From Opitutaceae bacterium (GTDB lineage Bacteria > Verrucomicrobiota > Verrucomicrobiia > Opitutales > Opitutaceae), in NCBI GenBank assembly GCA_016793535.1, contig JAEUHA010000302.1, positions 1-44,180 of the forward strand: a stretch of 44,180 nucleotides of DNA. The letters are read 5' to 3'. A program made the translations under genes and the position numbers. Under the pieces are notes generated by a model. The model was not told the DNA's origin, ran no database searches, and was given only the letters and a program-made list of their open reading frames with translations. Shown here piece after piece: positions 1 through 44,180 of the stretch (position 1 is its first letter; the number at the start of each line of letters is the position of its first letter).

Positions 1-1428
1 CATCTGGTGGAACGTCTCTCCGGCAAAGCCGACCTGCGTCTGCATCATCCCGTGCCGCGGGAACTCGTGATCGTGCATGACGCGCCCTGGGAGGGCACGG
101 GTAGCGGCTACCACAGCATCTTCCAGGATGGCGACCGCTACCGGATGTATTACAAGGGCTGGATGCTGACGGTGAGTCCGAAGCAGGCCCGGACCGATCG
201 GCGGCCCTACGCGGGGGCCTATGCGGAGAGCGATGACGGCATTCATTGGCGCAAGCCGGCGCTGGGGCTCCACGCCTTTCGGGGATCGAAGGCGAACAAC
301 ATCGTGTTCGCCGACAACCAGCGGGAAGGCGAACTCACGCTGAACTCGGCGCATCTCGCGGTCTTCAGGGATGAGAACCCCGCCGCCGGTGCCGATGCCC
401 GCTACAAGGCCATCATCCTGTGCAAGCCGGCAACCGGTAGATCCGGCCTCGTGCCGTTCAAGTCGCCGGATGGTCTGCATTGGACCCGCATGAGCGACCA
501 ACCGGTTATCACCGACGGAGCCTTCGACTCGCAGAACCTCGCATTCTGGGACGGGGTGCGCGGCCACTATCGCGCCTACTGGCGATACTTTGCTCCGGGC
601 GAGGGCGGCGCGAGGGGCGCCCGGTCCATCCGCACCGCGACCTCGCGTGACTTGATCACCTGGGACAAGCCGGTCGATTTGCGCTACGCGGACTCACCGG
701 AGGAAGAGCTCTATACCAATCAGATCAAGCCCTACCATCGCGCACCTCACCTGCTGTTGGGCTTTCCCACCCGCTATATTGATCGCGGTTGGTCTGACTC
801 GATGCGTTCGCTGCCGGAGCGCGAGCATCGGGAGGGCCGGGCCGCCGCCACCCAGCGCTATGGAACGGCCATTACCGAAGGTCTGCTCATGATCAGCCGG
901 GATGGGGTGAACTTTAAGCGCTGGAACGAGGCCTTCCTGCCGCCCGGCATCGAACGCGAAGGCACCTGGAACTATGGGCACCAGTATATTGGCTGGCATC
1001 TGGTCGAAACGAAGTCCTCCCTGGAGGGGGCGCCCAATGAGCTTTCACTCTACGCCGTGGAAAGCTACTGGACGGGCGACAGCAGTGCCTTGCGCCGCTA
1101 TACGCTCCGAATGGATGGATTCGTGTCGGTGAAAGCACCGATGAGCGGCGGAGAGTTGCTCACCCGGCCGTTCACGTTTGCCGGCCGTACGCTCGCGCTC
1201 AATTTCGCCACCTCCGCCGCCGGTGGAGTCCAGGTCGAAATTCAGGACGGCTCCGGGCGTCCGCTGCCGGGATTTTCCCTCGAAGACTGCCCGGTCATCT
1301 TTGGCGATGCGCTGGACCGGGTGGTCACATGGAAGGGCGGCAACGACGTTTCCCGGCTGGCGGGGCAGCCGGTGCGGCTGCGCTTCGTGCTCCGGGACGC
1401 CGACCTGTACGCGCTACAGTTTCAATAG
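1..1428 (+). CDS. Beta-propeller glycosidase-like protein, 5' end outside window
   Basis: The reading frame is open from base 1 and the first possible start, a GTG at 7, falls inside the conserved N-terminal blade, so the true start lies upstream and the gene is partial. The protein has the pattern of uncharacterised bacterial 'glycosyl hydrolase' five-bladed propellers: a motif like LRLHHPVPRELV, then repeats of the form DGDRYRMYYKGW, SDDGIHWRKP, SPDGLHWTRM, SRDLITWDKP and SRDGVNFKRW, each a blade edge with an Asp-Gly turn. A beta-sandwich-like tail of about 90 residues follows, starting at GELLTRPFTFAG. The next gene, 14 bp downstream, carries the same architecture and the same tail, so the two are paralogues and probably co-transcribed. 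Role: probable carbohydrate-active enzyme or binding protein; substrate unknown. The fold assignment is firm, the enzymatic activity is inference. Confidence 0.75.
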   Translation, partial: HLVERLSGKADLRLHHPVPRELVIVHDAPWEGTGSGYHSIFQDGDRYRMYYKGWMLTVSPKQARTDRRPYAGAYAESDDGIHWRKPALGLHAFRGSKANNIVFADNQREGELTLNSAHLAVFRDENPAAGADARYKAIILCKPATGRSGLVPFKSPDGLHWTRMSDQPVITDGAFDSQNLAFWDGVRGHYRAYWRYFAPGEGGARGARSIRTATSRDLITWDKPVDLRYADSPEEELYTNQIKPYHRAPHLLLGFPTRYIDRGWSDSMRSLPEREHREGRAAATQRYGTAITEGLLMISRDGVNFKRWNEAFLPPGIEREGTWNYGHQYIGWHLVETKSSLEGAPNELSLYAVESYWTGDSSALRRYTLRMDGFVSVKAPMSGGELLTRPFTFAGRTLALNFATSAAGGVQVEIQDGSGRPLPGFSLEDCPVIFGDALDRVVTWKGGNDVSRLAGQPVRLRFVLRDADLYALQFQ

Positions 1429-1442
1429 CCCCTGCCATCGTC

Positions 1443-3227
1443 ATGCCTCAAGAACCTGCTCTTTCCCGACGATCTTTCCTTCGGCGATCGATAGCGGGCG
1501 CCGGCCTGGCTGCCACGGCAACATCCGTCGGGTCTGCCGCCCCGGTGGTCGCGGCCTCCGACGAGACGGCCGGCGAACTGCTGGCCGATGCCGGCACCGC
1601 TGCCGACTTTGTCGACCGCCGTTGGGTGGAGCACACCTATTTCCTGACGCGCAAAGTCTCCCAGCCTGAGCGGGTCTCGCCCGATCCCGTGATCGCGGAC
1701 ACGAGCCGACGTCCCATCAGCGTCAAGGCGAGCGAGTCTGCGACGGCGGCCCGGGAACGGGAAGACGAAGGATTGCCGCGCCCGGCGGGCGCTCCGGGCC
1801 AAGACCCAGGGTGGGGCGGCAACCCGGCTTCGGCCATGGGCGCCGTCCATCCCACCAAGGAGGGTCTCGCCATGTGGTACGTGTCGCCGCATCGCGTCGA
1901 GGATGCCAGCGGCAAGCTGGTGGGGTACGACAAGGTGGTGCGGTACGCCCACTCCACGGACGGTGTACGCTTCACCCAGCCCAACCTCGGCTTGTGCGAA
2001 TTTCGCGGAACGCGCGAAAACAACATCGTGGTCGGCATGAACCAGGTCGACGCCCGCGGTGTGCCCCTGAGCGGCCCAACCGGTTGCTCCGGATTCTGTG
2101 TCATCGATGCCACTCGCCAGCCTTTTCCGCACGCGCGGGGCCGGTTCACGGCCTTGTTCGGCACCAGCGTGCCGAAGCGGGGCAGCGGGCTTTCGCTGGC
2201 GTGGTCCGACGATGGCCTGACGTGGAACGCGTACCCGGAGAATCCGCTCACGCCCTCGAGCGACACCTTCTGCAATTTGATCTACGATCCGCGTTCCAAG
2301 CGCTACGCGATCTATATCCGGCCCTCGGCCCGGCCCGACGGCCGCCGGGCCGGGCCTTCGGGCGTGCGGTCGCTGCTGTCGCGGATCGAGAGCACCGACC
2401 TGCTGCGCTGGGATAACGAACGCGTGGTGTTCGATACCGATGAGGCCGATGCGCCGGCACAGGGCACCGTCGCGGCAAGTCGCGTCAGTGGCGACGATAC
2501 GCCGCGGGGCCGCGACCGGGTCTGCTACGGCATGACAGTCACGCCGCACCAGAATCTGTTCCTCGGTCAGGCGCAGATCTACGACACCACGAATGGACAC
2601 ATGTGGGTCGAACTCGCGCACAGCTACGACGGCGTTGACTGGCGGCGTGAACCCCGGCGGGAGCCACTGATCCCGCTCGGGCCAGCGGGCGCGTGGGACA
2701 GCGGCATGGTTGGGTACGTGGCGGCGGGAGGTCCGGCGGCCGTCGGTGACGACTGGTACATGTACTATACCGGCAATAACTGGACGCATCACTTCAAGCT
2801 GACCGCCCTGGAGGAACGCGGCCGCATGTGGCAGATCGGCGGGGTCCGACTGAAGCGAGGCCGGCTCGTGGGTTATCGAACGGGGGGCTCGGCCGCGGAG
2901 CCCGCGCGCGTGGCGCCCGGCCGGGCGGTGCCGTCGGCGTGGGCCAACCGGGGCGAACTCCTGACCCGGCCCTTCCGGTTCAATGGCGCGGCGATTCAGC
3001 TCAACGCCGACGCCGCCCGCGGCCGGGTGATCGCGGAAATCTGCGACGTCAGCGGCAAGTCCTTGCCCGGTTTCGGCCGGCAACAGGCGGTGGCGCTGCA
3101 GGGCGACGGCGTCCGGCTGCCGCTGACGTTTGGAGCAGGCGCGAACGTCGCGAGCCTGCGCGGCCGCATCCTTCGGCTTCGGCTTCACCTGGAATCGGCC
3201 GCGGTATTCGGCCTGTCTTTTGCCTGA
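1443..3227 (+). CDS. Tat-exported beta-propeller glycosidase-like protein
   Basis: This is a 594-residue protein. I chose the ATG at 1443 because it puts a twin-arginine signal (SRRSFLRRSIAGAGLAA, ending near SAAPVVA) at the N-terminus; the open frame upstream overlaps the previous gene and has no signal character. The mature part begins with FVDRRWVEHTYFLTRKV, the usual first strand of this propeller group, and has Asp-Gly blade turns (STDGVRFTQP, SDDGLTWNAY, SYDGVDWRRE). A C-terminal module starting at GELLTRPFRFNG closely resembles the tail of the preceding gene. Export by Tat implies folding in the cytoplasm, possibly with a bound cofactor or metal, and action in the periplasm. It sits 14 bp after the first propeller gene and 56 bp before the esterase, an operon-like arrangement. 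The substrate cannot be told from sequence. Confidence 0.78.
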   Translation: MPQEPALSRRSFLRRSIAGAGLAATATSVGSAAPVVAASDETAGELLADAGTAADFVDRRWVEHTYFLTRKVSQPERVSPDPVIADTSRRPISVKASESATAAREREDEGLPRPAGAPGQDPGWGGNPASAMGAVHPTKEGLAMWYVSPHRVEDASGKLVGYDKVVRYAHSTDGVRFTQPNLGLCEFRGTRENNIVVGMNQVDARGVPLSGPTGCSGFCVIDATRQPFPHARGRFTALFGTSVPKRGSGLSLAWSDDGLTWNAYPENPLTPSSDTFCNLIYDPRSKRYAIYIRPSARPDGRRAGPSGVRSLLSRIESTDLLRWDNERVVFDTDEADAPAQGTVAASRVSGDDTPRGRDRVCYGMTVTPHQNLFLGQAQIYDTTNGHMWVELAHSYDGVDWRREPRREPLIPLGPAGAWDSGMVGYVAAGGPAAVGDDWYMYYTGNNWTHHFKLTALEERGRMWQIGGVRLKRGRLVGYRTGGSAAEPARVAPGRAVPSAWANRGELLTRPFRFNGAAIQLNADAARGRVIAEICDVSGKSLPGFGRQQAVALQGDGVRLPLTFGAGANVASLRGRILRLRLHLESAAVFGLSFA

Positions 3228-3283
3228 AACACCTCCCGTGCGCCGGAAGCGACGAATTCGCCCCTTGCTCAAGCTGACCCGAC

Positions 3284-5434
3284 ATGACTGCTAACTCCAC
3301 CTGCCCCAGCCTCGGATTCGGCCTCCCGCGCCCGCCCTCCCGCCGGACCCGAAGCGCGGCGCTCACCCTGTTGATCGGCCTTGCCCTGGGGGCGATGCGT
3401 CTCAGCGCGGCGGATACAGCGCAGGCGGCGCGCGTCGATCGCTACGCGCTCGAGCACTATCTGACGGACATTGCAGAGGAGCAGTGGCGCGCCCGCCGCG
3501 GGCAACTGGCGGATCTGAAGAGCCCCGCGGACGTCGCCGCCCGCGCCAGCCGGATCAGGACGGAGTTCATCCAGGCCATCGGTGGCTTCCCGGAGACGCG
3601 CACGCCCTTGAATGCGCGCATCACGGGGACGCTCGAACGCGACGGCTATCGCGTCGAGAAGCTGATCTACGAGAGCCTGCCGGGCTTTTTCGTCACCGCC
3701 AATGTGTATGTCCCGACCGCCACGCGCGGTCCGTTTCCCGCGATTCTCGGTGCCGCCGGGCATGCCGCGGTGGGCAAGGCACTGCCCGCGTACCAGACCG
3801 CGTTCATCGCCCTGGCGAAGCGGGGAAACATCGTCCTGGCTTACGATCCGCCGGTGCAGGGTGAACGAATGGAGTTCCTGCGCTCACCCACCGGCAAGCC
3901 CCGCGCCATGGGCCATATCATGCCGGGCCTCCAGTGTCTCCTGACGGGCGGGACCGTGGCCCGCTATTTTCTGTGGGATGGCATCCGGGCGATCGATTAT
4001 CTTCTCACCCGGAGCGATGTGGATCCGCGGCGACTGGGAGCGGCTGGAAACTCCGGTGGCGGCACCCAGTCGGCGTTCTTGGGCGTGGTCGAGCCGCGTC
4101 TGGCGGCCGTTGCGCCCTCGTGCTACTGGACGTCGTGGGAGAAACTGTGGCGGCTGCCCGCCTCCGGACCGCAGGACTCGGAGCAGGTGATACCGAACTT
4201 CATCAAGAACGGGCTGGGCTTCTCCGACTTGATCGTAGCGTTCGCTCCCAAACCGATCCTGATGCTCACGGCGACGCGGGACTTCTTTCCGGTTGAGGGC
4301 GCACGGGACACGCTCGCCGAGGCCCGCCCGGCCTATGCGATCTTGGGCGCAGCGGACAGGCTGGGGTATTTTGAGTACGACGACGCCCACGGTTGGTCCC
4401 AGCCCCGCCGGGAGGCAACCAGCCAGTGGTTTGATCGCTGGTTCTTCGGCCGCAGCGAACTGGTCAGGGAGCCGGCGGATATTCGTCCGGAAGACGCAGC
4501 CACGTTGCACTGCACCACGACGGGCGACGTCGTCACGGCACTGCAGAGTCGAACCGTGCGGGAGGTGAATCAGGAACTCGCGGAGAGGCTGATCAGCCAG
4601 CGCACGATCAAACAGGCGGCGACGCCGGCGGGGGCCCGCGAGATCGTGGCGAAGCGGTTGCAACTGGATCTGCGCCGCCCGCCGTCGACGGCCTCCGTGA
4701 TTCACCGCGGCACGCTCGCCGGTTTCCGTCACGAGAAAGTCGAGGTGATATCGGAACCCGGCATCCGCCTTCAGCTGGATCTCTTCCATCCGGTGCGTCC
4801 GTCCGAATCGCGCCCGGCGGTGCTGCTGCTCCACGAGGCTCCAGGCGCGGCTGCTCAGCTGCCGGACCAGGAGGTGATGAAGTGGGTCGAGTCCGGCCAT
4901 CTCGTCGCCGTTGCCACCTTGCGTGGAACGCTGGTCATGCCGGAAAAGCCCGACGGCTACTGGCAGGAACGCTACCGCACCGCCATGCGTGCGATTCTGA
5001 TCGGCAAGACGATGCCGGGCATGCGCGTGCTGGATCTGCTCGCGCTGCACGAGTATGTTTCATCCCGCCCGGAGGCCAATCGCCGGGTGGTGGTGGTGGG
5101 CCGGCGCAACTTGGGCGTGATTGCCCTCTATGCGGCCGCGTTGGAACCCGGAATCAGCCGGGTGATCCTGGACCGGTCATTGCTGAGCTACATGGAGATC
5201 ATTCGGGCGAGGCAGTATCCCGAGACGCTTTCGGATCTCATCGTTCCCGGCGCTCTCCTGGATTTTGATCTGCCGGATCTGGCTGTACTCGCGGGTGCCG
5301 GACGGGTGGTGCTGGTCAACCCGCTGACCGCCGCCGATGCCCCGCTGTCGCCGGACGCCGTCCACCACGCATTTCCGAATAGCGCCCGGGTGGTCGTCGA
5401 TCCGTCGGTGTCGCTGCTCAACTGGTTCGAGTAG
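3284..5434 (+). CDS. Exported double alpha/beta-hydrolase (acetyl-xylan-esterase-like), second domain degenerate
   Basis: This 716-residue protein has a basic N-terminus and a hydrophobic stretch (about residues 25-43, ending LSAAD), consistent with a signal peptide. The first domain (about 55-390) is an alpha/beta hydrolase of the acetyl-xylan-esterase-like group, with nucleophile Ser257 in GNSGGG, acid Asp333 in TATRDFF and base His369 in DDAHGW. A second hydrolase-like domain (about 475-716) follows, with LLLHEAPG as the oxyanion-strand equivalent. Where the nucleophile elbow should be it reads GRRNLG (606-611), with Asn609 in the Ser position, so this half is predicted to be catalytically dead. 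Together with the two propeller genes upstream it suggests removal of acyl or methyl ester groups from a carbohydrate or plant-derived polymer. Ester hydrolysis is well supported for domain 1; the natural substrate is unknown. Confidence 0.8.
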   Translation: MTANSTCPSLGFGLPRPPSRRTRSAALTLLIGLALGAMRLSAADTAQAARVDRYALEHYLTDIAEEQWRARRGQLADLKSPADVAARASRIRTEFIQAIGGFPETRTPLNARITGTLERDGYRVEKLIYESLPGFFVTANVYVPTATRGPFPAILGAAGHAAVGKALPAYQTAFIALAKRGNIVLAYDPPVQGERMEFLRSPTGKPRAMGHIMPGLQCLLTGGTVARYFLWDGIRAIDYLLTRSDVDPRRLGAAGNSGGGTQSAFLGVVEPRLAAVAPSCYWTSWEKLWRLPASGPQDSEQVIPNFIKNGLGFSDLIVAFAPKPILMLTATRDFFPVEGARDTLAEARPAYAILGAADRLGYFEYDDAHGWSQPRREATSQWFDRWFFGRSELVREPADIRPEDAATLHCTTTGDVVTALQSRTVREVNQELAERLISQRTIKQAATPAGAREIVAKRLQLDLRRPPSTASVIHRGTLAGFRHEKVEVISEPGIRLQLDLFHPVRPSESRPAVLLLHEAPGAAAQLPDQEVMKWVESGHLVAVATLRGTLVMPEKPDGYWQERYRTAMRAILIGKTMPGMRVLDLLALHEYVSSRPEANRRVVVVGRRNLGVIALYAAALEPGISRVILDRSLLSYMEIIRARQYPETLSDLIVPGALLDFDLPDLAVLAGAGRVVLVNPLTAADAPLSPDAVHHAFPNSARVVVDPSVSLLNWFE

Positions 5435-5578
5435 AGACCGCTTCAAACCTCCGGTCGTCTGCGGGTGCGCCCGATCGATGGAGGCGCGCGTTCGTCGCGG
5501 GCGGGAAGCGAGGGGGGAGCACGCGCAGGGCATGGCCGGTCGATTTTGCAAACGTGACAACGGGCGGGGCCCAGCGAC

Positions 5579-6727
5579 ATGATCGAGCCCACGTCGCACC
5601 TTCTTCGCTTTCGCGGCCAAGTGACCATGAGCAGTTCGCCTCCCTTTATTGCCGTGCCGAAGCGCCAGACGCTCTCCGGCCAGACGGCGGAAATCCTCCG
5701 GACCGCCATTGCCGATCGCACGTGGCGGGAGTTTCTGCCGAGCGAACGGCGCCTGTGTGAGATGTTCCAGATTAGCCGGCCGACGATCCGCGCCGCGTTG
5801 CATCTGCTCGCCAAGGACGGCCTGATCCAGATCCAGCAGGGCCGTCGCAATCGATTGCTTGATGCTTCGCCGCATGTTCCTCGGACGCAGAGCCGGCTGG
5901 TGGGGTTGGTCACTTCAGAGCCGGTCTCCCGCTGGTGGACGGTGGCCTATCAGGGACTCAGCGAAACGCGGGCTCACCTGATGGAGCAGGGTTTCGGCAC
6001 CGAGTTGTTGTATTGTCCGGTCGGCAGCCCCTCTACCCAGCGCCGCCGACTCGAGGAATTCGTCCGGCAAAACCGCCCCTTTGGCTGCATCTTGACGTCG
6101 GTCGACCGGGGGATCCAGCAGTGGTTCTCCAGCCGCTCCATTCCCACGCTCGTGATGGGTTCCTGTCATCCTGAGGTGAAGCTGCCTTCGCTCGATGTCG
6201 ATCAGCGTTCAGTCTGTCGTCACGCCGCCGGCATCTTTCTCAGCCGGGGGCATCGCCGGCTTGCCCTGGTTCTCCCCGACTCCGGAGCTGCGGGCGACTT
6301 GGCCAGCGAACAGGGTTTCCTCGAGGCCATCGGGCCGCAGTCGGCGACGCGACGCGCCTGTGCCACCGTCGTCCGTCACAATGGCACCGGCCGCCAGATC
6401 CGCACCAAGCTCGACGCGCTTTTCCGATCGGCCGAGCCTCCGACCGCGCTGCTCGTCGCCAAAGTCCAACATACGTTCATCGTCCTGATGTACCTGCTCA
6501 CGCGCGGGCTGACGGTGCCGGACCGCGTGTCGTTCATCGCCCGCGACCAGGACCACGTCTTCAAGATGGTCGATCCCGCCATTTCTCACTACCGGTTCGC
6601 CGATGACGCCCTTTCCCATCGGCTCACGCGGCTGATGCTGCAAATGGTTTCGCAGGGTCATCTCGCTCCCGAACCCAATCTCATTTTTCCACGCTTCTAT
6701 GCCGGTGGGACGGTGCGGTCCATCTGA
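5579..6727 (+). CDS. GntR-type DNA-binding domain fused to LacI-type sugar sensor
   Basis: This is a transcription regulator of up to 382 residues. Residues about 27-95 form a GntR winged helix-turn-helix (LPSERRLCEMF, then SRPTIRAALHLLAKDGLI, then the wing QIQQGRR). Residues about 106-378 form a periplasmic-binding-protein-like sensor as in LacI/GalR repressors (RLVGLVTSEP, CILTSVDRG, SLDVDQRSVCRHAAGIFL, RVSFIARDQD). The hybrid layout occurs in sugar-responsive regulators of Verrucomicrobiota and Firmicutes (AraR type). Two starts are possible: ATG 5579, or ATG 5627, which gives a protein beginning just before the winged helix. Neither has a clear ribosome-binding site. It lies 144 bp downstream of the esterase gene on the same strand and is the likely local regulator of the propeller/esterase cluster. 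The ligand, and whether it acts as repressor or activator, cannot be read from the sequence. Confidence 0.85.
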   Translation: MIEPTSHLLRFRGQVTMSSSPPFIAVPKRQTLSGQTAEILRTAIADRTWREFLPSERRLCEMFQISRPTIRAALHLLAKDGLIQIQQGRRNRLLDASPHVPRTQSRLVGLVTSEPVSRWWTVAYQGLSETRAHLMEQGFGTELLYCPVGSPSTQRRRLEEFVRQNRPFGCILTSVDRGIQQWFSSRSIPTLVMGSCHPEVKLPSLDVDQRSVCRHAAGIFLSRGHRRLALVLPDSGAAGDLASEQGFLEAIGPQSATRRACATVVRHNGTGRQIRTKLDALFRSAEPPTALLVAKVQHTFIVLMYLLTRGLTVPDRVSFIARDQDHVFKMVDPAISHYRFADDALSHRLTRLMLQMVSQGHLAPEPNLIFPRFYAGGTVRSI

Positions 6728-6735
6728 CAGTGCCT

Positions 6736-6754
6736 GCCCCGCCGCAACGGGGGC
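6736..6754. terminator. Short GC hairpin between convergent genes
   Basis: GCCCCG (6736-6741) pairs with CGGGGGC (6748-6754) with one bulged G. It occupies the 29-bp gap between the convergent regulator and CocE-like genes. No T-run follows on either strand, so it is a weak terminator candidate at best. Confidence 0.25.
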
Positions 6755-6756
6755 GT

Positions 6757-8406
6757 CTACCGCACCACCGGCGCAATGACGTGTGAGGCGCGCATCCGTT
6801 CGTGGTGGAGCGTGTTCGTGGCGACGACGGGATGGGCAGGGAAATCGATGGGGATCGGGCCGCCGTCCTGCGGGTTCCGCTCGTAGAAGGGCGCGCCCGT
6901 GCTCGCGATCGTCACGCGGATGCGGTGGCCGCGGTTGAAGATCTGGCTCAACGAACCGACGTCGAAGGAAACCCGATACACCCGGCCCGGCTCCATCAGG
7001 ACTTCGCGGTCCCAACCTTCGCGGAAGCGTGCCCGCCGCACGTAATCCATGATCAGGATGCTGCGGCCATCGGGATAGACGTCTGAGATCCGCACGATGA
7101 AGTCGGTGTCGCGCGCCGTTGAGGCCACGTAGAGTTCGGCCCGCACCTTGCCCGTCCACTCGACTGGCGCGGTCAGCGGCTCCGTCGTGAAAGTGCGCAC
7201 GTCCTTTTGCGCCTCGAACGCGCGGGCGTCGCGCGCGCCCGGAAACGCGGCGTACGGCAGCTCCATCGGGTGCGCGGGATCGCTGGTGTAGGTCGTGACG
7301 GAGGTGGCAGCCGTGGGTGCCGAGGTGTTCAGCCCGCCGCCGGCATGGAGGTAGTATGGCGTCGGCTGCGCCGGCACCGGCCAGTCGGCGGCGGTGCGCC
7401 AGACGTTGCCCGGTGCGCCGGGTTCGCCCACTGCGCCCATGACATAGTAACGCACCGCGGGCTCCCGCTCGACGCCGTTGTCGACGCCCTTGAGATGGTG
7501 GTCGAACCAGCGCAGCCGGTGCGCCGCGGTATCGAAGCGCGCGTTCTCGGGGTATTCGAGTTCGCCGATCTTGTTGCCCTTCGGCAGGCCGCCGTGCAGC
7601 CACGGGCCGAGGACGAGCTGCTGTTTGCCGCGGGAGTTGGGGCCGCCGCGGTGCTGACGGCCGACGAAGCTGTCGATCGAGCCGACCGACATGAAATCGT
7701 ACCAGCTTCCAATGGTGAAACAGGGCACATTCATCTTCGGGATGTGCAGCGTGCAGTCCTCGGCGCGCCAGTAGTCGTCGTAGGTGGGATGGCGGAACCA
7801 TTCCTGGAGCAGCGCAACGTTGTCGGCGGGGTTGCGCGCCGCGTCCATTTTCTTGAAGCGCTCCGGCTTGGCGGCGCCGCCGATCCGGTAGCCTTCGTGG
7901 AAGAGGCTGAGTCCGGTGTCGGTCATGTACTGGCAGACGAGGTGCGGCGGCTGGGTCACGGCGAGGAAGTTCTGCGCGAAGCCGCCCTGCGAGCCGCCGA
8001 ACGTCCCGACCTTTCCGTTGCTCCACGGCTGGGCGGCGAACCACTCGACGAGGTCGTAGCCGTCCTGCTGCTCGCCCCACGCGAGGGCGCGATAGCCACG
8101 CCATACGCCTTCCGACAACTGCGAGCCGCGGAAGCTCACGCGCGCGGCCACGTAGCCGTGCGCGGCCAGGGCGGCGAGCTCCTTGCGCGAGGCCGCGCCG
8201 GTGATGACCGCGTAACGTTGTTCAAACACCACCGGCCAGGGTCCGCCCTCGCGCGGCCGGTAAACGTAGGCGGAGAGCCGGGTGCCGTCCCGCATCGGAA
8301 TCATCAGATGCTCCTCGCGCACGCCGCCGAGATCGAGCGGCGGCAGGTCGGCGGCGAACGCGGCGAGAGGGAGGGCGAGGAAGGCGAGCAGGCGGAGAAA
8401 ATTCAT
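6757..8406 (-). CDS. Secreted CocE/NonD-family hydrolase (X-Pro dipeptidyl-peptidase S15 type)
   Basis: This is a 549-residue protein with a signal peptide (MNFLRLLAFLALPLAAFA, cut near residue 19). The alpha/beta-hydrolase core carries the S15/CocE signature: nucleophile Ser139 in FGGSQGG, acid Asp237 in IGSWYDF and base His271 in LGPWLHGG. The C-terminal third (from about residue 370) matches the jelly-roll domain of this family (PVEWTGKVRAELYV, DTDFIVRISDVYPDG, RVTIASTGAPF). Members hydrolyse esters or amides, including X-Pro peptides, cocaine and glutaryl-7-ACA; this one is most likely periplasmic with unknown substrate. It is preceded by the dimethylformamidase-like gene with a 33-bp gap on the same strand, so the two are probably co-transcribed. 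The start is preceded by a CTTCCCCC tract rather than a Shine-Dalgarno sequence. Confidence 0.88.
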   Translation of the reverse strand: MNFLRLLAFLALPLAAFAADLPPLDLGGVREEHLMIPMRDGTRLSAYVYRPREGGPWPVVFEQRYAVITGAASRKELAALAAHGYVAARVSFRGSQLSEGVWRGYRALAWGEQQDGYDLVEWFAAQPWSNGKVGTFGGSQGGFAQNFLAVTQPPHLVCQYMTDTGLSLFHEGYRIGGAAKPERFKKMDAARNPADNVALLQEWFRHPTYDDYWRAEDCTLHIPKMNVPCFTIGSWYDFMSVGSIDSFVGRQHRGGPNSRGKQQLVLGPWLHGGLPKGNKIGELEYPENARFDTAAHRLRWFDHHLKGVDNGVEREPAVRYYVMGAVGEPGAPGNVWRTAADWPVPAQPTPYYLHAGGGLNTSAPTAATSVTTYTSDPAHPMELPYAAFPGARDARAFEAQKDVRTFTTEPLTAPVEWTGKVRAELYVASTARDTDFIVRISDVYPDGRSILIMDYVRRARFREGWDREVLMEPGRVYRVSFDVGSLSQIFNRGHRIRVTIASTGAPFYERNPQDGGPIPIDFPAHPVVATNTLHHERMRASHVIAPVVR

Positions 8407-8439
8407 GGGGGAAGCCGGAAGGCAGGTCGCGGAGCGGCG

Positions 8440-9903
8440 TTACTTGGCCAGCCGATCCAGGATGTTGCGCGTGATCCGGTCGACCGTGGCGTCCTTGCCC
8501 AGGCCGTGGGACCAGTCCGTGGTGCCCGCGGTGAACACCGTGCCGCCGCGTTCGTAGAGGCCCATGACGGCGTTGCCGGTGCGGCCCTTCTCCCACTTCT
8601 CGTACCACTCCGCGTCATTCGGATGCCAGCGGACCGGGCAGGTGGAGAGCACCGTGAGGTTCTTCGGCGTGCCGTCGTTACCGGTTGGATACGGCAGGCC
8701 GTCCCGCCAGGTCAGCTCGCAGCCGTCGCACTCATAGCCGACGATCGTGTCCTTGCCGCCGAAGGTGGCGCCGCGCTTCAGGTCCGTGCCGGCGAACACC
8801 CAGTGCTCGGGCCGGTGAACGGTGAACTCCGCCGGCTCGTCCATGAACTGGCCGTGGCTCTTGCGGTAGCCGCCCCAGAGAAATCCGACCCCGGTCAGCG
8901 TGTTCTCCGGGCGCTTGATGAGGTGGTGGCTCCACAGGCTGGTGAGTGTGGCGTATTGGCCGGTCGCATACACGGGGTCCTGGTGGTAGTTCTGCTTCCA
9001 GCAGACGAGGGCGTGGCCGTCGTCCTCGGAGCGGACCTGCCAGCAGACCGAGTTGCCGCTGAAGAAGGCGGCGTTGCCGCCGCGGCCGATGAACGCCTCG
9101 AGGTGATCGCGCATCGGGGCGCTCCAGTACTCGTCGTGGCCCACGCTGAGCACCAACTTGTAGTGGTTCAGCAGGTCGGGCCGGAACTCGAGGTCGCTGT
9201 TGACGGCGAAGTCGAGGATGTAGCCGCTGCGCTCCGCCCAGGCGACGAACTGCTGTTCCCAACGCGAGAACAGGGAGCCGCCCGGCCGGTGGAACGAGAC
9301 GCGGCTGCCCTGGTTCTTTCCCCGGCCGTTGTACGCATAGAGGCTGAAGCCGCCCCAGTTGTTGTAGGCGTTGTAGGTGTTGGTCGCGAGTTGCAGCAGG
9401 ATCTTCGTGTCGCGTCCCGGGTGGGCGGAGCGGACCACGAAATGCACGTCGCTCTCCGCGGTGCGTCGTCCGCGCTGCACATAGCGGCCGCCGCCGTCCT
9501 GCGCCCGCAGCGTGGCGACGTAGTAGCCTGATTTCCAAGTGGCGCCGACCGGCACCTTGAAGGTCACCGGCCAGCCACAGCCATGGGAGGACGCGTTTTC
9601 CGGCACCGGGTGTTCCTTGCCGGCCAGGTCATTGCCTTTCCAGACGACCTCCCGGGTCGCGCCGATCCGGGCGATCTCGACGGCAAAGCGGACCGCGCTC
9701 GTCGAAACGTGGAAAGCCGCCTCCTCACCCGGCGCGTAGCTCAACTGGCCGGCGTAGCCTTCGACGTACAGCGGCCGCGGTTCATCCTGGGCGGACGCAC
9801 CGCGCGGGGCGAGGAGGGCGCATGCGCCGACCAGCGCTGCGACCAAAACGGTGCGACGCGTGGGCGAGGAACAGGAGGTTGAGGACAGCAGGTGGGATTT
9901 CAT
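8440..9903 (-). CDS. Exported N,N-dimethylformamidase beta-subunit-like protein
   Basis: This 487-residue protein has an N-terminal signal with two arginines before the hydrophobic stretch (SPTRRTVLVAALVGACALL, predicted cut after ASA at residue 38), possibly Tat. The rest matches the C-terminal domain of the large subunit of N,N-dimethylformamidase: TNTYNAYNNWGG (from about 174), then SVGHDEYWS (His256, Glu258). In the iron-dependent amidohydrolase DmfA2 the corresponding H-x-E lies at the metal site with tyrosines. The protein is much shorter than DmfA2 (about 760 residues), and no small subunit is encoded nearby, so true dimethylformamidase activity is doubtful. Such stand-alone secreted homologues are uncharacterised. 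Neighbours are secreted hydrolases (CocE-like, tannase-like) and a TonB receptor, suggesting breakdown of an external amide or ester compound. Family call firm, substrate unknown. Confidence 0.82.
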   Translation of the reverse strand: MKSHLLSSTSCSSPTRRTVLVAALVGACALLAPRGASAQDEPRPLYVEGYAGQLSYAPGEEAAFHVSTSAVRFAVEIARIGATREVVWKGNDLAGKEHPVPENASSHGCGWPVTFKVPVGATWKSGYYVATLRAQDGGGRYVQRGRRTAESDVHFVVRSAHPGRDTKILLQLATNTYNAYNNWGGFSLYAYNGRGKNQGSRVSFHRPGGSLFSRWEQQFVAWAERSGYILDFAVNSDLEFRPDLLNHYKLVLSVGHDEYWSAPMRDHLEAFIGRGGNAAFFSGNSVCWQVRSEDDGHALVCWKQNYHQDPVYATGQYATLTSLWSHHLIKRPENTLTGVGFLWGGYRKSHGQFMDEPAEFTVHRPEHWVFAGTDLKRGATFGGKDTIVGYECDGCELTWRDGLPYPTGNDGTPKNLTVLSTCPVRWHPNDAEWYEKWEKGRTGNAVMGLYERGGTVFTAGTTDWSHGLGKDATVDRITRNILDRLAK

Positions 9904-9952
9904 GAAAGGTGATCGGGCGGAGCGGCGACTTACCTGGCCGTGTATTCAGATC

Positions 9953-10026
9953 CTGTGGGAGGGCTTTACGCCCCGACGGGAAGCGGCGCACGCCCCCGGG
10001 GTCGGGACGTAAAGCCCCTCCCACAG
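9953..10026. repeat. Imperfect inverted repeat, GTGGGAGGGGCTTTACGCCCC family
   Basis: The left arm 9953-9977 (CTGTGGGAGGGCTTTACG...) is the reverse complement of the right arm 10001-10026 apart from one missing G and one C/T mismatch, around a 23-bp loop. It fills the spacer between the tannase-like and dimethylformamidase-like genes, both on the minus strand. A related pair of arms occurs at 35337-35358 and 35586-35607. No T-run follows, so it is better described as a dispersed palindromic repeat than a classical terminator. Confidence 0.85.
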
Positions 10027-10052
10027 TTGAAGACGACTTGATCCCATTGGGT

Positions 10053-11621
10053 TCAGGGAGCGACGGGGGGCGTGAGTTCGCGGGCGACGAAATGGGCCGC
10101 GTCGTCGGTGCTGCCGCTGCCCGAGTGGCGCGCGACCTGGGGAAAGGGGAAGAACGGCCGCGTCCGGATCACTTTGCCCGCCTCGTCGCGGAGTTCGCCG
10201 AGAATCCGGTCCGGGGCCACGCCGTCCTCGACCCAGCGGACGAGGGCCTCGAAGTGTCCGGTCGGGCTCGGCGCCGGACCGCGGAAGCCGTGATTGAGGC
10301 CCGGCAGCAGGAAGAGGCGGGCGAATTCCGCCGTGCGCCGCGCGCCGCCCATCTGTTGCTGCACGCGCTGGAAATACTCGATGGTGCCTTGCACGGGAAT
10401 CTGTTGGTCGGCCAGGCCGTGCAGGATGATGACCTTGCCGCCGCGGTCGCGAAAGCGCGTGAGGTCCGGATTGTCCGTGCCGAAGACGGCGCCGAATTGT
10501 TCGACCGCCTGGTTCCAGAGCAGCTCGAACTCCGCCCGCGTCAGCGTGGTCCAATCCCACGTCGGATTCTGCACGAGAAAGTGACGGATCCAATCCAGCG
10601 GGATGCCGAACGGTTTTCCCGCCAGCGGCGAACCGGCCGTGCCGGCGTACGTGTTGAGGTCCGTGTCGCGGGTCAGGCCGTAGTAGATGAAGCGCCCTCC
10701 GTGTCCGCGCGGACCGTCCCAGATCTGCCGCACGATGTCGGCGTCCGCCTGCGTGAAGGTGCCCGCGCTCGTCGCGGTGCCGATGAGCGCGGCCGGGTCG
10801 TAGGTGCAGCGGGTGGGATCGTCGATGACGCCATCGACCACGCCGTCGGCGCCGTCGCACGCGGCGACCGCGGCCGCTGTCGCGGCATCGAGTTTCGCCT
10901 TTGGCACGAAATGTTTCGCCTCCTGCATGATGACCTGCGGCCACAGGGCGGCGGTGAGAAAACGCGGCCAGTTGATCGCCGGGCAGCCCGAGAGGATGCC
11001 GTCATAGTCTTCCGGATACCGCTGCGCCTCGCTCAGCCCCTGGCGTCCACCGGTCGAATTGCCGACGAAGTAGGAATAGCGCGGCGCCTTCCCGTAGAAC
11101 GCCTGCGTGAGCGCCCTCCCGACGACGGTCATGGCGTGGATGCCGAGGTAGGCGTTGTCGCGGATCTCCTGCCAGTTGAGCCGGCCGTTGGCGTTGAGCG
11201 CGAAGCTTGCGCTGCCGCCGACGTGGCCGGTGTCGGTTGCCCCCGTGGCGAAACCTTGGAGCACGGGACCGCGCAGGCTGTTGGGACTGCCGCCGACGAA
11301 ACCGCCGCCGCCGTTGCCGCGAAACCGGCCGTTCCAACCCTGCATCGGCAGCGCGATGAAGACCTTCACCCGGTCGTTGGCGGGCGGATGCGAGACGGTG
11401 GCCGTGACGCGGCAGGAGCCGTCGGTCGGGTCGATCGCGACCTCGTCGATCGTGGTGTTCGCAATCGCCACCTGGCGCAGCTGCGCAAGCGAAAGCACCG
11501 GTGCGTTCTCCGCGTACAACGGCCGGAACCCGGCGTCCGGTCGGGCCGGATTCGCCGGCTGGGCGAAGCCGGTGGCAAGCAGGACGGAGAACAGCAGCGC
11601 CGGGAAAAGCGTGGTTTTCAT
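10053..11621 (-). CDS. Secreted tannase/feruloyl-esterase family hydrolase without the usual disulfide cysteines
   Basis: This 522-residue protein starts at ATG 11621, which puts a signal peptide (MKTTLFPALLFSVLLATGFA) first; the frame upstream only crosses an intergenic palindrome. It matches the tannase/feruloyl-esterase family: RFRGNGGGGFVGG, the nucleophile region YFVGNSTGGRQGL (Ser189), a calcium-type loop between Cys255 and Cys272 (CDGADGVVDGVID...), Asp405 in LHGLADQQIP and His444 in LLPGLNHGFRG. In characterised family members a Cys before the Ser and a Cys after the His form a disulfide (the CS-D-HC motif). Here these positions are Asn188 and Gly445, so both cysteines are missing together. 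Predicted role: hydrolysis of ester links to hydroxycinnamic or gallic acid outside the cytoplasm. It lies downstream of the TonB receptor on the same strand, 220 bp away across a palindrome. Confidence 0.88.
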   Translation of the reverse strand: MKTTLFPALLFSVLLATGFAQPANPARPDAGFRPLYAENAPVLSLAQLRQVAIANTTIDEVAIDPTDGSCRVTATVSHPPANDRVKVFIALPMQGWNGRFRGNGGGGFVGGSPNSLRGPVLQGFATGATDTGHVGGSASFALNANGRLNWQEIRDNAYLGIHAMTVVGRALTQAFYGKAPRYSYFVGNSTGGRQGLSEAQRYPEDYDGILSGCPAINWPRFLTAALWPQVIMQEAKHFVPKAKLDAATAAAVAACDGADGVVDGVIDDPTRCTYDPAALIGTATSAGTFTQADADIVRQIWDGPRGHGGRFIYYGLTRDTDLNTYAGTAGSPLAGKPFGIPLDWIRHFLVQNPTWDWTTLTRAEFELLWNQAVEQFGAVFGTDNPDLTRFRDRGGKVIILHGLADQQIPVQGTIEYFQRVQQQMGGARRTAEFARLFLLPGLNHGFRGPAPSPTGHFEALVRWVEDGVAPDRILGELRDEAGKVIRTRPFFPFPQVARHSGSGSTDDAAHFVARELTPPVAP

Positions 11622-11705
11622 GGGGCAGGGGCAATCCAGCGGGAGCCGGGACGCGCGGAGTGTACGTCGTGCGACCCTGGTGTCAGCGAATATCTCGCCC
11701 GCGCC

Positions 11706-11782
11706 GATCCGTTGGCCCACGGAACACGCGTAATCCACGGAAAGGTATTGGGTATTCCGTGTGTTCCGTGGGCCAACGGATC
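11706..11782. repeat. Inverted repeat, CCCACGGAACACACGG family
   Basis: The arms 11706-11727 and 11761-11782 are perfect 22-bp reverse complements (GATCCGTTGGCCCACGGAAC + AC). The 33-bp loop carries further copies of the CCACGGAA and TTCCGTG words. It lies in the 220-bp spacer between the TonB receptor and the tannase-like gene. The same core word recurs at 43941-44036. Confidence 0.88.
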
Positions 11783-11841
11783 GTATGATTGGGGGAGCGC
11801 GTGCGTACGCGGGTGACACCGCGGGCGCTCTCGTCGCACGC

Positions 11842-14800
11842 TCAGAAACGAAACGAATTGCTCACCGTCCACGTGCGGTGCGGTGGGATGCGCACGGTGC
11901 CGTAGGTGCCGTCGGCGTTGGCCTTGATCGGGATGAGATCGTCGCTCGCGATGACGTTCCGGACGTTGAGGCCGAGGTTCCAGTCGAGCCGCGCGCCGAA
12001 CAGCTCCAGCCGCCGGCGGTAGCCGAAGGAGACGTCGACCTGGAGTTCGTCGGGTCCGACGTAGGGCCGGCTCAGGTCGGCCACGTCCTTGCCGGTGGCG
12101 TCGATCACGAACGGATAGCCGATGCCGACCTCGTCCTGCCAGCGCACGGTGCCGCCGGCGCTGAAGCCGCGCAGCCAGCCGGCGGAGAACTCGTAGCGCG
12201 TCACGAGATTGGCGCGCCATTTCCGGATCTCGGGCGACTTCGTGCCGGACAATGCGGCGGCCGTCTCGATCGGGGACACGTGTTCGGTGCGGTACTGGCC
12301 GAGCAGCGGGGCGCTTTCCGACGGCGGGTTGCGCCAGCCCCGCAGCAGGCTGCCATTGTACATGCTCTGGAGGTTCGCGATCCATTCGTTGGCGAACGCG
12401 AGCTCCTCGGCGGCGACGCTGGCCTTGACGGCCTCGTTCTTCGCCACGTTGACGGCGACCCGCCAGTTGCGCACCGGATTCCACACCACTTCGACTTCGA
12501 CGCCGGTCGAGACGGTATCGCTGACCGAGGCGCGATTCGTGATGGTATCGGCCTCCCACTCGAATGAATTGCCGGTCCCGACAAACTTGGGTTCAAAATT
12601 CTTGTCCGGGCCGATATTGCGGGCCAGGCGCCCCGGGATCGTGGCGTAGAACGCGCGGGCGACATCCTCGAACGTGTTGAACGTGGGGTGCACGTAACCG
12701 TAGTCCGCCGGCCGCAGGTTGATCTGGTGCGCCGAGACCATGCGGGCGATCATGCTGTTTAGGTACGCGTACGGATTGCCCACGCCGGCGATCGAGTCGG
12801 CGGAGATTCTCGTCTCGAAGCGATTGGCGCGCAGGTCGAGCTTGCCGCGGAAGAGCGTGAGCATCACGCCGTACTCGCGGGTCTTGGCCGAGGGGGAGCC
12901 GAGTTCCTCGTTCCACACGCTGCGGCGCTGACCGACCGGGTTGAAGTTCTCGGAGTCGTTCCAATAGGCCCGCAGCTCGGTGCCGTTGGGCAGGGCGGGC
13001 AGGTATTTCCGCGGGTATTTCACGACGACACTCTTGGTCCAGCTGTCGACGGACTGGCTGGCCGCGGGCTCGAGTTGGTACTTTGACCGGTCCAGGTTGC
13101 CGTCGGGCAGGCGCGGCAGGTCACTCGAGGTGAACGCATCCGCCTGATCCCGGCGCCAGCCGACGAGCGTCGTGACATGATCTTCCAGCCAGTGGCTCTG
13201 CAGCGTGGCGGCCCCCGACGTGATTTCCTCCTCCTGGTCGCGCAGCGCGGTCAGGATGCGGAGCGGCTTGGTGGTCCCGGTGACGAACGAGCGCGACACG
13301 GGGTCGAAGACCCGCAGCGTGTAGGTCTCGCCGAATTCCGGCCGGGCGCCGCGGATCGGCTGCAGCCGGATATCCTCGAGCCGGTTCGCGTTGAGCACCG
13401 AGTCGCCGAGATAGAACCACGCGTTGACCTGCGACGCAAAGAGCCCGGGCGCCGCCGCGATGCTCGTCAGGGGATTCAACTGCCCGGCGGGATCCCAGGT
13501 GCTGGCGTAAGTTTGGTTGGCGCGGAGGATCTTGGTGTTGAAGTACAGCCCCGACAGCGTGTGGCGGCCGAGCCAGCGGGCGAAGCGCGAGGGGCTCGAG
13601 CGAAAGTCGTGCTGGTAGAACGCGGAGGCCTGGTATGCGTCCCGTTCCGTCGCGTTGACCTGGTCCTTGAATACGTCCCGGGAGATGATGAACGGCCGGC
13701 CGAAGTTCGGGTTGGGCACGCCATTCGGGTAGGCGGCGGAGCGGATGCTCAGGAACCGATTCGTGTCGATGTAGATCTCCTCGTCGCCGGTGATGGGAAA
13801 GTCGCGGCGGCGCTCGAAATTCTGGCGGTTGAACGCGAGTTCGAAGCCGGCCTTGCCGCCGAGGAGCAGTTGCTCGAGGCGGACATCCGTGGCGTCGAAC
13901 TTCTGCTCCCGGAAGTCGAACTCGCCCGTCATGAGCTGCTCGTAGAAATCGAAGATCCGCCGGTCCATCAGCCGGGTGCGGGCGTAGCCGGCGCGGGTCC
14001 GGTTCGTGTCGCCGGTGGAGCGGAGGAAGCCGCCCGGTCCCTGGTTGCCCGCCGGGATCGTGCCCATGAAGCCCTGGATTGCGGCGAGATCCGGATCGGT
14101 GAAGCCGACGCGTGCGGCGTTGGAATTGGGATTGGCGTAGATCAGCCCCCAGTTTCGAAACATCGGAAAGCCCGCGATGATGCCCGCCGCCGGGACCACG
14201 TTGCCCGCGCCGTCGAGGATCTGCTGCAGTGCGCCGTTGGCGCTCCATTTGTTGAGCGCCGGATTCGCGTTATCGAACCAGGACTGGAGGCTGGCAACCG
14301 GAGTCAGCATGTTCGGCGGCACGCCCTCGATCCGGCCGACCTCGACGTTGCCGCGGAGAGTGGTGCGGCCGAGCACGCCGCCGGCCTTGGGCTCGCGCAG
14401 ACGATAGGTGGCGGCGAGGTAGACGCGCCGGTCCTTTTCGTAGGTGGGTTCCTGCCGGTAGCCCTGTCGCTCGTTGAGCAGATCGATCCGCAGCGCCAGC
14501 CGGTCACGAAGCAGGACCTTGTTGAGATGGACCTCCTCGCGGTGCGTCTCGTGGTCGCCAAAGCGGACGACGACCTGGTTGTTGTCCTTGAACCCCGCCT
14601 GCCGCAGCGCCGAATCGATGATGCCGCCGGCGCTGCCGATGCCGGCGAGGACGGCGTTGGGTCCGCGGCTGATCGTGAGCGCGCCGAAATTGTAGGTGTC
14701 GGACGGGATGTCCGACGCGAAGTAGTCCCGCGTCCGCGTCGCGGTCGCGAGGGCGCGCACCCGATTGACGCCCGACGGGTCGTCGCGGGCGGCGTCCGAC

Positions 14801-15144
14801 GATTCGCCGGTGATGCCGGAGAAATTGCCGTTCACGCCACCGCCCTCGGTCGACGCGGTGTAGGCGAGAATGTCCTCGATGTTCTGCACGCCGATGTCGG
14901 CGAGGAACTCCTCCGTGTAGACGGAGACGGCCGCGCCGACGTCCTTCAGGCTCGTGTTGAGCCGGGTGCCCGCGAGCGTGCTGGTGGCGAGGTAGCCGGT
15001 GTCCTGAGTGGATTCGACGACGAACGGGCTCAGCGTCACGACCTCCTTTGGCGTGGGCTGCGTCGTGACGGGGACGACTTGGGCGGAGACGAAGGGCGTG
15101 AGGAACAGGAAAGCGGCCAGTGGCGCGAGGTGCGGGGCGGTCAT
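11842..15144 (-). CDS. TonB-dependent outer-membrane receptor
   Basis: This is a protein of about 1100 residues. I chose ATG 15144 because it gives a signal peptide (MTAPHLAPLAAFLFLTPFVSAQ); the longer open frame upstream is the wrong frame of phnA. After the signal comes VVTLSPFVVESTQDTGYLA, the N-terminal segment typical of Verrucomicrobiota receptors. A plug domain follows (TRLNTSLKDVGAAVSVYTEE, ADIGVQNIEDILAY, ISRGPNAVLAGIGSAGGIID), then a long beta-barrel ending in the aromatic C-terminal strand TVSNSFRF. It would import a ligand across the outer membrane using TonB/ExbB/ExbD energy. No partner SusD exists here, as expected outside Bacteroidetes. The gene follows phnA by 56 bp and precedes the secreted tannase-like enzyme, so the ligand may be an aromatic or carbohydrate product rather than a siderophore. 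That link is inference. Confidence 0.92.
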   Translation of the reverse strand: MTAPHLAPLAAFLFLTPFVSAQVVPVTTQPTPKEVVTLSPFVVESTQDTGYLATSTLAGTRLNTSLKDVGAAVSVYTEEFLADIGVQNIEDILAYTASTEGGGVNGNFSGITGESSDAARDDPSGVNRVRALATATRTRDYFASDIPSDTYNFGALTISRGPNAVLAGIGSAGGIIDSALRQAGFKDNNQVVVRFGDHETHREEVHLNKVLLRDRLALRIDLLNERQGYRQEPTYEKDRRVYLAATYRLREPKAGGVLGRTTLRGNVEVGRIEGVPPNMLTPVASLQSWFDNANPALNKWSANGALQQILDGAGNVVPAAGIIAGFPMFRNWGLIYANPNSNAARVGFTDPDLAAIQGFMGTIPAGNQGPGGFLRSTGDTNRTRAGYARTRLMDRRIFDFYEQLMTGEFDFREQKFDATDVRLEQLLLGGKAGFELAFNRQNFERRRDFPITGDEEIYIDTNRFLSIRSAAYPNGVPNPNFGRPFIISRDVFKDQVNATERDAYQASAFYQHDFRSSPSRFARWLGRHTLSGLYFNTKILRANQTYASTWDPAGQLNPLTSIAAAPGLFASQVNAWFYLGDSVLNANRLEDIRLQPIRGARPEFGETYTLRVFDPVSRSFVTGTTKPLRILTALRDQEEEITSGAATLQSHWLEDHVTTLVGWRRDQADAFTSSDLPRLPDGNLDRSKYQLEPAASQSVDSWTKSVVVKYPRKYLPALPNGTELRAYWNDSENFNPVGQRRSVWNEELGSPSAKTREYGVMLTLFRGKLDLRANRFETRISADSIAGVGNPYAYLNSMIARMVSAHQINLRPADYGYVHPTFNTFEDVARAFYATIPGRLARNIGPDKNFEPKFVGTGNSFEWEADTITNRASVSDTVSTGVEVEVVWNPVRNWRVAVNVAKNEAVKASVAAEELAFANEWIANLQSMYNGSLLRGWRNPPSESAPLLGQYRTEHVSPIETAAALSGTKSPEIRKWRANLVTRYEFSAGWLRGFSAGGTVRWQDEVGIGYPFVIDATGKDVADLSRPYVGPDELQVDVSFGYRRRLELFGARLDWNLGLNVRNVIASDDLIPIKANADGTYGTVRIPPHRTWTVSNSFRF

Positions 15145-15200
15145 GGAGCGGTTGATCAGGGGTTGGGCCGACGTGGCGCGGAACAAGGAGCGGCAGGGCG

Positions 15201-15527
15201 TCAGGCTTTTTTCACGAAGCACGCCTTCAGCGCCATTGCGGCGCCGTCGATCTTGCAGTCGATCTCGTGATCGCCGTCCACGAGCCGGATGTTGCGGGCC
15301 TTGGTGCCGCCCTTGAGGACGCCGGATGAGCCGCGGAGCTTGAGGTCCTTGATGAGGACGACGGTGTCGCCATCGACCAGGACGTTGCCGTGGGCATCCT
15401 TGACGACGCGTGCCGCCTCGGGCGCAACGTCCTTCGGCCACTCGTGGCCACAGGTGGCGCATTCCCAGTGGTCGGGATGGCTGTGCACGTCTTCCATCGT
15501 ACAGGCGGGGCAGGTGGGTTTGCTCAT
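15201..15527 (-). CDS. phnA: PhnA-family zinc-ribbon protein
   Basis: This is a 108-residue protein starting at ATG 15527 (MSKPTCPAC). The N-terminus is a zinc ribbon with Cys6, Cys9, Cys23 and Cys26 (CPAC...CATCG). The C-terminal beta-barrel has the characteristic GNVLVDGDTVVLIKDLKLRG and VDGDHEIDCKIDG. The length and whole sequence fit the PhnA/YjdM family. Despite the name, this family is not needed for phosphonate breakdown and its exact role is unclear. The family call is firm, the physiological role is not. It precedes the TonB receptor by 56 bp on the same strand and is divergent from the YoaK-like gene (99-bp spacer, no clear promoter boxes seen). Confidence 0.93.
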   Translation of the reverse strand: MSKPTCPACTMEDVHSHPDHWECATCGHEWPKDVAPEAARVVKDAHGNVLVDGDTVVLIKDLKLRGSSGVLKGGTKARNIRLVDGDHEIDCKIDGAAMALKACFVKKA

Positions 15528-15626
15528 GGTTGGCACGACGATAGCATCGAATGTCGCCGGGTAGACAAGCTGCGCGAAGGCCGGTCCCGGCTTTGACGCG
15601 TGGCCGGGCCCGTTCACACTGAACCG

Positions 15627-16325
15627 ATGATCTCCAAAATGCCGCGTTGGATCTGGGCGGGTGCGTGGGCGCTGGCGTTTGTCGCGGGCATCGTCAACGC
15701 GGTGGGACTGCTGGGCTTCCATCATCAGGCCGTCACGCATCTCACCGGCACGACCTCCCTGCTCGCGGCCGCGCTGGCAGCGCTCGACTGGCCCGGGGCG
15801 CTGCACTTTGCGGCGACGATCGGCGCCTTCGTGTCGGGCACCGTGCTCAGCGGTTTCATCATCCAGGACAGCACGCTGCAGCTGGGCCGGCGCTATGGGG
15901 TCGCGCTGCTGCTCGAATCGCTCCTGCTCTGCGCGGCCGTGCCGCTGCTGAAACGCAACAGCCTGCTCGGCCTCTATTCCGCGTCGTGCGCGTGCGGCCT
16001 GCAGAATGCGATGGTGAGCACGTACAGCGGCGCCGTCGTGCGCACCACGCATCTCTCCGGGATGTTCACGGACCTCGGCATTTTCCTCGGCCACTGGCTG
16101 CGCCGGCTGCCGGTGGACACGCGCCGGCTGCGGCTTTGCTTCCTCGTCATCTCGGGCTTCCTCTGCGGCGGCGTGGCCGGTGCGGTCGCCTATGACCGGC
16201 TCGGCTATTCCGCGCTGTTCCTGCCGGGCGGACTGACGGCGGTCACGGCCGTCGCGTACGGTGCGTATCGCCTGCGCAAGCGCCGATCCGCCCGTGCAAG
16301 CACACAGAAAGCGAAGGGCCCGTGA
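15627..16325 (+). CDS. YoaK/DUF1275-family membrane protein
   Basis: This is a 232-residue integral membrane protein with about six hydrophobic segments (WAGAWALAFVAGIVNAVGLL first, ending LFLPGGLTAVTAVAYGAYRL). It carries the DUF1275 signatures: HLTGTTSLLA near the first loop and the block GLQNAMVSTYSGAVVRTTHLSG. The short basic C-terminal tail (RLRKRRSARASTQKAKG) is cytoplasmic by the positive-inside rule. I chose ATG 15627; an in-frame GTG at 15600 and an ATG at 15639 are alternatives. The transport or signalling function of the family is not established. It is divergent from phnA, and nothing nearby indicates a pathway. Confidence 0.88.
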   Translation: MISKMPRWIWAGAWALAFVAGIVNAVGLLGFHHQAVTHLTGTTSLLAAALAALDWPGALHFAATIGAFVSGTVLSGFIIQDSTLQLGRRYGVALLLESLLLCAAVPLLKRNSLLGLYSASCACGLQNAMVSTYSGAVVRTTHLSGMFTDLGIFLGHWLRRLPVDTRRLRLCFLVISGFLCGGVAGAVAYDRLGYSALFLPGGLTAVTAVAYGAYRLRKRRSARASTQKAKGP

Positions 16326-16336
16326 GTATATGGCTT

Positions 16337-16386
16337 AACCGCGGATGACGCGGATAGCGCGGATGAGCTGGAGGTATCCGTGTTCT
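16337..16386. repeat. Half palindrome with three GCGGAT units
   Basis: Three 9-bp units starting GCGGAT (16341-16367) are followed by a short reverse match, TATCCGTG (16374-16381). It looks like the left half and a remnant of the right half of an intergenic palindrome. It lies just after the YoaK-like gene and before the 203-bp element. Confidence 0.5.
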
Positions 16387-16412
16387 ACCAACGTCCCTTC
16401 CCGGTCTCCGTG

Positions 16413-16615
16413 CTCAGCCGGGCTCATGCAGTTGAAAGTTGAAAGATGAGAGTTGAAAGACACGACGCCGCGGGCGGGGGCTGAAATCGCGGTCTGCCGG
16501 CAGCCCGCACCGAAAGGTGCCTTCGCCTTCCGTCTGCCAAACGGTTGTTCGTCCCGTCGAGTTTGGCTCTTCCAACGTTCAATCCTCAACTTTCAACTGC
16601 GTGCCTCCGGCTGAG
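16413..16615. mobile_element. MITE-like element with terminal inverted repeats, copy 1
   Basis: This 203-bp non-coding element fills most of the 367-bp spacer between the YoaK-like and M50 genes. The ends are inverted repeats: CTCAGCCGG plus GCAGTTGAAAGTTGA at the left are matched by their reverse complement at the right, 4 mismatches in 30. The centre holds small hairpins (CTGCCGGCAG at 16495-16504; CACCGAAAGGTG). A second copy lies at 35379-35582, with about 7 differences over the shared 194-bp core (16419-16612). It encodes no transposase, and short frames inside it are not convincing genes. Structure and copy number suggest a non-autonomous mobile element or a large REP-like repeat; I cannot show a target-site duplication. 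Confidence 0.8.
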
Positions 16616-16692
16616 AGGCTGCATCCGCAACGCCGCGGAAGTTTCTGCGCTGGCGGCTTCACAAACGCCCGCGATGGGCCCATTTCTCTCGG

Positions 16693-17643
16693 ATGATGCC
16701 TGCGCAATCCGGTTCCTGGCGGTTTTTCCGCTACCGTGGCGTCGACGTGTTCGTGCACTGGTCGTGGTTCCTGGCCGCCTGGTTCATCGTCTCCACGCGC
16801 GCCAATGCCTACAGCTCGATGGCGTGGAACGCGGCGGAGTACGTCGGTCTCTTCCTGATCGTGCTGCTGCACGAGTTCGGCCACGTCTTCGCCTGCCGGC
16901 AGGTGGGCGGCGTATCCAACGAAATCGTACTCTGGCCGCTCGGCGGCGTTGCGCTGGGCCGGCCGCCGCCGCGGCCCGGGGCCGAACTGTGGACGATCGC
17001 CGCCGGACCGCTCGTCAACGTGGTCCTCTATCCCATCCTGTTGGGTGCCGTGTGGGGCTGCGGCCAGCTGGGCTGGGCGGAAACGTATCCCGACTTCACC
17101 CGGCTGATGATCATGCTGTCGGTGATCAACCACTGGCTGCTGATCTTCAACCTCCTCCCGATCTACCCACTCGACGGCGGCCAGATCCTGCGGGCGCTGC
17201 TGTGGTTCAAGCTCGGCGCGGCCCGCAGCCTGCTGATCGCGTCGGTCCTCGGCCTCGTCGGAATCGCGGCGTACGCCGGCTATCGGTTGTGGCAGCGGCC
17301 GGACAGCTGGATGTGGACGGCGCTGCTGGCGTTCTTCCTCGGATCGCAGTGCTACGCCGGGTTGCGCCACGCCCGCGCGCTGCTCGCGGTCGAGCGCCTG
17401 CCCCGTCATCGCGGCGTGGCGTGCCCGGCGTGCCGCCAGCCTCCGCCGGGCGGCCCGTTGTGGCTATGCCCCGCCTGCGGTCAGCGCTTCGACGCCTTCT
17501 CCACGCGCGCCGAGTGTCCGCACTGCCGTTCGGTCCTGCCGGCGATCACGTGCTTCTCGTGTGGCTCCCGGCATCCCATCGCGCAGTGGGACACGCTCCC
17601 GTCGTCCCAGGCGCGGGTCCGGCCGCCGGTGATCGATGGGTGA
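16693..17643 (+). CDS. Site-2-type M50 metalloprotease with C-terminal zinc ribbons
   Basis: This is a 316-residue membrane protein. The catalytic HEFGH (His60, Glu61, His64) lies in a hydrophobic segment. The second conserved segment has GPLVN (about 105), and the third has NLLPIYPLDGGQ with metal ligand Asp161. This is the compact site-2 protease core of the Rip3/SpoIVFB-like group. After the membrane part (from about residue 236) it carries four CxxC-type pairs (CPAC, CPACG, CPHC, CFSCG), i.e. two probable zinc ribbons, in place of the CBS domains many relatives have. It would cut a membrane-bound substrate within the bilayer; the substrate is unknown. Two adjacent ATGs (16693, 16696) are possible starts. 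It follows the mobile element with about 77 bp between them and is followed by the glutaredoxin promoter region. Confidence 0.88.
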   Translation: MMPAQSGSWRFFRYRGVDVFVHWSWFLAAWFIVSTRANAYSSMAWNAAEYVGLFLIVLLHEFGHVFACRQVGGVSNEIVLWPLGGVALGRPPPRPGAELWTIAAGPLVNVVLYPILLGAVWGCGQLGWAETYPDFTRLMIMLSVINHWLLIFNLLPIYPLDGGQILRALLWFKLGAARSLLIASVLGLVGIAAYAGYRLWQRPDSWMWTALLAFFLGSQCYAGLRHARALLAVERLPRHRGVACPACRQPPPGGPLWLCPACGQRFDAFSTRAECPHCRSVLPAITCFSCGSRHPIAQWDTLPSSQARVRPPVIDG

Positions 17644-17726
17644 GGGAGCGGGGCGCGGTTTTTTGGCCCGTTTCTCCACGGAAAATGCGTATGACAGTCA
17701 GGCGTGTTTTTTTCCGAAGACGGTGC

Positions 17727-17754
17727 TTGATTGGTCAAAAGTGCGCCCTATACC
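17727..17754 (+). promoter_or_regulatory. Candidate sigma-70-type promoter for the glutaredoxin gene
   Basis: TTGATT (17727-17732) and TATACC (17749-17754) are separated by 16 bp, with predicted transcription start about 35 bp before the glutaredoxin ATG. The boxes stand out in otherwise GC-rich DNA. No experimental or comparative support is available. Confidence 0.5.
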
Positions 17755-17788
17755 TTGCGCCGTTTCCGTCCACGAACACGTTCACCGC

Positions 17789-18124
17789 ATGACGATCAAA
17801 GCCTACCTCAAGCCGCACTGTGGCTGGTCCAACGGGGTCCGCGCGATCCTGCGCAAACACAGCCTGCCGTTCGAAGACATCGATATCATCAACAACCGCG
17901 CGAATTACGCGGAAATGGTGCAGAAGTCCGGCCAGCCCCTTTCTCCCTGCGTGGAGATCGACGGCGTGATGCTCGCCGACGTGTCGGGCGAGGAAGTGGA
18001 GAATTATCTGCTCAGCAACGACCTGGTGAAACCGACCGACGTCCAGACGGACGTCGCGACGAATGCGGGTTGCTCGGACGAAGAGCACGCCAAGATGGCC
18101 ACCAAAACGATCCGCTTCTTCTGA
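17789..18124 (+). CDS. Monothiol-like glutaredoxin beside gltBD
   Basis: This is a 111-residue protein starting at ATG 17789. Its thioredoxin fold has a CGWS active site (Cys11-Ser14) after the first strand (IKAYLKPHCGWS) and the cis-Pro region QPLSPCVEIDGVML typical of glutaredoxins. The second active-site Cys is replaced by Ser, as in monothiol glutaredoxins that bind iron-sulfur clusters or reduce glutathione mixed disulfides. The C-terminal 30 residues (TDVQTDVATNAGCSDEEHAK) extend beyond the minimal fold. The gene has its own candidate promoter and is followed by a hairpin terminator before gltB. Because GltB and GltD both carry iron-sulfur clusters, a supporting role in cluster delivery or redox repair is plausible but is inference from position. 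Confidence 0.88.
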   Translation: MTIKAYLKPHCGWSNGVRAILRKHSLPFEDIDIINNRANYAEMVQKSGQPLSPCVEIDGVMLADVSGEEVENYLLSNDLVKPTDVQTDVATNAGCSDEEHAKMATKTIRFF

Positions 18125-18162
18125 TCTTCTCGCTGAGGGCACTCCGCAAATAAAACTTCCAC

Positions 18163-18199
18163 GGGCCGCTCTCGAACTTCACGAGACGGCCCTTTTTTT
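18163..18199 (+). terminator. Intrinsic terminator between glutaredoxin gene and gltB
   Basis: GGGCCGCTCTCG (18163-18174) pairs with CGAGACGGCCC (18182-18192), with one bulged C, around a 7-nt loop, followed by seven Ts (18193-18199). It is 38 bp after the glutaredoxin stop and 62 bp before gltB. I see no promoter between it and gltB, so it may be partial or conditional. Confidence 0.82.
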
Positions 18200-18261
18200 G
18201 CTCTACGCGCAACGTCCCAGCCCGCCGACCCCGATTTCCCGCCCGAATTTCCGACTCTGAA

Positions 18262-22917
<4,656 letters not shown>

Positions 22918-22927
22918 ACCAGCAAAG

Positions 22928-23019
22928 TAGCGAGTAGTGAGGAGCGAGTAGCGAGCATACACGGACAGACGCCGCCACATCGCCAAGTTCCTACTCGCTA
23001 CCCACTACTCGCTCCTCGC
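22928..23019. repeat. Inverted repeat of GAGCGAGTAGCGAG words between gltB and gltD
   Basis: The left arm at about 22928-22955 contains GAGGAGCGAGTAG (22939-22951), which is the exact reverse complement of 23005-23017. The arms share further GTAGCGAG/CTCGCTAC words in shifted order. It fills most of the 121-bp spacer inside the gltBD operon and has no T-run. Confidence 0.75.
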
Positions 23020-23038
23020 ACCTTCAACTTTTTCTTCC

Positions 23039-24523
23039 ATGGGTAAACCAACCGGCTTCATCGAGTATCTGCGCGAACTGCCCGTCGATCGCACGCCCAC
23101 CGAGCGTGTGAAGGACTGGAAGGAGTTCCACCATCACATGGAGGAGAAGAAACTCCGCACCCAGGGCGCGCGGTGCATGGATTGCGGTATCCCGTTTTGT
23201 CATACGGGAAAGCTGATCAGCGGGATGGCGAGCGGCTGCCCGATCAACAACCTGATCCCGGAGTGGAACGACCTCGTCTACCGCGGACTTTGGAAGGAGG
23301 CGCTCGACCGGCTGCACAAGACGAACAACTTCCCGGAGTTCACCGGCCGCGTCTGCCCCGCGCCGTGCGAAGGCTCGTGCGTCCTCGGGATCAACGCCCC
23401 GCCGGTCACGATCAAGAACATCGAGGCCTCGATCATCGACAAGGGCTGGGAGGAAGGCTGGGTTCATCCGGAGGCGCCGAAGGTCCGCACCGGCAAGAAG
23501 GTCGCGGTCATCGGCTCCGGCCCGGCCGGTCTTTCCGCCGCCGCGCAACTCAACCGCGCCGGACACACCGTGACCGTGTTCGAGCGCGCCGACCGCCCGG
23601 GCGGCCTGCTCATGTACGGCATCCCGAACATGAAGCTCGACAAGCAGGAGGTCGTGCTCCGCCGCATCAAGCTGATGGAGCAGGAGGGCATCAAATTCGT
23701 TTGCAACGCGAACGTCGGCGACAACGTCGAACCGCAGATCTTCCTCAAGGAGTACGACGCCACTGTCATCTGCACCGGGGCCACCCAGCCGCGCGATCTG
23801 CCGATCGAGGGTCGCAGCCTGAAGGGCGTGCACTTCGCGATGGAGTTTCTCACCGCGAACACCAAGGCGGTGCTCAACGGCGGCGCGGAACACTGCCCGA
23901 TCAATGCGAAGGGCAAGGACGTGGTCGTGATCGGCGGTGGTGACACCGGCACCGACTGCGTCGGCACGTCGATCCGCCACGGTTGCAAGAGCCTGGTGCA
24001 GATCGAAATTCTCCCGAAGCCGCCGCTGGAGCGCGCCGCCGACAACCCGTGGCCGGAGTGGCCGAAGGTCTACAAGATGGACTACGGCCAGGAGGAGGCC
24101 GCCGCGAAGTTCGGCGCTGATCCGCGCATCTACCTGACGACGGTGAAGAAGTTCATCGGCGACGCCGCCGGCAACGTGAAGGAACTGGTGACGGTCGAGA
24201 TCAAGTGGGAGAAGAACGACAAGGGTCAGTTCATCCCGAAGGAGATCCCGGGCACCGAGCAGACGCGTCCGGCGCAGCTCGTGCTGCTCGCCATGGGGTT
24301 CCTCGGACCCGAGCAGGCGCTGTTGAAGGAAATCGGGGTCGAGACCGACGCGCGTTCGAACGTCAAGGCCGAGCACGAGAAGTACACCACGAGCATCAAG
24401 GGCGTCTTCGCCGCCGGCGACTGCCGCCGCGGCCAGAGCCTCGTCGTCTGGGCCATCAACGAAGGCCGCGGCGCGGCCCGCGAGTGCGACCGGTATCTGA
24501 TGGGGTACACCGATTTGCCGTAA
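23039..24523 (+). CDS. gltD: Glutamate synthase small subunit, NADPH-dependent
   Basis: This is a 494-residue protein. The N-terminal domain has two 4Fe-4S cysteine sets: Cys46, Cys49, Cys54 (CMDCGIPFC) with Cys67, and Cys106, Cys110, Cys114 (CPAPCEGSC). The FAD-binding dinucleotide fold starts at [15 protein letters not shown] (about 155), with [19 protein letters not shown]. The NADPH fold is at [12 protein letters not shown], and the closing FAD motif is [19 protein letters not shown]. It transfers electrons from NADPH through FAD and the clusters to GltB. Length and motifs are complete. The start ATG 23039 directly follows a palindrome-filled spacer and a TTTTTCTTCC tract, with no Shine-Dalgarno sequence. 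Confidence 0.98.
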
Positions 24524-24589
24524 GGTGAGATCGCACGGGCGCGAGCATTGCGCGTGACGCGCCTGATGCGGGCAGGCAATGTGGCGGTC

Positions 24590-25315
24590 ATGAAACGCCT
24601 GCCCCGCGCGCTCACCCTCGTCGCCCTGTTCCTGACGGCCGCTCTGGCGCCCGCGGCCGAAAGCTCCAAGGCCGCACCGAAAAAGGCCAAGGCGCCGAAT
24701 CCCGTCCTCGCCGCGGTCACCGACGTACCGGGCCTGCCGCGCGTGCTGCTGATCGGCGATTCGATCTCGATGGGTTACACGCTCGAGGTGCGGGCGAAAC
24801 TCGCGGGCAAGGCCAACGTCCACCGGCCGCTCGAAAACTGCGGCGACACGGCCCGCGGCGTCGCGTCGATCGACAAGTGGCTCGGCGCGGGGAAATGGGA
24901 TGTGATCCACTTCAACTTCGGGCTGCACGACCTGAAGTACCTCGACGCCGCCGGGCAGCTCGCGGCGCCGGACAAGGGCAAGCAGGTCCACAGTCTCGCC
25001 GAGTATGAAGCCAATCTGCGGAAGATCGTGGCTCGCCTCAAAGCGACCGGCGCGAAACTGATCTGGGCCGCCACCACGCCCGTGCCCGGCGGCAGCACGG
25101 GCCGCGTCGAGGACGACGCCATCCGCTACAACGCGGTCGCGGCGCGCGTCATGCAGGAGCACGGCGTCGCGATCAACGACCTGCATGCCTTCGTCAAACC
25201 GCGGCAGGCTCAACTCCAACGCCCCGCCAACGTCCATTTCTCCACGGAAGGCAGCACGCAGCTCGCCGACGTCGTCGTTGGTGCGATCACGCCGCTGCTG
25301 CCACCACGAAAGTAG
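24590..25315 (+). CDS. Secreted SGNH/GDSL hydrolase
   Basis: This is a 241-residue protein starting at ATG 24590, which gives a signal peptide (RLPRALTLVALFLTAALAPAA). It has the SGNH blocks: nucleophile Ser58 in LLIGDSISMGY, a Gly/Asn region at LENCGDTARG, block III FNFGLHDL (Asn109), and the C-terminal His in PANVHFSTEGS. The Asp normally three residues before that His is an Ala here, as in related carbohydrate-esterase-like members that work with a Ser-His pair. Likely an esterase acting on acetylated sugars or lipids in the periplasm. It follows gltD by 66 bp, but its role is unrelated, so co-transcription would be incidental. It converges on trpB2 across a palindrome. Confidence 0.85.
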   Translation: MKRLPRALTLVALFLTAALAPAAESSKAAPKKAKAPNPVLAAVTDVPGLPRVLLIGDSISMGYTLEVRAKLAGKANVHRPLENCGDTARGVASIDKWLGAGKWDVIHFNFGLHDLKYLDAAGQLAAPDKGKQVHSLAEYEANLRKIVARLKATGAKLIWAATTPVPGGSTGRVEDDAIRYNAVAARVMQEHGVAINDLHAFVKPRQAQLQRPANVHFSTEGSTQLADVVVGAITPLLPPRK

Positions 25316-25321
25316 GGGAAA

Positions 25322-25390
25322 AACCACGAAACACACGAAACACACGAAATTCCCGCACCGGGCTTTCGTGTATTCCGTGTGTTTCGTGGT
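25322..25390. repeat. Inverted repeat, CCACGAAACACACGAAA family
   Basis: The arms 25323-25349 and 25364-25390 are reverse complements with 2 mismatches in 27. The right arm ends 5 bp from the trpB2 stop and the left begins 6 bp after the SGNH hydrolase stop, so it fills the gap between convergent genes. A sister copy lies at 28961-29033. Confidence 0.88.
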
Positions 25391-25395
25391 GATTC

Positions 25396-26715
25396 TCAGA
25401 CTCCCTCCGGCCCGTCCTTCATCGCGCCCGACAGGTAGGTGTCGTACGCCGCGAGATCGAGCAGGCCGTTGCCGCTGAGGCCGATCACGATCACGCGCTT
25501 CCTGCCCTCGGTGCGGCACTTCACCGCCTCGTCGACGGCGGCGGCGATGGCGTGCGACGATTCCGGCGCGGGCACGATGCCCTCGCTGCGGGCGAACAGC
25601 ACCGCCGACTGGAAGACCTTGGTTTGTGGATACGCCATCGCCTCGATCAGCCCGAGCTTCAGGCAGTGGCTCACCATCGGGGCCATGCCGTGATAGCGCA
25701 GGCCACCCGCGTGGATGCTCGGCGGCATGAAGTTGTGCCCGAGCGTGTGCATCATCATCAGCGGCGTCGTCTCGGCGGTGTCGCCGAAATCGTAGCGCAG
25801 CTCGCCGCGCGTGAGTGACGGGCATGACGCCGGCTCGACCGCGACGATGCGCGTGCGCCGGCCGTCCTTGAGCTTCCGCCGGACGAAGGGAAACGCCAGG
25901 CCGGCGAAATTGCTGCCGCCGCCCGCACAGCCGAAGATCACGTCGGGCTCCTCGCCGGCCAGCTCCATCTGCTTGATCGCCTCCTCGCCGATCACCGACT
26001 GGTGCAGGCACACGTGGTTCAGCACGCTGCCGAGGGCGTATTTGGTTCCTGGATGCTTCATCGTGTCCTCGATCGCCTCGCTGATCGCGATGCCGAGGCT
26101 GCCGTTGCTGTCCGGTGTCTCCGCCAGCACCTTGCGGCCGAACTCGGTCTGGGTGCTCGGGCTGGCGTGCACGGTCGCGCCGTACGTCTGCATGAGCATC
26201 TTCCGGTACGGCTTCTGGTTGAAGCTCACCTTCACCATGTAGATGTTGCATTCGAGGCCGAACACGCTGCACGCGAACGCCAGCGACGAGCCCCACTGGC
26301 CGGCGCCGGTCTCGGTCGCGAGCCGCTTCGTGCCGGCGAGCTTGTTGTAGTACGCCTGCGGGATTGCCGTATTCGGTTTGTGGCTACCGGCCGGGCTCAC
26401 GCCCTCGTACTTGTAGTAGATATGGGCGGGCGTCTGGAGCGCCTTCTCCAGCCGCACGGCGCGGAGCAGCGGCGTCGGGCGGTAGAGCGCGTAGACGTCG
26501 CGCACCGCCGCCGGGATCTCGATCCAGCGCTCGTTGCTCATTTCCTGGGCGACGAGGGACTCGGGGAACAGCCCCATCATCAGGTCCGGCGTCACCGGTT
26601 CGCGCGTGCCCGGATGGAGTGGTGGCGGCAGCGGCTCCGGAAAATCGGCCAGCAGGTTGTACCATTGCGTCGGCATCTCTCCCGCGCGCAGCGGGAACGT
26701 GAGCGGAGGGTTCAT
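25396..26715 (-). CDS. trpB: TrpB2-type tryptophan synthase beta chain
   Basis: This is a 439-residue PLP enzyme of the TrpB2 group. The N-terminal extension is longer than in TrpB1 ([19 protein letters not shown]), followed by RPTPLLRA. The PLP lysine is Lys113 in GSHKPNTA. Further motifs are [12 protein letters not shown], the phosphate loop CAGGGSNF and [12 protein letters not shown]. It condenses indole with serine to give tryptophan. TrpB2 proteins generally lack the surfaces for tight TrpA pairing, and no trpA or other trp gene is nearby, so it may salvage free indole. I assign the symbol by family; if the genome also has a trpA-linked trpB1, this is the second copy. The ATG 26715 is preceded by GACTGCCC. 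Confidence 0.93.
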
Positions 26716-26877
26716 GGGCAGTCGGGGTTGGAAACGCGTCCCGATGGCTAGTCGCCCGGGCGCCGGTCGTCAGCCCGCGAATTCCGCTCCGCGCAGGTAG
26801 TGCGGGGCGTTGAGCCGGCTATGAGGTTTCCGACTGCCCCGGGGTTGCCCTGCGGCGGGAACCCGACGATCTTGCGC

Positions 26878-27984
<1,107 letters not shown>

Positions 27985-28015
27985 GGTCGGGCGCGCGGGG
28001 CGGGATCCGGCGGCG

Positions 28016-28864
28016 TCAGTGCGGCGGCAGGGCCATCGGGGCTTCGCGCAGCGAGGCGAGCGCGTCGTAGATGGGGACGTCGTGGCGTTTGCGGTCGAGA
28101 AAATAGCTCACGGTCTCGAAGCCGAGTTCGTCGAGCAGCCGCAGGGCCTGTTCGTAGCGGTCGGCGACGCGGGTGGGGCGGTGGGCGTCGGCACCGAGCA
28201 CGACGGGGATGCCACGTTCGCGCATGTACCGGAGGATGCGCGGGCCGGGGTTCATTTCCGGCAGGGATTTGTTCAGGCCGCTCGTGTTGAGCTCCATCGC
28301 GACGCCGGTGGCGGCGATGCGGTCAAGCGCGCGCAGGATGAAGGGCTCGATCCGCGAGAAGATCCACTCGCGCGGCGCCTCGTTCTTCACGAGGTCGGGA
28401 TGCGCGAGGGTGTCGAAGAGCCTGGTCTCGGCCGACTCGGCGAGATGTTCGAAGTACGTCTGCTGGTACGCGAACATGTCGCCGTTGAAGTACTTCGCCT
28501 TGTAGTGCGGCACCTGCATGTGCACGGACCCGAGCACGTGGTGCAGCGGGAAGCGGGCGTGGAGTTTTTCGGCCCACCACTCGAAGCCAGGCAGATAATC
28601 GCTTTCGAGGCCGAGGCGGACGTCCACCCGGCCGGCAAACTCCTCGCGGGCGGCCGCCACGAGGTCCACGTACTCCTCATATTGTTCTGGGGCCATCCGG
28701 TGCTCGATCCCGAGGTTGTCGGGCAGCGGGCCGTGGCAGGTGATGAGGATGCCCCTCAGCCCGCGCGCTTCCGCCATGGCGGCATAATCGGACGGCGAGC
28801 CGGTCGCGTGTTTGCAGAGCGGCGTGTGAGAGTGCGATTCGTAGAGGAGTGGTGACTTGGTCAT
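28016..28864 (-). CDS. PHP-family phosphatase, histidinol-phosphatase-like
   Basis: This is a 282-residue protein from ATG 28864 (MTKSPLLYESHSHTPLCKHA); an ATG at 28909 would add 15 residues without similarity. The PHP metal ligands are visible: YESHSHTPLCKHA near the start, ITCHGPLPD, GLESDY, a central HHVLGSVHM, DTLAHPDL, ELNTSGL and, near the end, LGADAHRP. This order fits the HisJ/HisK-type histidinol-phosphatases (histidine step from L-histidinol phosphate to histidinol), but related PHP enzymes with other phosphoesters look alike, so I give no symbol. It lies 31 bp upstream of rlmN on the same strand; no his genes are in the window. Confidence 0.87.
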   Translation of the reverse strand: MTKSPLLYESHSHTPLCKHATGSPSDYAAMAEARGLRGILITCHGPLPDNLGIEHRMAPEQYEEYVDLVAAAREEFAGRVDVRLGLESDYLPGFEWWAEKLHARFPLHHVLGSVHMQVPHYKAKYFNGDMFAYQQTYFEHLAESAETRLFDTLAHPDLVKNEAPREWIFSRIEPFILRALDRIAATGVAMELNTSGLNKSLPEMNPGPRILRYMRERGIPVVLGADAHRPTRVADRYEQALRLLDELGFETVSYFLDRKRHDVPIYDALASLREAPMALPPH

Positions 28865-28960
28865 CTGGGCGAGACGCGGGGTCTGAGCCTCACCGACATG
28901 CTCACGCAATCCCCGCGGGATGCAACTCAGAGCTCAGGCCTCGCAATCCCAGAGGGAAAA

Positions 28961-29033
28961 ACCACGAAACTCACGAAACTCAGGCCAGGCCGTCGGCCTT
29001 GAATCTTTTCGTGTATTTCGTGTGTTTCGTGGT
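28961..29033. repeat. Inverted repeat, CCACGAAACACACGAAA family, second copy
   Basis: The arms 28961-28978 and 29016-29033 are reverse complements with 1 mismatch in 18 (ACCACGAAACTCACGAAA). The 37-bp loop holds an internal GGCCAGGCCGTCGGCC stretch. It lies between the GH88-like gene and the PHP gene, both on the minus strand. Confidence 0.85.
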
Positions 29034-29057
29034 CCACCTCCGTCAGATCGGCTTGGT

Positions 29058-30470
29058 TCAGAAGAACGTGTAGTACTTCCCTTGCGCCAGCCGCTCGATC
29101 AGGAGCGCCAGTTCGACGGCGTGGTAGTCGCCCCACATGCAGGCTTCGCCGCACGGCACTTTGCGGCCGGCGGGGATGTGGTCCCAGCCGTTGGGGCGAT
29201 GATACACGCTGTGCAGCAGCAGGCCCTGGTGTTTTTTGTCGGTCGCGAGGTATGGGTCGTCGAAGAGGGTGTCGGCGATCGTGAGCCCGGCCTGAAAGTA
29301 TTTCGCGCCCGCGGCGGTTTCGCCCTTGGCGGTGAGGTACGTGCCAAGCCGGAGGAGGCCTTGCGCGGTGATGGCGGCGGCCGAGCTGTCGACGGGCTCG
29401 TAGGGATTGTAGGGGTCGGCGTCCTTTTTTGTGTAGTCGCCGAGCCGGTGGGAGTTCAGCGCCATGCTGTCCCAGTAGGGTACGCCGTCGCGGGAGGAGT
29501 AGCCGTCGATGTAATAATCGCTCGTGGCGCGGGCGGTTTCGAGGAAGAGGTCGGTCACCGCGCGGCGGCCGCCGACGGCGTCGAGGTCCGAACCCTTCAC
29601 GGTGTCGAGAAACTCGAGCTGCTCAGCGTAGCCGCAGATGATCCAGGCGGCGCCGCGCGTCCAGGTCGTGAACGGCGAGTAGCCCTGCTGCGAACTCGGA
29701 CAGCGGAACTGGCCGTCGTTGCGGTTGAAGACGCTTTCGTGGGCGACGCGACCGCGGACGTCGTAGCTGTCCCGACCCTGGCCGAAGAACACGTTGAACC
29801 GTGCCGTCGTCGCGGCGTGCTCGATCGAGCGGTGCAGCAGGTTGATCGGCTTGTCGCCTTCGCCCATCAGCACGTGGCCGAGCTGGTGTGCGACCACGAG
29901 GGCGCGCATCGAGCGGATCGTGTCGGCGAACAGCGACTGCGGACCATTGAACGAGTAGATATAGCCGCTGGGCGCGACGCCGGCGGCGCCGCCGAGCGGG
30001 GACCACGGCTGCTTGTACGCGGTGGTGACGTAGCGGGCCGCCTGCACGGCGCCGGAGGCCTTCAACGCGATCTCGGTGTAGTCGACCTCGCCCTGGTCGC
30101 GCGCGATTTTGCCCTCGAGGATGAGCCGGCGCAGGTTGCCGTAGGTGGAGACGTTGTTGAAGCCGTGATCATGCACGCCGACGTGCGAGACGTGGGACGC
30201 CATGTATTTCAGCGTCTTCTCCCGGCCGAGCTTGAGCATCGCCGCGTCGCCCGTGGCGTCGAAGTGCAGGAACGCCATGCCGAACTGAAAACCCTGGGTC
30301 CATTCCGTCCAGCCGCGCGAGGTGTACTGTCCCTTGATGGTGAACACCGGCGTGCCCTTCGACGGATCCCAGGCGGCGTCGATCGCGCGGATCTTCTGGC
30401 CGGCGAGTTCGAACACGCGGGCGGTTTTCTTCCGCAGTTTCTGCGGGGTGAGGCGGGCGTTGATCTTCAT
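29058..30470 (-). CDS. Cytoplasmic GH88-like unsaturated glucuronyl hydrolase
   Basis: This is a 470-residue protein from ATG 30470 with no signal peptide. It shows the alpha6/alpha6-barrel features of GH88: WTEWTQGFQFGMAFL, HDHGFNN (Asp101, equivalent of a catalytic Asp in unsaturated glucuronyl hydrolase), SLFADTIRS (Asp183, the likely acid/base), TTWTRGAAWIICGYAEQ, SSAAAITAQGLLRLG and MWGDYHAVELALL. It would remove an unsaturated uronic acid from oligosaccharides made by polysaccharide lyases, by hydrating the double bond. No lyase, transporter or sugar-acid pathway gene is next to it, so substrate type is open (pectin, ulvan, glycosaminoglycan). Distances to both neighbours exceed 180 bp, so it is probably its own transcript. 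The frame extends upstream to 30617 but without similarity. Confidence 0.82.
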   Translation of the reverse strand: MKINARLTPQKLRKKTARVFELAGQKIRAIDAAWDPSKGTPVFTIKGQYTSRGWTEWTQGFQFGMAFLHFDATGDAAMLKLGREKTLKYMASHVSHVGVHDHGFNNVSTYGNLRRLILEGKIARDQGEVDYTEIALKASGAVQAARYVTTAYKQPWSPLGGAAGVAPSGYIYSFNGPQSLFADTIRSMRALVVAHQLGHVLMGEGDKPINLLHRSIEHAATTARFNVFFGQGRDSYDVRGRVAHESVFNRNDGQFRCPSSQQGYSPFTTWTRGAAWIICGYAEQLEFLDTVKGSDLDAVGGRRAVTDLFLETARATSDYYIDGYSSRDGVPYWDSMALNSHRLGDYTKKDADPYNPYEPVDSSAAAITAQGLLRLGTYLTAKGETAAGAKYFQAGLTIADTLFDDPYLATDKKHQGLLLHSVYHRPNGWDHIPAGRKVPCGEACMWGDYHAVELALLIERLAQGKYYTFF

Positions 30471-30545
30471 GGCGGAGGGCGGCCACGTTGCCGGGCGCGT
30501 TGCGGCGAAACAAGTGCGGAGTGCCAGGGGAAACAGGATGGTGGC

Positions 30546-30609
30546 GAGGTGCCTTCGCTCCGCGGACGATGGGCGGCGTACCTCGCATAACGCGGGGTGA
30601 GGGCACCCC
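30546..30609. repeat. Imperfect inverted repeat
   Basis: The arms 30546-30564 and 30591-30609 match as reverse complements at 15 of 19 positions (GAGGTGCCTTCGCTCCGCG against its partner). It lies in the 187-bp spacer between the M20 peptidase and GH88-like genes. It is weaker than the other palindromes. Confidence 0.5.
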
Positions 30610-30657
30610 GCCAGCATTCATGGCGTTCTCGGGAGTGAGACCGAACGGGAAACGGAC

Positions 30658-31938
30658 TCACCCGCGAAACGTCGTCATCAGCTGCGCGTAGATTTTGGCG
30701 CTCGCGAGCAGTTCCTTGACCTCCGCGCGTTCGTCGACGCCGTGATAATCCACGCCGCCGGGACCGTAGCCGAGGGTCGGGATCTTCAGGTGATGCGAGA
30801 AGAAATGCATGTCGTTGAAGCCGGTCGACACATTAAAGACCGTCTCCTCGCGGCGCACGCCCGTCACGCACTCGGCCATGGCGCGGAAGAACGGATGCGT
30901 CGGTTCCGAGAAGCACGAGTAGTTTTCGGAAATCTTGTGCACCGTGACGCGACAATCGGGGATCTTCGCGGCGGCGGCGGCGATGAAGGCGCGCAACTCG
31001 CGTTCCGCGGTGGCGTGGCGTTCGATCGGGATCACGCGGCGGTCGATGGTGAAACTGGCGTGCGCCGGCACCGTGTTGATCTTGGCGCCTTCGCCGCAAT
31101 GAAACACGCCGCCGAGATTGACCGTTGGCCGGTGCAGGCGGCCTTCCGGCGTGCGCCAGGTACGGCGCGCGAGCATCTGCTTGTAGGGGGCAAACGCGCG
31201 GATCAACGCGGCCATTTTCTCGAGCGCATTGATGCCCTTGTGCGGCAGCGAGCCGTGGGCGGGGCGGCCATGCACGCGGACTTCGAGCCAGAGGGTGCCG
31301 TTGTGGCCGCAGCACACGGTCGGGCCCTCGCCGCCCTCCATGACGATGGCGTAATCGGGCCGGATTGGAGCGTGTTCGACGAGCCAGCCCGTGCCGAGGG
31401 CCGAGTCCGTCTCCTCGTCGGCCGTGAACGACACCTCGAGGTTCATGCTGGGTCGGGCGCCCGTGGCGCGGACGGCCCGCAGCGCCATCAGGAGGCTGGC
31501 GATCGAACCCTTCATGTCCGCGGTGCCGCGGCCGTAGATCCAGCCCCGTTCGATGGCGCCGCTGAACGGACTGCCGTGTTTCCACGCGCCCGAGACCGGC
31601 ACGACGTCGTAGTGGGCGTTGAAATGGAGCGTCCGCTTCGCCCCGCGCACCGGCAGTTTGCCCAGCACGTTGAATCGGGGATACCGCTGCAATTCAGGTG
31701 GTAGCGCGCGTTGGACGATTGCCTTCGGGAGCGGGTAGCGGCGAGACCGCAACCCCAGGTCCGTGAGTTCCCGGGTCAGCCACGCCGTTTGCCGGTCGTA
31801 GTTTTCCCCCGGGGGATTGACCGTGGAAACGCCGACCAGGTGCCGCAGGCGGTCCAGGAGCTCGTTGGGATGGCGATCGATGTAGTCTGCGGGAGTCACG
31901 GCGCGGAAAGGCTGCGGGTGGAAACGGCCGGGCACCAT
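30658..31938 (-). CDS. M20-family metallopeptidase (ArgE/DapE/CPG2 type)
   Basis: This is a 426-residue cytoplasmic protein from ATG 31938 (a GTG at 31902 is also possible). The two-metal site is complete: His109 and Asp111 in FNAHYDVVP, Asp141 in GRGTADMKG, Glu175-Glu176 in TADEETDS (general base plus ligand), Glu in IVMEGGEGPT, and a late His in GPGGVDYHGVDERAEV. The lid/dimerisation domain contains GRPAHGSLPHKGINA. This family cleaves amide bonds, such as N-acetylornithine or N-succinyl-diaminopimelate, or C-terminal residues of peptides. The exact substrate is not decidable here, as no arg or dap gene is adjacent. It is divergent from terC with a 160-bp spacer that could form RNA structure on the terC side. 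Confidence 0.87.
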   Translation of the reverse strand: MVPGRFHPQPFRAVTPADYIDRHPNELLDRLRHLVGVSTVNPPGENYDRQTAWLTRELTDLGLRSRRYPLPKAIVQRALPPELQRYPRFNVLGKLPVRGAKRTLHFNAHYDVVPVSGAWKHGSPFSGAIERGWIYGRGTADMKGSIASLLMALRAVRATGARPSMNLEVSFTADEETDSALGTGWLVEHAPIRPDYAIVMEGGEGPTVCCGHNGTLWLEVRVHGRPAHGSLPHKGINALEKMAALIRAFAPYKQMLARRTWRTPEGRLHRPTVNLGGVFHCGEGAKINTVPAHASFTIDRRVIPIERHATAERELRAFIAAAAAKIPDCRVTVHKISENYSCFSEPTHPFFRAMAECVTGVRREETVFNVSTGFNDMHFFSHHLKIPTLGYGPGGVDYHGVDERAEVKELLASAKIYAQLMTTFRG

Positions 31939-31946
31939 GGAAAAAT

Positions 31947-31997
31947 GGCGCTTACCCGGCCGCCCGGTGACCCCGATGCGGGGTTGAACGCGGCGCC
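31947..31997 (+). promoter_or_regulatory. Possible structured 5' leader of terC
   Basis: GGCGC (31947-31951) can pair with GCGCC (31993-31997), closing a region with an inner hairpin ACCCC-GATGC-GGGGT (31970-31984). It lies 100-150 bp before the terC start. In other bacteria terC/alx genes can follow a manganese-sensing yybP-ykoY riboswitch. I looked for that motif and cannot recognise it, so this is only a candidate structure. Confidence 0.2.
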
Positions 31998-32098
31998 AAG
32001 CAGGACGCGGGCCCTTGCGGCGTGGAAGATTCGTTGGAGTTTCGAAGCCGGTACAGGTTGTGCATGGGCGGTCCGATGACTTCCTCCCTCGGGGTTCA

Positions 32099-33136
32099 AT
32101 GAATTCGATCACGCTGTTTCCGTTTGCCGAGTATTGGTGGTTCTATGCGTCCTTCACCGTGGCGGTGATGGGCATGCTCGCGCTCGACCTGGGCGTGTTT
32201 CACCGCAACGCGCACGCGGTGAGCATGAAGGAGGCCCTGGGGTGGACGATCACGTGGTGCGTGCTCGCGCTGACGTTTTGCTTCGCGTTCTGGCAGTACG
32301 CGGAGTGGAAGCTGCCGCAGGATCCGCGGTTGATCGCGGCGGGGGTCACGGCCGAGGCGGCGCAGGCGATCGCGCGGCAGAGCGCCCTGGAGTTCCTGAC
32401 CGGCTACGTGATCGAGCTCTCGCTGTCGGTGGATAACATCTTCGTTTTCGTCGTCGTCTTCACCTTCTTCGGCATCCCCCGCGAGTATCAGCACCGGGTG
32501 CTGTTCTTCGGCATCCTGGGCGCGCTGGTCTTCCGGGTGCTGTTCATCTCCCTGGGTGCGGTGCTGATGAAGTTCCACTGGGTCATCTGGGTCTTCGGCG
32601 GCTTCCTGGTGCTGACCGGCCTCAAGATCCTGTTTGCGCCGGAAAAGCCGCTCGATCCGGAGAAGAACCCGCTGCTCCGGCTGTTGCGCCGCTTCGTGCC
32701 GATCACCCCGCAACTGCACGGGCAGAAGTTCCTCGTGATGCAAAACGGCGTGCGGCACGGCACCCCGCTGCTTGTGGCGCTGATGGCGATCGAGTTCAGT
32801 GACATCATCTTCGCCGTGGACTCGGTGCCCGCGATCTTCGCCATCACGCGGGAGCCGCTGATTGTGTTCACGTCGAACATCTTCGCGATCCTAGGCCTGC
32901 GCTCGATGTTCTTCCTGCTGTCCGGGGTGATGCACAAGTTCCACTACCTAAAGTACGGCCTCGGCATCGTCCTGATCTTCGTCGGCCTGAAGATGGCCTG
33001 GCTCAACGAAGCCTTCGGCGGCAAATTCCCGATCACCTGGTCGCTCGCCATCATTGCGGGTGTCCTCGGCAGCTCGGTGGTCGTGTCGCTGCTGTTTCCC
33101 AAGCCGGCGGAGACACACGCCGGGTCGGCGGGGTGA
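32099..33136 (+). CDS. TerC/Alx-family membrane protein
   Basis: This is a 345-residue protein with about nine hydrophobic segments. Conserved acidic motifs within the membrane identify the TerC/Alx family: MLALDLGVFHRNAHAVSMKEA near the start, SLSVDNIFVFVVVF in the third or fourth segment, and EFSDIIFAVDSVPAIFAIT later. Members are implicated in manganese efflux and metal loading of exported proteins, and were first seen with tellurite resistance and alkaline induction. The length matches Alx rather than the shorter tellurite-operon TerC. I chose ATG 32099, where the hydrophobic N-terminus begins (MNSITLFPFAEYWWFY). It is convergent with exoD (52-bp gap). Confidence 0.93.
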   Translation: MNSITLFPFAEYWWFYASFTVAVMGMLALDLGVFHRNAHAVSMKEALGWTITWCVLALTFCFAFWQYAEWKLPQDPRLIAAGVTAEAAQAIARQSALEFLTGYVIELSLSVDNIFVFVVVFTFFGIPREYQHRVLFFGILGALVFRVLFISLGAVLMKFHWVIWVFGGFLVLTGLKILFAPEKPLDPEKNPLLRLLRRFVPITPQLHGQKFLVMQNGVRHGTPLLVALMAIEFSDIIFAVDSVPAIFAITREPLIVFTSNIFAILGLRSMFFLLSGVMHKFHYLKYGLGIVLIFVGLKMAWLNEAFGGKFPITWSLAIIAGVLGSSVVVSLLFPKPAETHAGSAG

Positions 33137-33188
33137 GACGGGGAACGGGCTGGGCAATAACGAGGACGGCGGGCAGGAAAGCGAAGGA

Positions 33189-33893
33189 TTAAGCTGCTCC
33201 TACCAGCTGCTTTAACCACGCCCAGACGAAATCGAGCACCTCCACCCCGAAAATCGCGATTGCGCCGAAGAACACCACGCCGAGCAGGGTCGTGAGATAG
33301 CCGGCGACGATGAAAACGCCGTCGCGCTCAAGCAGCCCGGCGGCGGTGAGCATGATTGCCCAGGCCGGGATCGTGTTGCTGAAGGGAATGGGCAGGGGGA
33401 GCAGCAGCAGCAGCGCGCAAAGGACGATCGGCACGGCGTGGACCTGCTCGCGCAGGGGTGAGCCGGTCACCCAGAGCATCCGCGGGCGGAGCAGCCGCTC
33501 AAAGGCCAGGATGATCTTGCGCGTCACCGCGAAGACCTTCGCGAACACCTTGGGCGGCAGCCGGGTGTCGAGGAGCTTGGCGGGCAGCCAGGGCTTCGCC
33601 CCGATGGCCAGGCGCACGCCGATGAGGGCGATGATCAGGCCGAAGGGGGTCGACAATCCCGGCAGGGGCACCGGGGTGGAGAATGGCAGCGCGAGCAGCA
33701 GGAGCAGCAGGACGAATCCGCGGCCGTGCAGCAGCCCGATGACCTCGCGCAAGGTCACGGTCTCCACCTCGAATTCGCGCAGGATCAGCGCGAACTCCTC
33801 CGAGAGCTTGCGCGGGTGGGCCGGGTCCGGCGGTACGATGACGGAGGGGCCGGTGGGCGGCGGCGGGCTGTCAGGTGCCCCGGCGGTTGCCAT
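33189..33893 (-). CDS. exoD: ExoD-family membrane protein
   Basis: This is a 234-residue protein whose ATG 33893 overlaps the 3' end of queE by 23 bp in another frame. It has the ExoD signature: a Pro-rich cytoplasmic start, then ETVTLREVIGLLHGRGFVLLLLLLALPF, STPFGLIIALIGVRLAIG, LPLPIPFSNTIPAWAIML and GLLERDGVFIVAGYL. ExoD was first linked to exopolysaccharide synthesis and alkali resistance in rhizobia; the molecular function is unknown. The overlap with queE means it is translated from the queCE transcript, an odd partnership. Confidence 0.87.
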   Translation of the reverse strand: MATAGAPDSPPPPTGPSVIVPPDPAHPRKLSEEFALILREFEVETVTLREVIGLLHGRGFVLLLLLLALPFSTPVPLPGLSTPFGLIIALIGVRLAIGAKPWLPAKLLDTRLPPKVFAKVFAVTRKIILAFERLLRPRMLWVTGSPLREQVHAVPIVLCALLLLLPLPIPFSNTIPAWAIMLTAAGLLERDGVFIVAGYLTTLLGVVFFGAIAIFGVEVLDFVWAWLKQLVGAA

Positions 33894-34566
33894 AGAGTTC
33901 GATGTGCAGCCGGTGGGCGTAGCGATAGCCGCGCGCCTTGCAGAGTTCACCGAGCCAGGCGGCCCGGTCGCGCATCCGCTCCAGGGACGTCGCCTCCGGC
34001 ATCAGGAGCACCTTGTGCCGGGGAATCTCCCGGTGCAGGGCGGCGAGCATGTGTTCGAGTTCGTCCACATCCTCCGGCCGCGCGACGACAAACTTGAACT
34101 GGTACGCATACCGGTCGACCCAGGCCCGGACGACGTCGGGCTGCCAGCGGGTCGCCTCGTGCTTGCGTCGCCAGGCGGCGTGCGCCAGCGGGTCCGGCGC
34201 GGAGTTCAGGAGCTTGGGCGAAAGCGACGCCAGGTCGCACGCAATGTCGTCGGGTGCGATTGTCGCCGCCGTCTCGATCGTGAGGTGCCGCCCGGTCGCC
34301 TTGAGCTCGGCCGCCAGCGCGTGAACGTCCTTGGCGATCATCGGTTCGCCGCCGGTCAGGACGACGTGGCGCGCGGCGGGATGACTTTCCACCGCGGCGA
34401 CGATCTGCGGAATCGTCCGGATCTCGCCTTCGGGCTGCCACGACGCGTACGGCGTGTCGCACCAGGCACAGCGCAGGTTGCAGCCGCTCGTGCGCACGAA
34501 CACCGACGGCACGCCGGTCAACTCGCCTTCGCCCTGGATCGAATAGAATGTCTCGGCGATCAGCAT
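33871..34566 (-). CDS. queE: 7-carboxy-7-deazaguanine synthase
   Basis: This is a 231-residue radical-SAM protein. The cluster motif near the N-terminus is the short CNLRCAWCDTPYAS (CxxxCxxC), preceded by FYSIQGEGELTGVPSVFVR, the QueE signature. The substrate/SAM region VVLTGGEPM follows, then HLTIETAAT and LMPEATSLE. It converts 6-carboxytetrahydropterin to 7-carboxy-7-deazaguanine, step three of the queuosine precursor (preQ0) pathway. Its ATG overlaps the end of queC by 7 bp and its 3' end overlaps exoD by 23 bp, so the three genes are translationally coupled. queD, queF and folE are not in the window. Confidence 0.96.
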   Translation of the reverse strand: MLIAETFYSIQGEGELTGVPSVFVRTSGCNLRCAWCDTPYASWQPEGEIRTIPQIVAAVESHPAARHVVLTGGEPMIAKDVHALAAELKATGRHLTIETAATIAPDDIACDLASLSPKLLNSAPDPLAHAAWRRKHEATRWQPDVVRAWVDRYAYQFKFVVARPEDVDELEHMLAALHREIPRHKVLLMPEATSLERMRDRAAWLGELCKARGYRYAHRLHIELYGNRRGT

Positions 34567-35255
34567 GGCGCGCGGACCGGCTTTTCCGGCAGGGGTTCAC
34601 GCGACGCGTACTCCGTGGGGTCCGCCAACCCGGCGAGGGCGAACGCCTCGCGGCGCTCGACACACGTGCCGCACCGGCCGCAATGCACGTCGCCGCCCTG
34701 ATAGCACGACCACGTGCGCGCGAAATCGACTCCCAGCCGGGCGCCTTCCGCGGCGATCTGGCCCTTGGTGAGCGCGATGAACGGGCGCAGCAGCCGCACC
34801 TCCGCGTACGTGCCCAGCCGCATCGCGTCGCCCATCGCGCGCATGAAGTCCTCGCGGCAATCCGGATAGATCGCGTGGTCACCGCCGTGGGCCGCGATCA
34901 CGAGCCCCTCCGCCCCGACGCTCTCCGCGAACCCGCACGCGATCGAAAGCAGGATCGCGTTGCGGAACGGCACGACGGTCTGCCGCATGTTGTCCGCCTC
35001 GTAGTGGCCCTCGGGAATCTCGCCGCCGCCCTTGAGCAGGTGCGACGCAAACAGGCGCGAGATGAAGTCGAGCGTGATGACCTCGTGGCGCGCGCCGAGC
35101 CGCCGGGCGTGCTCCGCGGCGAACGGAATCTCGCGGTGATTGTGCTTGGCTCCGTAGTCGAAACTCACCGCCGCCGAGACCGCGTGCTCGCGCGCCGCCC
35201 AGTAAAGCGCGGTCACCGAGTCCATCCCGCCGGAACACAGCACGAGAACCTTCAT
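34560..35255 (-). CDS. queC: 7-cyano-7-deazaguanine (preQ0) synthase
   Basis: This is a 231-residue protein starting at ATG 35255 with the PP-loop MKVLVLCSGGMDSVTALYW, which binds ATP. The C-terminal zinc site is SCYQGGDVHCGRCGTCVERREAF (four Cys). FAESVGAEGLVIAAHGGD and YPDCREDFM are further QueC signatures. It uses ATP and ammonia to turn 7-carboxy-7-deazaguanine into preQ0, the precursor of queuosine in tRNA. First gene of the queC-queE-exoD operon; the region upstream (35256-35718) contains palindromes and mobile-element copy 2, and I see no clear promoter boxes in it. Confidence 0.96.
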   Translation of the reverse strand: MKVLVLCSGGMDSVTALYWAAREHAVSAAVSFDYGAKHNHREIPFAAEHARRLGARHEVITLDFISRLFASHLLKGGGEIPEGHYEADNMRQTVVPFRNAILLSIACGFAESVGAEGLVIAAHGGDHAIYPDCREDFMRAMGDAMRLGTYAEVRLLRPFIALTKGQIAAEGARLGVDFARTWSCYQGGDVHCGRCGTCVERREAFALAGLADPTEYASREPLPEKPVRAPC

Positions 35256-35336
35256 CGTTGGTAGTGCCGCAAAAGGGCACGGAAAGGGCAAAAAAGAAAA
35301 CGTGGGGCGAAGGGTTGGACCGCCGGCTGCCGTGAA

Positions 35337-35607
35337 GGTGGGAGGGACTTGACGCCCCGATCGAACGCTCGGCCTCACCTCAGGTCGGGCTCATGCAGTT
35401 GAAAGTTGAAAGATGAGAGTTGAAAGACACGACGCCGCGGGCGCGGGTTGAAATCGCGGTCTGCCGGCAGCCCGCACCGAAAGGTGCCTTCGCTTTCCGT
35501 CTGCCAAACGGTTGTTCGTCCCGTCGAGTTTGGCTCTTTCAACGTTCAACCCTCAACTTTCAGCTGCATGCCTCCGGCTCAGGCCGGGGCGCCAAGCCCC
35601 TCCCACC
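35337..35607. repeat. Split inverted repeat of the GTGGGAGGGGCTT family, interrupted by the 204-bp element
   Basis: The left arm 35337-35358 (GGTGGGAGGGACTTGACGCC...) and right arm 35586-35607 are reverse complements with 2 mismatches in 22 and belong to the same word family as 9953-10026. The copy-2 mobile element (35379-35582) lies between the arms. The simplest reading is that the element inserted into the loop of an existing palindrome. Together they occupy most of the 463-bp gene-free stretch between queC and the deacetylase-like gene. Confidence 0.75.
35379..35582. mobile_element. MITE-like element, copy 2
   Basis: This is the second copy of the element at 16413-16615, same orientation, identical in length over the 194-bp core (35386-35579 against 16419-16612) with about 7 base differences, several of them transitions. 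The ends again carry the GCAGTTGAAAGTTGA-type inverted repeat. The left end reads CTCAGGT and the right end CTCAGG, which as a direct TCAGG repeat might be a target-site trace, but copy 1 does not show it. Confidence 0.8.
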
Positions 35608-35718
35608 GGCAGGTTGGGATGCGGGTCGTGCCGGTTTACGAGGCAGGATGCCCCGTCCACGCCCCGAGCCAAAGATTGGCAACCGGTCCGTTTTCCGCAA
35701 ACTCCCGGGAAAACTCCC

Positions 35719-36600
35719 ATGTTGATCCTGCACGATCCGCGTTGCGCCGAGTACGGCTCGTCGATGCGGCCGGAACAGCCGGCGCGCGTGATCCGGTCCG
35801 CCGCGCACTTGAAGTCGGCCCATCCCGACTGGACCTGGCGGGTGCCGGCCGACGCGGTGGCAACCGACGACGTGCTCCAGCTCGCCCACACCCCGGCGCA
35901 CCTGAAGCGGCTGGTCGCGGAGCGGGACTTCGACCCTGACACGCCCTTCCTGCCCGGGATTCCGGACCACGCCCGACGTTCCGTCGCCGCTGCCATCGAG
36001 GCCGCGCGCCACGCCGCGACGAGTCCGCGGCACGAGCCCGTCTTTTCCCTGATGCGCCCGCCGGGCCACCATGCGACGGCGAGCCAGGCGATGGGTTTCT
36101 GTTACCTCAATCAGATCGCGATCGCCGCGCTCTATGCCCAGCGGCACCTGCACGCGCCGCGGGTGGCGGTGTGGGATTTCGACGCCCACCACGGCAATGG
36201 CACCGAGGCGATTTTCCAGACCCAGCCGCGGACGTTTTTCGCCTCGGTGCATCAATACCCGGGCTACCCCGGGACCGGCACGCAGCACCTCGGCGCGGCG
36301 ATCCGCAACTGGCCCGTCGCCCCCAACAGCCCGCGTCAGGTGCACATGACCGCCCTCCGGGAATCACTCGACGCCGTCGTCGCATTCAATCCCGACCTGA
36401 TCCTCGTCTCCGCCGGTTTTGACGCGTATGCGCGTGACCCGATCACCTCCATGACTTTGGAGCAGGAGGACTTTGCCACCTTGGGTCGCTGGCTCGGGGA
36501 ACTCGGCCGACCGGCCGCCGCGGTGCTCGAAGGGGGCTACCACGAAGATCTCCCTTTGTTGATTGATGCATTCCTGACCGCGTGGAATAAGTCCGCCTAG
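35719..36600 (+). CDS. Histone-deacetylase-superfamily amidohydrolase
   Basis: This is a 293-residue protein from ATG 35719 (MLILHDPRCAEYG). The deacetylase motifs are complete: LMRPPGHHAT (His117-His118), zinc ligands Asp155 and His157 in VWDFDAHHGNGT, third ligand Asp235 in LVSAGFDAYARDP, and the transition-state Tyr274 in LEGGYHEDL. Bacterial members deacetylate small substrates such as acetylpolyamines or acetoin-like molecules, or acetyl-lysine. This one is of the compact bacterial length without extra domains, so the substrate is open. The upstream frame runs into the mobile element, hence this start. RNase D begins 10 bp downstream, so the two are likely co-transcribed. Confidence 0.92.
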   Translation: MLILHDPRCAEYGSSMRPEQPARVIRSAAHLKSAHPDWTWRVPADAVATDDVLQLAHTPAHLKRLVAERDFDPDTPFLPGIPDHARRSVAAAIEAARHAATSPRHEPVFSLMRPPGHHATASQAMGFCYLNQIAIAALYAQRHLHAPRVAVWDFDAHHGNGTEAIFQTQPRTFFASVHQYPGYPGTGTQHLGAAIRNWPVAPNSPRQVHMTALRESLDAVVAFNPDLILVSAGFDAYARDPITSMTLEQEDFATLGRWLGELGRPAAAVLEGGYHEDLPLLIDAFLTAWNKSA

Positions 36601-36609
36601 CACCGTCGC

Positions 36610-37791
36610 ATGATTTCCCGCTTCCTTCCGTCACGGCTGCGCCGTTTCCTCGGCGTGAAAGTGACGTCCAGTCCCCCTTCCTACTTGCTCCTCGACCAGC
36701 CTGGTTCGTTGGCCCCGCTTCTCACCGCCCTCGAAAAGGTGCACGAGGTGTCGCTCGATACCGAGGCGGACAACATGTACCACTACAAGACCCGGGTCTG
36801 CCTGCTGCAGTTCCTGGTCGGGGGTGAGGTGTTTCTCGTCGATGTGCTGGCGCCGGGACTCAAGCTCGAGCCGCTCTGGAAGGTCCTCGCTGAAAAGCAT
36901 CTCATCATGCACGGCAGCGACTTCGACCTCCGGCTGTTGCATGACCTCTGCCGCTTCCGGCCGCAAAGTCTCTTTGATACCATGCTGGCGGCGCAGTTGC
37001 TCGGGGTTCCCCGGTTTGGCCTGGCAGCGCTCCTTGACCAGCATTTCGGGGTGGCGCTCGACAAGGACGGCCAGAAGGCGAACTGGTCGAAGCGACCCCT
37101 GACGCCGAAGCTGCTCGACTATGCCGCGCTCGACGTGTGGCACCTGCCGGCCCTGCGCGACATCCTGAAGCGCGAGCTGAAGAAGCTGGGCCGCCTGGCC
37201 TGGCTGGAACAGCAGTGTGAGGCGCAGATCGCCGCCGGTTTCGAGGGCTTTGCCCCGGCGACGGAAAACGACTGGCGGATCGGTCGGAGCGAACGGCTCC
37301 GCGGACCCGGGCTGAGCGTGCTCCATGCGGTCTGGCATTGGCGGGAAGCCCAGGCGCAGCGGCTCGACACGCCGCCGTTCAAGGTCTGCGGCAACACCCT
37401 CCTCCTCAAGATCGCCGAAGCGGCCGAGGCGGGCGACAGCGAGGCCACGATCCTGAACTCCGTGCACCTCGGCAAGCGGCACGACCGGATCTTTCCCTCC
37501 CTCACCGCCGCCGTCCGCGCCGGCCTGGCGCGCGACCCCAAGACCTTGCCGCGGCGACCCGGCCGGGATCCCAACCACGTCTCGCTCAATCAGGACGAAA
37601 TCGAGCTGCAGGACCGGATTCGCAACGACCGCGACCGCGTGGCCAAGGAGCTGGAAATCGAACCCACGCTGATCGCCAACCGGTCGCAGCTTTCCCAGAT
37701 CGCCCGGCAGCCCCGCAAAGTCGGCGATATCCTGCTGCCGTGGCAGGCGGAGTTGCTCCTGCGCCAGCCTTCCCTGAAGGCCTCCGAATAG
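36610..37791 (+). CDS. rnd: Ribonuclease D-like DEDDy exonuclease
   Basis: This is a 393-residue protein. The N-terminal DEDDy 3'-5' exonuclease domain has Asp50 and Glu52 (VSLDTEADNMY), Asp106 (MHGSDFDLRLL), and Tyr171 with Asp175 (LLDYAALDVWHL); NWSKRPLTPKLLDYA is typical of RNase D. The HRDC-type helical region follows (LHAVWHWREAQAQRLDTPPF, then a second such unit after about 300). It trims 3' ends of tRNA precursors and other structured RNAs. The N-terminus (FLPSRLRRFLGVKVTS) is about 20 residues longer than in E. coli RNase D. It lies 10 bp after the deacetylase-like gene. Confidence 0.92.
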   Translation: MISRFLPSRLRRFLGVKVTSSPPSYLLLDQPGSLAPLLTALEKVHEVSLDTEADNMYHYKTRVCLLQFLVGGEVFLVDVLAPGLKLEPLWKVLAEKHLIMHGSDFDLRLLHDLCRFRPQSLFDTMLAAQLLGVPRFGLAALLDQHFGVALDKDGQKANWSKRPLTPKLLDYAALDVWHLPALRDILKRELKKLGRLAWLEQQCEAQIAAGFEGFAPATENDWRIGRSERLRGPGLSVLHAVWHWREAQAQRLDTPPFKVCGNTLLLKIAEAAEAGDSEATILNSVHLGKRHDRIFPSLTAAVRAGLARDPKTLPRRPGRDPNHVSLNQDEIELQDRIRNDRDRVAKELEIEPTLIANRSQLSQIARQPRKVGDILLPWQAELLLRQPSLKASE

Positions 37792-37863
37792 GGGTCGTCC
37801 CGTCGATCCCCACACTTGCGAAACTTTTCCCCGCGCTCCAGCGTCCCTCCCCGCCGCCTCCCC

Positions 37864-38118
37864 ATGAAGTCGATACCCGCCCTCGCCGTCGCCCTTGCCG
37901 TCCTCCTGTTTGCGTCCGGCTGCGCCACCCGCAACACGTCGAGCGGAGGCAAGGAGACCACGGTGCTCGGCGGGGCCGTCACGGTGGCGACCGACTCCTT
38001 CCAGCCCGTCACGCCCGCGACGCTCAACGTCGACACGACCAAGATCGCCGGGAAGTCCGGTCCCTCCGGCAAGAAGGTCTCGATCCTCTGGGGCCTGGTG
38101 ACGCTGCACGATTATTGA
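37864..38118 (+). CDS. Small lipoprotein
   Basis: This is an 84-residue protein from ATG 37864. The signal peptide ends in a lipobox LLFASGC with Cys20 as the lipid-anchored residue. The mature part is short (TRNTSSGGKETTVLGGAVTV...WGLVTLHDY) and rich in Ser, Thr and Lys with no recognisable domain. The start is preceded by CGCCGCCTCCCC, and the gene is followed about 100 bp on by a strong terminator. Anchored in the inner or outer membrane (Asp at +2 is absent, favouring the outer membrane in E. coli rules, which may not apply). Function unknown. Confidence 0.75.
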   Translation: MKSIPALAVALAVLLFASGCATRNTSSGGKETTVLGGAVTVATDSFQPVTPATLNVDTTKIAGKSGPSGKKVSILWGLVTLHDY

Positions 38119-38221
38119 TGGCCTCGGGAGGAACGGACCGGCCGGCTCGTTCTTCCTGTTCCAGAGTGGTGGTTGCCCCGCCCCGGCACGCCCTCCGCAG
38201 TTAAACTCCCATGATTTTCCC

Positions 38222-38250
38222 CGCCGCGACTCCACCGTCGCGGCGTTTTT
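38222..38250 (+). terminator. Intrinsic terminator
   Basis: A perfect 9-bp stem, CGCCGCGAC (38222-38230) with GTCGCGGCG (38237-38245), a 6-nt loop and five Ts. It ends the deacetylase/RNase D/lipoprotein transcript and lies 29 bp before the oleC-like ATG. Confidence 0.9.
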
Positions 38251-38278
38251 GTTGCCCGGGCCCGGGACGTTTGCCGCA

Positions 38279-39943
38279 ATGCCCGCCATGCCCGACCCCG
38301 CTCCCGCCGCCGGCACCAGTGCCAACATCGCGCGGCACCTCGGCCTGATGGCGGGCTCGCGGCCGACTCTGGCCGCCCTGAAGGTGCCCCGGGGCCGGTT
38401 GCGCTCGGGGGAAATCGATTACCTCACGCTGACGTTTGCCGAACTCGACACCGAGGTGACGGCCTGGGGCGAACGGCTGACCGCCGCCGGCGTCCGGCGA
38501 GGTGATCGCACGCTCGTCATGGTGCGGCAGGGCCTGCCGCTGATCGCGTCCGTGTTCGCCATCTTTCGTGTCGGTGCGGTGCCGGTGGTGATCGACCCGG
38601 GCATGGGTTTGAAGAGCTTCCTCACCTGCGTTGCCCACGCACAGCCCCATGCGCTGGTGGGCATTCCGGTCGCGCAACTGGTCAGCCGGGTTTTCCGCCG
38701 GGCGTTTCGCTCGGTCGCGGTACGCGTGGGCGCGAGTAATGCGCTGACCGGCCGGCTGGTGCCGGACGGCGGAACCCGGCCCGCCGGCGGGCCCGCGACG
38801 TACTGCGCCGCCTCGGATCTTGCCGCCGTCCTGTTCACCTCCGGCTCGACCGGCGCGCCGAAGGGCGTGTGTTACCAGCACGGGATGTTCGACGCGCAGA
38901 TCCGGCTGATCCGCGCGACCTATGGCATCGAGCCGGGTGAAATCGACCTGCCGCTGCTGCCGATCTTTGCGCTCTTCAATCCCGCCCTCGGGATGACGAC
39001 CATCGTGCCGGAGATCGATCCGCGCCGGCCGGCGGCGTTCGACCCGGCCCGCATCGTCCAGGCGATCCGGCAGGAGCGGGTCACCAACTCCTTCGGTTCG
39101 CCGACGCTTTGGCGGAAGATCGGGGACTACTGCCAGGAGAAAAACGTCACGCTCCCTTCGCTCCGGCGCGTCCTCTGCGCGGGCGCCGCCGTGCCCGCCT
39201 CCCTTTGGGCAAGCTCGCGCGCGTTCCTGCCCCATGGCCGGCTGCACAGTCCGTACGGCGCGACCGAGGCGCTGCCGGTCGCGTCGGTGTCGGTCGATGA
39301 AATCGCGCCTGACTCGGTCCGCGGCGCCTGCGTCGGCCGCCCGGTGCGGGAAATGGACGTGAAGATCATCGCGATCACCGATGAACCCATCGCGACCCTG
39401 GTCGAAGCCCGCCTGCTCCGCCCCGGCGAGGTGGGCGAAATCGTGGTGCGCGGCCCCGTGGTGACCGAGACCTACGACGTGCGGCCCGATGCCACGCGAC
39501 TGGCGAAGATTCACGGCGAAGCGGGCGTCTGGCACCGCATGGGCGACTGCGGCTATCTCGACGCCGAGGGCCGGCTTTGGTTTTGCGGCCGCAAGGTGGA
39601 GCGCGTCGAAACCGCCACCGGGCCGCTGCACACGGAACCGTGCGAACAGGTCTTTCGCCATCATCCCCGTGCCGCCCGTTGCGCCCTCATCGGCCGGGGA
39701 GAGCGCGGCCGCCAGCAACCCGCCCTCGTGGTGGAAGCCCGCGTGCGGAATGCCGCCGACGCCCGCGCCCTCGCGGAGGAACTGCGGGCCCTCGGCCGCC
39801 GGCACCCGCACACGGCGGGGATCACCACATTTTTCTTCCGGGAGAAATTTCCCGTCGACGTCCGGCACAACGCCAAGATCCACCGGCTCACGCTTGCGAA
39901 ATGGGCGGCCACGGCCGCGGGAGTGGAGGCGAGCGACAGGTGA
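38279..39943 (+). CDS. oleC: OleC-like AMP-forming synthetase
   Basis: This is a 554-residue protein from ATG 38279; an in-frame TTG at 38249 lies in the terminator T-run and is unlikely. Adenylate-forming signatures: FTSGSTGAPKGV (about 186-197), SPYGATEALPVA (325-335), a combination typical of OleC, GDCGYLDAEGRLWFCGRK (A7/A8 region) and a late conserved Lys in DVRHNAKIHR. OleC activates beta-hydroxy fatty acids with ATP and makes beta-lactones, the penultimate step to long-chain cis-olefins. An oleD-like gene follows within 20 bp, which supports the assignment. oleA (thiolase) and oleB (hydrolase) are not in the window, so the pathway would be split here. The AMP-ligase identity is firm; the substrate is by analogy. 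Confidence 0.85.
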   Translation: MPAMPDPAPAAGTSANIARHLGLMAGSRPTLAALKVPRGRLRSGEIDYLTLTFAELDTEVTAWGERLTAAGVRRGDRTLVMVRQGLPLIASVFAIFRVGAVPVVIDPGMGLKSFLTCVAHAQPHALVGIPVAQLVSRVFRRAFRSVAVRVGASNALTGRLVPDGGTRPAGGPATYCAASDLAAVLFTSGSTGAPKGVCYQHGMFDAQIRLIRATYGIEPGEIDLPLLPIFALFNPALGMTTIVPEIDPRRPAAFDPARIVQAIRQERVTNSFGSPTLWRKIGDYCQEKNVTLPSLRRVLCAGAAVPASLWASSRAFLPHGRLHSPYGATEALPVASVSVDEIAPDSVRGACVGRPVREMDVKIIAITDEPIATLVEARLLRPGEVGEIVVRGPVVTETYDVRPDATRLAKIHGEAGVWHRMGDCGYLDAEGRLWFCGRKVERVETATGPLHTEPCEQVFRHHPRAARCALIGRGERGRQQPALVVEARVRNAADARALAEELRALGRRHPHTAGITTFFFREKFPVDVRHNAKIHRLTLAKWAATAAGVEASDR

Positions 39944-39960
39944 GGAGTGACACGTGAAGG

Positions 39961-41070
39961 GTGGCCACGGATGACCGGAACCGTTGGGATTCCCACCGCT
40001 TGTCCCTTGCTCCTCATCCCTTGTCACCCGCGGCCTCCGCCGCCAGCCGCGCGGCCCTCGTCACCGGCGGCACCGGCTTTCTAGGGCGGCGGCTGGTCGA
40101 GCGGCTGCTCGCCGCGGGACGCGAGGTGACCGTGCTCGGGCGCACGCCGGCGCCGGACCTCGAGCGGCGCGGCGTGCGCTTCGTGCGGACGTCGCTCGAT
40201 GACGCGGCGGCGGTGACGGCCGCGTGCGCGGGCATCGCGACGGTGTTTCACGTGGCCGCGAAGGTCGGCGTCTGGGGCCGCTACGGCGATTTTTTCCGGA
40301 CCAACGTCCTCGGCACCCGCGCGCTCCTCGCCGGCTGCCAGCGGCACGGGGTGGCGCGTATCGTTTATACCAGTACGCCGAGCGTGGTGTACAACGGGCG
40401 CGACCTGGCGGGTGCGGATGAATCGCTCCCGCTTACGACCGCCTGCCCGAGCCCGTATCCGCTCACGAAGGCCATCGCGGAGCAGGAAGTGCTCGCCGCC
40501 AACTCCGCCGCGCTGCGCACGATCGCGCTCCGCCCGCACCTGATCTGGGGCGTGGGCGACCCGCACCTCGTCCCGCGCGTGCTGGCCCGCGCGCGCGCCG
40601 GCCGCCTCCGCATCGTCGGCGCCGGCCGGAACCGCGTCGACATGGTCCACGTCGACAACGCTGTCGACGCCCACCTCCTGGCCGAGCAGGCGCTCGCGGT
40701 TTGTGATTCGTTCGCAGACACGGGGCCGGGCCGCCGGCGGGCGGACGGACGGGCGTTCTTCGTCACGAACGGGGAGCCGGTGGTCCTGTGGGACTGGATC
40801 AACGGGCTGCTCCGCGCGCTGGGGGAGCCGCCGGTGACGAAACACATCTCGCTCGGGACGGCGGCGGCGGTCGGGCGCCTTTGCGAGGTGTTGTGGAGCG
40901 TGCTGCCCGTCGGGGGCGAGCCGCCGATGACGCGCTTCATCGCCGCGGAGCTGGCGAAGGAGCACTGGTTCGACCTCACCGCCGCGCGGCGCGACCTCGG
41001 TTACGAGCCGCGGGTCACGATGGCGGCCGGAACGGCCGAGCTCGTCGCGAACCTGCGGAACGCTGACTGA
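39961..41070 (+). CDS. oleD: OleD-like NAD(P)-dependent 3-beta-HSD family reductase
   Basis: This is a short-chain dehydrogenase of up to 369 residues. The nucleotide motif is ALVTGGTGFLGRRLVERLL, a further fold motif is VFHVAAKVGVWGRYGDF, and the catalytic pair is YPLTK in SPYPLTKAIAEQ. DMVHVDNAVDAHLLA is typical of the 3-beta-hydroxysteroid dehydrogenase/OleD group. OleD reduces the 2-alkyl-3-ketoacid produced by OleA to the beta-hydroxy acid used by OleC. The start is uncertain: GTG 39961 adds about 35 poorly conserved residues encoded in a repeat-like stretch, while TTG 40021 begins much closer to the fold. It follows oleC by 17 bp. Confidence 0.82.
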   Translation: MATDDRNRWDSHRLSLAPHPLSPAASAASRAALVTGGTGFLGRRLVERLLAAGREVTVLGRTPAPDLERRGVRFVRTSLDDAAAVTAACAGIATVFHVAAKVGVWGRYGDFFRTNVLGTRALLAGCQRHGVARIVYTSTPSVVYNGRDLAGADESLPLTTACPSPYPLTKAIAEQEVLAANSAALRTIALRPHLIWGVGDPHLVPRVLARARAGRLRIVGAGRNRVDMVHVDNAVDAHLLAEQALAVCDSFADTGPGRRRADGRAFFVTNGEPVVLWDWINGLLRALGEPPVTKHISLGTAAAVGRLCEVLWSVLPVGGEPPMTRFIAAELAKEHWFDLTAARRDLGYEPRVTMAAGTAELVANLRNAD

Positions 41071-41080
41071 GAATCGGAAA

Positions 41081-41154
41081 GTGGCGCGAGCATCCTGCTC
41101 GCGATGATGACCGATCGGCATTCCTGATCCACGGGAGCAGGATGCTCCCGCCAC
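41081..41154. repeat. Twin-hairpin inverted repeat between convergent genes
   Basis: The arms 41081-41102 and 41133-41154 are reverse complements with 2 mismatches in 22. Each arm also folds alone: GCGAGCA-TCC-TGCTCGC (41086-41102) and GGGAGCA-GGA-TGCTCCC (41133-41149). It lies between the convergent oleD-like and cpdB-like genes and has no T-run. Confidence 0.88.
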
Positions 41155-41178
41155 GCTGGGAAAGGCGGCGGGGTGAGG

Positions 41179-43146
41179 TCACTCTGACCGCGGCACTAGT
41201 TCGTACAGCGCCGATCCGTCGGGGTTCTCCTGCACGAGCCGGATCTGCGGGTAGCGGGCAAGGTGCGCGATGCCGCCGGCGCCGGAAACGAAGCGCAGGC
41301 GGATGCCGGGCACGGGCACGATGTGCCAGTTGGCGTCGGCGGAGGGATCGATCTCACCCGCGGCGCGGAAGTACTGCACGAGCGCGTCGCGGTTTTCGTC
41401 CGGGGCATCCATCACGATGGTCGTGCCGTCGAGGCCGGGGAAATTTCCTCCGCCCGAGGCCCGGTAGTTGTTCGTCACGACGATGAAGGTGGCCTGGTCG
41501 TCGAGCGGCCGGCCGGCGTGGCGCAGGTCCACGATCCGGCGCGCCTGCGGGTCGGCGAGTTTTCCGGCCGGCGTGTAGCGGGCAGGCTGGGTGACATCGA
41601 TCCGGTAGGTCACGCCATCGAGGGTGTCGAACTGGTAGGAGCGGAACGCGTCGCTGATCAGGTTCTGCTCGCGCGGTCCCGCGGGATCGATCCGGTTGAA
41701 CTGGCCGGCCGACATCTCGAGCCATTCGCGGACGACGGCGCCGCGGACCTTCACGGCCTTGATGAGGTTGGGATAGACGTAAAGGTCGGCGACGCTGCGG
41801 ATGCTGAGGGTGCCGGCCGGGATATCCGTGAAATATTTCCAACCCTGGCGGCCGCCGGCCTTGAACGGAGAGGCGGCGGACAGCAGCGGCAGCGCCTCAT
41901 ACTCCGTGCCCTGCAGGGCGCGCCGCGCGTAGGCCAGCTGGGCCTGCGCCACGATCTGCACGGACGGGTCGTCCGTCACCTGCGCGAAGTAGCTCATGAT
42001 CGGCGCCCGCGTCCGGGCCACGGCGCCGCGCACGTACTCCAGCGTGCCCTCGTGCTCGGTGCGTATCAGGCTTTCCACGACGGGATCTGCCTCGACCAGC
42101 GGCCGCCGCGTGGTCCGGTCGCGGATCGGCCGGATCGCGGCGCGGCTGCCGGTGACCTGCCATCGGCCGGTGCTCCGTTCGAGCACGAGGTCGATCACGC
42201 CGAGGTGGTCGCCCCAGCGGCCGGGCATCACGGACGGCACGCCGTTGATCGTGCCGCGGACGAGGTCGACCTTCGGATAATCGGCGAAGGCCGCGCCCGG
42301 AAACTCCCCGTGGGAGTGGCCGAAGAGGAGCGCGTCGATGCCCGGCACCTCGGCGAGGCGGGCCACGGAATTTTCCGCGAACCGCGGCGTCTCGCCGCGC
42401 TCGAAACCGGAATGCGGGATCGCCACCACGAGGTCGGCGCCCTTCGCGCGCATCTCCGGCACGTAGCGACGGGCGGACTCCAGAATGTCCTGGGCGGTGA
42501 TCCGGCCGGTGAGGTGATGCCGGTCCCACGTCATGATCTGCGGCGGCACGAAGCCGATCACGCCCACCTTGAGCGCCACCGGGGCGCCGGCGTCATCGGT
42601 GAACGTGCGATCCAGGATGACGTAGGGCGTGAACGCGGGCCGGTCGTTCGAGGGGTCGCCGTCACCGTCGTCGAGCGTGGTGTTGGCGCTGACGTAGGGG
42701 AACTTGGCGCCGGCGATGGCCTGACGCAGGAAGGGCAGGCCGAAGTTGAACTCGTGGTTGCCGATGTTGGCGGCGTCGACGCCGAGCACGTTGAGCACCT
42801 TGTAGGCGGGGTGCACCTGGCCGGCGGCGAGGGGGCGGATGCGCGCCACGTAGTCGCCCAGCGGGCTGCCCTGCAGCAGATCGCCGTTGTCGAATAGCAG
42901 GCTGTTCTTCACCTCGGCCCGCGCGGCCTTGATCAGCGACACCGTGCGCGCGAGGCCGTATTCGGCCGTCGGCTGGTCCTGGTAGTAGTCCCAGGCGAGC
43001 AGGTGCATGTGGATGTCGGTCGTCTCGAGCACCCGCAGCTGCAGGGGGGCGGCGGCGAGGGACGTCGTTATCAGCAGCGCGGCGAGGACGCGCCCGCGGG
43101 GGATCGGCAGGCCACGTGGTCGGCCCGGGGAGTCGGCGGGCTTCAT
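41179..43146 (-). CDS. Exported 5'-nucleotidase / 2',3'-cyclic phosphodiesterase
   Basis: This is a 655-residue protein with a signal region (RVLAALLITTSLAAA). The N-terminal metallophosphatase domain has VLETTDIHMHLLAWDY, LLFDNGDLLQGSPLGDY, IGNHEFNFG, AIPHSGFERG and LLFGHSHGEFPG. The C-terminal substrate domain has TNNYRASGGGNFPGL and runs to about residue 560. This is the CpdB/YfkN/UshA family; the GDLLQGSPLGDY start and length fit the bifunctional 2',3'-cyclic-nucleotide 2'-phosphodiesterase/3'-nucleotidase CpdB. It would salvage nucleotides in the periplasm. Its ATG overlaps the stop of the SpoU gene (ATGA, 43143-43146), so the two are translationally coupled. Confidence 0.9.
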   Translation of the reverse strand: MKPADSPGRPRGLPIPRGRVLAALLITTSLAAAPLQLRVLETTDIHMHLLAWDYYQDQPTAEYGLARTVSLIKAARAEVKNSLLFDNGDLLQGSPLGDYVARIRPLAAGQVHPAYKVLNVLGVDAANIGNHEFNFGLPFLRQAIAGAKFPYVSANTTLDDGDGDPSNDRPAFTPYVILDRTFTDDAGAPVALKVGVIGFVPPQIMTWDRHHLTGRITAQDILESARRYVPEMRAKGADLVVAIPHSGFERGETPRFAENSVARLAEVPGIDALLFGHSHGEFPGAAFADYPKVDLVRGTINGVPSVMPGRWGDHLGVIDLVLERSTGRWQVTGSRAAIRPIRDRTTRRPLVEADPVVESLIRTEHEGTLEYVRGAVARTRAPIMSYFAQVTDDPSVQIVAQAQLAYARRALQGTEYEALPLLSAASPFKAGGRQGWKYFTDIPAGTLSIRSVADLYVYPNLIKAVKVRGAVVREWLEMSAGQFNRIDPAGPREQNLISDAFRSYQFDTLDGVTYRIDVTQPARYTPAGKLADPQARRIVDLRHAGRPLDDQATFIVVTNNYRASGGGNFPGLDGTTIVMDAPDENRDALVQYFRAAGEIDPSADANWHIVPVPGIRLRFVSGAGGIAHLARYPQIRLVQENPDGSALYELVPRSE

Positions 43147-43946
43147 GATCGCTGCCGGACGGCTTCGAACAGGGTGATGATCGTGGCCATCGCGACGTTG
43201 AGCGAGTCGGCCTGGCCGGCCATCGGGATGCGCACGGGCGTGTCGGCGTGCGCCAGCCAGAACTCGCTGAGCCCGTATTGTTCGCTGCCCATGACGACCG
43301 CGAGCGGCCCGCGCAGGTCGACGTCGGAGTAGATTTTTTCCGCGGCGGGCGTTGTCGCCACGGTCCGGATACGCCGTTCCCGCAGCCAGGCGAGCACGCG
43401 GGGGCTCTCGTCGACCACGAGCGGCACGGAGAACAGCACGCCGGTGGAGGCGCGGACGACATTGGGGTTGAAGATGTCGGTGACCGGGTCGCAGACGATC
43501 ACCGCGTGGCAGCCGGCGGCGTCGGCGCTGCGCAGGATCGTGCCGAGGTTGCCGGGCTTCTCGATTGCCTCGACGACGAGCAGGAAAGGCGTGGCCGGCA
43601 GGGCGAGATCCTCGAGCCGCCGCCGCCACTGGGGGGCAACGGCGAGCAGGCCGTCGGGCCGCTCACGGTAGGCAACCTTGGCGAACGCCTCCTTGGACAG
43701 CTCGAACAGCCGGGCGCCGGCGGCTTCGGCCTGGGCGAGCAGGGCGGGTTCGTTTTCACCCAGGAACCAGTCGGGGGCGAAATAGAGCTCCTGCAGCGGC
43801 ACCTTTTTCTCGAGCGCGCGGCGGATCTCGCGGTAGCCCTCGACGAGGAAGACCCCGGCCTCGTCCCGCGGCCGGCGGTCGCGCAGCTTCACGAGCTGCT
43901 TGAGGCGCGGATTCTGGAGACTGGAGATTTTTTCCGGTGAGCCCAC
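43143..43946 (-). CDS. SpoU/TrmH-family RNA 2'-O-methyltransferase
   Basis: This is a 267-residue protein from a GTG at 43946. It begins KISSLQNPRLKQLVKLRDRR and RDEAGVFLVEGYREIRRAL, the substrate-binding domain of RlmB/TrmH-like enzymes. The three knot motifs follow: VVEAIEKPGNLGTILRSADAAG, VMGSEQYGLSEFW and RIPMAGQADSLNVAMATIITLFEAV. It transfers a methyl group from SAM to the 2'-hydroxyl of a ribose in rRNA or tRNA; which one is not clear. The frame is open up to 44075, but those extra residues are encoded by a palindromic repeat and read as low-complexity sequence, so I take the GTG inside the repeat arm. The stop overlaps the cpdB-like start. Confidence 0.9.
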   Translation of the reverse strand: MGSPEKISSLQNPRLKQLVKLRDRRPRDEAGVFLVEGYREIRRALEKKVPLQELYFAPDWFLGENEPALLAQAEAAGARLFELSKEAFAKVAYRERPDGLLAVAPQWRRRLEDLALPATPFLLVVEAIEKPGNLGTILRSADAAGCHAVIVCDPVTDIFNPNVVRASTGVLFSVPLVVDESPRVLAWLRERRIRTVATTPAAEKIYSDVDLRGPLAVVMGSEQYGLSEFWLAHADTPVRIPMAGQADSLNVAMATIITLFEAVRQRS

Positions 43947-44036
43947 GGAACACACGGAAGACACGGAAACGGCCCAAAAGACAAAATCGTTTTCCTCGCG
44001 GTGCGCCTTTCCGTGTATTCCGTGTGTTCCGTGGGC
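43941..44036. repeat. Inverted repeat, CCCACGGAACACACGG family, at divergent gene starts
   Basis: The arms 43941-43969 and 44008-44036 are reverse complements with 1 mismatch in 29, around a 38-bp loop. Each arm, read outward, ends CCGTGTGTTCCGTGGGC, and the GTG-GGC inside it is the most likely start of the gene on that side (minus strand GTG 43946, plus strand GTG 44031). Confidence 0.92.
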
Positions 44037-44180
44037 AAGAAATCGAAGTTCAACGACCAGCCGTTCGCGTATCACCAGGAGATTGAACTGGAGATCAGCA
44101 CCCTCACGAACCTCGGCTCCGGCCTCGGTCGGGTTCCGCTGGCTCCGCCGGCGTCCGCGGCGCCTGGCGCCGATGCTCCG
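44031..44180 (+). CDS. TRAM-domain SAM-dependent RNA methyltransferase, 3' end outside window
   Basis: The first about 50 codons start at GTG 44031 and run off the window. The N-terminus (MGKKSKFNDQPFAYHQEIEL then EISTLTNLGSGLGRV) looks like the TRAM domain at the start of class-I SAM-dependent 23S rRNA or tRNA uracil-5-methyltransferases (RlmD/TrmA group). A Pro/Ala-rich stretch follows before the window ends. Catalytic motifs would lie beyond, so the call rests on the start alone. It is divergent from the SpoU gene. The GTG is in the right arm of the palindrome; in-frame GTGs at 44001, 44013 and 44022 are alternative starts, also in or beside the repeat. Confidence 0.6.
   Translation, partial: MGKKSKFNDQPFAYHQEIELEISTLTNLGSGLGRVPLAPPASAAPGADAP

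Follow-up and report, generated by a model that had tools for sequence, protein, structure and literature searches.

Divergent methyltransferase genes and the palindrome between them

The window analysed here is the whole 44,180-nt stretch of DNA from an Opitutaceae bacterium. Two divergent genes lie at its right end, and the space between them is occupied by a large palindrome with the following features.

43143–43946, minus strand: gene for a SpoU/TrmH-family RNA 2'-O-methyltransferase with an MRM3-like substrate-binding domain; the nearest NCBIfam family is RlmB, below its cut-off
43944–43946, minus strand: GTG with the best support as start of the SpoU-family gene; distance to the core 28 nt
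43941–43969, minus strand: left arm, with the C-type repeat word in 9-bp units; covers the leader and the start of the SpoU-family gene
43970–44007, no strand: loop of 38 nt between the arms
43975–43999, minus strand: conserved core, single-copy, 25 bp, GCGAGGAAAA(G/C)GATTTTGTCTTTTG; proposed shared cis-control site
44008–44036, plus strand: right arm; covers the leader and the start of the RumA/RlmD-type gene
44031–44033, plus strand: GTG with the best support as start of the RumA/RlmD-type gene; distance to the core 31 nt
44031–44180, plus strand: 5' fragment of a gene for a 23S rRNA (uracil-C5)-methyltransferase of the RumA/RlmD type, truncated by the contig end and assigned via its orthologues

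A preliminary description had proposed that both genes encode RNA methyltransferases, and domain and family profiles agree with this on both sides. The leftward gene carries a SpoU_methylase domain scoring 124.3 bits against a Pfam cut-off of 29.7. Of the rightward gene, no more than the 5' end falls within the window, but its orthologues pass both TIGR00479 rumA and Pfam PF05958; the full-length orthologue at locus L256 scores 270.2 bits against the TIGR00479 cut-off of 183.55. Both frames open at GTG-GGC and have recognisable N-termini, VGSPEKISSLQNPR in the SpoU/MRM3-like frame and VGKKSKFNDQPFAYHQEIELEI in the RumA-side frame, which is truncated by the contig end.

The two 29-nt arms stand 38 nt apart and are complementary at 28 of 29 positions; the symmetric palindrome with one mismatch described earlier is thus real, and its arms come from a dispersed repeat. 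Each arm is built of 9-bp units (TTCCGTGTN TTCCGTGTG TTCCGTGGGC) and reads outward as ...CCGTGTGTTCCGTGGGC, a 17-mer with 8 sites in the window at up to 3 mismatches, compared with 0.38 expected and with none of 100 shuffles reaching 8. The palindrome region is predicted to fold as RNA at −61.8 kcal/mol (z = −9.9). Because the units are 9 nt long, the three GTG triplets of each arm share one frame (43964–43962, 43955–43953 and 43946–43944 in the left arm). The window sequence alone cannot pick among them, and the choice rests on relatives, whose comparison favours the arm-terminal GTGs as the starts of both genes, in agreement with the earlier placement of the starts in the arm ends. We infer that both genes use these codons. 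The SpoU frame stays open backwards into the RumA gene.

No Shine–Dalgarno site was found in the arms, which is ordinary in this genome. SD-like sequences precede 4.9% of predicted ATG genes compared with 6.2% in a control window (369 genes of the same genome, simple gene finder), and the lineage appears hardly to use Shine–Dalgarno initiation.

The arms belong to a dispersed repeat

Single-arm matches number 159 and 156 in the 6.6-Mb draft genome, compared with none for the reversed control, and 29 full palindromes meet the strict pattern. The repeat words are of two types, TTCCGTG (C) and TTTCGTG (T). The genome-wide counts derive in part from a 735-kb sample that is biased to repeat-bearing contigs and in which gene starts were predicted by a simple hexamer gene finder. 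Arms of the C or T type face a gene 3' end in 76 cases, with a middle value of about 15–17 nt behind the stop codon, and the density of C/T elements in this genome is 0.27 per kb between divergent genes compared with 1.05 between tandem and 1.30 between convergent genes. The usual position of the repeat is therefore just behind stop codons, and it is depleted between divergent genes. The loops of the other C/T palindromes in this genome are unrelated to one another. In the literature collection searched, no paper contained these repeat words or dealt with palindromes of this kind in Opitutaceae.

When the 735 kb were searched de novo, 171 large inverted repeats came to light, which share one build although their words are many and unrelated. 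Their arms are often tandem 7–9 bp units, their loops are mostly copy-specific, and they often lie behind stop codons. Unrelated arm words include CACGGAACA, CACGAAACA, AGTAGCGAG, AGTTGAGAG, AGTTGAAAG, GCGGATTAC, ACAGGATGA, GGGTCATG and others. Large intergenic inverted repeats lie at loci L036–L095 of the same genome and, within the window, at 11705–11783, 22929–23013, 25323–25390, 28961–29033, 35392–35570 and 41081–41154. A different picture is seen in the related genome G005, where 16 strict T-type palindromes occur and many loops are alike (CCATCGGATTTCTGTCTTTC), in either orientation, which suggests that whole elements were recently copied in that genome.

Start codons with and without the repeat

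The preliminary description had held that the repeat provides the translation start region. Of the 61 outward arms pointing at a gene 5' end, 16 have the terminal GTG in frame, below the one third expected, and only 4, the SpoU arm of the window among them, have it as the predicted start. Start supply as a general role of the repeat was accordingly rejected, and where it occurs it is an exception.

We examined 50 orthologous SpoU loci, 37 of which retain the divergent pair. The content of the site varies among them from C-type words, T-type words and quite different palindromes (at L027, one made of CTCCGTG words) to no palindrome at all, and the start-to-start distance is mostly about 83–102 nt, palindrome or not. 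Palindromes of C/T words (at least 3 words, inverted-repeat score at least 9) occur at the locus in 14 of the 37 genomes with the pair, in most of which the repeat is rare. At a control locus, that of the T-type element at 28961–29033, no C/T palindrome was found in any of 29 relatives, the neighbouring gene being recognised in only some of them; by this comparison the SpoU/RumA locus is unusual. The C and T arm types are scattered on the SpoU tree. In one relative (L012), the site carries a palindrome of a wholly different word (ACAGGATTAACAGGATTAACAGGATTA and its complement, with ACAGGATTA units), and the conserved core described below is missing.

The comparison of 5' ends in relatives with and without the repeat, proposed earlier as a check, bears out the GTG position and at the same time separates it from the arms. 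Where the arms are eroded, both genes are still open with a GTG at an unchanged distance from the loop; the RumA GTG is retained without a palindrome, for example at L025, L029, L033, L034 and L035. In palindrome-free genomes the SpoU start remains a few codons ahead of the residues E-K-I and the RumA start remains GTG, so the position of the starts is independent of the repeat. In the T-type relatives L011 and L017 the SpoU start must lie beyond the arm, since an in-frame stop separates the two. The second codon does track the arm type, being GGC in C-type and GTT in several T-type genomes. Taken with the 4 of 61 arms above, these relatives speak against a repeat that provides the start region.

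A conserved core in the loop

The loop contains a 25-mer, GCGAGGAAAAGGATTTTGTCTTTTG, of which the window copy (43975–43999) differs by one mismatch. At up to 3 mismatches in 25, exactly one match per genome was found in 38 of 252 family genomes, distributed over 7 genera. These 38 genomes are not independent. Seventeen of them have no mismatch, 15 have one, 2 have two and 4 have three, which places 32 at zero or one; the counts pile up there and not at the limit of the search. All 38 adjoin a SpoU N-terminus, recognised by motif or by eye (L210 by eye). Visual comparison suggests that the core aligns with the loops of T-type palindromes (GACGAAGAGGATTCTTTT). Most of the family lacks the core, as do some genomes of the same genus, for example at L009, L264, L268 and L273, and in the rest of the class outside the family there is one partial match only (genome G298, locus L249, 2 mismatches in 22 positions, a sequence match). 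In one genus (L280, L283 and L284) the left core part GCGAGGAAAAG is partly duplicated in tandem beside the core.

Because the 25-mer search had picked genomes by the core itself, a second sample was picked by the SpoU protein alone. Of its 25 same-genus genomes, 19 have a tight divergent pair and 16 of these 19 have the core at up to 2 mismatches (across all 19, zero mismatches in six, one in nine, and 2, 5, 8 and 10 in the other four). Identities were computed with gaps because of register shifts between arms. Over the 19 tight pairs the pairwise identity of the core was 0.894 compared to 0.645 and 0.656 for the arms, 0.655 for SpoU third codon positions, 0.766 for SpoU DNA and 0.561 for a shuffled arm. 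In the 16 genomes that retain the core, its identity was 0.955 compared to 0.67–0.69 for the arms. The arms thus drift near the silent-site level and the core does not.

The distances from the core to the two starts are also preserved. In nearly all core-bearing genomes, those with eroded arms included, the SpoU GTG lies 26–29 nt and the RumA GTG 30–33 nt from the core. Genome G107 (L189) has an extra 9-bp unit, yet an in-frame GTG is found at 31 nt. The pairing of the arms has fared differently, the best pairing in many core-bearing genomes being 15–18 of 26 compared with a mean of 12 and a maximum of 16 in shuffles. A structured leader, which the preliminary description had considered, is consequently not needed for the conservation seen here, as the arms erode and the loop core persists. 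Where the RumA side is rearranged (G054 and G113, at L007 and L259), the arm on the SpoU side is retained, and so is the part of the core next to it. In one draft genome, G133 (L202/L285), the core stands in the opposite orientation between the arms and the distances are swapped to 31 and 28 nt, which could be an assembly error.

Two other roles for the loop sequence were rejected. It is not a repeated element, being single-copy and never found at a second locus, and a regulon motif finds no support, with no second core-like site at up to 4 mismatches in 18 positions in 735 kb of its own genome. An upstream k-mer search likewise found no core-like motif enriched ahead of other genes. No sigma-70-like promoter was found in 43800–44180 by a tool that does not cover the promoter type of this clade.

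Comparison with known systems

The repeat resembles the REPINs, or REP doublets, of Bertels and Rainey (2011, PMC3116915) in its dispersed extragenic inverted doublets, its conserved arms with a less conserved spacer and its hairpin fold; extragenic copies in which a conserved word stands twice, in inverted orientation, around a variable spacer are indeed numerous. It differs in that the arm is not itself a REP. The arm word TTCCGTGTATTCCGTGTGTTCCGTGGGC consists of tandem 9-bp units, about three per arm, with no internal palindrome or REP hairpin and no GTAG/CGTC foot. Arm words on both sides of a Y1_Tnp (RAYT) gene were found at none of 35 loci (5 Y1 genes of the genome that holds the window, 86% complete, and 30 of relatives), with three single weak matches, and G017 and G023 have a palindrome at the SpoU/RumA locus, yet no Y1 gene was found in either genome. 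Mobilisation of the repeat as a REPIN by a RAYT is therefore not supported. True REP-like families do occur by Y1 transposase genes of the same genome (GTAG words at L099, GGGAGCGCGG words at L100). Three Y1_Tnp/RAYT-like genes each have a flanking word family of their own, at L099 1423–2000 (GTAG-REP), L100 388–472 (GGGAGCGCGGACGTCC) and L097 929–2003 (GGGTCTGCCTGTTACATGTTA), so that classical REPIN-like systems coexist with RAYT-less palindromes. With MITEs the repeat shares the form of a short non-coding element with terminal inverted repeats; unlike in MITEs, the interior is not common to the copies in the own genome, G005 with its shared loops being the exception, and no transposase partner was found for the arm word.

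The core has a possible counterpart in the bidirectional promoters with a pseudo-symmetric −10 element (Warman et al. 2026, PMC12825309). It is likewise a short AT-rich sequence at a near-constant distance from two divergent starts, it has a partial dyad (AAAAG N8 CTTTT), and the spacing is compatible with one shared promoter. It differs in that the sigma-70 scan recognised no −10/−35 consensus and in being embedded in a repeat palindrome.

A probable composite site and its alternatives

The core is single-copy, is more conserved than the arms and keeps its spacing, the arms erode without loss of core or starts, and the repeat is lineage-specific at the control locus. Selection appears to act on the loop; exchange between lineages stays a rival to purifying selection, because the C and T states are scattered on the SpoU tree. 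We consider it probable that the site is a composite of REPIN-like arms and, between them, a locus-specific cis-regulatory core serving the divergent pair, of which a bidirectional promoter or an operator is the likeliest form. The core at 43975–43999, held at a near-fixed distance from both GTG starts, would drive or control the transcription of both genes. The arms flanking it are copies of the dispersed palindromic repeat that overlap the short leaders, the start codons and the second codons of both genes, and they would be dispensable. The shared regulator site suggested in the preliminary description thus finds comparative support, and the joint control suggested there is plausible, but the site would be the loop core, and control would act through it rather than through the repeat.

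The original proposal, that the arms themselves are functional and give both methyltransferase genes identical 28-nt leaders and GTG starts, and with them like control, now seems unlikely. Arms and starts do coincide at this locus, the second codon follows the arm type, and 14 of 37 genomes have C/T palindromes here, even though most of these genomes contain few copies of the repeat. Such a role is hard to reconcile with arms whose similarity is near the silent-site level while the core persists, with the rarity of start supply in the genome (4 of 61 arms), and with T-type or arm-less relatives that start elsewhere or retain the GTG without arms. We are equally doubtful of an ordinary REPIN- or MITE-like insertion between divergent genes, with a loop conserved by hitch-hiking or recent exchange of the locus and without regulatory function. 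A core that never occurs at a second locus and that has diverged less, in one and the same set of genomes, than the SpoU coding sequence argues against it, as do a start-to-start distance of mostly about 83–102 nt with or without the palindrome and the absence of the control element from 29 of 29 relatives; the repeat is nonetheless dispersed and intergenic, its C/T labels are scattered on the tree, and the shared loops of G005 indicate that whole elements do get copied.

Two further scenarios strike us as more improbable still. In one, overlapping transcripts would start outside the palindrome and each carry the whole hairpin, whose loop core meets an RNA-binding protein or makes an antisense contact. 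The very stable fold, the location of the core in the loop and the open SpoU frame reaching into the RumA gene are consistent with such an RNA-level element, whereas many core-bearing genomes have lost most of the arm pairing (best 15–18 of 26) and an inverted core is tolerated in one genome. The other, of similarly low probability, extends the composite site: by enclosing the divergent control core, the repeat would give the rRNA methyltransferase pair nearly the same leaders along with the same start and second codons, and the core could flip between its inverted arms, as in G133, making it an invertible shared control site.

The conserved part of this palindrome, as judged from the compared sequences, is the loop, which the preliminary description had not singled out. 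The arms add a class of palindromes that resembles REPINs but for which a link to RAYT has so far not been found. Conserved control elements can thus be masked by a repeat, whose arms draw the eye while the loop is apparently under selection, and the core described here offers a testable candidate for how a little-studied lineage might control two rRNA methyltransferases jointly.
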